In this document: positions 1 through 64,000 of the stretch, piece by piece
How positions within the stretch are numbered: position 1 is the stretch's first letter
How the letters are laid out: each line of letters opens with the position of its first letter
Assembly (NCBI RefSeq): GCF_900105205.1
Contig: NZ_FNSQ01000005.1
Location: forward strand, 2,418,001-2,482,000
Length of the DNA stretch: 64,000 bases
Direction: 5' to 3'
From: Microbacterium hydrocarbonoxydans
GTDB taxonomy: Bacteria > Actinomycetota > Actinomycetes > Actinomycetales > Microbacteriaceae
The notes under the pieces: model-generated
Databases searched by the model: none
What the model was told of the DNA's origin: nothing
Seen by the model: only the letters and a program-made list of their open reading frames with translations
Program-made: the position numbers and the translations under genes

Positions 1-585
1 CCCGACGATCTTCACATGACGCCCGTGCGGCCCACGGGCGACCGCCTCGGCGATCCTCGACTCCTTCGATCCGGGGACGAGGTGATCGACGAGCACGCCG
101 TAGCGTCGCGCGGCGGTCGGGGGCTCGGCGGCGAGCAGCTCGTCGAGCAGGTCGACGCCCTGCAGGAACTCGACAACCACGCCCTCGACGCGCAGGTCAG
201 CGCCCCACACCTTCTCGACCAGCTCGGCGTCGTGCTTGCCCTCCACGAGGATGCGGCTGGGGAGCGCCACGCGAGCGCGCTGATCGGCGACCGCGAAGGA
301 TCCGGATGCCGTCCGCCTCGCGCCCTGCTCTCGGGGCGCGGGCACCGTGAGCCGCACCGGAGAGCCGTCGATCAGGAAGCCCCCGCCGAGGGGGAAGAGC
401 CGCTTGCGGCCTCGGCGATCCTCGAGCTCGACGGTGCCGCCCTGCACCCGGGTGACGGCACCGCAGTACCCGTCCTCCGCGACCTCCACGACCAGGTCGA
501 GCTCGGCGGCGACCTGCGGCACGGGCTTCGCCGCTCGCTCCCGCCATCCCGCCGCGAGCACATCGGATCCGTACCTGTCGTCCAT
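1..585 (-). CDS. DUF3097 family protein, 5' part (runs off window)
   Basis: The first 195 codons of a leftward gene; the 3' end lies outside the window. The ATG at 583-585 is in frame to base 1. The protein resembles the actinobacterial DUF3097 family, whose function is not established. Visible features are an N-terminal part rich in E, D and V (residues 25-60), a glycine turn followed by FLIDG near residue 70, a VEGKHDAELV stretch near residue 114 and a VLVDHLVPGSKE stretch near residue 165. The VEG(K)xD motif followed by an acidic strand end recalls a TOPRIM fold, but that is my inference and the second motif is not a standard DxD. A TACGCT hexamer ends 7 bases upstream of the ATG. The gene diverges from the TPM gene. 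Confidence 0.8.
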   Translation of the reverse strand, partial: MDDRYGSDVLAAGWRERAAKPVPQVAAELDLVVEVAEDGYCGAVTRVQGGTVELEDRRGRKRLFPLGGGFLIDGSPVRLTVPAPREQGARRTASGSFAVADQRARVALPSRILVEGKHDAELVEKVWGADLRVEGVVVEFLQGVDLLDELLAAEPPTAARRYGVLVDHLVPGSKESRIAEAVARGPHGRHVKIVG

Positions 586-592
586 GCCTTCC

Positions 593-598
593 AGCGTA
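593..598 (-). promoter_or_regulatory. Putative leaderless -10 (TACGCT) of the DUF3097 gene
   Basis: On the minus strand TACGCT is followed by 7 bases (GGAAGGC) and then the ATG. This fits a transcript starting at or next to the start codon, although the GGAAGG could also serve as a ribosome site if transcription starts further upstream. Confidence 0.45.
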
Positions 599-707
599 TG
601 TGTCTCCGCTGAGGGCGAACGGCTATCCCGGTCCGGAAGCTGTCGCGTGTCGGCCTCTGTGCATAGACTCGTGCCATGGGGCTCGGCTGCCGGTCGGAGG
701 GATCACG

Positions 708-2747
708 ATGAAGACACGGTGGCTGACGCTGACCGCACTCGCACTGGCTGCGGCACTCGCAGTGGTGCCGACGACCGTGGCATCCGCGACCGATCCCGTG
801 CGACTCGGCGCTGATCACGTCCTCGACGAGGCAGGCGTGCTGAGCAGCTCCGAGCAGGATGATGCAGAGGCACGTCTTGCCGAGCTCACCGATGCCACCG
901 GTATGGACCTCTTCGTCGTGTTCGTCGACTCCTTCTCCAACCCGGGTGATGCGCCCGGCTGGACCGACGCCGTCGCCCAGATGAATGGTCTCGGAAGCAG
1001 CGACTACCTCCTCGCGGTGGCCGTCGACGACCGTACTTATTCGTTCAGTGCCGATTCGTCAGGGCCGATCAGCGCCTCACAGCAGGCCGGCATCGAGAGG
1101 GCGATCGAGAGTCGTCTCAGTGATGACGAGTGGGCCGGCGCGATCACTGCCGCGGCGGACGAGATGCAAGGGGACGGCGGCGCGGGCGCGCTGCGCACGA
1201 CCCTGATCGTGGTCGGCGTTATCGCGCTGGCGCTCATCGTCTGGCTCGTCATCTCGCTCGTCCGGCGGGCTCGACGCAACGCCGAGATCCGCAGACGCGG
1301 CGCCATGCCGGAGACCCCCGATCCGAACGACCCGTTCTCCACCCTCACCGACGAGCAGGTCGAGACGCAGGCCGGGACTGCGCTCGTGCAGGCGGATGAT
1401 GCGATCACGTCGAGCCGTGAGGAGCTCGGTTTCGCGGTGGCGCAGTTCGGCGAACCGGCGACCGCCGAGTTCAGCGCAGCGATCGAGACGGCGAAGGCCA
1501 GAATGTCCGAGGCGTTCGACCTCAGGCAGAAGCTCGACGACGAGATCGAGGACACCGTCCACGACCGCCGCGCCTGGCACATCCGCATCATCCAGATCTG
1601 CGACGAGATCGACGAGGTCCTCGACCGGAATGCCGAGGCGTTCGACGCGCTGCGCAAACTGGAGCAGAACGCGCCTCAGGAGCTCGAACGCGTCGCGCAG
1701 GAGCGGCAGGCCCTGAACGGCGTGCTGGCCGGCGCCGAGCCCGCTCTCGCCGCTCTCTCCACGACCTTCGACGCGGCAGAGCTCTCCACCGTCGTCGACA
1801 ACCCCGCGCAGGCACGGGAGCGCGCGGCCCTGGCCGACCGCTCCATCGAGGCGGCCAGGGCGGCGATCACCGCCGGTCGCAGCGGCGAAGCGGCGTTCGC
1901 CATCCGCACGGCGGAGCAGTCGGTCGCACAGGCCGGACAGCTCGTGCAGGCGATCACCGCGCTCGGATCGGAGCTCGTGGCCATCGAATCCCAGGCGCAG
2001 GCACTGATCACCGAGCTGCAGGCCGACATCGCGGCGGCTCAGCAGCTGCCGGACGAGAGTGGCACGATCGCTCCTGTGGCCGCAGCGACCGCTCAGCAGC
2101 TGCAGCAGGCGCAGGCGTCTCTCACGGGATCGGCTCGCAGCCCGCGCCGCGTCCTCGACGCGCTCACAGCCGCGAACACGCAGATCGACGCCGCGATCGC
2201 CCAGGGCACGCAGGCCGTCGAACGCGCTCGTCGCGTGCAGCAGATGCTGGAGCAGACGCTCGCTCAGGCAGAGTCCGAGATCCGCGCGGCCAGGGAGTAC
2301 ATCGAGACGCGACGCGGAACGGTCGGATCCACCGCCCGCACGCGCCTCTCCCAGGCCGAGAGCACCCTGAACCAGGCGCTCGGGCTGCGGAGCTCGCAGC
2401 CCGAGGCCGCGCTGTCCGAGGCGGGCAGAGCCCTCGAGCTCGTCCGGCAAGCCACCTCCTCCGCCCAGGCCGACGTCGCGGCGATGAACCCCAGCCGGTA
2501 CGAGAGCGACGGCTGGGGCGGTGGCGGCGGCTTCTTCGGCGGCGGCAGCTCCGGCGGCTCCGGACTCGGCGGCGACATCCTGGGTGGCATCATCGGCGGA
2601 TTGCTCTCCGGTGGAGGCGGCGGCGGACGTTCGTCTCGGAGCAGCAGCTGGAGATCCAGCGGCGGCGGCGGTTTCCGCAGCTCCGGCTTCGGCGGCGGAG
2701 GCCGCTCGAGCGGCGGAGGCCGTCGATCAGGAGGAGGACGCTTCTGA
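708..2747 (+). CDS. TPM-domain membrane protein with coiled-coil and Gly/Ser-rich tail
   Basis: 679 residues from the ATG at 708, chosen because GGAGG lies 7 bases upstream and a clear signal peptide follows (residues 1-27, ending VASA). A TPM (Psb32/YgcG-like) domain spans about residues 33-150, including the LDEAGVLSSSEQ and LFVVFVDSF segments. One transmembrane helix lies at 162-185, followed by a basic RRARR stop. A long Ala/Glu/Gln-rich region to about 600 is probably coiled coil, and the last 80 residues are Gly/Ser/Arg repeats (GGGGF, SSGG). TPM proteins are envelope-associated; a role alongside PspA is suggested by the adjacent gene. A weak -10 (TAGACT, 664-669) precedes it. The tail is homologous to the protein at 50713-52050. 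Confidence 0.88.
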   Translation: MKTRWLTLTALALAAALAVVPTTVASATDPVRLGADHVLDEAGVLSSSEQDDAEARLAELTDATGMDLFVVFVDSFSNPGDAPGWTDAVAQMNGLGSSDYLLAVAVDDRTYSFSADSSGPISASQQAGIERAIESRLSDDEWAGAITAAADEMQGDGGAGALRTTLIVVGVIALALIVWLVISLVRRARRNAEIRRRGAMPETPDPNDPFSTLTDEQVETQAGTALVQADDAITSSREELGFAVAQFGEPATAEFSAAIETAKARMSEAFDLRQKLDDEIEDTVHDRRAWHIRIIQICDEIDEVLDRNAEAFDALRKLEQNAPQELERVAQERQALNGVLAGAEPALAALSTTFDAAELSTVVDNPAQARERAALADRSIEAARAAITAGRSGEAAFAIRTAEQSVAQAGQLVQAITALGSELVAIESQAQALITELQADIAAAQQLPDESGTIAPVAAATAQQLQQAQASLTGSARSPRRVLDALTAANTQIDAAIAQGTQAVERARRVQQMLEQTLAQAESEIRAAREYIETRRGTVGSTARTRLSQAESTLNQALGLRSSQPEAALSEAGRALELVRQATSSAQADVAAMNPSRYESDGWGGGGGFFGGGSSGGSGLGGDILGGIIGGLLSGGGGGGRSSRSSSWRSSGGGGFRSSGFGGGGRSSGGGRRSGGGRF

Positions 2748-2803
2748 GCCGCCTCGCAGACCACCCACAGACATCGATTCCGACCCTCTGAAAGGAACCA
2801 CGC

Positions 2804-3547
2804 ATGACCAAGCAGTCCATCTTCGGACGTATCTCCACCCTCGTCCGCGCGAACATCAACTCGCTCCTGGACTCTGCGGAAGACCCGCAGAAGATGATCG
2901 ACCAGCTCGTCCGCGACTACACCAACAGCATCGCGGATGCCGAGTCGGCCATCGCCGAGACCATCGGCAACCTGCGCCTGCTCGAGCGCGACCACGAGGA
3001 AGACGTCCAGGCGGCGACCGAGTGGGGCAACAAGGCCCTCGCCGCCAGCCGCAAGGCCGACGAGATGCGCGCCACCGGGGACGCGGCGGATGCCGACAAG
3101 TTCGACAACCTCGCCAAGATCGCGCTCCAGCGTCAGATCAGCGCCGAGCGCGAGGCGACCGGCGCCGAGCCGCAGATCGCCGCGCAGACCGAGATCGTCG
3201 ACAAGCTCAAGTCGGGCCTGAACGGCATGAAGGACAAGCTCGGCGAGCTCAAGAACAAGCGCAGCGAGCTGCTCGCCCGCGCCAAGGTCGCTGAGGCGCA
3301 GACCAAGGTGCAGGATGCGGTCTCGTCGATCAACGTCCTGGACCCGACCAGCGAGCTCGGTCGCTTCGAGGACAAGGTCCGTCGCCAGGAGGCGCTCGCC
3401 CAGGGCAAGATCGAACTGGCCGCGTCCAGCCTCGACGCCCAGTTCGAGAGCCTCGAGGACCTCGGCGAGCTCACCGAGGTCGAGGCACGCCTCGCGGAGC
3501 TCAAGTCCGGTGGAGCAGCACCCCGTCAGGCCATCGAAGGCTCCTGA
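2804..3547 (+). CDS. pspA: PspA/IM30 family envelope-stress protein
   Basis: 247 residues. The start MTKQSIFGRISTLVRANIN is typical of PspA/IM30 proteins: an amphipathic N-terminal helix, then DSAEDPQKMIDQLVRDY and long coiled-coil helices to about residue 220. PspA proteins are peripheral inner-face membrane proteins that bind stressed membranes and assemble into rods or rings. AAAGGA lies 8 bases upstream of the ATG. It sits 56 bases after the TPM gene with no terminator between them, so the two are probably cotranscribed; a strong terminator follows. No PspF- or PspC-like partner is adjacent. Confidence 0.92.
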   Translation: MTKQSIFGRISTLVRANINSLLDSAEDPQKMIDQLVRDYTNSIADAESAIAETIGNLRLLERDHEEDVQAATEWGNKALAASRKADEMRATGDAADADKFDNLAKIALQRQISAEREATGAEPQIAAQTEIVDKLKSGLNGMKDKLGELKNKRSELLARAKVAEAQTKVQDAVSSINVLDPTSELGRFEDKVRRQEALAQGKIELAASSLDAQFESLEDLGELTEVEARLAELKSGGAAPRQAIEGS

Positions 3548-3556
3548 CCCCGCAGT

Positions 3557-3598
3557 CGGATGCCCCGGACCGTCGCGTCCGGGGCATCCGCTCTTTTT
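3557..3598 (+). terminator. Intrinsic terminator after pspA
   Basis: A perfect 14-base stem (3557-3570 with 3577-3590) with a 6-base loop CGTCGC, followed by CTCTTTTT. This is the most classical terminator in the window. Its stem starts CGGATGCCCCG, the same sequence as the hairpin after metY. Confidence 0.92.
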
Positions 3599-3613
3599 CA
3601 GCTGGAGGCACCG

Positions 3614-4417
3614 ATGGTGCGATTCCTCGTCGTCCCGCAGTGGCAGGGCTCCCCTGCCGCGCGGGCCATGCTGCTCGTGGACGGCGCCTCGGCGATCGCC
3701 GGCGACCTTCCGCGCAGTGCGACCACGGTGCTCGAGGTCCCCGTCGAGGCGGGTGAGTCTCTCGGCACCGGCGTGCGCCGCCTCAGCGCCCTGCTGCGCA
3801 CCCGCGAACTGGTGGAGGCGAGCATGACCGCCGACACCGTCGTGATCGGTGGCGACTGCAGTGTGACCGTGGCCGCCCTCGCCGCGCTCCCCGGAGGTAC
3901 GGACGACCTCGCCGTCGTGTGGTGCGACGCGCACGGCGACATGCACACGCCGGACACCTCGCACTCCGGCGCCTTCTCCGGCATGGCGCTGCGTGCAGTC
4001 CTCGGCGATGGGGAGCCGCAGCTCGCCCTCGCCCCCGGAATCTCCCGCGACCGCGTGGTGACCGTGGGGATGCGCACGCTCGACGATGACGAGGTCACGG
4101 CCAGCGACGGTCTCACTGCACTCTCGGTCGCCGACCTCGACGACGCCGACGCTCTTGCGGACGCCGTCGAGCGGACCGGTGCGTCCCGCGTCTGGGTGCA
4201 CATCGACGTCGATGTGCTCGACCCCGCGGAGATCACCGGTGTCTCATCCCCCTCCCCCTTCGGCCTCTCGCCGGCCACGCTGAGCGCCGCCATCCGCGCC
4301 CTCCGCACGCGCGTACCGCTGGCCGGAGCCACGATCGCCGGCTTCGCGCCCCGCTCACCCGCCGACGCCGTCGACGACCTCGGCGCGCTGCTGCGACTCG
4401 TCGGAGCAGTCGCGTGA
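3614..4417 (+). CDS. Arginase/agmatinase family hydrolase
   Basis: 267 residues from the ATG at 3614 (GGAGG 5 bases upstream). The ureohydrolase metal ligands are all visible: GGDCS near residue 78, DAHGDMH near 104, and HIDVDVLDP near 196. The family hydrolyses guanidino compounds using a binuclear manganese centre. The protein is shorter than most arginases (about 300), and the substrate cannot be assigned from sequence alone; arginine, agmatine or formiminoglutamate are all possible. The stop overlaps the start of the next gene by 4 bases (GTGA), so the two are translationally coupled. Confidence 0.88.
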   Translation: MVRFLVVPQWQGSPAARAMLLVDGASAIAGDLPRSATTVLEVPVEAGESLGTGVRRLSALLRTRELVEASMTADTVVIGGDCSVTVAALAALPGGTDDLAVVWCDAHGDMHTPDTSHSGAFSGMALRAVLGDGEPQLALAPGISRDRVVTVGMRTLDDDEVTASDGLTALSVADLDDADALADAVERTGASRVWVHIDVDVLDPAEITGVSSPSPFGLSPATLSAAIRALRTRVPLAGATIAGFAPRSPADAVDDLGALLRLVGAVA

Positions 4418-4896
4418 GCGCGCCTGACTGGCGTCCTGCCGCCGATCGGGCGCTCGCCCGCGGCCGACGTCTCGATCGGCGCATCCCCTCGTTCCTGCTC
4501 CGTTCCCCGATCAGCCGTGCCGGCTACTGGTGGGGCACCGCCGTCGGCTGGGTCTGGGGCTCACTGTGGAGCACGGGCCCGATCGAGCGACGGAGTGGAC
4601 TCTGGGTGTTCCGCGGAATGCCGAGCTGGACCTTCAACCGCGGCGGAGTGTGCGTCGGCGGCTGCTTCCTGACGGGCGACGAGCCTCCGAGCGACGCCAT
4701 GCTCAAGCACGAGGCCGTGCACAAGGCGCAGTGGCTGCGCTATGGCATCCTGCTGCCGGTGCTGTACCTCTTCGCGGGTCGCGACCCGCTGCGCAACCGC
4801 TTCGAGATCGAGGCGGGCCTCGAGGACGGCAACTACGTGCGACGCGGAGGCGCTCAGCGCTCGGCGGGAAGAAGTCCGAACCGCTCGGGCGCGTAG
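4414..4896 (+). CDS. Small hypothetical protein with HExxH zinc-protease motif
   Basis: 160 residues, GTG start overlapping the arginase stop. I do not recognise a named family. Residues 33-50 are Gly/Trp-rich (GYWWGTAVGWVWG), a GGVCVGGCF loop follows near 75-83, and HEAVHKAQW near 98 fits the HExxH zinc motif. About 25 residues further on, FEIEAGLEDG supplies a conserved-looking glutamate that could be a third metal ligand, as in gluzincins. A hydrophobic stretch (YGILLPVLYLF) lies between. The active-site reading is an inference. The 3' end overlaps the convergent gene by 43 bases, and no terminator separates them. Confidence 0.65.
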   Translation: MSAPDWRPAADRALARGRRLDRRIPSFLLRSPISRAGYWWGTAVGWVWGSLWSTGPIERRSGLWVFRGMPSWTFNRGGVCVGGCFLTGDEPPSDAMLKHEAVHKAQWLRYGILLPVLYLFAGRDPLRNRFEIEAGLEDGNYVRRGGAQRSAGRSPNRSGA

Positions 4897-5324
4897 ATCT
4901 GCGACGGCTGGATCTCGAGGGCACCGGTGAGGTGCTCGACGATGTCGGCCGTGCCGAGGTAGCCGCCGAGCAGCGTCACGTGGGTCTCGAGCTCATCGTC
5001 GCACAGCATCTCGTCGGCCCAGGCGCACGTCGCGCGCGCGATGGCCTGTCCTGGCGCGCAGGCGCGGCCGGTACCGGGAGCTCCGGAGCGCTGCGCTCGG
5101 GCGAGCCAGGTCACGGTCATCCGACCGGGAGCCTCGATCACGCCGATGTCCGACGCGTCGGCCACCTCGATGAAGATGCGCCCGGAGGCGCACAGCGGGA
5201 GCGTCGCCAGGAAGGCTTCGAGCTCGGCGAGCGAGTGCTCGTCGGCGGTCACCAGGTGGTGTGCGCGACGCCGCGCCGCACGGCGCTCAGCGCGCGTGCT
5301 GCGGGTCTCGAGGAACGTCTCCAT
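4854..5324 (-). CDS. Siderophore-interacting protein (SIP) domain-like protein
   Basis: 156 residues from the ATG at 5322-5324; an upstream in-frame GTG at 5345 is possible but has no advantage. The sequence HHLVTADEHSLAELEAFLATLPL, the FIEVAD strand and the later TVTWLAR resemble the C-terminal half of the SIP/ViuB family. Full-length SIPs are flavin ferric-siderophore reductases; this protein has only the NAD(P)-side half, so a regulatory or partner role is equally possible. It is the last gene of the leftward group AhpD-like, phosphatase, SIP. A DtxR/IdeR-like box lies 24-42 bases upstream of the ATG, which supports iron control. Confidence 0.75.
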   Translation of the reverse strand: METFLETRSTRAERRAARRRAHHLVTADEHSLAELEAFLATLPLCASGRIFIEVADASDIGVIEAPGRMTVTWLARAQRSGAPGTGRACAPGQAIARATCAWADEMLCDDELETHVTLLGGYLGTADIVEHLTGALEIQPSQIYAPERFGLLPAER

Positions 5325-5347
5325 GATGCATCCATGATACACCACAT

Positions 5348-5366
5348 GAAGGGTTGCCTAACCTTG
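5348..5366 (-). promoter_or_regulatory. Candidate DtxR/IdeR iron box
   Basis: Read on the minus strand the site is CAAGGTTAGGCAACCCTTC. It matches 13 of 19 positions of the DtxR/IdeR consensus TTAGGTTAGGCTAACCTAA, including an unbroken 9-base core AGGTTAGGC. It overlaps the stop codon of the upstream phosphatase gene and lies just before the SIP-like gene. Confidence 0.6.
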
Positions 5367-6080
5367 CTCGAGGAGAGGTTCGACGAGAGCCGCCCGAAGC
5401 GCGGCGAGCTCCTCGTCCGTCATCCCGTTCGCCCGCAGGTAGTCGGCGACCGAACCCCAGCGGCGGTCGACCCCGTCCAGCAGCGCACGCATGACAGGCG
5501 CCGGTGACTGGGTGGCGAGGGCGACGGCGTGCACCGCCTCGGGGTGCTGGGACCGCAGGTAGGCGGCGATCCGCTGCGATCTCTCAGCCGGCAGCAGTGA
5601 TTCGGTGAGCGCGTAGTCCTCGATGATCGCCTCGCGGTCGGTGCCGACCGCCGCGAGCGCGAGGGCGACGGTCACCCCGGTGCGGTCCTTGCCGACCGTG
5701 CAGTGCACCAGAGTCGGCTCACCGGCGGCGATGATCCGGATGGCGGCGACCAGCCGTTCGCCACTCTCTTCGAGGAGATGCAGATAGAGGTCTTCGAGGC
5801 TCGTGTCCGTCTCGAAGAACGACCGCACCGACCCCAGGAAGAGCGGCAGATGGGTGGTCTCGGGGCCTTCGATCTCCGTCGGCTCGGCCGCGACCTCCTC
5901 GCCGTCGCGCAGGTCGACGATGTGGGCGACGCGTCGGCGCACCTCGTTCACACCCGCCGTGGTGGCGCCGGAGAGCTGACCCGACCGCAGCAGGACGCCG
6001 GAGCGGATGCGTCCGCCTTCCGCCGGCAGACCGCCCACGTCGCGGAAGTTGTTGACGCCGTCGACGTCGAGGACGCTCAT
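5358..6080 (-). CDS. Tyrosine-protein phosphatase (PtpB/DSP-like)
   Basis: 240 residues from the ATG at 6078-6080. The start region NFRDVGGLP and the P-loop HCTVGKDRTG (near residue 125) are those of the PtpB/LipA-like atypical tyrosine phosphatases, with Cys as nucleophile and Arg binding phosphate. The protein also has the VDLRDG segment typical of the family. It is probably cytoplasmic because no signal peptide is seen. The start overlaps the upstream gene's stop by 4 bases (ATGA), so the two are coupled. The substrate, protein or phosphoinositide, cannot be told from the sequence. Confidence 0.88.
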   Translation of the reverse strand: MSVLDVDGVNNFRDVGGLPAEGGRIRSGVLLRSGQLSGATTAGVNEVRRRVAHIVDLRDGEEVAAEPTEIEGPETTHLPLFLGSVRSFFETDTSLEDLYLHLLEESGERLVAAIRIIAAGEPTLVHCTVGKDRTGVTVALALAAVGTDREAIIEDYALTESLLPAERSQRIAAYLRSQHPEAVHAVALATQSPAPVMRALLDGVDRRWGSVADYLRANGMTDEELAALRAALVEPLLEQG

Positions 6081-6553
6081 GCCTGTGCCTGGGGCGCGCG
6101 CGGCGGCACCGGATAGCGACCGGCGATCACGACGCGGTTGAACGCGTTGATGGAGATGCACGCCCAGCTGAGGGCCGCGTACTCCTTCTCGGTGAGGATG
6201 CCGCCCACGCGGTCGTAGACCTCGTCGGAGATCCCCTCCTCGGAGATGAAGGTGAAGGCCTCGGCGAGTTCGAGCGCCGCCTCTTCCCGCTCGGTGAACA
6301 CGTCGCTCTCCCGCCAGGTGGCGATCTGCATGAGCGTGTCGGTGTCCAGACCCGCCTTGAGCGCCCTGTCCACGTGCAGCCGGGTGCAGTAGCTGCAGCC
6401 GTTGAGCTGAGAGCAGTGGATCATCACGATCTCCTTGAGGCGATCGTCGATGCCGTTGGCGGCGCAGATATCGCCGACGGTCCGCGCGAATGCGTCGAGC
6501 GCCTGGTAGGCCGCCGGCTCGGTCTTGGAGAGGTGCACGCGCTTCTCGCTCAT
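6077..6553 (-). CDS. Carboxymuconolactone decarboxylase/AhpD-like protein
   Basis: 158 residues from the ATG at 6551-6553. The AhpD signature is present: C53-S-Y-C56 with H60 (CSYCTRLH), preceded by EIVMIHCSQLNG. AhpD-type proteins are all-helical and use the CxxC pair for peroxide reduction or thiol relay; family members with this motif are usually peroxidase-like rather than decarboxylases. It is first in a leftward three-gene group with the phosphatase and the SIP-like gene. A longer in-frame start at 6628 would add 25 residues lacking family similarity and is rejected. Confidence 0.88.
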   Translation of the reverse strand: MSEKRVHLSKTEPAAYQALDAFARTVGDICAANGIDDRLKEIVMIHCSQLNGCSYCTRLHVDRALKAGLDTDTLMQIATWRESDVFTEREEAALELAEAFTFISEEGISDEVYDRVGGILTEKEYAALSWACISINAFNRVVIAGRYPVPPRAPQAQA

Positions 6554-6559
6554 GCCTCC

Positions 6560-6565
6560 ATGATA
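6560..6565 (-). promoter_or_regulatory. Putative leaderless -10 (TATCAT) of the AhpD-like gene
   Basis: TATCAT, then GGAGGC, then ATG on the minus strand. It could drive the whole three-gene operon. GGAGG is close enough to the ATG to be read as a Shine-Dalgarno sequence, but it would be untranscribed if this hexamer is the -10. Confidence 0.5.
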
Positions 6566-6724
6566 TTCCGTTGCGGCGACATCTCGCCGAGAGCCCAGAC
6601 AAGCTGGAGAATCCAGACAGACAAGCACATCGGCGAATGGCTTGGTTTAAAAGCAAGCAAGTCCGGGGTTCAACTTGTCATAGTGATCCCGCATTGCCTC
6701 CTCCTCCCGAAAGCAGAGCAGAAT

Positions 6725-7651
6725 ATGGATGTGGCGATCGACAAGAGCGAGTTCAGCTATCTTCCCGCACAGGCAGAGGCGATGGGAGCACCGGTCCCGT
6801 CCGCGGAGCGGATGCTGCTGACCCTTCCCGACGGGCGCCAGGTGAGCGGCCTGCGCTTCGGTGACGGCGCACCGCGCATCACCCTGCTGCACGGAGCGGG
6901 CCTCAACGCCCACACCTGGGACACGACCGTCCTCGCGCTGCGGCAGCCGGTCCTGTCGATCGACCTGGCAGGTCATGGCGACTCCTCGTGGCGGAGCGAC
7001 GCCGAGTACAGCCCGCGCACGCTCGCGGCCGATGTCGCCGCAGCGCTGGACGCCTGGACCACGGAGCCGCAGCTGGTCGTCGGCCAGTCTCTCGGCGGAC
7101 TGACGGGAGCTGCCCTCGCCGCAGCGCGCCCCGACCTCGTCGCCGAGCTCGTCGTCGTCGACATCACCCCCGGCATCGACACCTCGGCGGGCCCGGCCGC
7201 ACTCCGCGAGTTCTACGCGGGACCGACCGACTTCGCCACCAGGGACGAGCTCGTGGATCGGGCGATCGCATTCGGGTTCGGCGGCGCGCGCGCCGACACC
7301 GAGCGAGGGGTGTTCCTCAACACGCGCCGCCGCGAGGACGGCCGGATCGAGTGGAAGCACCACTTCGCACACCTCGCCGCCCAGACTCTGGCCGCCCACC
7401 ACCCCGGCGACGACGCCGCTCCCTCAGCGCTGCACACCACCGGATGGGACGATCTCGCGCAGGTCGCCGTCCCCGTGACGCTCGTACGGGCGACCGCGGG
7501 CTTCGTCACCGCAGCGGATGCGGAGGAGTTCGCCCGACGCCTTCCCGAGGCTCGGGTCGTGGCGATGCAGGCCACCCACAACGTCCAGGAGACCGCTCCG
7601 GCGGAACTCGCCGCGCTGATCGGCTCCCGACTCGCCAGCCACGGATTGTGA
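6725..7651 (+). CDS. Alpha/beta hydrolase
   Basis: 308 residues from the ATG at 6725. HGAGLNAHTWD (residues 56-66) gives the oxyanion region, GQSLGG the nucleophile elbow (Ser122), DLAGHGDSSW the conserved loop, and THNVQE near the end the catalytic histidine. The acid is probably in the ADAEEF segment. Substrate is unknown. There is no good ribosome site before this ATG, and the open frame extends far upstream, so the start is less certain than the family. It is preceded by a roughly 160-base stretch (6566-6724) of visibly lower GC that holds no convincing gene. Confidence 0.82.
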   Translation: MDVAIDKSEFSYLPAQAEAMGAPVPSAERMLLTLPDGRQVSGLRFGDGAPRITLLHGAGLNAHTWDTTVLALRQPVLSIDLAGHGDSSWRSDAEYSPRTLAADVAAALDAWTTEPQLVVGQSLGGLTGAALAAARPDLVAELVVVDITPGIDTSAGPAALREFYAGPTDFATRDELVDRAIAFGFGGARADTERGVFLNTRRREDGRIEWKHHFAHLAAQTLAAHHPGDDAAPSALHTTGWDDLAQVAVPVTLVRATAGFVTAADAEEFARRLPEARVVAMQATHNVQETAPAELAALIGSRLASHGL

Positions 7652-7744
7652 CGTTCCGTTCCACACTCCGCCCGACCCACCCGAGACATCCCTAGGCTCG
7701 ACCCACCGGCACACAGCAACTGCCGCACCGAGAGGAATCACCCC

Positions 7745-9265
7745 ATGTTCCGACGTACGCGACGACTCGCGCTGATCTCCGCGATCGCGGCGAGCGCCAT
7801 CGTCCTCAGCGCCTGCTCCGGCGGCTCCGCACCCGAGGCCACGGAGCCTGTGGGCGAGCCCGACCCCGATGCGACGCTCCAGGTCGGACTGGTCCTCGAA
7901 CCCACCAACCTCGACATCCGCCACACGAGCGGCGCGGCCCTCGAGCAGATCCTGATCGACAACATCTACGAGGGGCTCGTCAGCCGCTCTCAGGAGAACG
8001 AGATCGAACCGCGCCTGGCCTCGGACTACGAGGTGTCGGAGGACGGGCTCACCTACTCCTTCACCCTCAACGACGGGGTCACTTTCCACAGCGGCACGGC
8101 GCTCACCTCCGCCGACGTCGTCGCGTCCTACGAAGCGGTCCGCACCGATGCCACCCTGCAGGGCAACGCCGAGTTCGCCTCGATCGCCTCCATCAGCGCG
8201 CCGGATGCCACGACCGTGCAGATCGTGCTCACCGAGCCGAACCAGAACTTCCTCTTCGCGCTGACGGGCCCGGCCGGACTCGTCTTCCAGAAGGGCGACA
8301 AGACGGACCTCAAGACCGCCGAGAACGGCACGGGGCCCTTCACCCTGACACGATGGAACAAGGGCAGCTCCATCACGTTCGCACGCAACGAGGCGTACTG
8401 GGGCGAGCCGGCCGGCGTGGCAGAGGTCGAGTTCCAGTACATCCCCGACTTCACCGCCGGCGTGAACACCGCGCTCGACGGCGGCGTGCAGGTGCTGACC
8501 GCCGTCGACCCGAACCTTGCGCCTCAGCTCGAGGACTCGGGCGACTTCACCCTCACCACCGGCCGCACGACCGACAAGGCGACGCTGGCGTTCAACAACG
8601 CCAAGGCTCCGCTCGACGACGTCAAGGTCCGCGAGGCCCTGCGTCTGGCGATCGATCACGAGGGCCTCGTCGAGGCCGTCGGCGCCGGCGCCACCCTCTA
8701 CGGCCCGATCCCGGAGCTCGACCCCGGCTACGAGGACCTCTCCGATGTGATCTCCTACGACCCCGAGAAGGCGAAGGAGCTCCTCGCCGAGGCGGGCCAG
8801 GAGGATCTCGAGCTCACTCTGACGATCCCGAGCTTCTACGGCACGACCGTGCCGAAGGTGCTCATCTCCGACTTCCAGAAGGTCGGCGTCACGCTCAAGG
8901 TGGACTCGGTCGAGTTCCCGACGTGGCTCGAGGACGTCTACACCAACCACGACTACGACCTGAGCTTCGTGCTGCACGTCGAGCCGCGCGACTTCGGCAA
9001 CTTCGCGAACCCGGACTACTACTTCGGATACGACAACACCGAGGTGCAGGAGCTCTACACCGAGGCCCTCGCCGAGGTCGACCCCGACAAGTCCGCTGAT
9101 CTCCTCGCCGAAGCCGCCCGGATCGTCTCGGAGGACCACGCCGCGGACTGGCTGTACAACGGCGCGACGATCACGGCCGTGAGCCCGCGCGTCGCGGGGT
9201 TCCCCGAGGACTCGATCAACTCGCGCATCAACCTGGCCGGCGTCACCGTCGCCACCGAGAAGTGA
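7745..9265 (+). CDS. ABC transporter substrate-binding lipoprotein (SBP_bac_5)
   Basis: 506 residues. A type II signal peptide ends in the lipobox LSAC (Cys24). The body is an SBP_bac_5 domain (DLVTFT-like opening LVLEPTNLDIRHTSG, then YEGLVSR, FTLNDGVTFHSGTALTSADV, FARNEAYWG). This family delivers oligopeptides, dipeptides, nickel or sugars to ABC importers at the outer face of the membrane. GAGAGGA precedes the ATG. It heads an operon with two permeases and two ATPases, so this is a Dpp/Opp-type importer; the ligand is not predictable here. Confidence 0.93.
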   Translation: MFRRTRRLALISAIAASAIVLSACSGGSAPEATEPVGEPDPDATLQVGLVLEPTNLDIRHTSGAALEQILIDNIYEGLVSRSQENEIEPRLASDYEVSEDGLTYSFTLNDGVTFHSGTALTSADVVASYEAVRTDATLQGNAEFASIASISAPDATTVQIVLTEPNQNFLFALTGPAGLVFQKGDKTDLKTAENGTGPFTLTRWNKGSSITFARNEAYWGEPAGVAEVEFQYIPDFTAGVNTALDGGVQVLTAVDPNLAPQLEDSGDFTLTTGRTTDKATLAFNNAKAPLDDVKVREALRLAIDHEGLVEAVGAGATLYGPIPELDPGYEDLSDVISYDPEKAKELLAEAGQEDLELTLTIPSFYGTTVPKVLISDFQKVGVTLKVDSVEFPTWLEDVYTNHDYDLSFVLHVEPRDFGNFANPDYYFGYDNTEVQELYTEALAEVDPDKSADLLAEAARIVSEDHAADWLYNGATITAVSPRVAGFPEDSINSRINLAGVTVATEK

Positions 9266-9278
9266 CGACGCGCACGTC

Positions 9279-10226
9279 GTGATCCGCTACGCGCTCGTCC
9301 GGGGAGCCCTGCTCATCGCAGGGCTCCTCGTGTCGAGCGTCGTGATCTTCCTGACGCTGCGGGTCTTCCCCGGCGACGTCGCCCAGCTGATCGCCGGAAC
9401 CCAGGCCTCCCCCTCGGAGGTCGAGGCGTTGCGGGAGTCCCTCGGACTCGACCGTCCCCTGCCCGCGCAGTACGCGGAGTGGATCGGCGGCATCTTCCGC
9501 GGGGATCTCGGCACCTCGCTCCTCTCCGGCGCATCCGTCGGCGAGGAGCTACTGCTCAAGGCCCAGGTGACCGTGCCCCTGGGCATCATGGCTCTGCTGA
9601 TCGCCGTGCTCATCGCCGTGCCCTTCGGCATCCTCGCAGCCCTCCGTCGCGGCGGACGCGGCGGCACGGCGCTCAGCGTCGGCGCCCAGGCCCTCGCGGC
9701 GGTGCCCGTCGTCTGGGCCGGGATGATGCTCATCGTCGTGTTCTCGGTGTGGCTCGGCTGGCTCCCCCCTCAGGGCTTCCCCCGCACCGGGTGGAGCACG
9801 CCGGGTAAGGCCATCGAATCGCTCCTCCTCCCCGCCCTCACGATCGGCATCGTCGAAGGTGCCATGCTGATGCGCTTCGTACGCAGCGCGACCCTGCAGG
9901 CGGCGGGACAGGACTTCGTGCGCACAGCCGCCGCGAAAGGGCTCACCCGCACCCGCGCTCTGATCTCGCACGGCATCCCCGCCGTCGGCCTGTCGATCAT
10001 CACCGTGCTGGGCCTGCAGATCGCCGGGATCATCGTCGGGTCCGTCGTGATCGAGCAGCTGTTCACGCTCCCCGGCATCGGACGGATGCTGGTCGCCGAC
10101 GTCGGCACGCGCGACCTCATCAAGGTGCAGAGCGAGCTGCTGGTGCTCACCGGCTTCGTGCTCGTGGTGGGGTCCGTGGTCGACCTCATCCACCGCGCTG
10201 TGGACCCCCGGCAGAGGGAGTCCTGA
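9279..10226 (+). CDS. ABC transporter permease (DppB/OppB type)
   Basis: 315 residues, GTG start 13 bases after the binding-protein gene. The FPGD and ESLGLDRPLPAQYAEW segments near the start are characteristic of DppB/NikB permeases, and about six membrane helices follow. The cytoplasmic coupling loop is RTAAAKGLTRTRALISHGIP, followed by IEQLFTLPGIGRML. It forms the membrane channel together with the next gene product. Confidence 0.93.
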   Translation: MIRYALVRGALLIAGLLVSSVVIFLTLRVFPGDVAQLIAGTQASPSEVEALRESLGLDRPLPAQYAEWIGGIFRGDLGTSLLSGASVGEELLLKAQVTVPLGIMALLIAVLIAVPFGILAALRRGGRGGTALSVGAQALAAVPVVWAGMMLIVVFSVWLGWLPPQGFPRTGWSTPGKAIESLLLPALTIGIVEGAMLMRFVRSATLQAAGQDFVRTAAAKGLTRTRALISHGIPAVGLSIITVLGLQIAGIIVGSVVIEQLFTLPGIGRMLVADVGTRDLIKVQSELLVLTGFVLVVGSVVDLIHRAVDPRQRES

Positions 10227-11092
10227 TGCCCGGCTGGCTGTCGAGACTCTGGCGCACCGCCACAGGGCGGTTCGGGCTGATCGTGGTCGCGGTCATCACG
10301 GTCACCGCGCTCGTCTCGCTGCTGTGGACGCCGTTCGACCCGCAGGAGTCCGACGTCCGCAACCGCTGGGCGATCCCGAGCTGGCCGCATCTGCTCGGCA
10401 CCGACGACACCGGCCGCGACATCCTGAGCCTGCTGATGGCCGGCGCCAGGACGACCGTCTTCGTCAGCGTCGGAGCCGGCGTCGTCGCGACGCTCGTCGG
10501 GATCGCCCTCGCGGCTCTCGGGGCGCTCACCGCTCGCTGGCTGCGGGAGACCGTCGCCGTGCTGGTCGACATCCTGATCGCCTTCCCCGTGCTCCTGATC
10601 GCCATGATGATCTCCTCGGTCTGGGGCGGTTCGCTCTGGGTCGTGATCTGGTCGGTGGGGATCGGGTTCGGCGTGAACATCGCCAGAGTCACCAGACCGG
10701 AGCTGCGCCGGGTGCAGCAGAGCGACTTCGTGCTCGCGGCCAAGGCGTCCGGCCTCACCGCAGGGCAGAGTCTGCGCCGCCATCTCCTCCCCAACGTCGC
10801 CCCGGTGTTCATCGTGCAGCTCTCCTGGTCGATGGCCGTCGCCGTGCTCGCCGAAGCGGGGCTCTCCTACCTCGGCTTCGGAGCATCGGTCGTCGAGCCG
10901 AGCTGGGGACTGCTGCTCGCCGACCTGCAGCGCTACATCGGCGTGCATCCGCTTTCGGTGATCTGGCCGGGTCTGGCGATCACGATCACCGTGCTGGCGC
11001 TCAACCTCCTGGGCGACGGCCTGCGCGAGGCCACTGACCCGACGCTGCGCCACCGCGCGGCCGAGGTCCACACCCCGGCGGTGATCGCATGA
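10226..11092 (+). CDS. ABC transporter permease (DppC/OppC type)
   Basis: 288 residues, ATG overlapping the previous stop by one base (TGATG). An N-terminal anchor helix is followed by the HLLGTDDTGRDILS motif of DppC/NikC proteins, several helices, and the coupling loop AKASGLTAGQSLRRHLLPN. The C-terminal GDGLREATDPTLR is typical. It pairs with the upstream permease; the stop overlaps the start of the following ATPase gene by 4 bases. Confidence 0.93.
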   Translation: MPGWLSRLWRTATGRFGLIVVAVITVTALVSLLWTPFDPQESDVRNRWAIPSWPHLLGTDDTGRDILSLLMAGARTTVFVSVGAGVVATLVGIALAALGALTARWLRETVAVLVDILIAFPVLLIAMMISSVWGGSLWVVIWSVGIGFGVNIARVTRPELRRVQQSDFVLAAKASGLTAGQSLRRHLLPNVAPVFIVQLSWSMAVAVLAEAGLSYLGFGASVVEPSWGLLLADLQRYIGVHPLSVIWPGLAITITVLALNLLGDGLREATDPTLRHRAAEVHTPAVIA

Positions 11093-11879
11093 GCCTCGAG
11101 GTGAACGACCTCGTCGTCCGGATCGACGGACGCCCCGTCGTGGACGGCATCTCCTTCGAGGTGCCGGATGGCACCCGACTGGGGCTGATCGGCGAGTCCG
11201 GCTCCGGCAAGTCGCTGACGGCGCTCGCCGTGCTCGGCCTCCTTCCTGAGGGGGCAGTCGCGAGCGGCAGCATCCGCTGGAACGGCACGGAGCTGATCGG
11301 CATGCCGGATCGCGAACTCGCCCGACTCCGGGGGACGAGATCGGCATCGTCTTCCAGGAGCCGCGCACGGCGCTCAACCCCATCCGCACCGTGGGCAGGC
11401 AGATCGCGGAGTCGATCCGGATCCACGAGGGAATCGGCCGCAGGGACGCACGGGCACGCGCCGTCCAGGAGGCCGCGCGCGTGCGGCTGCCCGACCCGGA
11501 GTCGATCATCGACCGATACCCGCACCAGCTCTCCGGCGGACAGCGGCAGCGTGTGGCGATCGCGATGGCGCTGGCCTGCCGACCCCGTCTGCTCATCGCG
11601 GATGAGCCGACGACCGCGCTGGACGTCACGATCCAGGCCGAGATCCTGTCGCTGCTGCTGAGCCTCGTCGAGGAGCAGGGCATGTCGCTCGTGTTCATCA
11701 CGCACGATCTGGCCGTGCTCGCGCAGGTCGCGACGCAGGGGGTGGTCCTCGAGGACGGGCACGTTGTCGAGGCCGCCCCGGTGCGCACCCTGCTGAGCGC
11801 ACCGACGTCGCCGATCACCCAGGGCCTCCTCCGCGATGCCACCGCGACCCTGTGGCGGCCGGAGGGAGGGCAGCGATGA
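11089..11879 (+). pseudogene. ABC transporter ATPase (DppD/OppD type), broken by a -1 frameshift
   Basis: The 5' frame gives MSLEVNDLVVRIDG, Walker A GESGSGKS and LARLRG, then turns into nonsense after the G run at 11330-11334. The continuation is in the frame one base back: DEIGIVFQEP (Q-loop), RYPHQLSGGQRQR (signature), LLIADEPTTALD (Walker B), ITHDLAVL (H-loop), ending at 11879. Joining the frames at base 11334 gives a normal 263-residue protein. The run has five G where six would restore the frame, so one base is missing. This may be a sequencing error, a real mutation, or slippage. Both flanking overlaps (ATGA at each end) are intact, which suggests a recent or artefactual event. I see no recognised -1 slippery heptamer. 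Confidence 0.85.
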
Positions 11880-12670
11880 GCCTGATCGAGGCGCGGTCGC
11901 TCCGGCGTGACTTCGTCGTCCCGCAACGCTCGTCCTTCGCACGCGCCCGCACGCAGACCGCCCTGGCCGAGACGGATCTCGACATCGCCGAGGGGTCGTC
12001 CCTCGGCATCATCGGCGAGTCGGGCTCGGGCAAGTCCACTCTCATCCGGCTCCTGCTGGGCCTCGACCGGCCGACCTCCGGCACGGTCACCGTCGATGGA
12101 AGGGCGGTGGATGCGTCCGCATCCGCTCGCTCACTGCATTGGCTGCGACGTCAGACCGGGCTGGTGTTCCAGGATCCGTACGCCTCACTGGACCCCCGGA
12201 TGACGGCGGAGCAGATCATCCGGGAACCCCTGTGGGCGCTGGACATCCCCGGCGATCACCGCGCCAGGGTTCGCGAGGTGCTGGCGCAGGTCGGCCTCGA
12301 GCCCGAGATGGCGAACCGCTATCCGCACGAGTTCTCCGGCGGTCAGCGCCAGCGGATCGCGCTGGCGAGGGCGATCGCGCACCGGCCGCGCATCCTGGTC
12401 GGAGACGAGCCGCTGTCGGCACTGGACGTGACGGTGCGGGCGCAGATCCTCGAGCTGCTCATCGACCTGCGACGCACGACCGAGCTCACGCTCGTGCTCG
12501 TCAGCCACGACATCGGGGTGGTGCAGAACCTCTGCGACACCGTCGTCGTGATGAAGGACGGCGCTGTCGTGGAGCGCGGTGCGACGGCTGATGTGCTGCT
12601 GCATCCGTCGCAGGAGTACACGAAGACGCTACTCGCGGCGATCCCCGTCATGCCCGCTCCCCCGGACTGA
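11876..12670 (+). CDS. ABC transporter ATPase (DppF/OppF type)
   Basis: 264 residues from the ATG at 11876, with GGAGGGAGGG upstream and ATGA overlap with the previous stop. Walker A GESGSGKST, Q-loop VFQDPYASLDPRM, signature EFSGGQRQR, Walker B ILVGDEPLSALD and H-loop VSHDIGV are all intact. The SLDPRMT segment is typical of the F-type subunit of oligopeptide/nickel importers. It would dimerise with the frameshifted ATPase encoded upstream. If that gene is truly broken, this subunit would have to act as a homodimer or the importer is dead. Confidence 0.93.
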   Translation: MSLIEARSLRRDFVVPQRSSFARARTQTALAETDLDIAEGSSLGIIGESGSGKSTLIRLLLGLDRPTSGTVTVDGRAVDASASARSLHWLRRQTGLVFQDPYASLDPRMTAEQIIREPLWALDIPGDHRARVREVLAQVGLEPEMANRYPHEFSGGQRQRIALARAIAHRPRILVGDEPLSALDVTVRAQILELLIDLRRTTELTLVLVSHDIGVVQNLCDTVVVMKDGAVVERGATADVLLHPSQEYTKTLLAAIPVMPAPPD

Positions 12671-12676
12671 GCGCGG

Positions 12677-13294
12677 TCAGCGACCGGTGCCCGCGCCGAA
12701 GAATCTGCGTCGACGTGTCGGACGCAGCGCGCGCCGCATGTAGACGGTCCCGAGATCCCGCCCGAACTTGTGCCCGACCCGCCCCATGCGGCCGGCCTCG
12801 ACGAATCCGAGCTTGGCGTGCAGGCGGATCGACGCGTCTGCTTTGCTGTCGCTGATCACGGCCACCATCTCGCGGATCCCGAGCTGCTCGCACGCGTCGA
12901 TGAGCGCCTGGAGCAGTGCCGCACCGAGACCCTTGCCCCCGGCGCCGGGACCGAGGTAGATCGAGTCCTCGACCGTGTACCGGTAGGCGTTCTTGCCCGC
13001 CCAGGGCTGGGCCAGTGCGTAGCCGATCACGACTCCGGTCGGCGACACCGCGACGAGGAAGGGCAGCCCCAGCTTGCTCAGCAGGGCGAACTTCTCCCGC
13101 CAGTACGGGATGCTGCTGCGGCGCTCGTCGAGGGTCACGACCGAGTTGCTGACGAAGTGGTTGTAGATCTCGCGCACGTAGGGCAGATCTCCCGCCCTGG
13201 CCGGGCGGATCGAGTACGAGAACACATCGGGCTGCTGCTGCGGGCGCAGATGGCGCGGCAGCACACGGCGGCGGTCACCGGGCTCGAACTGCAT
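12677..13294 (-). CDS. GNAT N-acetyltransferase, phosphinothricin acetyltransferase-like
   Basis: 205 residues. The fold is GNAT: YSIRPARAGDLPYVREIYNHFV, SIPYWREKF, VIGYALAQPW, the acetyl-CoA loop GPGAGGKGLGAALL and LHAKLGFVEAGRMGRVGHKFG. The last two segments are typical of the Pat/Bar/MnaT (methionine sulfone or phosphinothricin) branch. A basic C-terminus (RPTRRRRFF) follows the domain. The natural substrate is not predictable. The stop lies 6 bases from that of the convergent ABC operon with no hairpin between them. Confidence 0.82.
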   Translation of the reverse strand: MQFEPGDRRRVLPRHLRPQQQPDVFSYSIRPARAGDLPYVREIYNHFVSNSVVTLDERRSSIPYWREKFALLSKLGLPFLVAVSPTGVVIGYALAQPWAGKNAYRYTVEDSIYLGPGAGGKGLGAALLQALIDACEQLGIREMVAVISDSKADASIRLHAKLGFVEAGRMGRVGHKFGRDLGTVYMRRALRPTRRRRFFGAGTGR

Positions 13295-13298
13295 GCGC

Positions 13299-14009
13299 TC
13301 AGCTTAGAGGCGAGCCGTCCTTGATGCGCCAGTCGATCGGGTCGACGCCGAGGCCTTCCAGCAGGGCATTGGCCCGGGAGAAGGGCCGGGAACCGAAGAA
13401 TCCCCGGCTGGCTGACAGGGGGGACGGATGCGCGGACGCGATCACCGGCGTGCCCCCGAGGAGCGGCTGCAGGTTCCCGGCATCCTTGCCCCAGAGGATG
13501 GCGACGAGCGGCCGATCCCGTGCCACGAGAGCGCGGATGGCGAGCTCGGTCACCTGCTCCCATCCCCAACGGCGGTGGGAGCCTGCCTCGCCGGGGCGCA
13601 CCGTGAGCACCCGATTCAGCAGCAGGACGCCCTGATCGCTCCAGGAGGTCAGATCGCCGTGAGGTGCCGGCGGGATACCCAGGTCGCTCTCCAGCTCGCG
13701 GTAGATGTTGCCGAGGCTGCGCGGCAGGGGACGCACGTCCCGGTCGACGGCGAACGAGAGTCCGATGGGATGCCCGGGCGTCGGATACGGATCCTGACCG
13801 GTGATGAGGACCTTGACGTCGGACATCGGGCGCGCGAAGGCGCGCAGCACGTGATCGCCGGCCGGGAGGTAGCCGCGACCGGCCGCCTGCTCCTCGCGCA
13901 GTCGATCGCCCAGCGCGCTGATCGTCTGCTGCGCCGGCGCCAGCGCCTCGGCCCACTCCTGATCGATCAGACCGTCGACGGCGAGCTCGGCGAGAGTCCG
14001 CGGCCCCAT
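13299..14009 (-). CDS. ung: Uracil-DNA glycosylase, family 1
   Basis: 236 residues. The family 1 water-activating motif is [11 protein letters not shown] (consensus GQDPYH), with Pro at the position of the usual His, as I recall from other actinobacterial members. [19 protein letters not shown] and the DNA-intercalation loop [13 protein letters not shown] (consensus HPSPLS) are present. The enzyme removes uracil from DNA to begin base-excision repair. It lies 2 bases downstream of the SDR gene, in an apparent leftward operon. Confidence 0.95.
13301..13306 (-). promoter_or_regulatory. Putative leaderless -10 (TAAGCT) of the GNAT gene
   Basis: TAAGCT, then GAGCGC, then ATG on the minus strand. 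The hexamer overlaps the 3' end of ung (stop at 13299-13301), so it would be an internal promoter in the leftward SDR-ung-GNAT series. Confidence 0.42.
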
Positions 14010-14011
14010 GC

Positions 14012-14794
14012 TCAGTCGATCGGACGCACGCGCAGCGGACCCCGCGCCAGCAGGTGGTTCGCGGACTGGGCGACCGGGCGCATCGTGATGAGGTCGAGGT
14101 TGACGTGCGCGGGGGCGTCCAGCGCATAGGCGATGACGTCCGCGACATCCTCGGCGCGCAGCGGCGCCTCGACGCCCGAGTAGACGGCCTCGGCGGCGAC
14201 CGCGTCACCGCCCAGACGGTTCAGGGTGAACTCCTCGGTGCGCACCATGCCAGGGGCGATCTCGGCCACGCGGATGGGCTCGCCGTTCAGCTCCAGGCGC
14301 AGCGCGTGCACCAGCATCGCTTGCGCGGCCTTCGCGGCGTTGTACCCGCCGCCACCCGGGTAGGCGACCTGCGCGGCGGTCGAGGTCACGAACACCGTGT
14401 CCGCATGCCCGTCCGCAGCAGCGGCGCGCCTCAGCAGCGGCAGGAGCCCAGCGACGAGTCGCTGGCTGGCGAGCACGTTGGCGTCGTACATCCACTGCCA
14501 GTCCTCGGTCGATGCGTTCTCGATCCGGTCCGTGCCGCGTGCACCGCCGGCGACCTGCACCAGCGCGTGCACAGGCCCCGAGGCCTCGAGCTCCGTGACG
14601 AGCGCCGCGACCGCCTCCGGGTCCGTGAGGTCGCACGCGACCGCCGAGGCTCCGGTCTCGGCGGCGAGCGCCGCCAACCGGGACTCGCGCCGAGCGACTC
14701 CGACGACGCCCCACCCGCGAGAGCGGAGGGCACGCACCGTCGCCTCCCCGATTCCCGAGCTGGCACCGGTCACCACTGCACGCCTGTTCACCAT
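14012..14794 (-). CDS. Short-chain dehydrogenase/reductase
   Basis: 260 residues from the ATG at 14792-14794. It has the classical SDR signatures: TGASSGIG for nucleotide binding, CDLTD, the VTST strand carrying the catalytic serine, and YNAAK for the catalytic Tyr and Lys. The loop after the beta-strand 2 has ARRES, which suggests NADP preference. Substrate is unknown; resemblance to YdfG-type enzymes is only general. It is the first gene of a leftward series with ung and the GNAT gene. Confidence 0.9.
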
Positions 14795-14800
14795 GCCTCC

Positions 14801-14806
14801 ACCGTA
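14801..14806 (-). promoter_or_regulatory. Putative leaderless -10 (TACGGT) of the SDR gene
   Basis: TACGGT, then GGAGGC, then ATG on the minus strand. The same 6-base spacer GGAGGC follows the -10 candidates of the AhpD-like gene and eis. Confidence 0.5.
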
Positions 14807-14856
14807 CGATGTTCTGCGCCGAAACGCCGCTCCCCCGCCCCGGGTCGTCGCCCCGG

Positions 14857-15780
14857 TCATCCGGTCGACTGCACCGTCTGCACACTCCCTCTCGGCTCTC
14901 CTGCGAGCACGAGCCCGACCCCGATCCCGCACAGGACGAAACCGGCGAGCGTGACCACGGTCATCGGCTCGCCGAGCAGCAGACCGCCGGCCAGCGACGT
15001 CGCCGGCGCCATCAGGAAGAGGAGGGCCTGCAGCGCGGTGATTCCGACTCGGCGCAGCAGCCACCAGTACAGGCCGTAGGCGATCACCGTCGGGAAGACT
15101 GCGGTCAACGCCACCGCGAGCCAGAACGAGCCGGATGCCGGCGGCGCCAGCGTCCCCGTCGCCGCGGCGATCACGAGCAGCAGCACCGCCGTGACGGTCA
15201 CGTGAATGGTCAGAGTCACGAGCACACCGGTTCTCACCGGCGACCTCCGCTGCACGAACGTGCCGAGTATCAGACACGCCATCGCGATGACGGGCAGTGC
15301 GTACGCCAGCACCGGAGCATCCGACGAGCCGAACTGCGAACGCACTACGAGAAGGACCCCGACCGCGCCGACGCCGAGGCCCATCCACTGCGCGCCACGC
15401 ACCCGCAGCCCGAGGATGGGGCCGACCAGCACCGCCACCACGAGCGGCTGGACGGCATCGATCAGGGCCACGGTGCCGGTCGCGATGCCGGCGGCCACCG
15501 CGCCGTACACCGCCACGCAGTAGCCGAACTGCGCGAACACGCCGATCGCCGCCTGCACCCGCAGCTCGTGGCCAGAGACGCCCTTCGCTGCTCCCGACAC
15601 GAGCGTGACCGCGATCAGCAGCCCCGCGAGCGGCACGAATCTCCAGACGAGCAGGGTGAGCGCAGAGACGTCGACCGTCGCGAAGGCCGGAATGATGAAC
15701 CCCGAGCTCCACGAGACGATGAACGTTGCTGCGGCAGCCACCGTCACGGCGGCCTGAAGTACACCGATCTGTTTACTCAT
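14857..15780 (-). CDS. DMT-superfamily (EamA) exporter
   Basis: 307 residues from the ATG at 15778-15780. About ten hydrophobic helices make two EamA repeats; the first opens FIVSWSSGFIIPAFA and the second FVQRRSPVRTG..ALTAVFPTVIAYGLYW. The LLWRFVPLAG and PLVVAVLVGPILG segments are typical. The family exports metabolites, amino acids or drugs. It diverges from a TetR gene, and the 34 bases between the two start codons are one palindrome, so TetR control of this exporter is very likely. Stop and SDR start are 62 bases apart. Confidence 0.88.
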   Translation of the reverse strand: MSKQIGVLQAAVTVAAAATFIVSWSSGFIIPAFATVDVSALTLLVWRFVPLAGLLIAVTLVSGAAKGVSGHELRVQAAIGVFAQFGYCVAVYGAVAAGIATGTVALIDAVQPLVVAVLVGPILGLRVRGAQWMGLGVGAVGVLLVVRSQFGSSDAPVLAYALPVIAMACLILGTFVQRRSPVRTGVLVTLTIHVTVTAVLLLVIAAATGTLAPPASGSFWLAVALTAVFPTVIAYGLYWWLLRRVGITALQALLFLMAPATSLAGGLLLGEPMTVVTLAGFVLCGIGVGLVLAGEPRGSVQTVQSTG

Positions 15781-15817
15781 GACCTCGACTATACAGACTG
15801 GTATAGTCGAGGTCATG
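15778..15817. promoter_or_regulatory. TetR operator and divergent leaderless promoter palindrome
   Basis: A perfect 17-base inverted repeat (CATGACCTCGACTATAC at 15778-15794, its complement at 15801-15817) around a 6-base centre AGACTG. The arms include the start codons of both divergent genes. Each arm carries a TATAGT hexamer (15802-15807 forward; 15788-15793 reverse) ending 7 bases before the start codon it would serve. The site therefore seems to be operator and both promoters at once. Confidence 0.85.
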
Positions 15818-16405
15818 CCCCACCCCGTTCCGGAACTCGCGCCCCTCACTCCCGGTGGGCGGCGGGTACTCGACGCCGCGTCGCAGCTGTTCTACGAGCG
15901 AGGCATCCATGCCGTGGGCGTCGATACGATCGCCGAGGCGGCCGGCGTCACCAAGAAGACGCTCTACGACCGATTCGGATCGAAGGAGGCGCTCGTCGTC
16001 GCGTATCTGCAGCACCGCGATGCGCGGTGGCGTGAGCACGTGGCCCAGCAGCTCGCACTCGTCCCCGAGCCCGGGATCGATCGTGTGCTCGCGATCTTCG
16101 ACGCCGCGATCAGCTGGTCGGATGCGAACAGCCCCAAGGGATGCAGCGCGATCAACGCCCGCGCCGAGATCGCCGACGGCACGGACGACCACCCGGTGTT
16201 TCCCGAGGTCTCCCGCCAGAAACTCTGGCTACTCGGCGTCTTCGAGGAGCTCTGCACCGAGGCGGGGCTTCGGGATCCTCGCGCCTCCGCGCAGGCGATG
16301 ATGCTGCTCTACGAGGGCGCGATCGTCACGGTCGGGATGACCACGTTCGCAGAGCCCTTCGCTGTCGCGCGCCGCTGGGCCGCCGCGCTGCTCGCCCAGG
16401 CCTGA
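15815..16405 (+). CDS. TetR/AcrR family transcriptional regulator
   Basis: 196 residues from the ATG at 15815. The N-terminal helix-turn-helix is plain: RRVLDAASQLFYERGIHAVGV, then TIAEAAGVTKKTLYDRFGSKEALV (residues 35-60). The C-terminal half is the ligand/dimer domain, with a CSAINARAEIAD segment. It probably represses itself and the divergent DMT exporter through the palindrome that separates them. An upstream in-frame ATG at 15779 lies inside the opposite arm and would add 12 residues encoded by the operator; it is less likely. Confidence 0.9.
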   Translation: MPHPVPELAPLTPGGRRVLDAASQLFYERGIHAVGVDTIAEAAGVTKKTLYDRFGSKEALVVAYLQHRDARWREHVAQQLALVPEPGIDRVLAIFDAAISWSDANSPKGCSAINARAEIADGTDDHPVFPEVSRQKLWLLGVFEELCTEAGLRDPRASAQAMMLLYEGAIVTVGMTTFAEPFAVARRWAAALLAQA

Positions 16406-16469
16406 GCGCCGGGGGCGCCGTCCGCCGCTCGCAGGGCTCGGTCTGTTACGTCACATTTCCCACCCGCTG

Positions 16470-16496
16470 TTGACAGCCGGCGATATTCCGTACTGT
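16470..16496 (+). promoter_or_regulatory. Putative promoter of metY
   Basis: TTGACA at 16470-16475 and TACTGT at 16491-16496 with a short 15-base spacer. A start near 16503 would leave a leader of about 47 bases. I searched 16406-16549 by eye for a SAM riboswitch core and found none. Confidence 0.5.
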
Positions 16497-16549
16497 CGCA
16501 TGCAACGACATCAGTCGCATCGACCTTCCAACCGTTCCAGGGGGAACAC

Positions 16550-17872
16550 ATGTCCGCACCCGAGACCTGGCGCTTCGAGACCAAGCAGATCCACTCCGGC
16601 GCCGCTCCCGACCCCGTGACCAAGGCGCGCGCGACGCCGATCTACCAGACCACGTCGTACGTGTTTGACAGCGCGGACCACGCGGCGAACCTGTTCGCCC
16701 TCGCGGAGTTCGGCAACATCTACACGCGCATCCAGAACCCGACCCAGGATGTCCTGGAGCAGCGCCTCGCGGCCCTGGAGGGGGGCACCGGCGCCCTCGT
16801 CCTCGCCAGCGGCCAGGCGGCGTCGACGTTCGCGGTCCTCAACATCGCCCAGGCCGGCGACCACATCGTCTCGTCGAGCTCGATCTACGGCGGCACTTAC
16901 AACCTGTTCAAGTACACGCTCGCGAAGCTCGGCATCGAGGTCACGTTCGTCGAGAACCAGGACGACCCCGAGGAATGGCGCCGCGCGCTGCGCCCGAACA
17001 CGAAGCTCTTCTTCGCGGAGACGATCGGCAACCCGCAGATCAACATCCTCGACATCCGCACCGTCGCCGATGTGGCGCACGAGGGCGGCGTGCCGCTGAT
17101 CGTCGACAACACGATCGCGACCCCGTACCTGATCCGTCCGTTCGAGCACGGCGCCGACATCGTCGTGCACTCCGTCACCAAGTTCCTCGGCGGCCACGGC
17201 ACCACCATCGGCGGTGCGATCATCGACGGCGGCACGTTCGAGTGGTCGAAGAACGTCGAGCGCTTCCCCGGCCTCACCGAGCCCGACCCCTCGTACCACG
17301 GCGCCAGCTACACCGCCGCTGTCGGCGACCCGCTCGCCTACATCATCAAGGCCCGCGTGCAGCTGCTGCGCGACCTCGGCTCGGCCATCGCGCCGCAGAG
17401 CGCCTGGAACCTCATCCAGGGCATCGAGACCCTGTCGCTGCGAATCGAGCGCCACGTGCAGAACGCCCAGGAGATCGCCGAGTGGCTCGACGGCCGCGAC
17501 GACGTCGCCTCGGTGAACTACTCGGGTCTGCCCTCGTCGCCCTGGTACGCCAAGGCGAACGAGTACGCCCCCAAGGGTGTCGGCGCGGTGCTGTCGTTCG
17601 AGCTCAAGGGCGGCGTGGAGGCCGGTCGTGAGTTCGTCAACAGCCTGTCACTGTTCAGCCACCTCGCCAACATCGGCGACGTGCGCTCGCTCGTCATCCA
17701 CCCTGCGTCCACCACGCACGCGCAGCTCACCCCCGAGCAGCAGCTCACCGCGGGCGTCACCCCCGGTCTCGTCCGCCTGTCGGTCGGCATCGAGAACATC
17801 GACGACCTCAAGGCCGATCTCGACGAGGCACTCGCCGCAGCCCGCCGCGTCTCGGAGGCCGCCCGCGCCTGA
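16550..17872 (+). CDS. metY: O-acetylhomoserine aminocarboxypropyltransferase (sulfhydrylase)
   Basis: 440 residues, a fold-type I PLP enzyme of the Cys/Met metabolism group. Motifs: ETKQIHSG at the start, YTRIQNPT, LASGQAAS, the IVDNTIATP strand carrying the PLP-binding Asp, and SVTKFLGGHG with the Schiff-base lysine near residue 210. The length and GHGTTIGG loop match MetY rather than the shorter MetB. It makes homocysteine from O-acetylhomoserine and sulfide. CCAGGGGG precedes the ATG. metX, which makes its substrate, lies just over 1 kb downstream on the same strand. Confidence 0.95.
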   Translation: MSAPETWRFETKQIHSGAAPDPVTKARATPIYQTTSYVFDSADHAANLFALAEFGNIYTRIQNPTQDVLEQRLAALEGGTGALVLASGQAASTFAVLNIAQAGDHIVSSSSIYGGTYNLFKYTLAKLGIEVTFVENQDDPEEWRRALRPNTKLFFAETIGNPQINILDIRTVADVAHEGGVPLIVDNTIATPYLIRPFEHGADIVVHSVTKFLGGHGTTIGGAIIDGGTFEWSKNVERFPGLTEPDPSYHGASYTAAVGDPLAYIIKARVQLLRDLGSAIAPQSAWNLIQGIETLSLRIERHVQNAQEIAEWLDGRDDVASVNYSGLPSSPWYAKANEYAPKGVGAVLSFELKGGVEAGREFVNSLSLFSHLANIGDVRSLVIHPASTTHAQLTPEQQLTAGVTPGLVRLSVGIENIDDLKADLDEALAAARRVSEAARA

Positions 17873-17894
17873 TCGAGCGCTCGCGACGAACATT

Positions 17895-17926
17895 CGGATG
17901 CCCCGGGCTTCGGCTCGGGGCATCCG
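17895..17926 (+). terminator. Hairpin terminator after metY
   Basis: A perfect 11-base stem CGGATGCCCCG/CGGGGCATCCG with a 10-base loop GGCTTCGGCT and no T run after it. It begins 23 bases after the metY stop. The stem sequence is also found in the pspA terminator. Confidence 0.65.
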
Positions 17927-17999
17927 TGCGTCTGCTGCAAGGTTCCGCCGCGACGTGCGGCTCCGACGCTCGGCGGGCACACAGGGTCGGCCGTCGAGA

Positions 18000-18977
18000 A
18001 TGAGAGGCCCGACCGAGGAGCTCACGATCGCCGTCACGACGAATCACCCGACCCGCCGCCGCTCCTCCGCGCGCGCAGGGCGTGCCGTCGCCGCCGTCGG
18101 GGTCATCCTGATCCTCGCCATCGCATGCGCCTGGATACCGGGCGTGGTGGGCACAGCCGCCGCCGCGATCCTGCCCTGGCTCGGTCTCGTGCTGCTCGTC
18201 CTGGTCGCGCTCGCCGTCTTCGTGGCGAGGCGGGTCCTGGTGGTGCTGCTCGTTCCGGCGCTGCTGTGGGTGCTCGCGATCGCCCCCTCCGCACCCGGCT
18301 TCGCCTCGTCTGCCGCTGAAGGCTCCTCGTCGATCACGGTCGTGAGCCAGAACGTGCGTGCGCACTCCGGCGGCGCCGCGGATTCGGCGGCGGAGCTCGC
18401 CGCCTCCGGAGCCGACATCGTCGCTCTGACCGAGCTCGACGGCGACAGCCTGACCGCCGCGAGCGAGACACTGGCCGCCGAGTACCCGCACTCGTACGCG
18501 GTCGGCACGGTCGCGCTGTGGAGCCGTTTCCCTCTCACAGACGCGCAGCCGCTGACGCTCGGGCTGGACTGGAAGCGCGCACTGCGAGTGGTCGTCGACA
18601 CGCCGGATGCCGAGGTCGCCGTCTACGTCATGCATGCGGCATCGGTGCGCCCGGGGCAGCAGCACGATCGCGACCTCATGCTCTCCGGGATCGCCGACGC
18701 CGTCGCAACGGACGCGGCCGAGTCGGTCGTGGTGGTCGGTGACTTCAACGCCGCATCCGCCGATCCCGCACTCGGCCCGATCCGCGCCCAGCTCGACTGG
18801 GTGAGGCCGACCGACGGCACGCTGGGTCTCACCTGGCCCGCAGCACTCCCCCTCGCCCGCATCGACCAGGTCTTCGTCCGCGGCGCGGACGTGCTCGGCT
18901 CCACCACCACCAGAGTCGGCGAGAGCGACCATCTCGCCACCGTGACGACCCTCGCGGTCCGACCCGCGAAACCGTAA
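18000..18977 (+). CDS. Membrane-anchored endonuclease/exonuclease/phosphatase (EEP) family protein
   Basis: 325 residues from the ATG at 18000. The N-terminal 100 residues hold about three membrane helices (VGVILILAIACAW, ILPWLGLVLLVLVALAVFV, VLVVLLVPALLWVLAI). The extracytoplasmic or cytoplasmic EEP domain follows: VVSQNVR, DIVALTELDG, VVVVGDFNAASADP and SDHLATV, the usual metal and catalytic residues. Substrate (nucleic acid, lipid phosphate or other phosphodiester) is unknown. The gene sits between metY and metX. No strong ribosome site precedes this ATG, so the start could be a few codons off. Confidence 0.78.
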   Translation: MRGPTEELTIAVTTNHPTRRRSSARAGRAVAAVGVILILAIACAWIPGVVGTAAAAILPWLGLVLLVLVALAVFVARRVLVVLLVPALLWVLAIAPSAPGFASSAAEGSSSITVVSQNVRAHSGGAADSAAELAASGADIVALTELDGDSLTAASETLAAEYPHSYAVGTVALWSRFPLTDAQPLTLGLDWKRALRVVVDTPDAEVAVYVMHAASVRPGQQHDRDLMLSGIADAVATDAAESVVVVGDFNAASADPALGPIRAQLDWVRPTDGTLGLTWPAALPLARIDQVFVRGADVLGSTTTRVGESDHLATVTTLAVRPAKP

Positions 18978-19018
18978 CGTTCGAGCGCGGCCCCCTTCGC
19001 CACGCGAGAATGGGGAGT

Positions 19019-20227
19019 ATGGACTGGCAGACGACCTCTGAAGACACTGTGCCCTCGGCGCCGGTGACGGAGGCCGATGTCCGGCTGCTCCGCGCCAGGC
19101 CTCCGGCGACAGGAGCCTGGCGCGACGGCGACCCCGTGGGCGGCCGGCGGTTCGCCGCCTTCGGTCCGTTCGCGACGGAGAGCGGAGCGGAGCTCCCCGG
19201 CTTCCGACTCGCGTACGAGACGTGGGGAGAGCTGAATCCCACCCGCGACAATGCGATCCTGGTGCTGCATGCCCTGACCGGCGACAGCCATCTGCGCGGC
19301 GAGGCGGGTGCCGGGCATCCGACGGCAGGCTGGTGGGAGGCCGTCACCGGCCCCGGGGCGCCGCTGGACACCGACCGCTGGTTCGTGATCGCCCCCAACA
19401 TGCTGGGCGGATGCCAGGGCTCGACGGGACCCGCGAGCATCGCCCCCTCCGGGTACGAGTGGGCCTCCCGCTTCCCGTACCTCACGATCCGCGATCAGGT
19501 CGCAGCCCAGGTGCGTCTCGCGGACGCACTCGGGATCGAGTCGTGGGCCGCTGTGGTCGGCGGCTCGATGGGCGGCATGCACGCCCTCGAATGGGCGGTG
19601 TCGCATCCCGAGCGCGTGCAGAGGCTGGCCGTGCTGTCCTCACCGCCGGTCACGACCGCCGACCAGATCGCGCTGAACTCCGTGCAGCTCGAGACGATCC
19701 GGATGGACCAGCGCTTCCAGGGCGGCGAGTACTACGACCTCGCGGACGGAGACGGCCCGCACCGCGGACTCGCCCTCGCCCGCCGCATGGCGCTGCTGAA
19801 CTACCGGAGCCCGATCGAACTCAACCAGCGGTTCCAACGATCCTGGCAGTCGGGCGTGTCTCCCCTCGGCCACGGCGGCCGTTTCGCCGTGGAGTCCTAC
19901 CTCGACTTCCATGGCAACAAGTTCACCCGACGCTTCGACGCGAACAGCTACATCACGCTCGTCGAAGCCATGAACTCGCATGACGTCGGCCGCGACAGAG
20001 GCGGTGTCGAAGAGGCGCTGCGGGCCGTCACGGCGACCACGCTGGTGCTGGGGATCGACAGCGACCGCCTGTTCCCCGTCGACGGGCAGCACCGGATCGC
20101 ACGCAGCATTCCGAACACGCTCGACGGAGCGGATGCGGTCGTCCTCTCCAGCGACTTCGGGCACGACGGCTTCCTCATCGAGACCGAGGCGGTCGGCGCG
20201 CACCTGCGACGCCTGCTCGCGAGCTAG
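19019..20227 (+). CDS. metX: Homoserine O-acetyltransferase
   Basis: 402 residues from the ATG at 19019; an ATG 9 bases upstream is an equal alternative because GGGGAG lies between the two. The alpha/beta-hydrolase fold of MetX is complete: LVLHALTGDSH (oxyanion), APNMLGGCQGSTGPAS, GGSMGGMHALEW with the nucleophile serine near 183, GIDSDRLFP with the acid and FGHDGFLIE with the base. It acetylates homoserine with acetyl-CoA in methionine synthesis and feeds metY. Its stop codon overlaps that of the convergent Nudix gene. Confidence 0.95.
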   Translation: MDWQTTSEDTVPSAPVTEADVRLLRARPPATGAWRDGDPVGGRRFAAFGPFATESGAELPGFRLAYETWGELNPTRDNAILVLHALTGDSHLRGEAGAGHPTAGWWEAVTGPGAPLDTDRWFVIAPNMLGGCQGSTGPASIAPSGYEWASRFPYLTIRDQVAAQVRLADALGIESWAAVVGGSMGGMHALEWAVSHPERVQRLAVLSSPPVTTADQIALNSVQLETIRMDQRFQGGEYYDLADGDGPHRGLALARRMALLNYRSPIELNQRFQRSWQSGVSPLGHGGRFAVESYLDFHGNKFTRRFDANSYITLVEAMNSHDVGRDRGGVEEALRAVTATTLVLGIDSDRLFPVDGQHRIARSIPNTLDGADAVVLSSDFGHDGFLIETEAVGAHLRRLLAS

Positions 20228-20847
20228 TCCTCCTCGAGTCTCCACGGGAGCGATCCGGTCCGCAGCCGCAGACCGTCCCAGGCGAAGTCCGTGCCCTCGG
20301 CCGAGGAGATCACCCGAGTGGCGAAGTGTCGCGCGACCCCGGCTGCGGCGAGCGCGGCGTCTGCGTTCTCGTATGCCGCGAGATGGTGCAGGGTCACCCA
20401 CGTCGGCGGGTACAGCGTCCACTCCCCCGTGGCGTGCCTGGCAAGAGCCTCCGCCGGGCTGACCCAGGCGGTCTCCTCGACCTCGTCCGGCGAGGGGCGC
20501 AGTACGGTGTCCACCGCGCGTGCGAGGAAGAACCAGGTCCGAATGCGCACCGGCGCCTCCGCCGGCGGCTCCCAGCACGAGAGCAGCACCGGATCCGCGA
20601 TGACCAGACCCACCTCCTCGGCGGTCTCCCTGACAGCGGCGCGGCTCGCGTCCTGCCACTCCTCGGCCTGATCGCGACGATCCCCCGGCTCCACCTTCCC
20701 TCCCGGGAAGACCCACGCGCCGGCGAACGAGCCTCGCTCGGGACGCCGCATGAGCAGCACCTCGACACCGCGCCCCGCCGGATGCAGGAGGACGGCAGTT
20801 CCGGCGACGGGCAGATCGTCGACGTCGGTGGGATCCTCGCTGGTCAC
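20224..20847 (-). CDS. Nudix hydrolase with an expanded Nudix box (NUDT19-like)
   Basis: 207 residues, GTG start. The Nudix box begins GGKVEPGD and ends RAAVRETAEEVGL, with about a dozen extra residues (RRDQAEEWQDAS) between, so the standard GX5EX7REUXEEXGU spacing is broken. Expanded boxes of this kind occur in the NUDT7/NUDT19-type coenzyme A branch. FPGG and VSPAEAL are also typical. A CoA or acyl-CoA substrate is possible but is an inference. The stop codon overlaps that of metX on the other strand. Confidence 0.85.
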   Translation of the reverse strand: MTSEDPTDVDDLPVAGTAVLLHPAGRGVEVLLMRRPERGSFAGAWVFPGGKVEPGDRRDQAEEWQDASRAAVRETAEEVGLVIADPVLLSCWEPPAEAPVRIRTWFFLARAVDTVLRPSPDEVEETAWVSPAEALARHATGEWTLYPPTWVTLHHLAAYENADAALAAAGVARHFATRVISSAEGTDFAWDGLRLRTGSLPWRLEED

Positions 20848-20853
20848 AGCCTC

Positions 20854-20859
20854 ACTCTA
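20854..20859 (-). promoter_or_regulatory. Putative leaderless -10 (TAGAGT) of the Nudix gene
   Basis: TAGAGT, then GAGGCT, then GTG on the minus strand. It lies in the 28 bases between this gene and the upstream MFS gene. Confidence 0.45.
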
Positions 20860-20875
20860 CGGCGGCTCCGACGGC

Positions 20876-22096
20876 TCAGGCGCGGGCGCCCACGGGCATC
20901 CGCGCTTCCGCACGATACGAGAGCAGCGCGATCGCCAGTCCGGCGACGGCGAGAGCAGCGCCCGTCCAGGACGGCGCGGTGAAGCCCCACCCCGCGGCGA
21001 TCACCACACCGCCGAGGAACGCTCCGAGGCTGTTGCCGATGTTGAGGGCGGAGTGGTTCATCGCGGCCGCGATCGACTGGTTGTCGCCGGCGACGTCCAT
21101 CAGCCGGGTCTGGATCGTCGGGCTCAGCACCGAGGACACGAACCCGACTATGAGCACCAGGAGCGCCAGCGTGATGATCCAGAACGCCAGCACGGCGAGG
21201 AGCGCGAACACGACGGCCATGGCCGCCAGGCCGAACAGGAGCGTCCGGCGCAGATCGATGTCGGCGAGGTGGCCTCCGACGAGGTTGCCGGCCGTCATCC
21301 CCACGCCCATCAGCACCAGCACGATCGGCACCGCCCACTCCGGCGACCCCGCCACCTCGGTCACCAGCGGCGCGATGTAGCTGTAGACGGCGAAGAATCC
21401 GCCGAACCCGATCGCACCGATGCCGAGGGTGAACCAGACCTGAGGGATGCGGAACACTCCGAGCTCTTCTCGCATCGTCCGACCCGGCGAGCCGGGGTGC
21501 TCCGGGACGAACAGGACGATGCACAGCGTGGCCAGAGCGAACACGAGGGCGACGACGGCGAAGGCGGCCCGCCATCCCCACAGCTGCCCGAGGAACGTCC
21601 CGAGCGGCACGCCCACCACGTTGGCCACGGTGAGACCGGTGAGGATGAAGGCCACGCCCTTGGCACGGTTGCCGGGGCCCATCACGTCCGCCGCGACGAG
21701 GGCGCCGATGCCGAAGTACGCCCCGTGCGGCAGCCCGGCGAGGAAGCGAGACGCGCCGACCAGCTCGAAAGTCGGGAGGAACACCGTCAGGGCGTTGAAC
21801 AGGGTGAGTGCGAGCGCGAGGCCGATCATCACGCGGTGCCGCGGGAAGCGCGCGACGAAGCCGGCGATCGTCGGGGCGCCGACCACGACGCCGAGCGCAT
21901 AGAGCGAGATCAGCCAGCCGGCCTGACTCAGTGCGTCTTCGGGGCTGCTCGCCCAGAGGGTCGGCAGCAGCTCGTCGGCGATGTTGGGCAGCAGGCCCAT
22001 GACGACGAACTCGGTCATGCCGATGCCGAAGCTGCCGATGGCGAGGGAGAGGAGCGCCCACTTCGCCGCACCCCTCGATTCAGTCGAGGGATTCAC
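20876..22096 (-). CDS. MFS transporter, DHA1 (AraJ/NepI-like) family
   Basis: 406 residues, GTG start. Twelve predicted helices; the opening SLAIGSFGIGMTEFVVMGLLPNIA, the helix 2-3 region LISLYALGVVVGAP with FPRHRVMIG, and the central GLPHGAYFGIGALVAA are hallmarks of the AraJ/YdhP-type drug or sugar efflux proteins. It lies 9 bases after the AraC gene on the same strand, so the AraC protein may regulate it. Substrate unknown. Confidence 0.9.
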   Translation of the reverse strand: MNPSTESRGAAKWALLSLAIGSFGIGMTEFVVMGLLPNIADELLPTLWASSPEDALSQAGWLISLYALGVVVGAPTIAGFVARFPRHRVMIGLALALTLFNALTVFLPTFELVGASRFLAGLPHGAYFGIGALVAADVMGPGNRAKGVAFILTGLTVANVVGVPLGTFLGQLWGWRAAFAVVALVFALATLCIVLFVPEHPGSPGRTMREELGVFRIPQVWFTLGIGAIGFGGFFAVYSYIAPLVTEVAGSPEWAVPIVLVLMGVGMTAGNLVGGHLADIDLRRTLLFGLAAMAVVFALLAVLAFWIITLALLVLIVGFVSSVLSPTIQTRLMDVAGDNQSIAAAMNHSALNIGNSLGAFLGGVVIAAGWGFTAPSWTGAALAVAGLAIALLSYRAEARMPVGARA

Positions 22097-22102
22097 CTGA
22101 CC

Positions 22103-22108
22103 ATGCTA
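22103..22108 (-). promoter_or_regulatory. Putative leaderless -10 (TAGCAT) of the MFS gene
   Basis: TAGCAT, then GGTCAG, then GTG on the minus strand. The TAG is also the stop codon of the araC-like gene, so cotranscription with that gene is an equal explanation. Confidence 0.35.
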
Positions 22109-22882
22109 CTGGCTGACGAATGCCCGAGGTGTCGTCCCCAGGATCCGGCGGAAGTGTCTGGTGAGGTGCGCCTGGTCGAAGAATCCCGCCTCCGCAGCCG
22201 CCGACGCGGGGGCGGCGCCCTCCAGCAGTCTCCGGCGCGCGAGGTCGACGCGGCGGCTGAGCACGTACTGGTGCGGCGCGAGTCCGTAGGTCTGCGAGAA
22301 CGACCGTGCGAGGTGGCTGGGGTGCACTCCGAGTTCGGTCGCGACCTCGGCGATCGTGAACGACTCCGTGAAGCGCTCGTCGAGGAGGGAGCGCACGCGG
22401 CGCGAGAGCGGCGCGTCCTCCACGCGCCGCTCGCCGGTGCCGAGGTGGAGCAGGATGAGCTGCCGTACCGCGAGCGTCCAGTGCTCTGCCGCGAGGAGGT
22501 CGCCCGGTTCGGCGAGCGCACTGTGGATCCGCTTGGCTGCCGACACAGCCGCGACGCTGCGCACCGTGGGGCGGGACACCGAGAGTCCTGCCATGCGTTC
22601 CGGCAGCCACTCGCTGTCGAGGGAGACCACGCGCTTGCGGTAGATCGTGCCGTCGACGGCCGAGCGGCCGTCGTGTGAGATCCCGGGAGGCAGGATCGTC
22701 ACAGCGCCGGGCGCGGCGATGTGCGAGGCGCGACCCAGATCGTAGGAGACCGCGCCGTCGTCCACGAGCATGACCGCCCATCCGTCGTGCGCATGCGGCG
22801 GGTACGCGTGATCGAAGGCCGCCCGGTACACCTCACGGACGGAGGGGACCGGCGGATGCCACGCGCGCAGGGAATCCGGCAT
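22106..22882 (-). CDS. AraC family transcriptional regulator
   Basis: 258 residues from the ATG at 22880-22882. An N-terminal cupin-like sensor (YPPHAHDGWAVMLVDDG, LPPGISHDGRS) is followed by two helix-turn-helix units: FTIAEVATELGVHPSHLARSF and AAAEAGFFDQAHLTRHFRRILGTTP. This is the AraC family arrangement. It diverges from a DUF2000 gene across 49 bases and is followed closely by an MFS gene; either may be its target. There is no Shine-Dalgarno sequence before the start. Confidence 0.9.
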   Translation of the reverse strand: MPDSLRAWHPPVPSVREVYRAAFDHAYPPHAHDGWAVMLVDDGAVSYDLGRASHIAAPGAVTILPPGISHDGRSAVDGTIYRKRVVSLDSEWLPERMAGLSVSRPTVRSVAAVSAAKRIHSALAEPGDLLAAEHWTLAVRQLILLHLGTGERRVEDAPLSRRVRSLLDERFTESFTIAEVATELGVHPSHLARSFSQTYGLAPHQYVLSRRVDLARRRLLEGAAPASAAAEAGFFDQAHLTRHFRRILGTTPRAFVSQ

Positions 22883-22888
22883 GCAAGA

Positions 22889-22894
22889 AACGTA
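22889..22894 (-). promoter_or_regulatory. Putative leaderless -10 (TACGTT) of the AraC gene
   Basis: TACGTT, then TCTTGC, then ATG on the minus strand. The spacer has no purine-rich ribosome site at all, which makes this one of the cleaner leaderless candidates. Confidence 0.6.
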
Positions 22895-22931
22895 CAAGAC
22901 CGGACCGTGTGCGTCCGCGATCGTGGACGGT

Positions 22932-23384
22932 ATGAGCACTGCATCCCTCCCGGTCGCCTCCGACGCCGTCCCACGCTTCGACACGAAGGTGGTGGTCCTC
23001 CTGCGCGATGACCTCGCCGCATGGCAGGAGTTGAACGTGACATCGTTCCTCATGTCGGGGGTCGCAGTGAGCGCGCCAGGCATCACGGGCGAGCCCTACC
23101 GCGACGGCGACGGCAACACCTACCTTCCGATGCTCCGCCAGCCGGTGCTCGTGATGACGGCCTCCGCGCCCCTGCTCGCTGCCGCCCGCGCCAAGAGCCT
23201 GGCACGCGGGGACGTGTCGATCGCGATCTACACTCGCGAGCTGTTCACGACCGGGCATGACGAGGCGAATCGCGCAGCGGTCGCCGCCGTCGCCGCGGAC
23301 GATCTCGATCTGGTCGGCATCGCCCTGCGGGGTCCGCGCAACGCCGTGGACCGCCTCGTGAAGGGTGCGCGACTGCACGGCTGA
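22932..23384 (+). CDS. DUF2000 family protein
   Basis: 150 residues from the ATG at 22932. The segments FDTKVVVLLRDDLAAWQELNVTSFL, GEPYRDGDGNTYLPML and VSIAIYTRELFTTGHDEANRAAV match the DUF2000 family, small proteins with a peptidyl-tRNA hydrolase-like fold and no settled function. The pairing with a divergent AraC regulator suggests it is that regulator's target. A longer start at 22881 would add 17 residues from the regulatory gap and is rejected. Confidence 0.85.
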   Translation: MSTASLPVASDAVPRFDTKVVVLLRDDLAAWQELNVTSFLMSGVAVSAPGITGEPYRDGDGNTYLPMLRQPVLVMTASAPLLAAARAKSLARGDVSIAIYTRELFTTGHDEANRAAVAAVAADDLDLVGIALRGPRNAVDRLVKGARLHG

Positions 23385-23418
23385 AGCGCGGCTGCGCCTG
23401 TTCCGAGCGACTGCGTCG

Positions 23419-23745
23419 TCAGTCGGACTCCTCGATCGCCGCCTCGAGTCGCTCGATCTTGGCGTCGAGCTCGCCCGAGTACCCCGGACGGATGTCGGCC
23501 TTGAGAACCAGCGAGACGCGCGACCCGAAGGGCATCACGGCCTCGGTGGCGCGCTTGACGACGTCCATGACCGAGTCCCAGTCCGGGCCCTCGATCTCGG
23601 TGAACATGCTCGTCGTGCGATGAGGGAGTCCGGACTCCCGCACCACTCGGACGGCAGCGGCGACCGCGTCGTGGACCGAGGCATCGGAGCGCTCCGATCC
23701 GTCGGAGGGCACGCCACTCGGCGCGACGGAGAAGGCGATCAGCAT
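23419..23745 (-). CDS. Thiamine-binding protein, MTH1187/YkoF family
   Basis: 108 residues. The start MLIAFSVAPSG, then SVHDAVAAAVRVVRESGL, TTSMFTEIEGPDWDSVMDVVKRA and RVSLVLKADIRPG match the small ferredoxin-like MTH1187 (formerly DUF77) family that binds thiamine-like ligands. It is cytoplasmic and small. It lies 4 bases after the GT87 gene, at the end of the nnrD-GT87 group. No thiamine transport genes are nearby, so the physiological link is unclear. Confidence 0.85.
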   Translation of the reverse strand: MLIAFSVAPSGVPSDGSERSDASVHDAVAAAVRVVRESGLPHRTTSMFTEIEGPDWDSVMDVVKRATEAVMPFGSRVSLVLKADIRPGYSGELDAKIERLEAAIEESD

Positions 23746-23749
23746 GGGT

Positions 23750-24988
23750 TCACTCCCGGGGGCTCGACGAACGGTGGGCGGGCACCCGCACGACGGCGCG
23801 GAGGCCGACGACGAGAGCCACGATGAGGAGGAGGTTGCGCGCGGTCAGCATCACGACCGGCAGCACCTCGGCGCGGAGCAGCGCGTCGTAGTTCAGCGGA
23901 TAGACGAGGCAGGTGAGGGCGCACAGCGCGAGCACGACCACCGCGGGGACGTTCGCCCTCGCCCGATCCCACACGAACCACAGGATGACCGGGGCGATCA
24001 GCCAGGTCTGGAACTGCGGCGACCCGACCTTGTTGACGACGATGAGCGCCGCCACCAGGGTGAGCGCGAGAGGCGGGAAGAGCCGGGCGAAGGATGCGCC
24101 GCGCATGGCTTTCAGCCCGCCGATGGCGGCGACGATCAGGACCAGGACCACCATCAGCGGCGTGAGCACCGCGCTGACGGCATCCGCTCCCGGTGCGGAG
24201 ATCTGGAAGGTGAGGATGTCGAAGCTGTACTCGATCCGCGCCGCACCCGATACGGCGAGCCACAGGAAGGGGGTCGCCGCGACGGCCTCGATCTGCAGTC
24301 CACGCCCCGTCTGCTCGGTCAGGAACCCGAAGATCTCGGAGTCGGCGCCGAGCGCCCACAGCACGAGAATGATCCCTGCCGTCACGGCTGTCGCGGTGAG
24401 CAGCACGCGCATCCGGCTCCTGACCGCCACTACGGCTGCGAGCAGCAGCGCCCCCGGCCAGATCTTGATCCAGGCGCCGACCGTGAGCAGGACGGCCGCC
24501 AGCGCGGGGCGACCGACCAGCCACAGGCCGCCGAGCACTGCGACCGGCACGGTGATCGCATCGATGCGGTACATCGCGATCGGACCGAGCATCAGCAGCG
24601 CGGCGGTCCAGAACCAGCCGGCGACCCGCCGCTGCGGCACGGGCCTGCGGCCGAGCAGCACTGCGAAGGCGATCGCGTCGAGGACCGTGACGAGCACCGC
24701 CCACGCGACGAGGTAGGCCTGTGAGGCGTCGAGCACGGCGATCAGCGGCGTCGAGAGCATCTTGGCGATCAGCATCGGCACCAGCGCCAGCTGCGGGTAC
24801 ACCCAGGTCTCGGTGATGCCGACCACCGGTCCCCCCGACAGCGCCGCCGACGACCACGGCTCATAGACGAGCACGACATCGCCCATCGGCTGACTCGGGA
24901 ACATCCAGCCCGCCACTGCGATCCAGACGTGCACGGCCGCGAACGCACTCCACAGCGCGGTCGTCCGCAGGGTCGAGGCGCGGCTCAC
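23750..24988 (-). CDS. Glycosyltransferase 87 family membrane protein
   Basis: 412 residues, GTG start overlapping the nnrD stop by 4 bases. Roughly ten membrane helices, with a loop after the first helix holding GDVVLVYEPW, then GWFWTAALLMLGPIAMYRIDAI and AWIKIWPGALLLAAV, the WxKxxP-like segment seen in GT87/DUF2029 mannosyltransferases. These enzymes use polyprenyl-phosphate sugars to build cell-envelope glycans on the outer face. The actual sugar is unknown. Confidence 0.82.
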   Translation of the reverse strand: MSRASTLRTTALWSAFAAVHVWIAVAGWMFPSQPMGDVVLVYEPWSSAALSGGPVVGITETWVYPQLALVPMLIAKMLSTPLIAVLDASQAYLVAWAVLVTVLDAIAFAVLLGRRPVPQRRVAGWFWTAALLMLGPIAMYRIDAITVPVAVLGGLWLVGRPALAAVLLTVGAWIKIWPGALLLAAVVAVRSRMRVLLTATAVTAGIILVLWALGADSEIFGFLTEQTGRGLQIEAVAATPFLWLAVSGAARIEYSFDILTFQISAPGADAVSAVLTPLMVVLVLIVAAIGGLKAMRGASFARLFPPLALTLVAALIVVNKVGSPQFQTWLIAPVILWFVWDRARANVPAVVVLALCALTCLVYPLNYDALLRAEVLPVVMLTARNLLLIVALVVGLRAVVRVPAHRSSSPRE

Positions 24989-25821
24989 GCGAGGACGTCC
25001 GCGATCGCCCGAGGAAGGGCCTCGGCGACATCGAGGGCGACGATCGGATGCCCGTGGGCACCGCCGACCTCGCCGATGCCGGCGGCGATCCTGCCGGCGT
25101 GACCGTGCAGCCAGGCGCCGGCGGCCGCGACCTCGGCGATCGGAGCATCGGGGTTGGCTGCCAGCATCGCCCCCAGCACCCCGCCGAGGACGTCGCCGGT
25201 ACCGGCGGTCGCCAGCCAGCTCGTGCCGGCCCCCACTCGCAGAACGTGTCCCTCGGGGTCGGCGATCACGGTCTGCGCTCCCTTGAGCAGCACGACGGCG
25301 TCGAGCTCGGCAGCGACGACCGCCGCGGCCTCGGCGCGTTCGTCCGGCACCTCGGACCCCAGCTGCTCCTGGAGTCGCGCGAATTCCCGTCCATGCGGGG
25401 TGAGCAGTAGCGGGGCGGTGCTGTCAGGGGCGAGATCGAGCGCGCCGGCGTCGACCACCACCGGCACCGAGCCGCCCAGCAGCTCCCGAAGCTCCGCCGT
25501 CGCCGCCGCGCTGCGGTGCGCCGCATCCGTTCCCGAGCCGATCACCCACGCCCCGACCCGCGCGCCGGATGCGTGCGCGCTGACGACCGTCTCCGGGCGT
25601 CGAGCGATCACCGCATCCGCCGCACGTCCCTCGCCGATGTATCGCACGAAGCCGGCTCCGGCACGCCAGGCGGCCTCGACGCCCAGCACCGCGGCGCCGG
25701 GATATGCCGACGATCCCGTGCGCAGTCCGACGACCCCGCGGGAGTACTTGTCGTCGTCCGCCGTCGGCACCCGCAGGAATCGTGCGGTGTCCTCGCGGGT
25801 CCAGTCGCGTGCATCGGGCAT
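24985..25821 (-). CDS. nnrD: ADP-dependent NAD(P)H-hydrate dehydratase
   Basis: 278 residues from the ATG at 25819-25821. The ribokinase-like fold of the YjeF C-terminal domain is evident: DDKYSRGVVGLRTGSSAYPGAA, GSGTD, LTPHGREFARL, VLLKGA, and the catalytic/nucleotide loop TAGTGDVLGGVLGA, then HGHAG. It repairs hydrated NADH/NADPH with ADP. The NnrE epimerase domain is not fused and not in the window. A shorter N-terminus than bifunctional Nnr is expected for this form. Confidence 0.93.
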   Translation of the reverse strand: MPDARDWTREDTARFLRVPTADDDKYSRGVVGLRTGSSAYPGAAVLGVEAAWRAGAGFVRYIGEGRAADAVIARRPETVVSAHASGARVGAWVIGSGTDAAHRSAAATAELRELLGGSVPVVVDAGALDLAPDSTAPLLLTPHGREFARLQEQLGSEVPDERAEAAAVVAAELDAVVLLKGAQTVIADPEGHVLRVGAGTSWLATAGTGDVLGGVLGAMLAANPDAPIAEVAAAGAWLHGHAGRIAAGIGEVGGAHGHPIVALDVAEALPRAIADVLA

Positions 25822-25827
25822 GACTCC

Positions 25828-25833
25828 ACGTTA
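25828..25833 (-). promoter_or_regulatory. Putative leaderless -10 (TAACGT) of nnrD
   Basis: TAACGT, then GGAGTC, then ATG on the minus strand. It would drive nnrD, GT87 and the thiamine-binding gene. Confidence 0.5.
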
Positions 25834-25865
25834 GTCCGGCGACCCGGCACACCCCAGCCGCGCAG

Positions 25866-25871
25866 TAGCGT
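25866..25871 (+). promoter_or_regulatory. Putative leaderless -10 (TAGCGT) of the OYE gene
   Basis: TAGCGT, then CGAGGG, then GTG on the plus strand. The hexamer lies only 32 bases from the divergent nnrD -10 candidate, so the two promoters would be nearly back to back. Confidence 0.5.
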
Positions 25872-25877
25872 CGAGGG

Positions 25878-26945
25878 GTGAGCATTCTCTTCTCCCCTGT
25901 CACCATCCGATCCCTCACGTTCCGCAATCGGCTCTGGGTGTCGCCGATGTGCATGTACAGCGCGATCGACGGCGTGGTGCAGGAATGGCACCATACCCAC
26001 CTCGCCCAGTTCGCGTCGGGCGGCGCCGGCCTGATCGTCGCCGAGGCGACCGCAGTGGTGCCGGAGGGGCGCATCTCGCCGCGCGATGCCGGTCTGTGGA
26101 ACGACGAGCAGCGCGACGCCTGGACCCCGATCGTGGACGCGATCCATGCGCGGGGCGCCGCAGCCGGCATCCAGCTCGCGCACGCGGGCCGCAAGGCGTC
26201 GACCTGGTGGCCGTGGGCCGCGGAGCGCGGATCTGTCCCCGAGGCGGACGGCGGCTGGACCACCACAGCCCCCTCGGCCATCGCGTTCGACGGCTTCGCA
26301 GAGCCGACCGCGCTCGACGCCGACGGTATCGAGGCGGTCGTCGAGGGCTTCGCCTCGGCGGCGCGTCGTGCACTGGACGCGGGCTTCGACGTGCTGGAGG
26401 TGCACGGCGCGCACGGCTACCTCCTGCACCAGTTCCTCTCTCCCCTGTCGAACCGGCGCGAGGACGAGTACGGCGGGTCGCTCGAGAACCGCGCCAGGCT
26501 GCTCCTGCGAGTGGTGGACTCGATCCGTGCGGTCGCCGGAGACGGTGTGCCCCTGTTCGTCCGGATCTCGGCGACCGACCACGCAGAGGGCGGTTTCTCC
26601 CCGGACGAGGCGGCGACCGTCGGGGAATGGGCCGCGGCTCGCGGCGCCGACCTCATCGACGTCTCCAGCGGCGGGCTGGTCGCCCATCAGCAGATCAGCG
26701 TGTTCCCCGGCTATCAGGTGCCGCTCGCGGAGACCGTGCGTCAGGGCGGACGCATCCCGGTCTCTGCGGTCGGACTGATCACGGCTGCCGCGCAGGCCGA
26801 GCAGGTGCTCGCCGAGGGCTCGGCCGATGCCGTCTTCGCCGGCCGTGAGTGGCTGCGGGATCCGCACTTCGCCCTGCGCGCCGCCCATGAGCTCGGCGCC
26901 GACATCGCCTGGCCCCCGCAGTACGAGCGCGCGCACTGGCGCTGA
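25878..26945 (+). CDS. NADH:flavin oxidoreductase, Old Yellow Enzyme family (YqjM-like)
   Basis: 355 residues, GTG start. The TIM-barrel OYE signatures include NRLWVSPMCMYSA near residue 20 (the Cys that tunes FMN in YqjM-type enzymes), QLAHAGRKAS, HGAHGYLLHQFLSPLSNRREDEYGGSLENR, and ADAVFAGREWLRDP near the end. The family reduces activated C=C bonds of enones and nitro groups with FMN. The physiological substrate is unknown. A strong bidirectional terminator separates it from the convergent CNNM gene. Confidence 0.93.
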   Translation: MSILFSPVTIRSLTFRNRLWVSPMCMYSAIDGVVQEWHHTHLAQFASGGAGLIVAEATAVVPEGRISPRDAGLWNDEQRDAWTPIVDAIHARGAAAGIQLAHAGRKASTWWPWAAERGSVPEADGGWTTTAPSAIAFDGFAEPTALDADGIEAVVEGFASAARRALDAGFDVLEVHGAHGYLLHQFLSPLSNRREDEYGGSLENRARLLLRVVDSIRAVAGDGVPLFVRISATDHAEGGFSPDEAATVGEWAAARGADLIDVSSGGLVAHQQISVFPGYQVPLAETVRQGGRIPVSAVGLITAAAQAEQVLAEGSADAVFAGREWLRDPHFALRAAHELGADIAWPPQYERAHWR

Positions 26946-26956
26946 CCCGCGCACCC

Positions 26957-27000
26957 ACGACGAAGCCCTCCGGTCCTCGAGGATCGGAGGGCTTCGTCGT
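26957..27000. terminator. Bidirectional terminator between OYE and CNNM genes
   Basis: A perfect 16-base stem, 26957-26972 (ACGACGAAGCCCTCCG) with 26985-27000, and a 12-base loop. It lies between convergent stop codons. There is no long T run. Confidence 0.85.
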
Positions 27001-27009
27001 ACTCGTGAG

Positions 27010-28071
27010 TCAGTGACCTCGGATGCGACGGGTCGCGTCCTGCACCTCGCCGACGAGCTCCTCGAGGATGTCCTCCAGGAAGAGCACGGCGGTGGTGCGG
27101 CCCTGCGAGTCGCGTACCTTGGCGAGGTGACGACCGGCGCGGCGCATCAGCGCCAGAGCATCCTCGAGGTCGGTGTCCTCCTGTACGGGCACCATGTGGT
27201 TGATCCGCTTGGACGGCAGGGGCTCGACGAGCTTCTCCGCCGCACCGGGACCGTCGGATGCCCGCAGGATGTCCTTGAGGTGGACGTATCCGACCGGCAC
27301 GCCCTCGTCATCGACGATCACGTAGCGCGAGAATCCATAGCGCGCGACCGCCTTCTCGATGTCGTCCGGAGTGGTCGACTGCGGCAGCGTCACGAGGTCG
27401 CTCAGCGGGACGGCCACGTCGCTGGCCTTCTTGTCGGTGAACTCCACGGCCGCAGCGACGGTGCCCGCGGTATCGGTGAGGACACCTTCGCGACGCGACT
27501 GATCGACGATCGTGGCGACCTCGTCGAGCGTGAACGTCGACGCCGCCTCGTTCTTCGGCTCGACGCGGAAGAGCCGCAGCACCCCGTTCGCGGCCGCGTT
27601 GAGCAGCCAGATCACGGGCATGAAGACCTTCGACACCAGCACGAGCGGCGGCGCGAGGATCAGGACAGCGCGATCCGGCACCGAGAACGCCAGGTTCTTC
27701 GGCACCATCTCTCCGAACACCACGTGCAGGAACGACACGATCAGCAGCGCGATCGTGAACGACACCGCGTCCACCACGCCGTCCGACCAGCCGACCGCAT
27801 GCAGCGGCACGGCGAGCAGGTGGTGGATCGCCGGCTCCGAGACGTTCAGGATCAGCAGCGAGCAGATGGTGATGCCGAGCTGCGAGGTCGCGAGCATCAG
27901 GGTCGCGTGCTCCATCGCGTAGAGCGCGGTCTTGGCAGCGCGCGACCCGCGGTCGGCCTTCGGCTCGATCTGCGAGCGGCGCGCGGAGATCACCGCGAAC
28001 TCGGCGCCGACGAAGAACGCGTTCGCCACGAGCAGCACGACCAGCCAGGCCAGTCCTCCCCAGTCGTTCAT
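27010..28071 (-). CDS. CNNM/CorC family membrane protein lacking the CorC_HlyC domain
   Basis: 353 residues. A DUF21/CNNM membrane domain (VANAFFVGAEFAVISARRSQIE, LGITICSLLILNVSEPA, FGEMVPKNLAFS) spans residues 1-185, then a CBS pair (VPLSDLVTLPQSTT to EDILEELVGEV). It ends right after the CBS pair, without the CorC_HlyC domain of its upstream neighbour. Family members mediate magnesium or cobalt efflux or act in ion homeostasis. The start overlaps the neighbour's stop by 4 bases; the two may form heteromers. Confidence 0.9.
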   Translation of the reverse strand: MNDWGGLAWLVVLLVANAFFVGAEFAVISARRSQIEPKADRGSRAAKTALYAMEHATLMLATSQLGITICSLLILNVSEPAIHHLLAVPLHAVGWSDGVVDAVSFTIALLIVSFLHVVFGEMVPKNLAFSVPDRAVLILAPPLVLVSKVFMPVIWLLNAAANGVLRLFRVEPKNEAASTFTLDEVATIVDQSRREGVLTDTAGTVAAAVEFTDKKASDVAVPLSDLVTLPQSTTPDDIEKAVARYGFSRYVIVDDEGVPVGYVHLKDILRASDGPGAAEKLVEPLPSKRINHMVPVQEDTDLEDALALMRRAGRHLAKVRDSQGRTTAVLFLEDILEELVGEVQDATRRIRGH

Positions 28072-29384
28072 CGTCCGACCACCTCTCCCGGCTGATCCGG
28101 ACTCGGGACGTACCTGACGCGGTCGACGCGTCGCCCGTCCATGCGGACCACCTGGAGCTTGCCGGTGTCGAGGTCGACCTCGTCGCCGACCGACGGCACG
28201 CGTTCCAGGACGCTCATCACGAATCCGCCCACGGTGTCGTAGACATCGCCCTCGGGGACCTCCACCCCGGCGCGTCGCCGGAGCTCGTCCGGCCTGAGCT
28301 CGCCGGGGAAGGTGATGCCGTCGCGTCCGCGGACGACTCCGGCGCGGGTGCGGTCGTGCTCGTCCGACACCTCTCCGACGAGCTCCTCGACGAGGTCCTC
28401 GAGTGTCACCAGCCCTGCTGTGCCGCCGTACTCGTCCACCACGACGGCCAGCTGATAGCCGCGCGCGCGGAGCTCGGAGATGAGCGCGTCGACGTGCACG
28501 GTCTCCGGGACCCGGAGCGGATCGGTCGAGAGGGCGCCCACCGGCACCTCGGCGCGGCGATCGCGCGGCACCGAGATCGCCGCCTTGAGGTGGACGACAC
28601 CGGTGATGTCGTCGAGATCGTCGTCGTAGACGGGGAACCGGCTGTGACCGGTGCGACGGGCCAGCTGGATGACGTCATCCGCAGAATCTCCCACCGCGAG
28701 CGCGTGCATGCTCGGCCGAGCCGTCATCACGTCGGCGGCGGTGAGCCGCGAGAAGGTCAGAGTGCGATCGAGCAGGCTGGCGGTGTCGGCCTCGAGCAGT
28801 CCTGCGCTTGCGGAGCGGCGGACGAGCGACGACAGCTCCTCCGCGCTGCGGGCTCCGGAGAGCTCCTCCTTCGGCTCGATGCCGATGCTGCGCAGCACGC
28901 CGTTCGCGCTGCCGTTGAGCACGACGACCGCCGGCTTGAAGACCGTGGTGAACGCGATCTGGAACGGGATGACGAGCTTCGCGGTCGCGAGCGGCAGCGC
29001 CAGCGCGAAGTTCTTCGGCACGAGCTCGCCCAGGATCATCGACAGCACGGTGGCCACCAGCATCGCGACGACCGTCGCGATCGGGGCGACAGCGGCCTCG
29101 GGGATCTTCCACGCCACGAGGGTCGGGCCGAGGATGTTCGACAGCGCCGGCTCCATCGTGTATCCGGTCAGAAGCGTCGTCAGGGTGATGCCGAGCTGGG
29201 CGGACGACAGATGCGTCGAGGTGTGCTTGAGGGCGCTGATCGTGAGCGAGAGACGGGATTCGCCCCGAGCCTGTCGAGCCTCGAGGTCCGCGCGGTCCAG
29301 ATTGACCAGTGCGAACTCGCTCGCGACGAACAGTCCGGTGCCGACAGTGAGCAGAAGCCCCACGCCCAGCAGGATGTAGTCCAT
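28068..29384 (-). CDS. CNNM/CorC family membrane protein, full length
   Basis: 438 residues from the ATG at 29382-29384, preceded by GAGGGG. The CNNM membrane domain (GTGLFVASEFALVNLDRADLEAR, LGITLTTLLTGYTMEPA, LGELVPKNFALALP) covers about 1-190. A CBS pair follows (VMTARPSMHAL to EYGGTAGLVTLEDLVEELVGEV) and then a CorC_HlyC domain to the C-terminus (ITFPGELRPDELRRRAGVEVPEG). This is the standard arrangement for the family. I looked for an M-box magnesium riboswitch in the 110 bases upstream and saw none. Confidence 0.92.
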   Translation of the reverse strand: MDYILLGVGLLLTVGTGLFVASEFALVNLDRADLEARQARGESRLSLTISALKHTSTHLSSAQLGITLTTLLTGYTMEPALSNILGPTLVAWKIPEAAVAPIATVVAMLVATVLSMILGELVPKNFALALPLATAKLVIPFQIAFTTVFKPAVVVLNGSANGVLRSIGIEPKEELSGARSAEELSSLVRRSASAGLLEADTASLLDRTLTFSRLTAADVMTARPSMHALAVGDSADDVIQLARRTGHSRFPVYDDDLDDITGVVHLKAAISVPRDRRAEVPVGALSTDPLRVPETVHVDALISELRARGYQLAVVVDEYGGTAGLVTLEDLVEELVGEVSDEHDRTRAGVVRGRDGITFPGELRPDELRRRAGVEVPEGDVYDTVGGFVMSVLERVPSVGDEVDLDTGKLQVVRMDGRRVDRVRYVPSPDQPGEVVGR

Positions 29385-29394
29385 CAGAGATTCC

Positions 29395-29408
29395 CCTCGC
29401 TAGCGAGG
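29395..29408. repeat. Perfect 14-base palindrome before the CNNM operon
   Basis: CCTCGCTAGCGAGG, located 11-24 bases upstream of the CNNM start and overlapping its GAGGGG ribosome site. It could be an operator or an RNA hairpin that hides the ribosome site. Confidence 0.5.
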
Positions 29409-29494
29409 AGCGGGCTGTGGGGCGATGTACTGCAACTGGGAGGGTCGTCCATGGTGTCCACGATTCTACGGGATCGCCGTGCTGACAGGGATGT

Positions 29495-30949
29495 CTACCA
29501 GCTCACCGGCAGCGCCTTGCCCTCTTCATACCCGGCGGCGGACTGCAGCCCGACCAGCGCGCGATCGTGGAACTCGGGGACGGTCGAGGCTCCCGCGTAG
29601 GTGAACGACGAGCGCACCCCCGAAGTGATCATGTCGAGGAGATCCTCGAGACCGGGGCGCAGCGGATCGAGGTAGATCTTCGACGAGGAGATGCCCTCGG
29701 CGAAGAGCTCCTTGCGAGCCCGCTCATAGGCGTCGAGGCGTCCGAACCGCGCCTGCACCGCCTTGGTCGACGCCATGCCCCACGACTCCTTGAAGAGCCG
29801 CCCGTCCGCATCGCTCTGCAGCTCGCCCGGCGCCTCGATCGTGCCCGCGAACCAGGAGCCGACCATGACGGATGCGGCTCCCGCGGCGAGCGCGAGAGCG
29901 ACGTCCCGCGGGTAGCGCACTCCCCCGTCGGCCCAGACGTGAGCGCCGAGCTCCCTGGCTGCCTCGGCCGTCTCCAGCACCGCGGAGAACTGCGGTCTGC
30001 CGACTGCGGTCATCATGCGGGTGGTGCACATCGCCCCCGGCCCGACGCCCACCTTGAGGATCGTGGCGCCGGCGGAGACGAGGTCCTCGACGCCGTCGGC
30101 GGTGACGATGTTGCCGGCGACGAGCGGGATCCCGAGTCCCAGCTCCGCGACGGTACCCAGGGCCTTCAGCATCCCCTCCTGGTGACCGTGCGCGGTGTCG
30201 AGGACCAGCACGTCTACTCCGGCCGCGGCGAGCGCCTCCGCCTTCGCCGCCACGTCGCCGTTGATCCCGACGGCTGCGGCGACCGCCAGACGTCCGTCGC
30301 CGTCCAGCGCCGGGCGGTACAGGGTCGAGCGCAGTGCGCTGCGGGCGCTCAGAGTGCCGACGAGGTGACCATGGTGCACGATCGTGACCATCTCGACCCC
30401 GGCATCGGTGATCACGTCGAACGCGTGTCTCTCGGACCCGATGTCGTCCGCGTCGAGCGACGGCGTCCCGGCGTGCACCAGGTCTCCGAGCTGCGCATCG
30501 GCGAGCGCCGTGGCCAGCCTCGTCGCCGGCAGCACTCCGACGATGCTGCCTCCGTCGTACGGGGCGGTGCCGCGCGCCACGACGATGCCGTGGCCCGCAG
30601 TGGGCGGCATCAGTCGGAGCGCATCGGAGACGGTCGCCTCGGGGGGAAGCACGATCGGGGTGTCCCACAGCACCGGCTGCGCCTTGACGTCGCGGATGGC
30701 GGCATCCAGCGACTGCAGGGCCATGTCCTGCGGCAGCACTCCCAGGCCGCCGCGGCGCGCCAGCACGGCCGCCAGTCGCGGACCGGTGACGGAGTTCATG
30801 TTCGAGGCGACCAGCGGCAGTGTCGCCGGGGTGCCGTCCTGCGGCGCCAGATCGACCTGCAGGCGACTGGTGACGGCCGATCGTCGCGGCACCAGGAACA
30901 CGTCGGAATACGTCAGATCGACTGTGGGCGACTCACCGGAGAACTCCAT
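29495..30949 (-). CDS. guaB1: GuaB1, IMPDH-related GMP reductase
   Basis: 484 residues. The IMPDH/GMPR TIM barrel is clear: LTYSDVFLVPRRS, LPLVASNMNSVTG, VLDTAHGHQEGML, VAGNIVTADG, the catalytic loop VGVGPGAMCTTRMMTAVGRPQ with Cys near 307, and ADGGVRYPRD. A CBS region is inserted at about 95-215. The mycobacterial GuaB1 group has been assigned as GMP reductase, unlike GuaB2; I follow that assignment from family resemblance. It is divergent from kgd. Confidence 0.9.
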   Translation of the reverse strand: MEFSGESPTVDLTYSDVFLVPRRSAVTSRLQVDLAPQDGTPATLPLVASNMNSVTGPRLAAVLARRGGLGVLPQDMALQSLDAAIRDVKAQPVLWDTPIVLPPEATVSDALRLMPPTAGHGIVVARGTAPYDGGSIVGVLPATRLATALADAQLGDLVHAGTPSLDADDIGSERHAFDVITDAGVEMVTIVHHGHLVGTLSARSALRSTLYRPALDGDGRLAVAAAVGINGDVAAKAEALAAAGVDVLVLDTAHGHQEGMLKALGTVAELGLGIPLVAGNIVTADGVEDLVSAGATILKVGVGPGAMCTTRMMTAVGRPQFSAVLETAEAARELGAHVWADGGVRYPRDVALALAAGAASVMVGSWFAGTIEAPGELQSDADGRLFKESWGMASTKAVQARFGRLDAYERARKELFAEGISSSKIYLDPLRPGLEDLLDMITSGVRSSFTYAGASTVPEFHDRALVGLQSAAGYEEGKALPVSW

Positions 30950-30955
30950 ACCCCC

Positions 30956-30961
30956 ACGGTA
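30956..30961 (-). promoter_or_regulatory. Putative leaderless -10 (TACCGT) of guaB1
   Basis: TACCGT, then GGGGGT, then ATG on the minus strand. Confidence 0.5.
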
Positions 30962-31017
30962 CTCAGATCACGCCGCCCGAGGCGCATGGCTTCGACGATT
31001 CGCACAGCGAAACACGT

Positions 31018-31023
31018 TAGGCT
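31018..31023 (+). promoter_or_regulatory. Putative -10 (TAGGCT) upstream of kgd
   Basis: TAGGCT at 31018-31023 would place the transcript start near 31030 and give a leader of about 80 bases, in contrast to the leaderless candidates around it. No clear -35 is visible. Confidence 0.35.
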
Positions 31024-31109
31024 TGGTGGTCGAGAGTGTGCGGGCCCGGACGCATCCTGCGTCCTGGTGTGCATATGTGGACTTCAGCGATGAAAGAGGG
31101 CGATCGAGC

Positions 31110-34100
31110 GTGTCGAACCAGGTGACCGGCGTCGGGGGCGACGGGGGGTTCGGAGCCAATTCCTGGCTCGTGGAAGAGCTCTACGAGCAGTTCAAGGTGA
31201 ACCGCGATTCCGTCGACAAGGAGTGGTGGCCGATCCTGGAGAGATACCAGTCGGATGCCGCCACCGGCGCAGCCCCTGCGGCTCCCGCAGCCGCGGCCGA
31301 ACAGCCGTCGCACCCCGTGACCGCTCCGATCCCCGTGATCGGAGCCCAGCCCGTCGCGCGCACCACGACGAAGCCCGCAGCCGCCGCCCCCATCCCCGCG
31401 CAGGCCCCGAAGCCCGCACCCAAGGCGGACTCGGCTGAAGCCGAGAAGCCGACCGAGGAAGACAAGGTCACCCCGCTGCGCGGCCTTCCCAAAACCCTCG
31501 CCGCCAACATGGACGAGTCGCTGACCGTTCCGACGGCGACCAGTGTGCGCACGGTGCCGGCGAAGCTGATGATCGACAACCGCATCGTCATCAACAACCA
31601 CATGGCGCGCACGCGCGGCGGCAAGATCAGCTTCACGCACCTCATCGGCTGGGCGCTGATCCGCACCCTCGACGAGTTCCGCAGCCAGAACGTCTTCTAC
31701 GCGGAAGTCGACGGCAAGCCCTCCGTGGTCGCGCCCGCTCACGTGAACCTGGGCATCGCGATCGACCTTCCGAAGCCCGACGGCACGCGCGCGCTCATGG
31801 TGCCCAGCATCAAGCGCGCCGACACCCTCTCGTTCAGCGAGTACCTCGTCGCGTACGAGGACCTCGTCAGGCGTGCCCGCAACAACAAGCTCACCGCCGC
31901 GGACTTCCAAGGCACCACGGTCTCGCTGACCAACCCCGGCGGCATCGGCACCGTGCACTCGGTGCCCCGTCTCATGAAGGGGCAGGGCTGCATCATCGGC
32001 GCCGGCGCGCTGGAGTACCCTGCCGAATTCCAGGGCGCGAGCGAGAAGACGCTCAACGAGCTGGCCATCGGCAAGACCATCACGCTCACCAGCACCTACG
32101 ACCACCGCGTCATCCAGGGTGCCGGATCCGGCGAGTTCCTCAAGAAGGTGCACGAGCTGCTGATCGGGCAGCGCGGGTTCTACGACGACATCTTCGCGGC
32201 CCTCCGCATCCCGTACTCCCCTATCCGCTGGAACCCGGACATCGCCGTCGACCTCGCCGAGCGCGTCGACAAGCAGTCCCGCGTGCAGGAGCTCATCAAC
32301 TCGTTCCGCGTACGCGGCCACCTGATGGCCGACATCGACCCGCTCGAGTACGTCCAGCGCTCGCACCCCGACCTCGAGATCGAGAGCCACGGCCTCACGT
32401 TCTGGGACCTGGACCGCGAGTTCGTCACCGGCGGCTTCGGCGGGCGCAGGGTCGCGAAGCTCCGCGACATCCTCGGAGTCCTGCGCGACTCGTACTGCCG
32501 CACGCTGGGCATCGAGTACATGCACATCCAGGACCCGGAGCAGCGCCGCTGGTTCCAGGAGAAGGTCGAGGTCAAGTACCAGAAGCCCGGCCACGACGAG
32601 CAGCTGCGGGTTCTGCGCAAGCTCAACGAGGCCGAGGCGTTCGAGACCTTCCTGCAGACGAAGTTCGTCGGCCAGAAGCGGTTCTCGCTCGAGGGCGGCG
32701 AATCGCTCGTACCGCTGCTCGACGAGATCCTGCAGGGCGCCGCGACCGCCGGCCTCGAGGGCGCGGCGATCGGCATGGCACACCGCGGCCGCCTCAACGT
32801 CCTCACCAACATCGCGGGCAAGACTTACGGACAGGTCTTCCAGGAGTTCGAGGGCACGCAGACGCCGGGCAACCAGCGCGGCTCCGGCGACGTCAAGTAC
32901 CACCTCGGCACCGAGGGCACCTTCATCGCCGACGACAAGTCGGAGCTTCCGGTCTACCTCGCCGCGAACCCGTCTCACCTCGAGACCGTCGACGGCGTGC
33001 TCGAGGGCATCGTCCGCGCCAAGCAGGACCGCAAGCCGATCGGGACATTCGCGTGGCTGCCGATCCTCGTGCACGGCGACGCGGCCTTCGCGGGCCAGGG
33101 CGTCGTGGTCGAGACGCTGCAGATGTCGCAGCTGCGCGGATACCGCACGGGTGGCACGATCCACGTCGTCGTGAACAACCAGGTCGGATTCACGACCCTC
33201 CCGAACGACTCGCGCACCTCGGTGTACTCCACGGACGTCGCCAAGACGATCCAGGCCCCGGTCTTCCACGTGAACGGCGACGACCCCGAGGCGGTCATCC
33301 ACGTCGCCCAGCTGGCCTTCGAATACCGCGAGCGGTTCCACCGCGACGTGGTCATCGACCTGGTGTGCTACCGCCGCCGCGGACACAACGAGGGCGACGA
33401 TCCCTCGATGACGCAGCCGCTCATGACCGACCTCATCCAGGCGAAGCGCTCAGTGCGCAAGCTCTACACCGAGTCGCTGGTCGGCCGCGGTGACATCACC
33501 GAAGAGGAGTACGACGAGGCCAAGGCCGACTTCCAGAACCGCCTGGAGATCGCCTTCGCCGAGACGCACGCCGCCGAGACCGGAGCCAACCAGGTCGTCC
33601 AGGAGCTCCCGGTCGAGGAGCAGGTCGGGGCGCCCGAGATCACCGGTGTCTCGAACGAGGTGATCCAGCTCATCGGCGACGCGTTCGTCAACAAGCCGGA
33701 GGGCTTCACCGTCCACCCCAAGCTGCAGCAGCAGCTCGAGAAGCGCCACGACATGAGTCGCAACGGCAACATCGACTGGGGCTTCGGCGAGCTGCTCGCC
33801 TTCGGCTCCCTCCTCGTCGAGGGCACGACCGTGCGTCTGGCAGGCCAGGACTCGCGGCGCGGCACGTTCGTGCAGCGCCACGCCACCCTGCACGACCGCG
33901 CGAACGGTCAGGAGTGGCTGCCGCTGTCGAACCTGTCCGAATCGCAGGGACGCTTCTTCGTCTACGACTCGCTGCTCAGCGAGTACGCCGCCCTCGGCTT
34001 CGAGTACGGATACTCGGTTGAGGCGCCCGAGGCTCTGGTGCTCTGGGAGGCGCAGTTCGGCGACTTCGTCAACGGCGCCCAGACCGTGATCGACGAGTAC

Positions 34101-34796
34101 ATCTCCGCCGCCGAACAGAAGTGGGGACAGCAGTCCAGCGTGACGCTGCTCCTGCCGCACGGCTACGAGGGCCAGGGACCTGACCACTCCTCCTCCCGCA
34201 TCGAGCGCTTCCTGCAGATGTGCGCACAGGACAACATGATCGTCGCGCGTCCCTCGACGCCGGCGTCGTACTTCCACCTGCTGCGTCGTCAGGCGTACGC
34301 GCGTCCGCGCAAGCCGCTGATCGTCTTCACGCCGAAGGCGATGCTGCGTCTGCGCGGAGCGACCAGTCCCGTCGAGGCCTTCACCCAGGGACGTTTCGAA
34401 CCGGTGATCGACGACGGCCGCGGTCTCGACCGCGCCGCCGTCAAGCGGGTGCTCGTGCACTCGGGCAAGGTCCACTGGGACCTGAAGTCCGAGATCGAGA
34501 AGAACCCGAACCCCGAGATCGCTCTCGTCCGGCTCGAGCAGCTGTATCCGACGCCGATCGAGGGCCTGAAGGCCATCACCGACTCCTACCCGAACGCCGA
34601 GCTGGTGTGGGTGCAGGAGGAGCCGGAGAACCAGGGGGCATGGCCGTTCCTCGCCCTGGCGTTCGCGGACGTCCCCGGCGACCGGTCGTTCCGTCCGGTC
34701 TGCCGGCCGGCATCCGCCTCGCCCGCGACCGGATCGTCGAAGGTGCACGCGGCCGAGCAGGCGAAGCTCCTGCGCGACGCGCTGACCCTGGGCTGA
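31110..34796 (+). CDS. kgd: Multifunctional 2-oxoglutarate dehydrogenase E1/succinyltransferase (Kgd)
   Basis: 1228 residues from the GTG at 31110; a GAAAGAGGG lies about 10 bases upstream. Order: a short E1 N-terminal segment (GANSWLVEELYEQFKVNRDSVD), an Ala/Pro-rich linker (about 50-115), an E2-type succinyltransferase core (about 130-340, with DHRVIQGAGSG, where Gln replaces the Asp usual in E2 enzymes, as I recall for Kgd), then the thiamine-diphosphate E1 domain (AHRGRLNVL, GSGDVKYHLG, HGDAAFAGQG) and transketolase-like C-terminal part (LLPHGYEGQGPDHSS). There is no lipoyl domain; Kgd enzymes use that of the pyruvate/oxoglutarate E2. Central TCA-cycle function. Confidence 0.96.
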   Translation: MSNQVTGVGGDGGFGANSWLVEELYEQFKVNRDSVDKEWWPILERYQSDAATGAAPAAPAAAAEQPSHPVTAPIPVIGAQPVARTTTKPAAAAPIPAQAPKPAPKADSAEAEKPTEEDKVTPLRGLPKTLAANMDESLTVPTATSVRTVPAKLMIDNRIVINNHMARTRGGKISFTHLIGWALIRTLDEFRSQNVFYAEVDGKPSVVAPAHVNLGIAIDLPKPDGTRALMVPSIKRADTLSFSEYLVAYEDLVRRARNNKLTAADFQGTTVSLTNPGGIGTVHSVPRLMKGQGCIIGAGALEYPAEFQGASEKTLNELAIGKTITLTSTYDHRVIQGAGSGEFLKKVHELLIGQRGFYDDIFAALRIPYSPIRWNPDIAVDLAERVDKQSRVQELINSFRVRGHLMADIDPLEYVQRSHPDLEIESHGLTFWDLDREFVTGGFGGRRVAKLRDILGVLRDSYCRTLGIEYMHIQDPEQRRWFQEKVEVKYQKPGHDEQLRVLRKLNEAEAFETFLQTKFVGQKRFSLEGGESLVPLLDEILQGAATAGLEGAAIGMAHRGRLNVLTNIAGKTYGQVFQEFEGTQTPGNQRGSGDVKYHLGTEGTFIADDKSELPVYLAANPSHLETVDGVLEGIVRAKQDRKPIGTFAWLPILVHGDAAFAGQGVVVETLQMSQLRGYRTGGTIHVVVNNQVGFTTLPNDSRTSVYSTDVAKTIQAPVFHVNGDDPEAVIHVAQLAFEYRERFHRDVVIDLVCYRRRGHNEGDDPSMTQPLMTDLIQAKRSVRKLYTESLVGRGDITEEEYDEAKADFQNRLEIAFAETHAAETGANQVVQELPVEEQVGAPEITGVSNEVIQLIGDAFVNKPEGFTVHPKLQQQLEKRHDMSRNGNIDWGFGELLAFGSLLVEGTTVRLAGQDSRRGTFVQRHATLHDRANGQEWLPLSNLSESQGRFFVYDSLLSEYAALGFEYGYSVEAPEALVLWEAQFGDFVNGAQTVIDEYISAAEQKWGQQSSVTLLLPHGYEGQGPDHSSSRIERFLQMCAQDNMIVARPSTPASYFHLLRRQAYARPRKPLIVFTPKAMLRLRGATSPVEAFTQGRFEPVIDDGRGLDRAAVKRVLVHSGKVHWDLKSEIEKNPNPEIALVRLEQLYPTPIEGLKAITDSYPNAELVWVQEEPENQGAWPFLALAFADVPGDRSFRPVCRPASASPATGSSKVHAAEQAKLLRDALTLG

Positions 34797-34803
34797 GACT
34801 CAC

Positions 34804-34852
34804 GCACGCAGAAAGGGCGTCTCGACTCGGTCGAGGCGCCCTTTCTGCGTGC
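34804..34852. terminator. Large hairpin terminator after kgd
   Basis: The outer stem is 16 bases (34804-34819 with 34837-34852, GCACGCAGAAAGGGCG and complement). A second inner stem CTCGAC/GTCGAG (34821-34826 with 34830-34835) extends it. It lies between the convergent kgd and eis genes. On the plus strand CTTT precedes the distal arm end rather than following it. Confidence 0.82.
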
Positions 34853-34869
34853 TGTGCGCAGGTCGGCCG

Positions 34870-36177
34870 TCAGTACCAGATGTCCAGAGCAGGTGACGGG
34901 AACGAGACGAATGCGCGGTCGAGGGACTCGACGATCGGCGCTGCAGCGGCGATGCGACCGGCGCCGTGCAGCGCCGCCGCCCGCACACCCCCGGCGAACA
35001 GGATCGACAGCGCCGAGATGTCGAGCGCGGCGTCAACCTCCGACGCTCCCCCTTCGACGGCTGCGACGGTCGCCGTCCCGTCATTCCCGATCTGCAGCCT
35101 CCAGTCGCCGGCCGCGAACCCGAGCGGGTCGCTGACCCGCAGCACGACGTCGAGCGGTGCGGAGTAATCGCGTGAACGCAGGACGGTCGGAAGGTCGAGG
35201 ATGCGCAGCCAGCCGTGGTCGTGGACCGTCTGCTTCACTCCGCGCGGGTCGTGGACCAGCCACGGGAGAGAGTCGTCCAGCGGCCGCAGATCGGCGGTGA
35301 CCTCGTCCACGAGGTCGTGCTGCAGGGCGAACCTCCACAGCGCCGCCGTCGCGTCCTGTGTCTCGGCGACCAGCAGGCGGACGTCGAGACCGAAGCGGAA
35401 CGACCCGCCACGCTCGCTCACTGTGAAGGCCATGGCGCCGCGCACGGCCCCGGCCCCGTCGAGGAACCGGATGCCACGCACCTTGTCACGGTCGGTGTCG
35501 CTCGGCGACAACCCTGCGATCCCGGTCCAGCGCGTCGCCCAGCCCGGGATCTGCCCTGCGCGCGACGACCTCGCGCGCTCATGGATCGCGCCGAGCTCGG
35601 TCGCCAGCGTCTCGCGGTCGACGTACTCGAGGCGTCCGTCACCCGCTGTCCCTGCCCACCCCGCGCGCCGGGTGTCGACGGTGAAGCGCGACATCGGGAG
35701 CGCCGAACCGAAGCCGTACCGACCGTAGATCGTCGCCTCAGAAACGGTGAGCCCGGCGATCGGCACGCCGGCGGATGCCGCGGCACGCAGCTCACCCTCC
35801 AGGAGCGCCCTGGCGATGCCGCGACGGCGGTGGGTCGCAGAGACCGTCACCCCGCTGATCGCCCACATCGGGATCTCGCCACCACCCGCCGTCGTGAGAG
35901 GGGTCACCCACGAGTCGATGGTCGCGACCGGCTGAGCATTCGGAGCAGAGGCCTCGTACACACCCGTGTTGCGTCGAGCCTCGAAGGCAGGTCTTCCGAA
36001 GGCGATCGCCTCATCCGAGGGCTCGGCCCCGAGGAAGCCTCTCGACATCGCGCGCTGGAATCGCTCCGACTGCGCCCGATCGGCGGTGTCGACGACACGG
36101 TAGGTCAGCGACTGCGCGGCGAGTCGATCGGTGGACGCAGGATCAGCGGGCAGTTCGCGTGAATCGATGGACGTCAT
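34870..36177 (-). CDS. eis: Eis-family GNAT acetyltransferase
   Basis: 435 residues from the ATG at 36175-36177. The protein has the Eis layout: an N-terminal GNAT domain with PMWAISGVTVSATHRRRGIARALL (acetyl-CoA loop RRRGIA), TIYGRYGFG, a second GNAT-like domain, and a C-terminal SCP2-like domain (DPLGFAAGDWRLQIG, LSILFAGGVRAAALHGAGRI). It ends in an aromatic residue (DIWY), as in Eis proteins where the C-terminal carboxylate takes part in catalysis. Mycobacterial Eis acetylates aminoglycosides and other amines; the natural substrate here is unknown. Confidence 0.9.
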   Translation of the reverse strand: MTSIDSRELPADPASTDRLAAQSLTYRVVDTADRAQSERFQRAMSRGFLGAEPSDEAIAFGRPAFEARRNTGVYEASAPNAQPVATIDSWVTPLTTAGGGEIPMWAISGVTVSATHRRRGIARALLEGELRAAASAGVPIAGLTVSEATIYGRYGFGSALPMSRFTVDTRRAGWAGTAGDGRLEYVDRETLATELGAIHERARSSRAGQIPGWATRWTGIAGLSPSDTDRDKVRGIRFLDGAGAVRGAMAFTVSERGGSFRFGLDVRLLVAETQDATAALWRFALQHDLVDEVTADLRPLDDSLPWLVHDPRGVKQTVHDHGWLRILDLPTVLRSRDYSAPLDVVLRVSDPLGFAAGDWRLQIGNDGTATVAAVEGGASEVDAALDISALSILFAGGVRAAALHGAGRIAAAAPIVESLDRAFVSFPSPALDIWY

Positions 36178-36183
36178 GCCTCC

Positions 36184-36189
36184 ACCCTA
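36184..36189 (-). promoter_or_regulatory. Putative leaderless -10 (TAGGGT) of eis
   Basis: TAGGGT, then GGAGGC, then ATG on the minus strand, in the 38-base gap between rsrA and eis. Confidence 0.5.
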
Positions 36190-36215
36190 GGGCGAACGTC
36201 AGGACGCGACCCGCG

Positions 36216-36461
36216 TCAGTGCTGCGAAGCCTGCACCTCGCGCAGGCGGGCGAACACCTGGTCGCGCAGCTCCTCTGGAGCAGTCTCCTTGCAGGCGCGC
36301 GCCACGACCTCGGTGAGGGTGGTCGCCACGAGAGCCTCGTCCCGGCAGGACGGGCAGTTCTCCAGGTGCTCACGGATCTCGGTGTGCTCGGTGTTGCACA
36401 CCTCGTTGCGGAGGTACTCCTCGAGATCCTTGCGGGCCTTGTCGCAGCCGCAGTCGGTCAT
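36216..36461 (-). CDS. rsrA: Zinc-binding anti-sigma factor RsrA/RshA
   Basis: 81 residues. The zinc anti-sigma motif is HxxxCxxC at HLENCPSC, with further cysteines at the start (CGCDKARK) and in VCNTEH. In RsrA/RshA, oxidation of these cysteines releases zinc and the bound sigma factor. The start overlaps the sigma gene stop by 4 bases, giving equal synthesis of both partners. The N-terminal CGC is a small difference from textbook RsrA and may add another redox-active thiol. Confidence 0.92.
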
Positions 36462-37120
36462 TTCTTGCTCCTCGGGTCGGCCGCGGAGATTCCCCGCTCT
36501 GCGGCGTACTCAGCCAGCAGCTCCCGCAGCATCCGCCTGCCTCGATGCAGGCGGCTCATCACGGTGCCGATGGGTGTCTTCATGATGTCGGCGATCTCCT
36601 GGTAGGCGAAGCCCTCGACGTCTGCGAGGTACACCGCCAACCGGAAGTCCTCCGGCACCGCCTGCAGGGCGTCCTTGACGACGGATGCCGGCATGCGGTC
36701 GATCGCCTCGGCCTCGGCGGAGCGGCTGTGCGACGCCGTGGTCGACTCCGCACCGCCCAGCTGCCAGTCCTCGAGCTCGTCGATCGTGCCCTGGAACGGC
36801 TCGCGCTGCTTCTTGCGATAGATGTTGATGTAGGTGTTCGTGAGGATCCGATACAGCCATGCCTTCAGGTTCGTCCCCTGCGAGAACGTCGCCCAGGACC
36901 CGTAGGCCTTCACGAACGTCTCCTGCACGAGGTCGGCGGCATCGGCGGGGTTGCGCGTCATACGCATCGCCGCCGCATAGAGCTGATCCATGAACGGGAT
37001 CGCCTGTTCCTCGAATTCGCGCCGAGGGTCGCTGACCGTCTCTGCGGTTGCCGTGTCATCCATCACCGGCCAGTCTAGGCGGCTGAGGTCGACCGACTCG
37101 CGTTCCAGCGTTGCGAGCAT
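36458..37120 (-). CDS. sigR: RNA polymerase sigma factor SigR/SigH (ECF, thiol stress)
   Basis: 220 residues from the ATG at 37118-37120 with GAAGGAGAG upstream. Region 2 reads [28 protein letters not shown] and [21 protein letters not shown]; region 4 reads [44 protein letters not shown]. This is the SigR/SigH branch that controls thioredoxin and thiol repair genes. It is coupled with rsrA. I looked for a SigR autoregulatory promoter (GGAAT, then about 18 bases, then GTT) in the 70-base upstream gap and did not find one. Confidence 0.94.
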
Positions 37121-37176
37121 GCTCTCTCCTTCTCAGCGAGGCCCGGTCATTCGATCGACCGGACACCCGCGTTCAC

Positions 37177-37182
37177 TAAGGT
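37177..37182 (+). promoter_or_regulatory. Putative near-leaderless -10 (TAAGGT) of aroA
   Basis: TAAGGT, then 8 bases (GGAAACCG), then ATG. The spacing predicts a leader of zero to two bases. It lies 57 bases from the divergent sigR start. Confidence 0.42.
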
Positions 37183-37190
37183 GGAAACCG

Positions 37191-38516
37191 ATGAGCGCCA
37201 ACAGGTATTCCCCCTCCCCCGCCCAGGGCGTCTACGCCGCGCCGTCCGTCGACGGCCCGGTGCACGCGACCGTGACCGTTCCGGGGTCCAAGTCGCTCAC
37301 CAACCGCGAGCTCATCATCGCCGCGACGGCCGACGGGCCCGGTCGACTGATCGCCCCGCTGCACTCGGACGACTCCCGACGGATGGTCGAAGCGCTGCGC
37401 GCGCTCGGCGTCGGCATCGCGGAGGTCGACGGCGAGGGAGAGTTCGGACCCGACCTGGTCGTCACGCCCGCCAAGCTCGTCGGCGGCACGACGGTCGACT
37501 GCGGTCAAGCCGGGACGGTGATGCGGTTCATCGCACCGCTCGCCGGCCTCGCCCAGCACGACGTGCACCTGACCGCGCACGAGACGGCCCTGCATCGTCC
37601 TATGGGCGGACTCATCAGCGCGCTGCGCGACCTGGGCGTCGACATCGACGACGAGGGCACCTGGGCTCTCCCCTTCACCATCCGCGGACACGGGCGGATC
37701 CGCGGCGGCCGCGTCGAGATCGATGCCTCCGCGTCCAGCCAGTTCGTCTCCGGCCTTCTGCTCGCCGCCCCCCGCTTCGACGTCGGGCTGCATCTGGTGC
37801 ACACGGGCGAGCACCTGCCGAGCCTGCCCCACATCGACATGACCATCGAGGCCCTGAGCAGGCGTGGCATCCGGATCGAACGTCCGGCCACCGGCGAGTG
37901 GCTGGTGGAGGCCGGCGTCCCGCGCGCCAAGGAGATCGCGATCGAGCCCGATCTCTCCAACGCCGCACCGTTCCTCGCCGCCGCGCTCATCACCGGAGGG
38001 TCGGTCTCGGTGACCGGCTGGCCGGTGCACTCCACGCAGCCGGGAGCGCTCCTCCCCGAGATCCTGCAGGCCCTCGGCGCCCACGTCGGCCGCCACAGCG
38101 GCACGCTGACGGTGAAGGCCGGCTCTGAGATCCGCGGGCTCGACCTCGACCTCTCGGCGGCGAGCGAGTTGACGCCGACCCTCGTCGGCCTGGCTGCTTT
38201 CGCATCCGGTCCGACCACGATCCGTGGCATCGGACACATCCGACTGCACGAGACCGATCGCATCGCGGCCCTGATCGGCAACGTCCGGGCGCTCGGCGGC
38301 GAGGCGGAGGAGCTCTCCGATGGACTCCGCATCATCCCCCGCTCGCTGCACGGCGGCAGCTGGGCCGCGCACCACGACCACCGCATGGCGACGACCGGGG
38401 CACTCATCGGCCTCCGTGTCCCAGGGGTCGAGATCGACGACATCGGCACGACCTCCAAGACCCTGCCGGAGTTCACGCTCCTGTGGGAGCGGATGCTGCA
38501 GGGCGCGTCCGCGTGA
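37191..38516 (+). CDS. aroA: 3-phosphoshikimate 1-carboxyvinyltransferase (EPSP synthase)
   Basis: 441 residues from the ATG at 37191. Substrate motifs are VPGSKSLTNRELIIAA, CGQAGTVMRFIAPLAG (consensus NAGTAMR, here QAGTVMR), HRPMGGLI, SASSQFVSGLLLAAP, EPDLSNAAPFLAAA and HDHRMATTGALIGL. The enzyme makes EPSP from shikimate-3-phosphate and PEP. The variant QAGT loop, rather than NAGT, is noticeable and may matter for PEP and glyphosate binding. The stop overlaps rsgA by 4 bases (GTGA). Confidence 0.95.
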   Translation: MSANRYSPSPAQGVYAAPSVDGPVHATVTVPGSKSLTNRELIIAATADGPGRLIAPLHSDDSRRMVEALRALGVGIAEVDGEGEFGPDLVVTPAKLVGGTTVDCGQAGTVMRFIAPLAGLAQHDVHLTAHETALHRPMGGLISALRDLGVDIDDEGTWALPFTIRGHGRIRGGRVEIDASASSQFVSGLLLAAPRFDVGLHLVHTGEHLPSLPHIDMTIEALSRRGIRIERPATGEWLVEAGVPRAKEIAIEPDLSNAAPFLAAALITGGSVSVTGWPVHSTQPGALLPEILQALGAHVGRHSGTLTVKAGSEIRGLDLDLSAASELTPTLVGLAAFASGPTTIRGIGHIRLHETDRIAALIGNVRALGGEAEELSDGLRIIPRSLHGGSWAAHHDHRMATTGALIGLRVPGVEIDDIGTTSKTLPEFTLLWERMLQGASA

Positions 38517-39580
38517 GCTGGCTCGACGACTCCGACGACCTCGAGGACGACTTCGAGGAGTACGAGAGCAGCATCCGCACGCGTCCGAACCCCAAGGGGA
38601 ACCGCCCTCGGACCAAGCGCAGACCAGCACACGACGACGCCCAGATCGGTCGTGTGCTCGGCGTCGACCGCGGCCGGTACTCGGTGATGCTCGATGAGGG
38701 AACCCCCGACGAGCGGATGATCACGGCGGCGCGCGCACGCGACCTGCGCCGCAACCCGATCGTGACCGGCGATCAGGCCAAAGTCGTCGGCGACACGACC
38801 GGCGAGGACGGCACGCTCGGACGCATCATCGGGATCGTCGATCGCACCTCGCTGCTGCGCCGCAGCGCCGATGACACCGATCAGGTCGAGCGCGTCATCG
38901 TCGCGAACGCCGATCAGATGCTGGTGGTCGTGGCCGCGGCCGACCCCGAGCCGCGGGCGCGTCTGGTCGACCGCTACCTCGTGGCCGCACTGGATGCCGG
39001 CATCCGTCCCCTCCTCGTCGTCACCAAGACGGACCTCGCCGATCCGACCTCCTTCCTCGCGCACTTCGACGGGCTCGACCTGCGCGTGTTCACGAGCGCG
39101 CAGGAGGAGATGCCCGTCGACGAGATCGGTGCGGCGCTGGTCGGCCACTCGACCGTGTTCGTCGGTCACTCCGGGGTTGGCAAGTCCACTCTCGTGAACG
39201 CCCTCGTCCCCAGCGCGCTGCGCGCGACGGGGCACGTGAACCAGGTGACGGGGCGTGGACGTCACACGTCCTCCTCCACGGTGTCGCTTCGATACGTCGG
39301 TCCCGCCGGCACGGGGTGGGTCATCGACACGCCGGGCGTGCGCTCCTTCGGGCTCGGCCATGTCGACCCTGCCAACATCCTCGCCGCCTTCACCGAGCTC
39401 GCGGTGATCGCCCAGGACTGCCCCCGGGGGTGCACGCATCTGGCCGACGCTCCGGACTGCGCGCTGATCGAGGCCGCCGAACGCGGCGAACTGTCGGAGA
39501 CGGGCCGGGCGCGCCTGGACTCGCTGCAGCGGCTGCTGCAGACCTTCGCCGACAAGGCGGAGCAGACCCCCGGACGCTAG
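38513..39580 (+). CDS. rsgA: Ribosome small-subunit GTPase RsgA (YjeQ)
   Basis: 355 residues from the GTG at 38513, overlapping aroA. The acidic N-terminus (LDDSDDLEDDFEEYES) is followed by an OB domain (RVLGVDRGRYSVML) and a circularly permuted GTPase: VVTKTDL (G4) first, GHSGVGKSTLVNAL (G1), TSSSTVSL, then DTPGVRSFGL (G3). The C-terminal zinc knuckle is CPRGCTHLADAPDC. RsgA acts late in 30S maturation. The gene is coupled to aroA, a pairing also seen in mycobacteria. Confidence 0.95.
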   Translation: MSWLDDSDDLEDDFEEYESSIRTRPNPKGNRPRTKRRPAHDDAQIGRVLGVDRGRYSVMLDEGTPDERMITAARARDLRRNPIVTGDQAKVVGDTTGEDGTLGRIIGIVDRTSLLRRSADDTDQVERVIVANADQMLVVVAAADPEPRARLVDRYLVAALDAGIRPLLVVTKTDLADPTSFLAHFDGLDLRVFTSAQEEMPVDEIGAALVGHSTVFVGHSGVGKSTLVNALVPSALRATGHVNQVTGRGRHTSSSTVSLRYVGPAGTGWVIDTPGVRSFGLGHVDPANILAAFTELAVIAQDCPRGCTHLADAPDCALIEAAERGELSETGRARLDSLQRLLQTFADKAEQTPGR

Positions 39581-39583
39581 GCT
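39578..39583 (+). promoter_or_regulatory. Putative leaderless -10 (TAGGCT) of bcp
   Basis: TAGGCT, then GGAGCG, then GTG on the plus strand. The TAG is the rsgA stop codon, so bcp may have its own start as well as readthrough from aroA-rsgA. Confidence 0.45.
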
Positions 39584-39589
39584 GGAGCG

Positions 39590-40063
39590 GTGACTGTGCG
39601 CCTCGAACCCGGAACCGCTGCCCCCGACTTCGCTCTGCTCGACCAGGACGGCCGGACCGTCCGTCTCGACGATCTGCGAGGCCAGAAGACGGTGCTGTAC
39701 TTCTATCCGGCTGCCATGACGCCCGGTTGCACGACGCAGGCGTGCGACTTCCGCGACAGCATCTCGTCTCTCGAGGGCGCTGGCTACCGCGTGATCGGAG
39801 TCTCGCGCGACGAGCCTGCGAAGCTCGCGGCGTTCCGCGAGCGCGACGGCCTGACGTTCACCCTGCTCAGCGATCCTGACCATGCCGTCCACACCGCCTA
39901 CGGCGCGTGGGGCGAGAAGATGAACTACGGCAAGGTCGTCGAGGGAGTGCTCCGCTCGACCTTCGTGCTGGACGAGAACGGCATCGTCACCCTCGCGCAG
40001 TACAACGTCAAGGCCACAGGGCACGTCGCGCGGTTGCGCAAGCTGCTCGGCGTCGACGCCTGA
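39590..40063 (+). CDS. bcp: Thioredoxin-dependent peroxiredoxin (Bcp/PrxQ)
   Basis: 157 residues, GTG start. FYPAAMTPGCTTQAC gives the peroxidatic Cys47 in TPGCT and a resolving Cys52 five residues later, as in the PrxQ/Bcp group that forms an intramolecular disulfide. It reduces hydroperoxides using thioredoxin. FTLLSDPDHAVHTAYGAWGEK and RSTFVLDENG are typical. It follows rsgA by 9 bases. Confidence 0.95.
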   Translation: MTVRLEPGTAAPDFALLDQDGRTVRLDDLRGQKTVLYFYPAAMTPGCTTQACDFRDSISSLEGAGYRVIGVSRDEPAKLAAFRERDGLTFTLLSDPDHAVHTAYGAWGEKMNYGKVVEGVLRSTFVLDENGIVTLAQYNVKATGHVARLRKLLGVDA

Positions 40064-40066
40064 GCG

Positions 40067-40450
40067 TCACGCCGCGGGGCGCTCGTTCTCGGCTCGAGTG
40101 GTCGCCAGCAGGAGCACGAAACCCAATGCTCCCGGCAGTCCCACTCCGACCGTGAACGGCCAGGAGATCGGCTGCACCGTCAGGGATGCGAGCGCGAGGG
40201 CGACAGCGAGCACCTGGAAGACGAGTCCGCCCGACCGCGCCCAGGATCGACCCGACCGCGTGCCGATCGCGAAAGCGAACAGCGCCGCCGCGCCGATCAG
40301 GGTCAGCACGATGAGCGCCAGGGCCGTCGGCAGCGACGCGGCATCGCCTGCGCCGAGGCCGAGGAGTTCGATGAGAGCGAAGACGGTCAGTGCCGCTCCC
40401 TCTGCGGCGAGGACGGCGGCGGCAGCGAGAGCCAGTCGGGGTGAGCGCAC
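40067..40450 (-). CDS. Small four-helix hypothetical membrane protein
   Basis: 127 residues from the GTG at 40448-40450, chosen because AGGAGA lies 4 bases upstream. A longer start at 40507 would add 19 residues without its own ribosome site. Four hydrophobic helices are visible (LALAAAAVLAAEGAALTVFAL, ALALIVLTLIGAAALFAFAI, LVFQVLAVALALASL, FTVGVGLPGALGFVLLLA), separated by short loops with basic residues (TRSGRSWARSGG). I do not recognise the family. Its stop is 3 bases from that of the convergent bcp. Confidence 0.72.
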   Translation of the reverse strand: MRSPRLALAAAAVLAAEGAALTVFALIELLGLGAGDAASLPTALALIVLTLIGAAALFAFAIGTRSGRSWARSGGLVFQVLAVALALASLTVQPISWPFTVGVGLPGALGFVLLLATTRAENERPAA

Positions 40451-40681
40451 GATGTCTCCTGAGAATCGAATGAGAACCGGTGAAACCCTTGATTTCGCCG
40501 GTTTCATGTAACAGAATAGACAGCGTCATGTGCTCCCACAGCGGCGTGGGGCGGGCTTCGTGCTCGCATCACAAATCGCGGGCATCCGTCCGTATCTCAA
40601 CAGGGTAGCTGAACCCGAACTGCACCCGAAATCCAAGTCGTCGCATGGCGATGGCTTAACAATCCACACCGAGGAGCCCCC

Positions 40682-40930
40682 ATGGACTGGCGCGACAAGG
40701 CCGCCTGCTTGACTGTCGATCCCGAACTGTTCTTCCCCGTAGGGAACACCGGTCCGGCCGTCGACCAGATCGAGAAGGCCAAGACCGTCTGCGCCACGTG
40801 CACCGTGACCGAGATCTGCCTGCAGTACGCCCTCGAGTCCAGCCAGGATTCGGGCGTGTGGGGCGGTCTCTCCGAAGACGAGCGTCGTGCGCTCAAGCGT
40901 CGCGCCGCTCGCGCACGTCGCGCATCCTGA
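40682..40930 (+). CDS. whiB1: WhiB family iron-sulfur regulator, WhiB1-like
   Basis: 82 residues. The four cluster cysteines are C9, C37, C40 and C46 (CxxCxxxxxC), at the same positions as in mycobacterial WhiB1. GVWGG and the basic tail RRALKRRAARARR follow. WhiB1 binds a nitric-oxide-sensitive [4Fe-4S] cluster, partners with the principal sigma factor and is essential in mycobacteria. ACCGAGGAG precedes the ATG, and the 231-base upstream region (40451-40681) contains several AT-rich patches that could be promoters. A clean terminator follows. Confidence 0.94.
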   Translation: MDWRDKAACLTVDPELFFPVGNTGPAVDQIEKAKTVCATCTVTEICLQYALESSQDSGVWGGLSEDERRALKRRAARARRAS

Positions 40931-40941
40931 TCTGACAGAAG

Positions 40942-40973
40942 AAGGCGCCCGAGACCGAGTCTCGGGCGCCTTT
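40942..40973. terminator. Terminator between whiB1 and pdtaS
   Basis: A 14-base stem AAGGCGCCCGAGAC (40942-40955) with its complement 40959-40972, a 3-base loop CGA, and TTT at the end. Serves the convergent whiB1 and pdtaS genes. Confidence 0.9.
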
Positions 40974-40985
40974 CGCGTTCCTCTG

Positions 40986-42470
40986 CTACTTCGTCAGCCA
41001 GCGGAGCGGGATGTCGATGACGACCTCGGTGCCCTCGCCCTCGCTCCCCCGCCACTCGATCGAGCCGCTGAGCTCTCCCTGGATCAGGGTGCGGATGATC
41101 TGCGTGCCGAGCCCCTGGCCGATCCGCCCCTCCGGGAGCCCGTGTCCGGTGTCGCGGACCGTGACCCGCAGGTTCTCCTCCGTGCGCGCGGCATCGATCG
41201 TGACGATGCCCTCCTGACCGGCCAATCCGTGCTCCACGGCGTTGGTGACCACTTCGGTGAGAGCCAGCGCGAGCGGCGTCGCGTACTCGCTCGGCAGAAC
41301 GCCGAAGCGTCCGGTCGACTGCGTGCGCGCGCGGGTGTTCGGCGCGGATGCCACCTCGGCGACGAGCTTCAGCACCCGGTGGAAGACCTCGTCGAAGTCG
41401 ACCTTCTGGGTCAGCCCCTGCGCCAGCGTGTCGTGCACGACGGCGATGGAGTCCACCCGGCGCATCGCCTGAGTGAGCGCGTCGCGGGCCTCGTCCGAGT
41501 GCGTACGTCGCGCCTGGATGCGCAGCAGCGACGCGACCGTCTGGAGGTTGTTCTTGACGCGGTGATGGATCTCTCGGATCGTCGCGTCCTTGGTGATGAG
41601 CTCCTGCTCCTGGTGGCGCAGTTCCGAGACGTCGCGGCACAGGAGGATCGCGCCGATGCGCGTCCCGTGGTCCTTCAGAGGGATCGCCCGCAGCGAGACG
41701 GTGACACCGCGCGCCTCGATGTCCGTGCGCCACGGCGCGCGCCCGGTCACGACGACCGGAAGCGACTCGTCGACCTGACGCGACGGCGGCACCAGCCGGG
41801 TCGTCACCTCGGCGAGGGACTCACCCTCGAGCTCATCGTCGAAGCCCATGCGATTGAACGCCGACAGCGCGTTCGGACTGGCGAACGTCGTGATGCCGTC
41901 CACGTCGATGCGGATGAGACCGTCAGACGCGCGCGGCGCTCCTCGGCGCGGAGAGGTGGGGGCAGCGGGGTCGGGGAAGCTGCCGTCCGCGATCATGCGG
42001 AAGATGTCGTTGGCGCATTCGTCGAACGTGATCTGCTGCCGCGAGGGCGTGCGCGCTTCACCCAGGTTCGTGTGTCGGGTCACGACGCCGATGACGCTCG
42101 ATGCCGGGTCGGCGCCCCGACGTTCGATCACGATCGGAACGGCCCTGACGCGCGTCGGAGTCTCCTCGAACCAGTCCGGCGATGACGAGTCGACGATCTC
42201 CGCAGAGTCGAACGCCCCCTGCACCTGAGTGCGCCACTGAGGGCGGACCCGCTCGCCCACGATGTCGCGATAGAACAGCGTCGCCGCGCCGCTGGGGCGC
42301 GCATGCGCGACAGCGATGAACGATCCGTCCTCGGTCTGGATCCACACGACGATGTCCGCCGATGCGAGGTCGGCGAGCAGCTGGCCGTCTCCGGCGAGAC
42401 GATGCAGCCATTCGACCTCGTGTTCGGTCAGAAGGCCCTGGGTCTGGGCGAGATCACTGAGGGTTGACAC
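40986..42470 (-). CDS. pdtaS: Soluble sensor histidine kinase PdtaS
   Basis: 494 residues, GTG start. An N-terminal GAF-like domain (about 1-165) and a PAS domain (about 180-285) are followed by a HisKA_2 phosphoacceptor (EIHHRVKNNLQTVASLLRIQARR, about 295-320) and a HATPase (LALTEVVTNAVEHG, RDTGHGLP, GLGTQII). There are no membrane helices. In mycobacteria PdtaS phosphorylates the ANTAR regulator PdtaR, an RNA-binding antiterminator; no PdtaR gene is in this window. It is next to whiB1, as in mycobacteria. Confidence 0.93.
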   Translation of the reverse strand: MSTLSDLAQTQGLLTEHEVEWLHRLAGDGQLLADLASADIVVWIQTEDGSFIAVAHARPSGAATLFYRDIVGERVRPQWRTQVQGAFDSAEIVDSSSPDWFEETPTRVRAVPIVIERRGADPASSVIGVVTRHTNLGEARTPSRQQITFDECANDIFRMIADGSFPDPAAPTSPRRGAPRASDGLIRIDVDGITTFASPNALSAFNRMGFDDELEGESLAEVTTRLVPPSRQVDESLPVVVTGRAPWRTDIEARGVTVSLRAIPLKDHGTRIGAILLCRDVSELRHQEQELITKDATIREIHHRVKNNLQTVASLLRIQARRTHSDEARDALTQAMRRVDSIAVVHDTLAQGLTQKVDFDEVFHRVLKLVAEVASAPNTRARTQSTGRFGVLPSEYATPLALALTEVVTNAVEHGLAGQEGIVTIDAARTEENLRVTVRDTGHGLPEGRIGQGLGTQIIRTLIQGELSGSIEWRGSEGEGTEVVIDIPLRWLTK

Positions 42471-42476
42471 TCCACC

Positions 42477-42482
42477 AGCCTA
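42477..42482 (-). promoter_or_regulatory. Putative leaderless -10 (TAGGCT) of pdtaS
   Basis: TAGGCT, then GGTGGA, then GTG on the minus strand. The next upstream gene on the same strand ends 12 bases away. Confidence 0.45.
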
Positions 42483-42494
42483 GAGTGCGTCACC

Positions 42495-42881
42495 TCAGAG
42501 AACGGCCAGCGACGTCGCACGCCAGCGACGGTCGAGCCCCTCCAGGCGGATGGCCACCGCCCTGGTGCGCCCGGGTCCCGCCACGACCACCACCGCTTCG
42601 ACCTTGCCGTCGACGGGCTCGGTCACCCTGGTCGACAGGATCTCGAATGTCGGCCGGGTGGGGGCGACGCCCCTGGCGCTGCGTGCTCGCGCCGAGAGAT
42701 TCGACCGCGTCACCAGAGTCCGGTATGCCTCCTCGCTGAACCAGCGAGCGAGCTGGTCGACTTCACGCACCCCTGCCAGCACTTCGAGCACCCCCTGGGT
42801 GAGACTGCGCAACAGCGGCTGAGGATCCGGCAGCTCGTCGCGGGGCGTCGGCTGCGGGGCGAAGTATTCGTGAAGCATCAT
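42495..42881 (-). CDS. Rv3235-family hypothetical protein
   Basis: 128 residues from the ATG at 42879-42881 (GGAGA 9 bases upstream). The pattern LLRSLTQGVLEVLAGVREVDQLARWFSEEAY, LVTRSNLSARARS and the closing AIRLEGLDRRWRATSLAVL match the actinobacterial Rv3235 family, which has no known function. The start could be the second of two consecutive ATG codons or a GTG 9 bases earlier. In mycobacteria the homologue is in the same neighbourhood as secA, as here. Confidence 0.82.
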   Translation of the reverse strand: MMLHEYFAPQPTPRDELPDPQPLLRSLTQGVLEVLAGVREVDQLARWFSEEAYRTLVTRSNLSARARSARGVAPTRPTFEILSTRVTEPVDGKVEAVVVVAGPGRTRAVAIRLEGLDRRWRATSLAVL

Positions 42882-42960
42882 CGGCGGCACTCTCCATCGG
42901 GGAAGACTGCGGCCAGTAGAGCATGGGGCCGGAAGGCATCCGGCCGGAATCCGCGAACCA

Positions 42961-42969
42961 TGTGGATAA
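42961..42969 (-). promoter_or_regulatory. Perfect DnaA-box 9-mer (TTATCCACA), copy 1
   Basis: TGTGGATAA on the plus strand, a perfect match to the E. coli consensus read on the minus strand. It starts 49 bases before the GTG of the gene at 43010. Confidence 0.6.
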
Positions 42970-42996
42970 CTCGTACATGACCGTTCCGTCGTCGCC

Positions 42997-43002
42997 TACG
43001 GT
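42997..43002 (+). promoter_or_regulatory. Putative leaderless -10 (TACGGT) of the gene at 43010
   Basis: TACGGT, then GGGGCGC, then GTG. This supports the GTG at 43010 over an upstream ATG at 42977. Confidence 0.5.
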
Positions 43003-43009
43003 GGGGCGC

Positions 43010-43615
43010 GTGCACTGGGACGGGCTGTTCGAAGACCTCGAAGGTCAGCTGGCTGCGGAGTGGGAGAGCGACCGCGCCGCCTTGGACGCGGAATCCGAGC
43101 GGCTCCGCATCTCGCGTCTGGAACTGCGCACCCGGCTGCGGATGCTGTGCTCAGCCGCGGCACCCGCGACGGTCGATCTGCCCGGCGGTCACCGCCTCCG
43201 GGCGCGCCTCCAGGCTCTCGGCGCCGACTGGATCGCCACCGTCGAGAGCGAGGGTTCGGGCTCTCGACCCTCGACACGGATCATCCCGCTCCACGCCCTA
43301 CGCGGGATCGAAGTCGATCACGGACTGCTGCTGTCCAGCCTCGAACAGGACCTCGCATCCCACCCCGTGCTCCGCGAACGCATGTCGCTCGGCTTCGTCC
43401 TGCGGGATCTTGCCCGTCGTCGGGTTCCGGTCAGGGTGATCAGCATCGAAGGCGTCGATCTGCACGGAACGGTCGACCGCGCTGGCGCCGACCACCTCGA
43501 CCTCGCTCTGCATGATCAGGGCGAGGCACGGGTGGCGGCCGCCGTGCGGGGCTTCCGCGTGATCCCCTTCCGTGCGCTGGCCTGTGTGCAGACTGCCGGC
43601 GATCAGATGCCGTGA
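43010..43615 (+). CDS. Hypothetical protein, no recognised family
   Basis: 201 residues from the GTG at 43010, which opens HWDGLFEDLEGQLAAEWESDRA. I do not recognise a family. The N-terminal third is acidic and helical, probably coiled coil (ESERLRISRLELRTRLRML). It is followed by a beta-rich part with GGHRLRARLQALGADWIATVE and two VI/IP strands (IPLHALRGIEV, VRGFRVIPFRALACVQT). The pattern recalls a small RNA- or DNA-binding domain with two repeats, but this is only an impression. A perfect DnaA box lies 49 bases upstream. The 3' end overlaps the convergent HTH gene by 13 bases. Confidence 0.75.
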   Translation: MHWDGLFEDLEGQLAAEWESDRAALDAESERLRISRLELRTRLRMLCSAAAPATVDLPGGHRLRARLQALGADWIATVESEGSGSRPSTRIIPLHALRGIEVDHGLLLSSLEQDLASHPVLRERMSLGFVLRDLARRRVPVRVISIEGVDLHGTVDRAGADHLDLALHDQGEARVAAAVRGFRVIPFRALACVQTAGDQMP

Positions 43616-43881
43616 CCCCGCTGACTCCCCCACACCTCGGGGAAGCTCGCCGCGTCCGCCTGATGCCACAGCGCCATCCGACGCGCTTCCTCGGACTGCT
43701 CCGCCAGGTACTCGGACAGGCTCGGCTCCTCGATGCGCCAGCGCGACGGGGAGCCCAGCTGGGATCCTCGCAGCCGTCCCGCGTACACGAGCTCGATGAC
43801 CTCATCGACCTCGATGCTCAAGAGCTCCGCGACCTGGGAGGGCGCGAGGAACCGCGGCGGGGGCGATGGGGAGGCGGACAT
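43603..43881 (-). CDS. Helix-turn-helix (excisionase/MerR-like) small protein
   Basis: 92 residues from the ATG at 43879-43881; an ATG 9 bases upstream is an alternative. FLAPSQVAELLSIEVDEVIELVYAGRLRGSQLGSPSRWRIEEPSLSEYLAEQ is the HTH_17 (MerR/excisionase-like) fold with its wing. A C-terminal helix follows (EEARRMALWHQADAA). Such small regulators include BldC-like proteins and phage excisionases, but there are no phage genes nearby, so a chromosomal BldC-like role is more likely. Confidence 0.85.
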   Translation of the reverse strand: MSASPSPPPRFLAPSQVAELLSIEVDEVIELVYAGRLRGSQLGSPSRWRIEEPSLSEYLAEQSEEARRMALWHQADAASFPEVWGSQRGHGI

Positions 43882-43931
43882 GATCCCCATTCTCCCCCGG
43901 CGCGGGAGGGCCGCCGCAACCAGCGATGCTC

Positions 43932-43940
43932 TGTGGATAA
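43932..43940 (-). promoter_or_regulatory. Perfect DnaA-box 9-mer (TTATCCACA), copy 2
   Basis: TGTGGATAA on the plus strand, starting 48 bases before the ATG of the SAF gene. The spacing to the start codon is one base different from copy 1. Confidence 0.6.
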
Positions 43941-43979
43941 CTCCCGGCCCCCGCGGCGAAACTCTGTGACCATGACGCC

Positions 43980-44600
43980 ATGAACAACTTCGCCCGATCT
44001 CGGCGTGCCTTCTGGGGCGACATCCGCTTCCTGATCGGTCTCGCGCTCGTCGCGCTGTCGATCGGCGGCGTCTGGGCTGTACTGTCCTCGTCCGGCACGA
44101 CGACGCCGGTGCTGCAGGCCGGACGGACGGTGGTCACCGGCGAGCCCCTCGTGTCCGGGGACTTCCGAACCGTCGAGGTGAACCTCGGCGCGGTCGCCGG
44201 CGAGTACCTCGAGCCCGGGGACCTGCGCCCCGGCCTGATCGCGTCGCGGACCGTGGCCGAGGGAGAGCTCGTCCCGCGGAGCGCCGCCGAACCCGCAGAC
44301 GCGCGCAGGTCGACCACTCTGGTGATCGAGAGCAGCACCGGCATCCCGAGCGACGTCGCGACCGGCAGCGTCGTGGAGCTCTGGCATGCTCCGGCCGTGG
44401 CGGACGGAGCGCCGGCAGAGCCGCCCAGGATCCTCGTCGCGGATGCGATCGTCGCGACGGTCACGAGGTCCGAGGGGATGCTCGCGGGCGACGCGACCGC
44501 CGTCGAGGTGGTGATCGATCGGGCGGACGTCGCGGAGGTCCTGGCAGCGATCACCGGCGGGTCCGTGCTCTCCGTCGTGCCGATCGGCGCCGGCTCGTGA
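43980..44600 (+). CDS. SAF-domain membrane protein (CpaB-like)
   Basis: 206 residues from the ATG at 43980. One transmembrane helix (DIRFLIGLALVALSIGGVWAVL, about 14-36) is followed by an SAF domain: VVTGEPLVSGDFRTVEVNL, LRPGLIASRTVAEGELVP and a later GDATAVEVVIDRADVAEVLAAI. SAF domains occur in CpaB/RcpC, the pilus-base protein of Flp/Tad systems. No Flp/Tad ATPase, prepilin or platform gene is adjacent, so this may be an orphan or act with the next gene. Stop overlaps that gene's start. Confidence 0.82.
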   Translation: MNNFARSRRAFWGDIRFLIGLALVALSIGGVWAVLSSSGTTTPVLQAGRTVVTGEPLVSGDFRTVEVNLGAVAGEYLEPGDLRPGLIASRTVAEGELVPRSAAEPADARRSTTLVIESSTGIPSDVATGSVVELWHAPAVADGAPAEPPRILVADAIVATVTRSEGMLAGDATAVEVVIDRADVAEVLAAITGGSVLSVVPIGAGS

Positions 44601-45862
44601 TCGCGGTGCTGCTCGCCGTCCCCCCGGTGCAGTCCGCACGGCTCGCCGCCGAGCTCGAGATGGAGGGCGTCCGGGTGGTGACTGCGGTGCAGCCCGACGC
44701 GATCCTCCCTCTCCCGCCGGACGTCGATGCCGTCGTCGTCTCTGCGGGACGCAGGACGCTCACCACCGAACTCATCGCCGCCTGTGATCGGGCCGGCGTC
44801 CGGATCGTCCCGCTCGGCGACACGGTCGGTCGCGCGGGACGCCGAGGGCTCCCGCCGGTGCTGCCCTCAGGGGCGCAGGGCTGGCAGGTCGTGGCCGCGC
44901 TCACCGCGGACATCCCGGAGCAGCCTGTGCCGACGGCGGCGCACCGCGTCACGGTCGTGTGGGGACCGTCGGGCTCTCCCGGTCGATCGACGGTGGCCAT
45001 CCAGCTCGCGGTGGAACTCGCGCGAGCGGGATGGCGGGCGGCTCTTGTGGATGCCGACACCGTGGCGCCCTCGCTCGCCCTGCTGCTCGGACTCAGCGAC
45101 GACGCGCCCGGAATCGCCGCCGCATGCCGACGCGCGGAGCGGGGCGGGCTCGATTCGGCCGAGCTCACCAGGCTCGCCTCAGCGCTGGAGACGAGCACAG
45201 GAGAGATCGCGGTACTCGGCGGTATCAATCGCCCAGGCAGGTGGCCCGAACTCGGGGCCGATCGGCTCCGCTCCGCACTGCAGGCCTGTCGTGGGTGGGC
45301 GCAGCAGACCGTGGTCGACGTCGCCAGTCCCTTCGGCGCAGACGACGAGGCGACCTACGACCTCGCGGGCCCGCGACGGCATGCCGCGACCACCGCTGCG
45401 CTGCAGGAGGCGGATGCCATCGTCGCAGTGGCATCCGCCGACCCGCTGGGCATCAGCCGCTTCGTCCGCGAGCATGCCGAGCTGCGGCGGCTCACCGCGC
45501 CGACGCCGATCAGAGTCGTGATCAACAGGGTCCGCCCTGGGCCGTTGGGTCTCGACGCCCGCGCGCAGATCCGGCGCACCCTCGAGCGGTTCTCCGGTGT
45601 GACGGACATCGCGTTCCTGCCCTGGGATCAGCGAGCTGCAGACGCGGCACTGCTGAACGCCCGCCCGATGGCCGACGTCACCCCCCGCTCGGCGCTTGTC
45701 GCCGCGGTACGTCGTCTGGCGGCGACGCACGCTCCCCCAGCGGCATCCGCGGTCACTGACGATAGCTCGAGAGGAAGTTCCCGAGTCGCTCGACGGCTTC
45801 TGCGAGCACCCGCGGCTCGGGGAGCGTCACGAGGCGCAGGTGGTCGGGGGTCGGCCAGTTGA
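44597..45862 (+). CDS. CpaE/MinD/ParA-like ATPase with deviant Walker A
   Basis: 421 residues, GTG start overlapping the SAF gene. An N-terminal receiver-like part (about 1-100) precedes a ParA/MinD fold. The deviant Walker A is GPSGSPGRST, where a standard site has KGGxGKT, so the signature lysine is absent. VDADTVAP (Walker A'), DVASPFGADD and VINRVRPGPLG are recognisable. CpaE-like proteins place pilus machinery at the pole. The last 37 codons lie inside the aminotransferase gene on the other strand and read as Arg/Ser/Gly-rich low complexity, which suggests a lost stop codon or a random extension. Confidence 0.8.
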   Translation: MIAVLLAVPPVQSARLAAELEMEGVRVVTAVQPDAILPLPPDVDAVVVSAGRRTLTTELIAACDRAGVRIVPLGDTVGRAGRRGLPPVLPSGAQGWQVVAALTADIPEQPVPTAAHRVTVVWGPSGSPGRSTVAIQLAVELARAGWRAALVDADTVAPSLALLLGLSDDAPGIAAACRRAERGGLDSAELTRLASALETSTGEIAVLGGINRPGRWPELGADRLRSALQACRGWAQQTVVDVASPFGADDEATYDLAGPRRHAATTAALQEADAIVAVASADPLGISRFVREHAELRRLTAPTPIRVVINRVRPGPLGLDARAQIRRTLERFSGVTDIAFLPWDQRAADAALLNARPMADVTPRSALVAAVRRLAATHAPPAASAVTDDSSRGSSRVARRLLRAPAARGASRGAGGRGSAS

Positions 45863-46979
45863 AGCCGGTGCCCTGCACGAGGAGGATGTGCTCGGAGACG
45901 AGCAGGTCGTAGACCAGCTTGGCGTCGTCTCTGATCTCGTGCACGTTCGGATCGAGTCGCGGGAACGCGTACAGCGCCCCCTCCGGCTTGACGCAGGAGA
46001 CGCCGGGGATGGACTCGAGCCCTTCCCAGGCGATGTCCCGCTGCTCGTGCAGGCGCCCGGTCGGCGCGATGAGCGCATCGATCGACTGCCCACCGCTGAG
46101 CGCCGCCTGCACCGCGTACTGCGCCGGTACGTTCGGGCACAGGCGTGTGGAGGCGAGCAGTGTGATCCCCTCGAGGAATCCCTTCGCGTGTCCTTGAGGC
46201 CCGGTGATGACGAGCCATCCCGAGCGGTAGCCCGCGACGCGATAGGTCTTGGAGAGCCCGTTGAACGTCAGGCACAGCAGGTCGGGGGCGAGCGTGGCGG
46301 TCGGGATGTGCACCGCATCGTCGAACAGGATGCGGTCGTAGATCTCGTCGGAGAGCAGGAGCAGCTGATGCTCCCTGGCGATCTGCACCATCCCCTCGAG
46401 GACCTTGCGGGAGTACACGACGCCCGTCGGGTTGTTGGGGTTGATGATCACGAGCGCCTTCGTGCGCGGCGTGATCTTCGAGCGGATGTCCTCGAGGTCG
46501 GGCTGCCAGCCGTCGTCCTCGTCGCAGAGGTAGTGCACGGGAGTCCCGCCGGCGAGGCTGGTCATCGCAGTCCACAGCGGGTAGTCCGGTGCAGGAATCA
46601 GGACCTCGTCGCCTTCGTCCAGGAGAGCCTGCATCGTCATCGTGATGAGTTCCGAGACGCCGTTGCCCAGGAAGACGTCCTCAGGATCGAAGCGAGGGAA
46701 CCCCGGGATCTCCTCATAGCGGCTGACTACGGCGCGCCGCGCCGAGATGATGCCCTTGCTGTCGCTGTAGCCGTGCGCAGTCGGCAGCGCCGCGAGCATG
46801 TCATGCACGATCTGGTGCGGCGCCTCGAACCCGAAGGTCGCCGGGTTCCCGGTGTTCAGCTTGAGGATCCGATGGCCCTCGGCCTCGAGCCGCGCCGCCT
46901 CGACGAGCGTGTTCCCACGGATCTCGTACAGGACGTTCTTGAGCTTCGACGACTGGTCGAAGTGGCGCATCGGTGTCAT
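45753..46979 (-). CDS. PLP-dependent aminotransferase, AlaA/AspC-like
   Basis: 408 residues from the ATG at 46977-46979. The fold-type I class II aminotransferase signatures are present: LNTGNPATFGF, YSDSKGIISARRAV, INPNNPTGVVYS, LLLSDEIYDRI and SKTYRVAGYRSGW with the PLP lysine. The FNGLSKTYRVAGYR segment and length are those of the alanine (AlaA/YfbQ) branch, so alanine/2-oxoglutarate transamination is likely but not certain. The 3' end overlaps the convergent ATPase gene by 110 bases. Confidence 0.9.
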   Translation of the reverse strand: MTPMRHFDQSSKLKNVLYEIRGNTLVEAARLEAEGHRILKLNTGNPATFGFEAPHQIVHDMLAALPTAHGYSDSKGIISARRAVVSRYEEIPGFPRFDPEDVFLGNGVSELITMTMQALLDEGDEVLIPAPDYPLWTAMTSLAGGTPVHYLCDEDDGWQPDLEDIRSKITPRTKALVIINPNNPTGVVYSRKVLEGMVQIAREHQLLLLSDEIYDRILFDDAVHIPTATLAPDLLCLTFNGLSKTYRVAGYRSGWLVITGPQGHAKGFLEGITLLASTRLCPNVPAQYAVQAALSGGQSIDALIAPTGRLHEQRDIAWEGLESIPGVSCVKPEGALYAFPRLDPNVHEIRDDAKLVYDLLVSEHILLVQGTGFNWPTPDHLRLVTLPEPRVLAEAVERLGNFLSSYRQ

Positions 46980-46985
46980 TGAGCA

Positions 46986-46991
46986 AGCCTA
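46986..46991 (-). promoter_or_regulatory. Putative leaderless -10 (TAGGCT) of the aminotransferase gene
   Basis: TAGGCT, then TGCTCA, then ATG on the minus strand. The spacer has no purine-rich ribosome site, so this is among the best leaderless candidates. Confidence 0.6.
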
Positions 46992-46999
46992 CAATGACG

Positions 47000-47037
47000 C
47001 GAAGAGGGGCCGATCCTCTCGGACCTGCCCCTCTTCG
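47000..47037 (-). terminator. Terminator after secA
   Basis: An 11-base stem CGAAGAGGGGC (47000-47010) with its complement at 47027-47037 and a 16-base loop. On the minus strand it starts 9 bases after the secA stop, and the aminotransferase -10 follows directly. Confidence 0.75.
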
Positions 47038-47046
47038 TCAGCGCTG

Positions 47047-49854
<2,808 letters not shown>

Positions 49855-49922
49855 AGATGTCATCTCCCTGTCGATGGGTCCGGGGGCGCCGCGTGTCGGG
49901 CGCGCACCAGGCATACGTTGTC

Positions 49923-49928
49923 ATGTTA
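49923..49928 (-). promoter_or_regulatory. Putative -10 (TAACAT) upstream of secA
   Basis: TAACAT on the minus strand would start a transcript near 49916, giving a leader of about 62 bases to the GTG. No clear -35 is visible. Confidence 0.3.
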
Positions 49929-49982
49929 CCTGTCCGTGACCTGCACGTCGTCTGCATGGCGTGCCGTCATGTCGTTTCCGGG

Positions 49983-49994
49983 TATGTATATATT
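49983..49994 (+). promoter_or_regulatory. AT-rich island upstream of the PadR gene: -10 and possible operator
   Basis: TATGTATATATT (49983-49994) stands out in this GC-rich sequence. TATATT at 49989-49994 could be the -10, giving a leader of about 20 bases with GGAGG near its end. The ATGT/ATAT dyad is also the type of site PadR proteins bind. Confidence 0.45.
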
Positions 49995-50019
49995 GGTCGA
50001 CGACCCCCGGAGGCCTCTC

Positions 50020-50622
50020 ATGTCGGTACGCCAGACCCTGCTCGCCATCCTCGCGCAGGGACCCTGTTACGGGTATCAGCTCCGGCACGAGTTCGACCGT
50101 CGCACCGGCTCGATCTGGCCGCTCAACGTCGGTCAGATCTACAACACGCTCGAGCGACTCGAACGCGACGGCCTGGTGGCGCGAGGCGCGACCGACGCGC
50201 ATGGACACGTCTACTGGGAGATCACCGACGCGGGAGCCGCTGACGTCGATCGGTGGCTGGTCTCCCCCGTCGAGCGGGGCCAGGCCACCAGGGACGAGCT
50301 GGCGATCAAGATCGCCGTGGCCGCCACCCTCCCCGGAGCAGACGCCGCGGAGGTCATCGACACCCAGCGCGCAGCGTCCTCTCGCCGCCTGGACGGGCTT
50401 CGAGAGGTGCGAGAGTCTCGCGAGGACGACAGCCCGCAGGGACTCGCCTGGTCGTTGGTCGTCGACTCGATGATCTTCGCCGCGGATGCCGAGCTGCGCT
50501 GGCTCGATCACGTGCGGACGAGACTCGCCCAGCATCCTCAGCACACGCTCGCCCTCGAGCTGACCGCCGACCGCCCGAAACGGGGACGGCCCGCTCGAGC
50601 GGCCGGACCGGCACTCGTCTGA
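50020..50622 (+). CDS. PadR family transcriptional regulator
   Basis: 200 residues from the ATG at 50020, with GGAGG 6 bases upstream. MSVRQTLLAILAQGPCYGYQLRHEFDRRTGSIWPLNVGQIYNTL is the PadR winged-helix, followed by LERDGLVARG, a YWEITDAG wing and a C-terminal dimer helix (ELRWLDHVRTRL). The PadR family usually represses an adjacent efflux gene, but no transporter is next to it here; it is divergent from secA and followed by the coiled-coil gene. The C-terminus is basic (PKRGRPARAAGP). Confidence 0.9.
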   Translation: MSVRQTLLAILAQGPCYGYQLRHEFDRRTGSIWPLNVGQIYNTLERLERDGLVARGATDAHGHVYWEITDAGAADVDRWLVSPVERGQATRDELAIKIAVAATLPGADAAEVIDTQRAASSRRLDGLREVRESREDDSPQGLAWSLVVDSMIFAADAELRWLDHVRTRLAQHPQHTLALELTADRPKRGRPARAAGPALV

Positions 50623-50699
50623 GTCGCGTTGCCAGTGTCCGCTCCGGCTCGGGCGTTCGCCTGAAGCGGATGCACAGCCAGCGCCACCACTCGGGAAAC

Positions 50700-50705
50700 T
50701 AGGAT
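50700..50705 (+). promoter_or_regulatory. Putative leaderless -10 (TAGGAT) of the gene at 50713
   Basis: TAGGAT, then CAGTCCT, then ATG. No Shine-Dalgarno sequence in the spacer. Confidence 0.55.
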
Positions 50706-50712
50706 CAGTCCT

Positions 50713-52050
50713 ATGGCTGGAATATGGGGCAGACGCAAGCGTGAACAGGAAGAACTGGCCGCACAGGATGCCGATCTGGCTCGGCGCGCCGAGCAGGCAC
50801 TCGTCTCGGCGGATGAGCGCATCAGGAGCACCTCCGATGAGCTTGCCTTCGCCGAGGCCGAGCTCGGCGAACAGCTCACGAAGGACCTGAAGAAGGCGCT
50901 CGCGGCCGTGCGCACCCATCTGCGCGAAGCGTTTCAGCTGCACCAGCTCAACCACGACGAGATCCCGGACACCGCCGAGGAGCTCCGCACCCGCAACGCG
51001 CGCATCATGCAGCTCTGCGACTGGGCGCAGGATCTGCTGGACGAGAAGACCTCCGATCTCGCCGCCTCGATCTCCAAGGTCCGCCGCGCGCCCGAGGTCA
51101 TCGCCCAGGTCCGGGCGGATGCCGAGGCGCTGAGCGCACGGATCCCCCAGACCAACGAGACCGTCGCGCGCCTCTCCGCCCGCTACTCGGACTCGGCGAT
51201 GCACCAGATCACCGCGAGCGCTGCGGAAGCGGAGCAGCTCATCGCCTTCGCCACGCACGGGGCATCGGTCTCCGAACGCCGTCGCGCCGCGAAGCAGAAC
51301 GAGGAGGCCAACCTCGCCCTCGAGACGGCGACCGAGGCGACGCGGCGCGCATCCGCCCTGCTCGATGCGGTCGAGGATTTCGAGATCGAGGCGCTGCGCG
51401 CGGAGTCGACGCTCGCCGAGGTCGTCGCCGACTCGCGAGGCGACCTGATCGCGGCCAGGAACGCCCCGCAGGTGCCCGCGGTCGCCGAGGCGGTCGCGGC
51501 GCTGCAGGGCGCCCTCAGCTCACTCTCCCCCGCCGGTTCGCCCGGCGACCCCTTCGCAGAGCTCTCGCGTCTGCGCCAAGCCAACACCGCCCTCGACGAG
51601 GCCATCGCACATGCGCGGCATCGCGCCGAGCACCCCCTGCCCAGCATCGCGCAGGTCCAGCATGCGATCGACGACGCCGATCGTCAGCTCGGAGTCGCGC
51701 GCGGGCTCATCGCCGGGCACCGCGGATGGATCGGCGCAGACGCGCGCACCCGTCTCGCGGAGGCCGAGCGGCTCAGGGTCGATCTGTCCGACCTGCTGCC
51801 GGCAGAGGAGACCCGCGACGAAGCACTCGCCAGCGCACGGCGTGTGGCGCATCTGGCGTCCGAGGCGCTGCAGCTCGCTCAGCGGGACATCGACTCGTCC
51901 CGCCCGCAGGATCAGGGCTGGGGCGGCGGCGACGGCTGGGGAGGCGGCGGCTGGAGCGGTGGCGGTCGACGCGGAGGCGGCGGCGACGTCGCGTCCGGCA
52001 TCCTCGGTGGACTCGTCATCGGCAGCATCCTGGACGGCATCTTCGACTGA
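50713..52050 (+). CDS. Coiled-coil protein, paralogue of the TPM protein tail without the TPM domain
   Basis: 445 residues. No signal peptide and no transmembrane helix; the start MAGIWGRRKREQEEL is basic. Long Ala/Glu-rich helices, probably coiled coil, cover about 10-390, and the C-terminal 60 residues are Gly/Trp/Ser-rich (GWGGGDGWGGGGW). It aligns with the C-terminal half of the protein at 708-2747: ALVSADERIRSTSDELAFA pairs with ALVQADDAITSSREELGFA, and LREAFQLHQ with MSEAFDLRQ; both end in a G-rich stretch with ILGG. Function unknown. It is separate from the TPM/PspA locus by 48 kb. Confidence 0.82.
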   Translation: MAGIWGRRKREQEELAAQDADLARRAEQALVSADERIRSTSDELAFAEAELGEQLTKDLKKALAAVRTHLREAFQLHQLNHDEIPDTAEELRTRNARIMQLCDWAQDLLDEKTSDLAASISKVRRAPEVIAQVRADAEALSARIPQTNETVARLSARYSDSAMHQITASAAEAEQLIAFATHGASVSERRRAAKQNEEANLALETATEATRRASALLDAVEDFEIEALRAESTLAEVVADSRGDLIAARNAPQVPAVAEAVAALQGALSSLSPAGSPGDPFAELSRLRQANTALDEAIAHARHRAEHPLPSIAQVQHAIDDADRQLGVARGLIAGHRGWIGADARTRLAEAERLRVDLSDLLPAEETRDEALASARRVAHLASEALQLAQRDIDSSRPQDQGWGGGDGWGGGGWSGGGRRGGGGDVASGILGGLVIGSILDGIFD

Positions 52051-52068
52051 GCGGGTCCGGCGCACACG

Positions 52069-52106
52069 CCAGAACGGCCCGGCCCCTCGGGGCCGGGCCG
52101 TTCTGG
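52069..52106. terminator. Terminator between the coiled-coil gene and hpf
   Basis: An 18-base GC-rich stem (52069-52086 with 52089-52106, starting CCAGAACGGCCC). The central two bases make it an essentially continuous palindrome. It separates convergent genes. Confidence 0.85.
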
Positions 52107-52113
52107 TGTCAGC

Positions 52114-52770
52114 TCACGAGGCGAGCGCCTCGGAAGGTGGGGCCTGCGTCTCGAGCGCGATCACACCGTAGTCCCAGCCCTTGCGTCGGTAGACGACGCT
52201 CGGGTGGTCGGTGCGCACATCGACGAACAGGAAGAAGTCGTGACCGACGAGCTCCATGCGGTCGACGGCCTCTTCGACGGTCATCCACTCCGCACCGAAG
52301 TTCTTGGTGCGGATGACGACCGGGGAGTAGACCTCGTCCTCGTCGTTCTGGATCGGCACGGCGCCCGTCGCGACTGCGCGAAGGACGTCTACGGATGCCG
52401 GCTGGACGTCGATGCCCTCGAGGGCACCGCTCTCCTTCTCGAAGTGCGCACCCCGGGGGTGCTGCCGTCCGTCGACCCGCTTCTCCTTGGCCCGGCGGAG
52501 CTGCTCGGCCATCTTGTCGACCGCGAGGTCGAGGGCGACGAACTTGTCGCCGTCCGTGGCCTCCGCTCGGACGACCGGTCCTTTGCTGACGAGCGTCAGC
52601 TCCACGGTCTCATCCGGAACGCGGCCGTTTCGGTACACCCGGTGGGTGACCTTCACATCCAATCGCTGCGCGCGTGACGCGAACGTCTGGATCTTGGCGA
52701 TCTTCTCTTCGACAACGGTTCGGAAGCGATCGGTGATACCCACCCCGACGCCAACGATGCTCGTTTCCAT
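52114..52770 (-). CDS. hpf: Ribosome hibernation-promoting factor, long form
   Basis: 218 residues from the ATG at 52768-52770, with AAGGAGG upstream. The S30AE domain (VGVGITDRFRTVVEEKIAKIQTF, DVKVTHRVYRNGR, DLAVDKMAEQLRRAKEKR) covers 1-100. A linker leads to the C-terminal dimerisation domain (SPVVIRTKNFGAEWMTVEEAVDRMELVGHDFFLFVD), so it is the long form that forms 100S ribosome dimers. The order secA, hpf, comF follows the conserved actinobacterial arrangement. Confidence 0.95.
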   Translation of the reverse strand: METSIVGVGVGITDRFRTVVEEKIAKIQTFASRAQRLDVKVTHRVYRNGRVPDETVELTLVSKGPVVRAEATDGDKFVALDLAVDKMAEQLRRAKEKRVDGRQHPRGAHFEKESGALEGIDVQPASVDVLRAVATGAVPIQNDEDEVYSPVVIRTKNFGAEWMTVEEAVDRMELVGHDFFLFVDVRTDHPSVVYRRKGWDYGVIALETQAPPSEALAS

Positions 52771-52864
52771 TGCTGCCTCCTTGTCCCGGTCCTCCCGGCC
52801 AAGGGCGGACCGTGGTCGCCTTGTGACCCCCCACGGTAGTCCGCCTGCCGACGGATGTCACGGG

Positions 52865-53557
52865 TCATTTCCTGCGTGTCCCCGATGCGTTCGCATTCCG
52901 TTCGCTGAGACGTGGTGTCGCGGCGAGCGCGACGGCCGAGACGACCTCGAATCCGGCGTCGCCCAGCGCACGCGCCGCCTCGTCGAAAGTCGCACCGGTG
53001 GTCAGGACGTCGTCGACGAGGACGACCGACTCCCCTCGCCCTCGTCTGCGAGCGCGCATCGACCCTCGCACGTTCTCGATCCGCTGCTCGGCGTCGAGGC
53101 CTCTCTGGTCGGCGCTGCGGCGATCGAGGACCAGGAGCGGATGCGGGTCCTCCCCTGCCCCGCGGATGAGCAGCTCGGGAACCCGGTAGCCGCGCCGGCG
53201 GTACGACCGACGCGATGTGGGCACCGGCACCGCCCATGCGGAAGCCTCTGCGTCCGCCTTCGCGAGCTCGGGACGCAGGACCTCTCGCAGCACGCTGCCG
53301 AGAGGTCGGGCGAGCACGGTCTCGCCCGCATCCTTGAGCCTGCGGATGCAGAGCGCGGCGACCGATTCGAAAGGGAGTGCGGCTACGACTCGCAAGCCGG
53401 CCGGCGTGCGGAGCTCGAACGGCGAGGCGCCCAGTCGGGCGCGGCAGGGCGTGCACAGCACCGCGCCGGGCTCGTCGCACCCCGCACAGGAGGCGGCGAG
53501 AAGGAACGAGAGCAGGTCGGCGCCCACCGCCCGGAGCAGTCGAGAGGTCGATGGCAT
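52865..53557 (-). CDS. ComF family phosphoribosyltransferase-like protein
   Basis: 230 residues from the ATG at 53555-53557. An N-terminal zinc finger (CAGCDEPGAVLCTPC) is followed by a phosphoribosyltransferase fold, with the PRPP loop VVLVDDVLTTGATFDEAARAL near residue 175-195 and VPVPTSRRSYRRRGY before it. ComF proteins act in competence or DNA uptake in Bacillus; in actinobacteria they are widely kept near secA and hpf and their role is not settled. A longer start at 53626 lacks family similarity. Confidence 0.9.
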   Translation of the reverse strand: MPSTSRLLRAVGADLLSFLLAASCAGCDEPGAVLCTPCRARLGASPFELRTPAGLRVVAALPFESVAALCIRRLKDAGETVLARPLGSVLREVLRPELAKADAEASAWAVPVPTSRRSYRRRGYRVPELLIRGAGEDPHPLLVLDRRSADQRGLDAEQRIENVRGSMRARRRGRGESVVLVDDVLTTGATFDEAARALGDAGFEVVSAVALAATPRLSERNANASGTRRK

Positions 53558-53662
53558 GCCTCGATCGTCGGGGGATGCGCCTCCGCCTGAGCGTCGTTCG
53601 TGCGGGCCCGCCCGACATCTGACCACTACCCGGCTGAACCGGGGGCCGTGCAGGAGGAGTGC

Positions 53663-55381
53663 TCAGTGGCCGGCGCGGGTGCCGAGGACTGTCACACCGA
53701 CGATCGACTCGCTCCACGCCGATCCGCTGCGAGCGAAGACGGCTCCGCCCGCCCCCAGCACCCGGATGCCCGCCGCGGTCCGTGACCCGGCGATCGAGGC
53801 GGCGCCGGTCGGTGCGACCTCGGACGTGCCAGGACCTCCCACGACCTGAGTGAGGACGATGCGGTCTTCGGCATCGGACAGGACGCCGAGGCGATCGCTG
53901 CCGAGCCAGACGAGCCCGGACGCTGTGCCCTCCAGCTGCGCCAGCGGCTCGGTAGGACCGAGCTCCGTGGGCACTCCGTCGTCGTCCCTGATCACCGCGG
54001 AGACGACGACCCACCGCTGCCCTCCGACCACGAGCACCGCCGCGATCCTGGTGCCGTCGGCGGAGACGCGGATGGCGGACACCCCGGAGGCATCAGGCCA
54101 GGCGTTGGCTATCGGGCGCGGCGCCGCGTCGACGCCCATCACCTGCAGCGCGGCCGGAGCTGAGGAGGGCACCGACCAGGTGAAGTCGAACGGATCCATG
54201 GATGGACGCACGAGCGATGCCCGTTCGTCGAGGGCGTCGAAGCGGCCGTCGCCCGCGAGCCAGACGCGCCCGTCGGCGAGCTGGACGGCCGCATGAGAGC
54301 TGTCAACGGCGAGGTCGACCGCCCTGATCGGCTGCGACGACGCCAGTATCTCGTCCGTGACGCCCGGGATCGGAGTGATCTCGCCGCCGACCAGGGTACC
54401 GAACTGCCCGTCCTTCAAGACGACACTGCCCCCGTCGACCGGATCGTCGATGAGCTTCACGACGCCGGCCTCGAGGGTGCGTCCGTCGACGGTGAAGCGC
54501 ACCTGGCTGATCTGCACGCCGGCTCCCAGGAGCGTCGCCTGCAGCTGCGTCCGCATCCTGGCCAACGTCTTCGCGGGAAGCCCCAGTGCCTCTCGGTTCA
54601 GCGCGACGTCGGCCACCTGGTCGGGATCGATCGGCACCGCATCCCTCGCCAGCTGCACTCCCGGCGGGAACGCGCTCTGCACCGCAGGGGCGAGCCATGG
54701 GCTCGGAGCCCCTCCGATGAGCGACTGCGCGATGGTCGTCGCGACGGTGGCTCGGCGCGGGAACCACCGCACATCCGGCACCAGTCGCTCCCAGGTCTGG
54801 TCGTAGTACTGCAGCGCATAGTCGTCATAGACGCGGGCGAATCGCGATTCGTCGATCACCACGCCGTCCGGGGCATCCGCGATACGCCATTGTCCGTTCG
54901 CGCGCACCACCACGAAGGCCGAGTTCGACGCCGCGACGGTCTGAGAGTACGCGCCGGTCGCATCCACGCTGGCGACCTGATCGAAGGTGACGCGCACATC
55001 CGCGGAGTCGCCGTTCGCCGATTCCGCGTCGTCCTCGACACTCGAGGTGAAGGATCGCGTCGCCGCGCTGGCGTCGATCGAGACGCCCGTGGTCGGCCGC
55101 CACGTCGAGGCCAGCTCGGGGGTGAGGAACTTCCGCGCCGTGTCCCAGTTGTCGGCCGGGGTGATCGCCGCCTCCATGAAGCCCTCGACGATTGCCGTGG
55201 GCCCTGCGCCCTCGACCGGGCCCGATGCGAGGGGCAGGAAGTCCTGCTCCTCTGGTGAGGCGCCCAGGGCGAGCCCCGGCTGCACGTCTCCCGTCGTCGG
55301 CAGACCCGTGCAGGCGGCCAGCAGCACGACGGCCGCGGCGATCGCGACGGTCTGGAGCGTGCGGCGAAGTCCGGCGCTCAT
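53663..55381 (-). CDS. lpqB: LpqB lipoprotein, MtrAB accessory factor
   Basis: 572 residues. A type II signal peptide ends at the lipobox LAAC (Cys24). A GerMN domain lies in the middle (about 190-300, with FPRRATVATTIAQSLIGGAPSPWLAPAVQSAFPPGV) and a C-terminal LpqB beta-propeller region follows (about 320-570, with WLAGDGRFDALDERASLVRPSMDPFDFTWSVPS). LpqB interacts with MtrB in actinobacteria and modulates MtrA phosphorylation. The start overlaps the mtrB stop by 4 bases. Confidence 0.93.
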   Translation of the reverse strand: MSAGLRRTLQTVAIAAAVVLLAACTGLPTTGDVQPGLALGASPEEQDFLPLASGPVEGAGPTAIVEGFMEAAITPADNWDTARKFLTPELASTWRPTTGVSIDASAATRSFTSSVEDDAESANGDSADVRVTFDQVASVDATGAYSQTVAASNSAFVVVRANGQWRIADAPDGVVIDESRFARVYDDYALQYYDQTWERLVPDVRWFPRRATVATTIAQSLIGGAPSPWLAPAVQSAFPPGVQLARDAVPIDPDQVADVALNREALGLPAKTLARMRTQLQATLLGAGVQISQVRFTVDGRTLEAGVVKLIDDPVDGGSVVLKDGQFGTLVGGEITPIPGVTDEILASSQPIRAVDLAVDSSHAAVQLADGRVWLAGDGRFDALDERASLVRPSMDPFDFTWSVPSSAPAALQVMGVDAAPRPIANAWPDASGVSAIRVSADGTRIAAVLVVGGQRWVVVSAVIRDDDGVPTELGPTEPLAQLEGTASGLVWLGSDRLGVLSDAEDRIVLTQVVGGPGTSEVAPTGAASIAGSRTAAGIRVLGAGGAVFARSGSAWSESIVGVTVLGTRAGH

Positions 55382-57057
55382 TCGATGCTCCCTCGGTCGA
55401 AGAGCTCCGCCGGGATGTCGGCGAGCTGGATCGGCTGCGTGGCGTCCCCGAGCTCGGACAGCGGCTCCTGCGGCTCGACCGGGATGGGCGAGGGCCCCTC
55501 CAGCGCGTCCCCGCGGCGCGGGAGCGTGAGCACGAAGTTCGTGCCGACCCCGAGTTCGGACCAGACGGACAGGGTGCCGCCGTGCAGCGTCGCATCGCCG
55601 AGAGCGATCGAGAGGCCGAGGCCGGTGCCGCCGATGGTGCGCTGCCTGGAGGGGTCCGCGCGCCAGAACCGGTCGAAGACCCGTTCCGCATCGGCGGGGT
55701 CCATTCCGAGACCGAAGTCGCGCACACCCGCAGCGACCGCGTGCTGGTTGCTGTCGACGGTGACAACGATGGGCCGGCCCTCCCCGTGCTCGATCGCGTT
55801 GCCGATGAGGTTGCGAAGCACGCGCCGTACGCGCCGCGGATCCATATCCACGGGCGAGTAGCCGCCGGGAGCGACGAGTCGGAGCTCACTGCCGCGCCCG
55901 TCGGCGAGCGGCTGCATCTGCTCGATGATGTCCTCTGCGAGATGCGCGAGACTCGTCGCCTCGAGCTCCAACTGAACGGATCCTGCGTCGTACCGGCTGA
56001 TCTCCAGCAGGTCGGACAGCAGGGTCTCGAACCGCTGCACCTGGGTGTGCAGCAGTTCGGTGGTCCTCGCGGTGGTGGGGTCGAACTCGCCGCGCTGGTC
56101 GTTCAGCATGTCGGCGGCGAGGCGGATCGTCGTGAGGGGTGTGCGCAGCTCGTGCGAGACGTCTGAGACGAATCGCTGCTGCACGAGCGACAGTTCCCCG
56201 AGCTCCTTGATCTGCGATTCGATGCTGTCCGCCATCGCGTTGAACGATCTCCCGAGGGTCGCGAGCTCGTCCTCCCCGTGCACGTCGATGCGCACGGCGA
56301 GATCTCCGGATGCGAGGCGGGCGCTGGTCTCTGCGGCCTCGACGATGGGTGTGGACACGGTGCGCAGCACGATGAACGAGATCGCTGCGACGATCGCCAC
56401 GAGGCCGATGCCGGCGATCCACAGCGTGCGCTGCACGAAGGTGAGGGTGTTGTCGGCGTCAGCCAGGTCGTAGGCGAAGTAGAGCTGGAACGGTCCTGCT
56501 TCCGGGACCTGCAGCTGCTGGCCGACGATGATCCCCGGCACGACGCGGCCGCCGACGTCGAGCCCGACCGACTGCCAGGACTGACGGTCGTCGAACTGCA
56601 CGACCCTGTTGCTCAGCCCCACACTGATGATGTTGGCGCTCAGCCCCGCCGAGAAGCCGTTGAGGGCCACGGCATCCGGGTCGGCGTTCATGCGGATGCC
56701 CGCGAAGCCCTCGGCCGTCGAATAGCGCCGGAGATCCGCCTGCACGCTGTCCCAGAGCTCCTGCAGCGCGGCTGGCTCGTCGCCGAGAGCCGCGGAGTCC
56801 AGGGTCACCTGCGCCAGGTTCACCGCGCGCGCCGCGTCTTCGAGCGCCTCCGTCTTGCGCGACTCGAACAGATCGTTCTGGATGACCAGGGCCATGGTCA
56901 CGCAGGTGATCAGGATCGCCGTGGAGGTCAGGAGCAGAGTGATCGTGAGGGTGCGGAAACGTAGCGACCGCCGCCAGAGAGCGCGGGTGACGGTCGGCCA
57001 GCCTCGCCAGTCGCGGATGACAGCGACCGCCGTGGTGGTCGCTGAGGTCGCGGCCAC
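55378..57057 (-). CDS. mtrB: Sensor histidine kinase MtrB
   Basis: 559 residues from the GTG at 57055-57057, chosen because GAGGA precedes it and it lies 7 bases after mtrA. Two membrane helices (LTITLLLTSTAILITCVTMALV about 38-60, and LWIAGIGLVAIVAAISFIVL about 225-245) flank an extracytoplasmic sensor. HAMP, HisKA (SDVSHELRTPLTTIRLAADML) and HATPase (NLIGNAIEHG, DFGLGMDP, GGTGLGLSIA) follow. It pairs with MtrA to control cell-wall and division genes. Confidence 0.95.
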   Translation of the reverse strand: MAATSATTTAVAVIRDWRGWPTVTRALWRRSLRFRTLTITLLLTSTAILITCVTMALVIQNDLFESRKTEALEDAARAVNLAQVTLDSAALGDEPAALQELWDSVQADLRRYSTAEGFAGIRMNADPDAVALNGFSAGLSANIISVGLSNRVVQFDDRQSWQSVGLDVGGRVVPGIIVGQQLQVPEAGPFQLYFAYDLADADNTLTFVQRTLWIAGIGLVAIVAAISFIVLRTVSTPIVEAAETSARLASGDLAVRIDVHGEDELATLGRSFNAMADSIESQIKELGELSLVQQRFVSDVSHELRTPLTTIRLAADMLNDQRGEFDPTTARTTELLHTQVQRFETLLSDLLEISRYDAGSVQLELEATSLAHLAEDIIEQMQPLADGRGSELRLVAPGGYSPVDMDPRRVRRVLRNLIGNAIEHGEGRPIVVTVDSNQHAVAAGVRDFGLGMDPADAERVFDRFWRADPSRQRTIGGTGLGLSIALGDATLHGGTLSVWSELGVGTNFVLTLPRRGDALEGPSPIPVEPQEPLSELGDATQPIQLADIPAELFDRGSIE

Positions 57058-57064
57058 GGGGTCC

Positions 57065-57745
57065 TCAGCCCGCGCTCCCGGCACGGTAGCCGACGCCACG
57101 CACCGTCATGACGATCTTGGGATTGTCCGGGTCGAGCTCGACCTTCGCCCGCAATCGCTGCACGTGCACGTTCACGAGTCGCGTGTCGGCCTTGTAGTGG
57201 TAGCCCCAGACCTGCTCGAGCAGCATCTCTCGGGAGAACACCTGCTGAGGCTTGGAGGCCAGCGCCACGAGCAGCTGGAACTCCAGCGGCGTGAGTGCGA
57301 TCGGCGCGGTGCCACGGCGCACCTCGTGGGCGTCGACGTCGACGGTGAGGTCGCCCACCCGCAACTGCTCCCCCACCGTCTGCGGGGTCGGACGCAGACG
57401 TGTGCGGATGCGAGCGACGAGCTCCTTCGGGTTGAACGGCTTGACGATGTAGTCGTCCGCGCCCACCTCGAGTCCTCGCACGACGTCGGCGGTGTCGCTG
57501 CGTGCCGTGAGCATGATGACGGGGACTCCGGACTCGGCGCGGATGCGCGTGCAGATCTCGATCCCGTCCATCCCTGGCAGCATCAGATCGAGCAGCACCA
57601 GGTCGGGGCGCTGGGAGCGCCACTCCTCGACGGCTCGCGCACCGTCGGCGCAGAACACGGGCTCGAAACCCTCCGTGCGCAGCACGATGCCGATCATCTC
57701 GGCGAGCGCGGTGTCGTCGTCGACCACAAGAATGCGTGAGGTCAT
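57065..57745 (-). CDS. mtrA: Response regulator MtrA
   Basis: 226 residues from the ATG at 57743-57745. The receiver has the acidic pocket DDD near 10, phosphoacceptor Asp53 in LVLLDLMLPGMDG and conserved K102 in IVKPFNP. The OmpR-type winged helix closes with LTPLEFQLLVALASKPQQVFSREMLLEQVWG and RLVNVHVQRLRAKVE. MtrA is the essential cell-cycle and envelope regulator of the actinobacteria. The long upstream open frame is non-coding. There is no ribosome site before this ATG. Confidence 0.97.
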   Translation of the reverse strand: MTSRILVVDDDTALAEMIGIVLRTEGFEPVFCADGARAVEEWRSQRPDLVLLDLMLPGMDGIEICTRIRAESGVPVIMLTARSDTADVVRGLEVGADDYIVKPFNPKELVARIRTRLRPTPQTVGEQLRVGDLTVDVDAHEVRRGTAPIALTPLEFQLLVALASKPQQVFSREMLLEQVWGYHYKADTRLVNVHVQRLRAKVELDPDNPKIVMTVRGVGYRAGSAG

Positions 57746-57752
57746 AACTGTT

Positions 57753-57758
57753 ACCTTA
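57753..57758 (-). promoter_or_regulatory. Putative leaderless -10 (TAAGGT) of mtrA
   Basis: TAAGGT, then AACAGTT, then ATG on the minus strand. The AT-rich spacer has no Shine-Dalgarno sequence. Confidence 0.62.
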
Positions 57759-57841
57759 TGGCACTCAGTACCACGGCCCCCATGTCTGCGCGCCCGGCGG
57801 GTGTTGTGACACGATGGGAGCGCACGACGGAGGGAGTGCCG

Positions 57842-59275
57842 GTGAGCGGCCAGACGTGGACCCCTGCCCCGAAGAAGGGCATCATCCCCCTGCACCCGCT
57901 GACCTTCGGGATGCTGCTGGGCAAGTCCTTCGCGGCGCTCCGGCACAACCCCAAGGTCCTCTTCGGATTCGGCGTGCTGATCCAGCTCATCGTGGTGGTG
58001 CTGAGCGCCGGCGTGATGGGATTCGTCTTCGTCACGACCTTCGCGAGGATCGAGTCCCTCTCGCCCTCATCGCCCGACTTCGAGGCCGTGTTCGCGGGCA
58101 TGATCGCGATGAACATCGTGGCCGGCATCGCCGTGGGCCTCGCCTCCATCGCCTTCACGGCCCTCATGCAGGGGGTCGTCGCTGCAGAGATCGGCTACGC
58201 ATCGATCGGCGTGAAGGCGTCGCTGGGCACGCTGTGGCGCCGGATGATCCCGTCGTTCTGGCGGCTCGCCGGCTTCGCCTCGCTGTCGGTCCTGTTCATC
58301 TTCGGCGTCATCATCATCATCTTCCTGATCATCGCCGGGCTGATCGCCGGCGGCATCGGAGGATCGGCCGAAGCGGTGGGAGGGATGGTCGTCATCGTCC
58401 TCCTCCTGATCGCGGCCACCGTGCCGCTCGCGGTGTGGCTGACGACCAAGCTGCTCCTTGTCCCCTCGATCCTCGTGCTCGAACGGGCGAAGTTCCGTGA
58501 CGCGCTGGTGCGCTCCTGGCGCCTCACGCGTGGACGGTTCTGGGTCGCGTTCGGCGTCACGTTCCTCATCGGCGCCATGATGGGGGTCGCGATGCAGGTC
58601 GTGAGCATCCCTGTCGCCCTCGTGAGCTCGATGGTCGGCTCCGTGATCGCGCCGACCGGGTCCACGGACGCGGCGGCCGTCCTGGCTTTCGTCTTCGCTC
58701 TCCTGGCACCGCAGATCCTGCTGCTCGTGCTCCAGGCCATCACCCTCGTCGTGCAGAGCACTGCGGGGACCCTCGTCTACCTCGACAGCCGGATGCGCTA
58801 CGAGGGACTGGATCAGACACTCATCGGTCACGTCGAACGACGGGACCTCGGATGGACCGAGGAGCAACTCGGCGATCCGTTCGCCCTCGACCCCTCCCGT
58901 GCGGTGACGAGCGGTCCTCCGCCGAAGCAGGTTCCCGAGTGGGCGATGGCCTCCGCGGGATACGGCCCCCCGCAGTACCCGGCGCCGCAGTACCCGGCGC
59001 CGCAGTACCCGGCGCCGCAAGGCCCCGGCCAGCAATACCCGGGACAGCAGTCCCCGGCGCAGCAGTCCCCGGCGCAGCAATACCCGGCGCGGCAATACCC
59101 GAGTCAGTACTCCCCGCAGCCACCGGCATACGCACCACCGCCGGCATACGCGCCACCGCCGGCATACGCGCCCCCGCCCGCCGCCCCGACCGCCCCCGCC
59201 TCCGCCCCACCCGCACCGCCCTCATCGGATGACGTCTGGACTGCTCCGGGTGCCGGCGGCGAAGGAACGGCATGA
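57842..59275 (+). CDS. Membrane protein with GPDP-membrane-like domain and Pro/Gln repeat tail
   Basis: 477 residues from the GTG at 57842, after GGAGGG. About six to seven membrane helices (residues 30-320; for example VLFGFGVLIQLIVVVLSAGVMGFVFV and FIFGVIIIIFLIIAGLIAGGI) resemble the glycerophosphodiester-phosphodiesterase membrane domain family, which has no settled enzyme role. The last 100 residues are a low-complexity tail with PQYPA, QQYP and PPAYAP repeats, likely cytoplasmic and disordered. It heads the operon leading to DUF4129, DUF4350, MoxR and DUF58. Confidence 0.82.
   Translation: MSGQTWTPAPKKGIIPLHPLTFGMLLGKSFAALRHNPKVLFGFGVLIQLIVVVLSAGVMGFVFVTTFARIESLSPSSPDFEAVFAGMIAMNIVAGIAVGLASIAFTALMQGVVAAEIGYASIGVKASLGTLWRRMIPSFWRLAGFASLSVLFIFGVIIIIFLIIAGLIAGGIGGSAEAVGGMVVIVLLLIAATVPLAVWLTTKLLLVPSILVLERAKFRDALVRSWRLTRGRFWVAFGVTFLIGAMMGVAMQVVSIPVALVSSMVGSVIAPTGSTDAAAVLAFVFALLAPQILLLVLQAITLVVQSTAGTLVYLDSRMRYEGLDQTLIGHVERRDLGWTEEQLGDPFALDPSRAVTSGPPPKQVPEWAMASAGYGPPQYPAPQYPAPQYPAPQGPGQQYPGQQSPAQQSPAQQYPARQYPSQYSPQPPAYAPPPAYAPPPAYAPPPAAPTAPASAPPAPPSSDDVWTAPGAGGEGTA
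58971..59015 (+). repeat. 15-base tandem repeat, three copies
   Basis: Three exact copies of CGCAGTACCCGGCGC, coding PQYPA in the tail of the membrane protein. Degenerate QQYP/QQSPA units continue to about 59110. Confidence 0.92.
59123..59176 (+). repeat. 18-base tandem repeat, three near-exact copies
   Basis: Units start CCGGCATACGC and code PAYAPP. Copies differ at one or two bases. Together with the 15-base array this makes an unstable, length-variable region. Confidence 0.9.
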
Positions 59276-59913
59276 CCCGTCCTTTCGACGATGTCCTCGT
59301 CCCTGACGGCGATGAGGCGAGGAAGTGGGCCGAGCAGGAGCTCTCCGACCCGCGGTACGCCGATGCCACACCGACCTGGTTCGATCTCATGGCCCGCGAC
59401 ATCGGGCGGTTCCTGGCCGACCTGTTCAGCTCGGACAATGGGGCGAACGTCGGTCCGTCTGCGCTGATCATCGTCGGGATCATCGTGTTCGGCGCCCTGG
59501 TCGCCGCGCTCATCATCTGGGGGCGGCCGCGTCGGCCGAGCGCCGTGCGACGACCGTCCGGCGGGCTCCTGGGCGCCGACGACGACCGCTCCGCCGCTCA
59601 GCTGCGAGCAGATGCGGAGCGCAGTGCGCGCGATGGCGACTGGGATGAGGCGACGGTCCTGCGTTACCGCGCCCTCGCGAGAGGCCTGCTCGAGAGGGAC
59701 CTCATCGATCCCGCTCCCGGCGCGACCGCTCAGGCCATCGCCCGCGAGGTCGCAGCCGTGTTCGCCGCCGAGGCAGCGGCGGCGCGTGCCGCGGCCGTCT
59801 CGTTCGATGACGTGCGCTACCTCCGACACCCCGCGACCGCAGAGAGCTACGCACAGCTCGCGGCCACCGACGATCGCCTCGCCGCCGCGCGGCCCGAGCT
59901 GGTGAGCGCATGA
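59272..59913 (+). CDS. DUF4129 domain protein
   Basis: 213 residues, overlapping the previous stop by 4 bases. One membrane helix (ALIIVGIIVFGALVAALIIWG, about 64-84) separates an N-terminal acidic part (AEQELSDPRYADATPTWFDL) from a C-terminal DUF4129 helical domain (DWDEATVLRYRALARGLLERDLI, PGATAQAIAREVAAVF). DUF4129 is often found at the end of transglutaminase-like proteins in MoxR/DUF58 clusters; here it stands alone without the transglutaminase part. Confidence 0.88.
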   Translation: MTRPFDDVLVPDGDEARKWAEQELSDPRYADATPTWFDLMARDIGRFLADLFSSDNGANVGPSALIIVGIIVFGALVAALIIWGRPRRPSAVRRPSGGLLGADDDRSAAQLRADAERSARDGDWDEATVLRYRALARGLLERDLIDPAPGATAQAIAREVAAVFAAEAAAARAAAVSFDDVRYLRHPATAESYAQLAATDDRLAAARPELVSA

Positions 59914-61103
59914 CGGCCCCCGTCCAGATCGACGAGCAGCGGTCGACGGCCGAACGGGCTCCTCGCGGACGCCGACTGCGCTCCCTGCTCGGATGGGGCA
60001 TCGTCGTCGTGCTCGTCCTCGGCGGCGTCTTCGTGGCGATCCAGGTCGCGGCCAGGATGCCGTCGGATCGCGGAGCCCTCGACCCCGAGAGCGTGGGCGA
60101 CTCCGGAGCGATGGCCCTGGCACAGATCCTCGACGACCAGGGTGTCGAGGTCACCGTGCACCGCTCTCGCGCCGAGGCGCGCGCCGCACTCGACGACGGC
60201 GCCACGCTCGTGATGACGAATCCGTACACGCTGACGGACGAGGGGCTCGAGGAGCTGATCGCGCCCGCCGACCGCGTGATCTTCCTCTCCACCAGCACCC
60301 ACCTGCTCAACCTCCTGCGGATCGGCGACAACGCCGCATCCGACCCCTCCCCGGTGGACGCGCAGTGCGCCGCGCCTGAATTCGCCCAGGTGGGGACGAT
60401 CCGCCCGGAGCGCCTGTTCACTCCGGCCGACGGCGTGGAGGGATGCTTCGGCACCGACGAGGCGGCGGCTGTCCTGATCGACGAGTCCGACGGCGCCACG
60501 CGGGTCGTCGTCGAAGGGGCACGCCTGTTCAGCAACTCCTCCCTCCGCGAGGACGGGAACGCCGCCCTCGCCCTGGCCCTGCTCGGGCAGACGGATCGCG
60601 TCATCTGGTATGTCCCGAGCTTCGGCGACAGCGACATCGAGGGCGAGATGCCGGACACCCTCGGCTCGCTCACGCCGGGGTGGGTGACCCCGGCCATCCT
60701 GCTCCTGATGATCACCGGCGTCTCCGTCGCGCTGTGGCGCGGTCGGCGCTTCGGTCCTCTGGTCTCCGAGACCCTGCCCGTCACCGTCCGTGCCTCGGAG
60801 ACGATGCACGGGCGTGCACGTCTCACCGCGAAGGCAGGCGATGCGGCGCACGCCGCCGAGGCGATCCGTGACGGGAGCACCCGGCGACTTGCTCGCCGAT
60901 TGGGACTCGCGGTGAACGCCCGCCCCGAGGAGGTCGCGGACGCCGCCGCGGATCGGCTGAGGGTCCCCCGAGGGTCCCTGCACGACCTGATCGCTGGTCC
61001 TCTCCCCGGGGACGATCCGGCTCTGATCGAGATGGCGCGTCGGCTCCAGGAGCTGGAGAGCGCCGTCGACACCTCCTCCACCCCGATCCGCACACCCGAC
61101 TGA
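59910..61103 (+). CDS. DUF4350 domain membrane protein
   Basis: 397 residues, ATGA overlap. Two membrane helices (SLLGWGIVVVLVLGGVFVAI about 25-45, and PAILLLMITGVSVALW about 258-275) enclose a DUF4350 domain: RGALDPESVGDSGAMALAQILDDQGVEV, VMTNPYTLTDEGLEEL, DRVIFLS. A cytoplasmic helical tail follows (about 280-397). DUF4350 has a Rossmann-like, hydrolase-inactive appearance and is a regular partner of MoxR-DUF58 genes. Function unknown. Confidence 0.9.
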   Translation: MTAPVQIDEQRSTAERAPRGRRLRSLLGWGIVVVLVLGGVFVAIQVAARMPSDRGALDPESVGDSGAMALAQILDDQGVEVTVHRSRAEARAALDDGATLVMTNPYTLTDEGLEELIAPADRVIFLSTSTHLLNLLRIGDNAASDPSPVDAQCAAPEFAQVGTIRPERLFTPADGVEGCFGTDEAAAVLIDESDGATRVVVEGARLFSNSSLREDGNAALALALLGQTDRVIWYVPSFGDSDIEGEMPDTLGSLTPGWVTPAILLLMITGVSVALWRGRRFGPLVSETLPVTVRASETMHGRARLTAKAGDAAHAAEAIRDGSTRRLARRLGLAVNARPEEVADAAADRLRVPRGSLHDLIAGPLPGDDPALIEMARRLQELESAVDTSSTPIRTPD

Positions 61104-61160
61104 TGTCTCCCCTGCGCTGCACCGCCATCCACCTCTCCCTACGGAAGCCGAGGACACCAC

Positions 61161-62126
61161 GTGACCGCTGAGAACTTCGACGACGCCTCGCTGCGCCAGG
61201 CCATGCACCGGGTCCGCACCGAGGTCGACAAGGCCGTGGTCGGCCAGGCCGGTACCGTCACCGGCCTCCTCGTCTCGCTCCTGGCCCGAGGACACGTGCT
61301 GCTCGAGGGCGTCCCCGGCGTCGCGAAGACGCTGGTCGTCCGCTCGTTCGCACGCGCGCTCGGCCTCGACACCAAGCGCGTCCAGTTCACTCCCGACCTG
61401 ATGCCGGGAGACGTGACGGGTTCGCTCGTCTACGATGCGCGCACGGGCGAGTTCGACTTCCGCGCAGGGCCCGTGTTCACGAACATCCTCCTCGCCGACG
61501 AGATCAACCGCACACCTCCCAAGACGCAGGCTGCGCTGCTGGAGGCGATGGAGGAGCGCCAGGTGTCGGCCGACGGCGTCAGCCGTCCGCTTCCCGATCC
61601 ATTCCTGGTCGCCGCGACGCAGAACCCCATCGAGCACGAGGGCACCTATTCCCTTCCCGAGGCGCAGCTGGACCGCTTCCTGATGAAGCTCGTGGTCGGA
61701 ATGCCCGAGCGCGACGCCGAGGTGTCCGTGCTGCGCAAGCACGCCTCGGGATTCTCGCCGCGCGAGCTCACCGGCGTGGAGTCGGTGGTCACCGCTGACG
61801 AGATCCGCGCGGCCCAGAACGCCGCCGGCCGCGTCGAGGTCACCGACGACGTGCTCGGCTACGTCGTCGATCTGGCTCGGGCGACCAGACAGTCGCCCTC
61901 CGTCGAGCTCGGAGCAAGCCCCCGTGCGTCGACGGGTCTGCTGGCGGCGGCCAAGGCCTGGGCCTGGCTGAACGGGTCGACGGCGGTCACGCCCGACCAT
62001 GTGCAGACCATGCTGGTGCCGGTCTGGCGCCACCGTCTGCAGCTGCGCCCGGACGCCCAGATGGAAGGCGTGTCGGCCGATGCCGTACTCACCTCCGTCG
62101 TCCAGCAGACCAGGGTGCCGATCTAG
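61161..62126 (+). CDS. MoxR family AAA+ ATPase
   Basis: 321 residues, GTG start with GAGGA upstream. VVGQAGTVTGLLVSLLARGHVLLEGVPGVAKT (Walker A), ILLADEINRTPPKTQAALLEAMEERQVS (Walker B) and AATQNPIEHEGTY (sensor 1) are those of the MoxR (MRP) branch. MoxR proteins act as chaperones that activate partner metal-dependent or VWA proteins; the next gene encodes the DUF58 partner. Sits 57 bases after the DUF4350 gene. Confidence 0.95.
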   Translation: MTAENFDDASLRQAMHRVRTEVDKAVVGQAGTVTGLLVSLLARGHVLLEGVPGVAKTLVVRSFARALGLDTKRVQFTPDLMPGDVTGSLVYDARTGEFDFRAGPVFTNILLADEINRTPPKTQAALLEAMEERQVSADGVSRPLPDPFLVAATQNPIEHEGTYSLPEAQLDRFLMKLVVGMPERDAEVSVLRKHASGFSPRELTGVESVVTADEIRAAQNAAGRVEVTDDVLGYVVDLARATRQSPSVELGASPRASTGLLAAAKAWAWLNGSTAVTPDHVQTMLVPVWRHRLQLRPDAQMEGVSADAVLTSVVQQTRVPI

Positions 62127-63434
62127 GTGTTCGTCACCGGTCGTCTCGCGCTCGCCGTCGCCGTCGGCATCGTCCCGCTCGTCCTCACCGGGCTCGCGGG
62201 ATATCCGCCGTACGCGGCGCTCGGGATCTGGGTCGCTCTGTGCCTGCTGCTGGTCGGAATCGACGTGCTCCTCGCGCCGAGTCCGCACACGGTCGTCGTG
62301 ACCAGACGGGTGCCTGCCCGCACGAGACTCGGGGAGCCGGTGCCGGTCAGCCTGGCACTGCAGAATCAGGGCTCACGAACGCTGCACGCGCTGATCCGCG
62401 ACGCGTGGCAGCCGACGGCCGGCGCGAGCGACGCCCGCCATCGGCTGACGGTGCCGCCCGGCGAACGCCGACGTGTCGCCGTGCCCCTGCTCCCCCGCCG
62501 CCGTGGGGAGCTGTCGAGCGAGTTCGTGATGATCCGCTCCCAGGGCCCACTGGGGCTCGCCGGGCGTCAGGCACGTCATCGTGTCCGCGGCTCCATCCGC
62601 GTGCTCCCCGCCTTCTCGTCCCGCAAGCACCTGCCCTCGCGCCTCGCGAGGCTGCGTGAGCTCGACGGCAACACCAGCATTCAGGTGCGCGGGCAGGGCA
62701 CGGAGTTCGACTCGCTGCGCGAGTATGTGCGGGGCGACGACGTGCGATCGATCGACTGGCGGGCGACAGCACGCGCCGGCACCACGATGCTGCGCACCTG
62801 GCGCCCGGAGCGCGACCGTCACGTCGTGATCATCATCGACACCGGCCGCACGGCTGCTGCGCGCGTCGGGGACGGGACCAGGGTCGACGCATCGCTCGAG
62901 GCCGCCCTGCTGCTCTCCGCTCTCGCCGCGCGTGCCGGCGACCACGTGCATCTGCTGATGTACGACCGCGTGGTGCGCGCCAGGGTGACCGGTGTCGAGG
63001 GCGCGGCTCTGCTTCCCGCACTGACCGACGCGATGTCCCCGGTGCACGCGCGCCTCGTGGACACGGACTGGCACGGGGCCTTCGCCGCGGTCCGCACCCT
63101 CACCACGCGTCCAGCGCTCATCGTCGTGCTGACCGCTCAGGACGCCGCCGAATCCGCGCGGGGCTTCCTCGGCGCGTTCCCCGATGCGTCGAGGGCCACC
63201 TCCATCCTGGTCGGCTCCGTGACCGACGACGGCATCGCGCGTCTTGCGATGCAGCGCGGCTCGCGGGAGGAGATCTACCTCGCCGCTGCAGCGGAGCGGA
63301 CGATGCGCGACGCCGAGAACGTCGCCGACGCCGTGCGACGTGCCGGCGGCGAAGCGATCGCGGCGGACCCGGAGAGCCTTCCGCCGCGGATCGCCGACCG
63401 CTACCTCGAACTGAAGGCGGCTGGGCGACTGTGA
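62127..63434 (+). CDS. DUF58 domain protein
   Basis: 435 residues, GTG directly after the moxR stop. Two N-terminal membrane helices (LALAVAVGIVPLVLTGLAGYPPYAALGIWVALCLLLV region) are followed by a long beta-rich part and the DUF58 motif REYVRGDDVRSIDWRATARAGTTMLR near 195-220, then a VWA-like fold (VVIIIDTGRTAAARVG with a partial MIDAS). DUF58 proteins are presumed targets of MoxR. The stop overlaps the next gene's start. Confidence 0.9.
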   Translation: MFVTGRLALAVAVGIVPLVLTGLAGYPPYAALGIWVALCLLLVGIDVLLAPSPHTVVVTRRVPARTRLGEPVPVSLALQNQGSRTLHALIRDAWQPTAGASDARHRLTVPPGERRRVAVPLLPRRRGELSSEFVMIRSQGPLGLAGRQARHRVRGSIRVLPAFSSRKHLPSRLARLRELDGNTSIQVRGQGTEFDSLREYVRGDDVRSIDWRATARAGTTMLRTWRPERDRHVVIIIDTGRTAAARVGDGTRVDASLEAALLLSALAARAGDHVHLLMYDRVVRARVTGVEGAALLPALTDAMSPVHARLVDTDWHGAFAAVRTLTTRPALIVVLTAQDAAESARGFLGAFPDASRATSILVGSVTDDGIARLAMQRGSREEIYLAAAAERTMRDAENVADAVRRAGGEAIAADPESLPPRIADRYLELKAAGRL

Positions 63435-64000
63435 CCCCGTCTGCACCGGGAGGGAGCAGCGACGGCATCCCTGCGACCTTCGATGTCCTGGCCCCGTCGA
63501 CCATGACGGCGCGCCTCACCGCGGAGGCCTTCGGCACGGCGATCCTGGTGCTGAGCATCGTCGGCGCCGCACTCTTCGCCTCCGGCATCGAAGAGGTCGA
63601 CGCAGGCACCGGGATCGGCTTCGTCGGCGTGGCACTGGCCGCCGGCCTCGCGCTCACCGTCTCGTGGTACGCGTTCGGACCGATCTCCGGCGGCCACTTC
63701 AACCCGGCGGTCAGCATCGGGTTCGCAGCGGCGGGACGGATGCCGTGGCGCGACGTGCCCGCCTACGTCCTGGCGCAGTTCATCGGGGGGCTCGTCGCAT
63801 CCACCCTGATCTTCCTCGTCGGGCTCTTCGGCCCGGACGGCTGGCTCGAGGCGAAGCGCACGACCGGATTCGCGAGCAACGGCTTCGGCTCCGCATCCCC
63901 CGCCGGATTCGGGATCTGGGCGGCGATCATCGTCGAGGCGCTGTTCGCGGCGATCTTCGTGCTGGTGGTCCTCGGGGCGACGCACCCGGTGCGGGGCTCG
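63431..64000 (+). CDS. MIP family aquaporin/glycerol channel, 5' part (runs off window)
   Basis: 190 codons are present to the window end; the GTG start overlaps the DUF58 stop by 4 bases (GTGA). A 30-residue hydrophilic head is followed by the MIP fold: RLTAEAFGTAILVLSIVGAALF, then SGGHFNPAVSIGFAAAGRMPW with the first NPA near residue 92, then YVLAQFIGGLVASTLIF. The second NPA motif would lie beyond the window. The first half suits an AqpZ-like or GlpF-like pore; selectivity needs the rest. It looks like the end member of the MoxR/DUF58 operon, although it is functionally unlike it. Confidence 0.88.
   Translation, partial: MTPSAPGGSSDGIPATFDVLAPSTMTARLTAEAFGTAILVLSIVGAALFASGIEEVDAGTGIGFVGVALAAGLALTVSWYAFGPISGGHFNPAVSIGFAAAGRMPWRDVPAYVLAQFIGGLVASTLIFLVGLFGPDGWLEAKRTTGFASNGFGSASPAGFGIWAAIIVEALFAAIFVLVVLGATHPVRGS

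Follow-up and report, generated by a model that had tools for sequence, protein, structure and literature searches.

Introduction

Two divergently transcribed genes of Microbacterium hydrocarbonoxydans, one for a TetR-family regulator and one for a membrane protein, are separated by a perfect inverted repeat that takes in the start codons of both. The question raised by this locus is what holds the two sides of the repeat in symmetry: whether the whole repeat serves regulation, or whether only a part of it does and the rest has some other origin. We address it using the window, a 64,000-nt stretch of NCBI RefSeq contig NZ_FNSQ01000005.1 (positions 2,418,001 to 2,482,000, forward strand), whose own numbering is used throughout unless another contig is named, and the corresponding loci of related bacteria.

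The overall explanation that we put forward, with a probability of roughly 75%, is a self-regulated efflux switch with leaderless mRNAs, in which the arms of the repeat are copied by template switching. Leaderless mRNAs would let a divergent repressor/exporter switch be compressed until a 20-bp operator doubles as both −10 boxes, and a second operator concealed in exporter codons would add to the compactness of the switch.

The gene pair and its inverted repeat

The genes, the repeat and its parts are as follows.
14857..15780, minus strand: EamA (drug/metabolite transporter) family membrane protein, 307 aa from the ATG at 15780
15815..16405, plus strand: TetR-family regulator, 196 aa, matching profile PF00440
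15778..15794, unstranded: left arm of the repeat, opening with the exporter start codon (CAT on the plus strand)
15801..15817, unstranded: right arm of the repeat, closing with the TetR start codon ATG
15788..15807, unstranded: O1, conserved operator-like core ACTATAC-N6-GTATAGT, 20 bp, with half-sites that are the −10 boxes of both genes
15758..15777, unstranded: O2, second operator-like site AGTACACCGATCTGTTTACT, in exporter codons 2–8, its centre 30 bp from the O1 centre
15781..15787, unstranded: left outer arm GACCTCG, 7 nt from O1 to the exporter ATG, sequence not conserved
15808..15814, unstranded: right outer arm CGAGGTC, 7 nt from O1 to the TetR ATG, fully complementary to the left outer arm

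A divergent exporter/TetR pair had been proposed in the first-pass annotation, and profile scores bear it out. TetR_N (PF00440) scores 64.2 bits in the regulator against a cut-off of 24 (E 9e-18), and EamA (PF00892) scores 66.4 bits over two stretches of the membrane protein (E 4e-18). The solved chain closest to the regulator is 3g7r (E 4e-20). The EamA protein, which scores under the curated cut-off of the NCBIfam EamA subfamilies, is probably an exporter, and is so called in what follows.

The arms of the repeat, 17 nt each (15778-15794 and 15801-15817), are 100% complementary and stand 6 nt apart, as had been noticed from the start. The left arm opens with the reverse complement of the exporter ATG, and the right arm ends on the TetR ATG; the ATG-to-ATG gap is 34 nt, and the repeat spans all of it together with both start codons. 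The first-pass description of the intergenic space as one palindrome is right in that the gap is filled and both ATGs are included, and wrong at the 6-nt centre, AGACTG, which is not itself palindromic. Folded as a single strand, the repeat forms a perfect 17-bp hairpin of −18.1 kcal/mol (z −8.25). With the base composition of the window, one expects 0.0009 repeats that are perfect over arms of 17 nt or more and have loops of 0–20 nt; 2 are observed. The 17-nt repeat is far above chance, yet the window has a longer perfect repeat.

That longer repeat, at 52069-52106, is the window's longest perfect one among those with arms of 14 nt or more and loops up to 20 nt. It is GC-rich, has 18-nt arms and a 2-nt loop, lies shortly after a stop codon, and looks like a terminator stem. 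Two further stem-loops, at 3557-3590 and 17895-17926, are near-identical, with arms like CGGATGCCCCGG and CCGGGGCATCCG; the pair is possibly a recurrent terminator hairpin of the genus.

Loci in related genomes

Relatives were collected by protein and by DNA sequence, as follows.

Protein searches. A search of 198 genus genomes gave 30 loci, the window's own counted, with a TetR 70–100% identical; the next-best TetR in these genomes was 48% identical. The O1 expression matched in 29 of the 30, and the remaining one, L021, has one half-site changed. From a protein scan of named genomes the best 80 loci were retained, from Microbacterium, Oerskovia, Cryobacterium, Frondihabitans, Plantibacter, Clavibacter, Cellulomonas, Arthrobacter and others. 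Loose expressions found both O1-like and O2-like sites in 74 of these best 80 protein-found loci, across the Micrococcales, the order of Microbacterium, Oerskovia and Actinotalea alike.

Pattern searches. A DNA pattern joining O2 and O1 matched in 56 of 366 genus genomes. A looser form matched in 22 of 398 family genomes, from 9 of 85 genera, with two of the 22 in the window's genus. The reversed-control patterns had no match among the matches listed for genus and family genomes.

Samples. The 84 parsed loci are made up of 59 genus loci and 25 others; 27 protein-found loci outside the 84 (L106 included) were used for start distance alone. Because a DNA pattern with part of O2 and O1 fixed was the first source of 29 of the 59 genus loci, codons and distances were counted again on the 68 loci that were first or also protein-found. 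The exporter frame is open for at least 250 codons in 82 of the 84, the EamA domain being scored in the window protein only; L053 and L118, with a stop before codon 250, were both retained. The exporter start is unsure in 2 of the 84, because the codon at that position is ATA or ATT.

Tree and null model. The tree was built by a quick method, with SH-aLRT support, from tetR and exporter DNA with the arms and first codons left out. In the null simulation the two arms evolve independently along this tree.

By sequence comparison, these relatives divide the repeat into three layers: the O1 core, a putative two-sided leaderless layout, and outer 7-nt arms that are not conserved.

Two operator-like sites

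O1 has the form ASTATAC-N6-GTATANT across nearly all of the 84 loci, and the spacing between the centres of O1 and O2 is 29 or 30 bp in 81 of them. Each is an inverted-repeat operator candidate near the regulator's own gene, and both are conserved as putative TetR sites.

O2 had been missed in the first-pass annotation. It lies in exporter codons 2–8 and is spelled with codons that the gene otherwise avoids. In the 68 protein-found loci, codon 2 is AGT in 55 (elsewhere in the gene, 2.7% of Ser codons), codon 3 is AAA in 54 and AAG in none (elsewhere, AAA is 1 of 24 Lys codons), codon 6 is GGT in 67 (elsewhere, 10.4% of Gly codons) and codon 7 is ATA in 39 (elsewhere, 1.7% of Ile codons). Codon 3 is ATA (Ile) in 9 of the 84 loci, in 7 of them after GGT (Gly), with a shift of the O2 half-site toward that of O1.

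The circuit looks local, since O1 and O2 are the only zero-mismatch sites of the motif in the 3.6-Mb genome. A wider regulon was not found with the motif at up to two mismatches, the genome giving 39 matches against 107 for the reversed control.

Two one-mismatch sites, at 16103 and 3510638 of contig C5 (L179, G000:C5:16103; L182, G000:C5:3510638), lie within a transposition-type gene, integrase-like and ATPase-like by eye. L179 and L182 are two copies near opposite ends of the contig; the 1500 bases preceding the motif are identical, and the copies differ from 26 bases into the motif onward.

Putative promoters and the leaderless layout

The promoter elements predicted at the locus are as follows.
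15802..15807, plus strand: −10 box of the TetR gene, extended TGG-TATAGT, 7 nt before the ATG
15788..15793, minus strand: −10 box TATAGT of the exporter gene, 7 nt before the ATG
15779..15784, plus strand: predicted −35-like ATGACC of the TetR promoter, 17-nt spacer, overlapping the exporter start codon
15811..15816, minus strand: predicted −35-like ATGACC of the exporter promoter, 17-nt spacer, overlapping the TetR start codon

A TATAGT hexamer does stand 7 nt before each ATG, and the mirror-image promoters that had been proposed on this basis were recovered by a promoter scan of 15600-16000. It returned exactly two promoter-like sites, a mirror pair ATGACC-17-TATAGT, each agreeing with the consensus at 9 of 12 positions; shuffles (n=50) gave a mean of 0.0 sites. 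Given this mirror pair, every start codon overlaps the opposite gene's −35-like hexamer. Beyond the ATG these ATGACC hexamers have no conservation in relatives.

The distances between −10 box and start are better kept. From −10 to the tetR start there are 6–7 nt in 66 of the 68 protein-found loci, and the count for the exporter start is likewise 66 of 68. A TANNNT lies 6–7 nt before the in-frame tetR start in 26 of the 27 further protein-found loci, compared with 0 of 186 in-gene ATG/GTG codons taken as a control. In L138 the −10-to-start distance is 9 nt. The tetR start is some 12–14 nt farther from O1 than usual in L021, L024, L092, L099, L145 and L149, and in these a new TANNNT is found 6 nt before the moved start, operator and −10 box being separated. 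The base at −1 is C for the tetR start in 65 of the 68 protein-found loci, and for the exporter start in only 41 of 84. A leadered start is possible at some loci, because GAGG-like letters occur in the leaders of 8 of 84 tetR and 18 of 84 exporter genes.

For Mycobacterium tuberculosis it is reported that 26% of the genes with a primary transcription start site are leaderless, that purine starts are preferred, and that C is the preferred base at −1 (PMC3898074). From spacing and sequence we infer the transcript starts of both genes here: both mRNAs are most probably leaderless, starting at the A of the ATG. The leaderless layout that the first-pass annotation suggested for both genes would extend beyond the window to the loci just counted.

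Variation of the outer arms

Relatives with the same gene pair do not keep the full 17-base symmetry, a check that the first-pass annotation had recommended. The outer arms are fully complementary over at least 6 nt in 5 of the 84 loci, and on this count the extended palindrome was rejected as a conserved operator. Conservation is limited to the inner 20 bp (O1) and the −10-to-ATG distances and does not extend to the outer 7 bases of each arm. The five matching arm pairs all differ: GACCTCG in the window, GCTCCCG in L053, GGGAATG in L059, GGGATCG in L073 and GTCTCG in L006.

The arms of a locus nevertheless match each other more often than arms drawn from different loci. When right arms were shuffled among the 84 loci, 205.7 (sd 8.8) matches were expected and 237 are seen (3/5000), and 0.24 perfect loci were expected and 5 are seen (0/5000). 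The excess is confined to the 27 loci with a core ending in TATAGT (97 vs 66.3, 0/5000); by the same shuffling the other 57 loci have no excess of arm matches (140 vs 140.8). In the protein-found set, the 18 symmetric loci have 73 matches against 51.6 (0/5000), and no excess was found in the other 50 (118 vs 120.5).

Simulation along the tree was set against the same loci. Where the core is fully self-complementary (23 loci), 83 of 138 positions are complementary, against 52.2 (sd 7.4) simulated (0/1000), and the 61 remaining loci have no excess complementarity (141 vs 137.6 simulated). The signal comes mainly from the AGACTG clade of 10 Microbacterium loci, with 30 of 40 matches at positions 3–6 against 11.8 simulated, and 6 of 10 loci perfect over these positions against 0.07 simulated (0/2000). 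The 13 other symmetric-core loci have 20 matches where 15.2 are expected (236/2000), and three loci with a symmetric core and TTTTGC arms (L009, L040, L041) match at 0 of 6 positions each. By sequence comparison, the case for arm covariation is firm within one clade; for the other symmetric loci it is suggestive, and its generality is unproven. CATG stands at both ends of the repeat in all 10 AGACTG symmetric-core loci and in 40 of the 84 overall. This apparent concerted change of the outer arms among relatives is absent from the first-pass annotation.

Two comparisons were considered as single copying events and are not used as proof. L067 against L019 fits partly, with 2 of 3 right-side changes toward the complement; L068/L069 against L014 is ambiguous, similar letters being already present in other relatives. 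Spacer inversion, which would be a second trace of template switching, was not seen in the 84 loci. In L140 and L141 of Actinotalea the O1 centre CGATCT is the reverse complement of the AGATCG of L032, L135 and L137, a possible spacer inversion that is also explicable by binding, because O2 shares those letters.

Proposed mechanism

We infer TetR binding, a ligand and a copying mechanism from these features, and would assemble them in the following way. A TetR dimer on O1, together with O2 30 bp away, would shut both promoters: the half-sites of O1 being both −10 boxes, TetR on O1 would cover the two at once, and O2 would lie over the first codons of the exporter gene, just downstream of its promoter. 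Ligand on TetR would free both genes, and the exporter would expel the ligand or a related compound. It is, in our view, very likely that the locus is a TetR-controlled switch repressing both genes. Of the first-pass idea that TetR would cover promoters and starts by means of the full palindrome, the operator-like core over both −10 boxes appears to stand, and the 17-base repeat as the regulatory unit does not. Leaderless starts on both sides would explain how two promoters, two start codons and an operator fit into 40 bp.

For the outer arms, we read complementarity in the AGACTG clade as arm copying, not operator function; the seven extra bases of each arm most likely stand outside the operator. 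The leading, unproven cause of the extended symmetry, to which we incline by a little over even odds, is template switching during replication (quasipalindrome correction). The self-complementary core would let a nascent strand fold back and use one arm as template for the other, out to the start codons, each event rewriting the −10-to-start stretch of one gene from that of the other. Such switching would require a self-complementary core, and copying would run outward and could end at CATG. Since CATG is its own reverse complement and stands at both ends, fold-back copying would re-enter in register, sparing the proteins and the operator. A more tentative extension, which we hold at slightly under even odds, is that the promoter ends of the two divergent genes are held as mirror images by mutation and not by selection, the operator being in itself a mutation hotspot through which both promoters evolve together; on this mutational reading the repeat would end at the start codons on account of the leaderless mRNAs.

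Alternative explanations

The regulatory part of this account has two rivals. If the promoters lay elsewhere and the transcripts were leadered, the TATAGT boxes would merely be operator half-sites; TetR operators may contain TATA-like half-sites, and an in-frame upstream ATG for TetR is available at 15779. That ATG was rejected as the main start, having an in-frame counterpart in the other arm in just 9 of the 59 genus loci, and the leadered alternative is improbable given that the −10-to-start distance stays at 6–7 nt on both sides and that a new TANNNT is found 6 nt before the tetR start wherever the start has moved from O1. O2, for its part, might be no operator, its conservation following from protein reasons, and the peptide MSKQIG at the exporter N-terminus is indeed conserved in most loci. 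However, the synonymous choice is extreme and contrary to the gene's own usage, and Ile (ATA) at codon 3 in nine loci changes the peptide while it keeps or improves the DNA half-site, which leaves this view a very slim chance, the slightest of those considered here.

For the outer arms, arm copying competes with selection and with descent. The full 40-bp symmetry might be selected, as a longer operator or a DNA cruciform required by both genes, and in its favour are the perfect 17-bp hairpin (−18.1 kcal/mol, z −8.25) and the retention of complementarity despite sequence change, which selection on a stem would also give. We regard this as unlikely, though the strongest of the rivals and one that may hold within the AGACTG clade: symmetry looks unneeded in most relatives, because an excess of complementarity is absent from 61 of the 84 similarly arranged loci, and arm positions 3–6 vary freely, with 21–35 parsimony changes each. 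A stem in RNA is unlikely because leaderless mRNAs from these promoters would leave the outer arms untranscribed, and no RNA starting there would contain both arms. The arm symmetry of the AGACTG clade might instead be inherited identity or chance alone. The perfect-arm loci do lie mostly within one part of the tree, and when core symmetry and arm match were compared over independent pairs the result was not significant (9 pairs, about 3.2 for and 0.2 against, median p 0.25). Yet the perfect arms differ among loci (GACCTCG, GCTCCCG, GGGAATG, GGGATCG, GTCTCG), with as many as three kinds of Watson–Crick pair at a position, and simulation of independent arms along the tree never matches the symmetric-core sets (0/1000, 0/2000), so that inheritance or chance appears highly improbable as the sole cause. 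Arm copying by template switching remains our preferred reading of the outer arms.

Comparison with known systems

The operators of Tn10 tetR/tetA are about 30 bp apart centre to centre, both lie between the genes, and the Tn10 mRNAs are leadered. The present locus resembles Tn10 in its divergent TetR repressor and exporter, its overlapping promoters and its two operators, all of these being sequence features here. As described for Tn10, tetO1 shuts tetR and tetA, and tetO2 stops tetA and lowers tetR (PMC3037858, PMC11686294); three promoters are reported there (PMC3037858), unlike here. At the present locus, in contrast with Tn10, both −10 boxes fall within O1, O2 is part of a coding sequence, and the two genes, with a gap of 34 nt, seem to give leaderless mRNAs.

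PecM is a protein of the EamA kind. As at the present locus, regulator and exporter genes are divergent in PecS/PecM (PMC6391409); PecS is a MarR regulator, and the regulator here, having a TetR_N domain instead, is not of that class. Another actinobacterial regulator divergent from its target, with intergenic inverted repeats, is CrtR with the crt operon of Corynebacterium glutamicum; crtR is reported as leaderless and the crtE transcript as having a leader of 114 nt (PMC5401885). CrtR is a MarR regulator, and the crt layout is leaderless on one side only, unlike the layout here. In Actinobacteria, leaderless genes are described as carrying TANNNT about 12 bp ahead of their start codons (PMC3160421). 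The genes here resemble them in a TANNNT near enough to the start for transcription to begin from it, and differ in that both divergent partners seem to be leaderless and have a single operator core in common.

Quasipalindrome correction, in which one arm is copied and an imperfect inverted repeat is perfected, is established in Escherichia coli (PMC7202029) and reported in yeast genes (PMC8604942), and template switching has been proposed for RNA genes and RNA stems (PMC8794818). The AGACTG clade is similar in that the arms stay complementary while their sequence changes (0/2000); it differs from the known cases in that copying would affect the start-codon ends of two divergent genes, on either side of a repressor operator. 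None of the titles and abstract openings listed in our searches of the PMC open library, subscription papers being mostly outside its scope, describes the arrangement.

The outer arms provide a natural series across dozens of species for separating arm copying from selection. They also call for caution, as complementary covariation, usually taken as selected structure, may here be a mutational footprint.

Operator-like motifs of TetR paralogs

Two TetR paralogs 44–48% identical to the window's TetR (L191, L192) have related operator-like motifs, TACACTGATCGGTGAAGTCA and TATACTGATCTGTGAAGTCA, upstream. Perfect inverted repeats with arms of at least 8 nt and loops of up to 12 nt were found in five of 18 paralog regions (L196, L198, L200, L203, L204), and among these five that of L198 alone reaches the TetR start. 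There, at a different TetR gene (G042:C6), a palindrome with 10-bp arms, ATAGGTAGAC/GTCTACCTAT, extends into the putative start codon.
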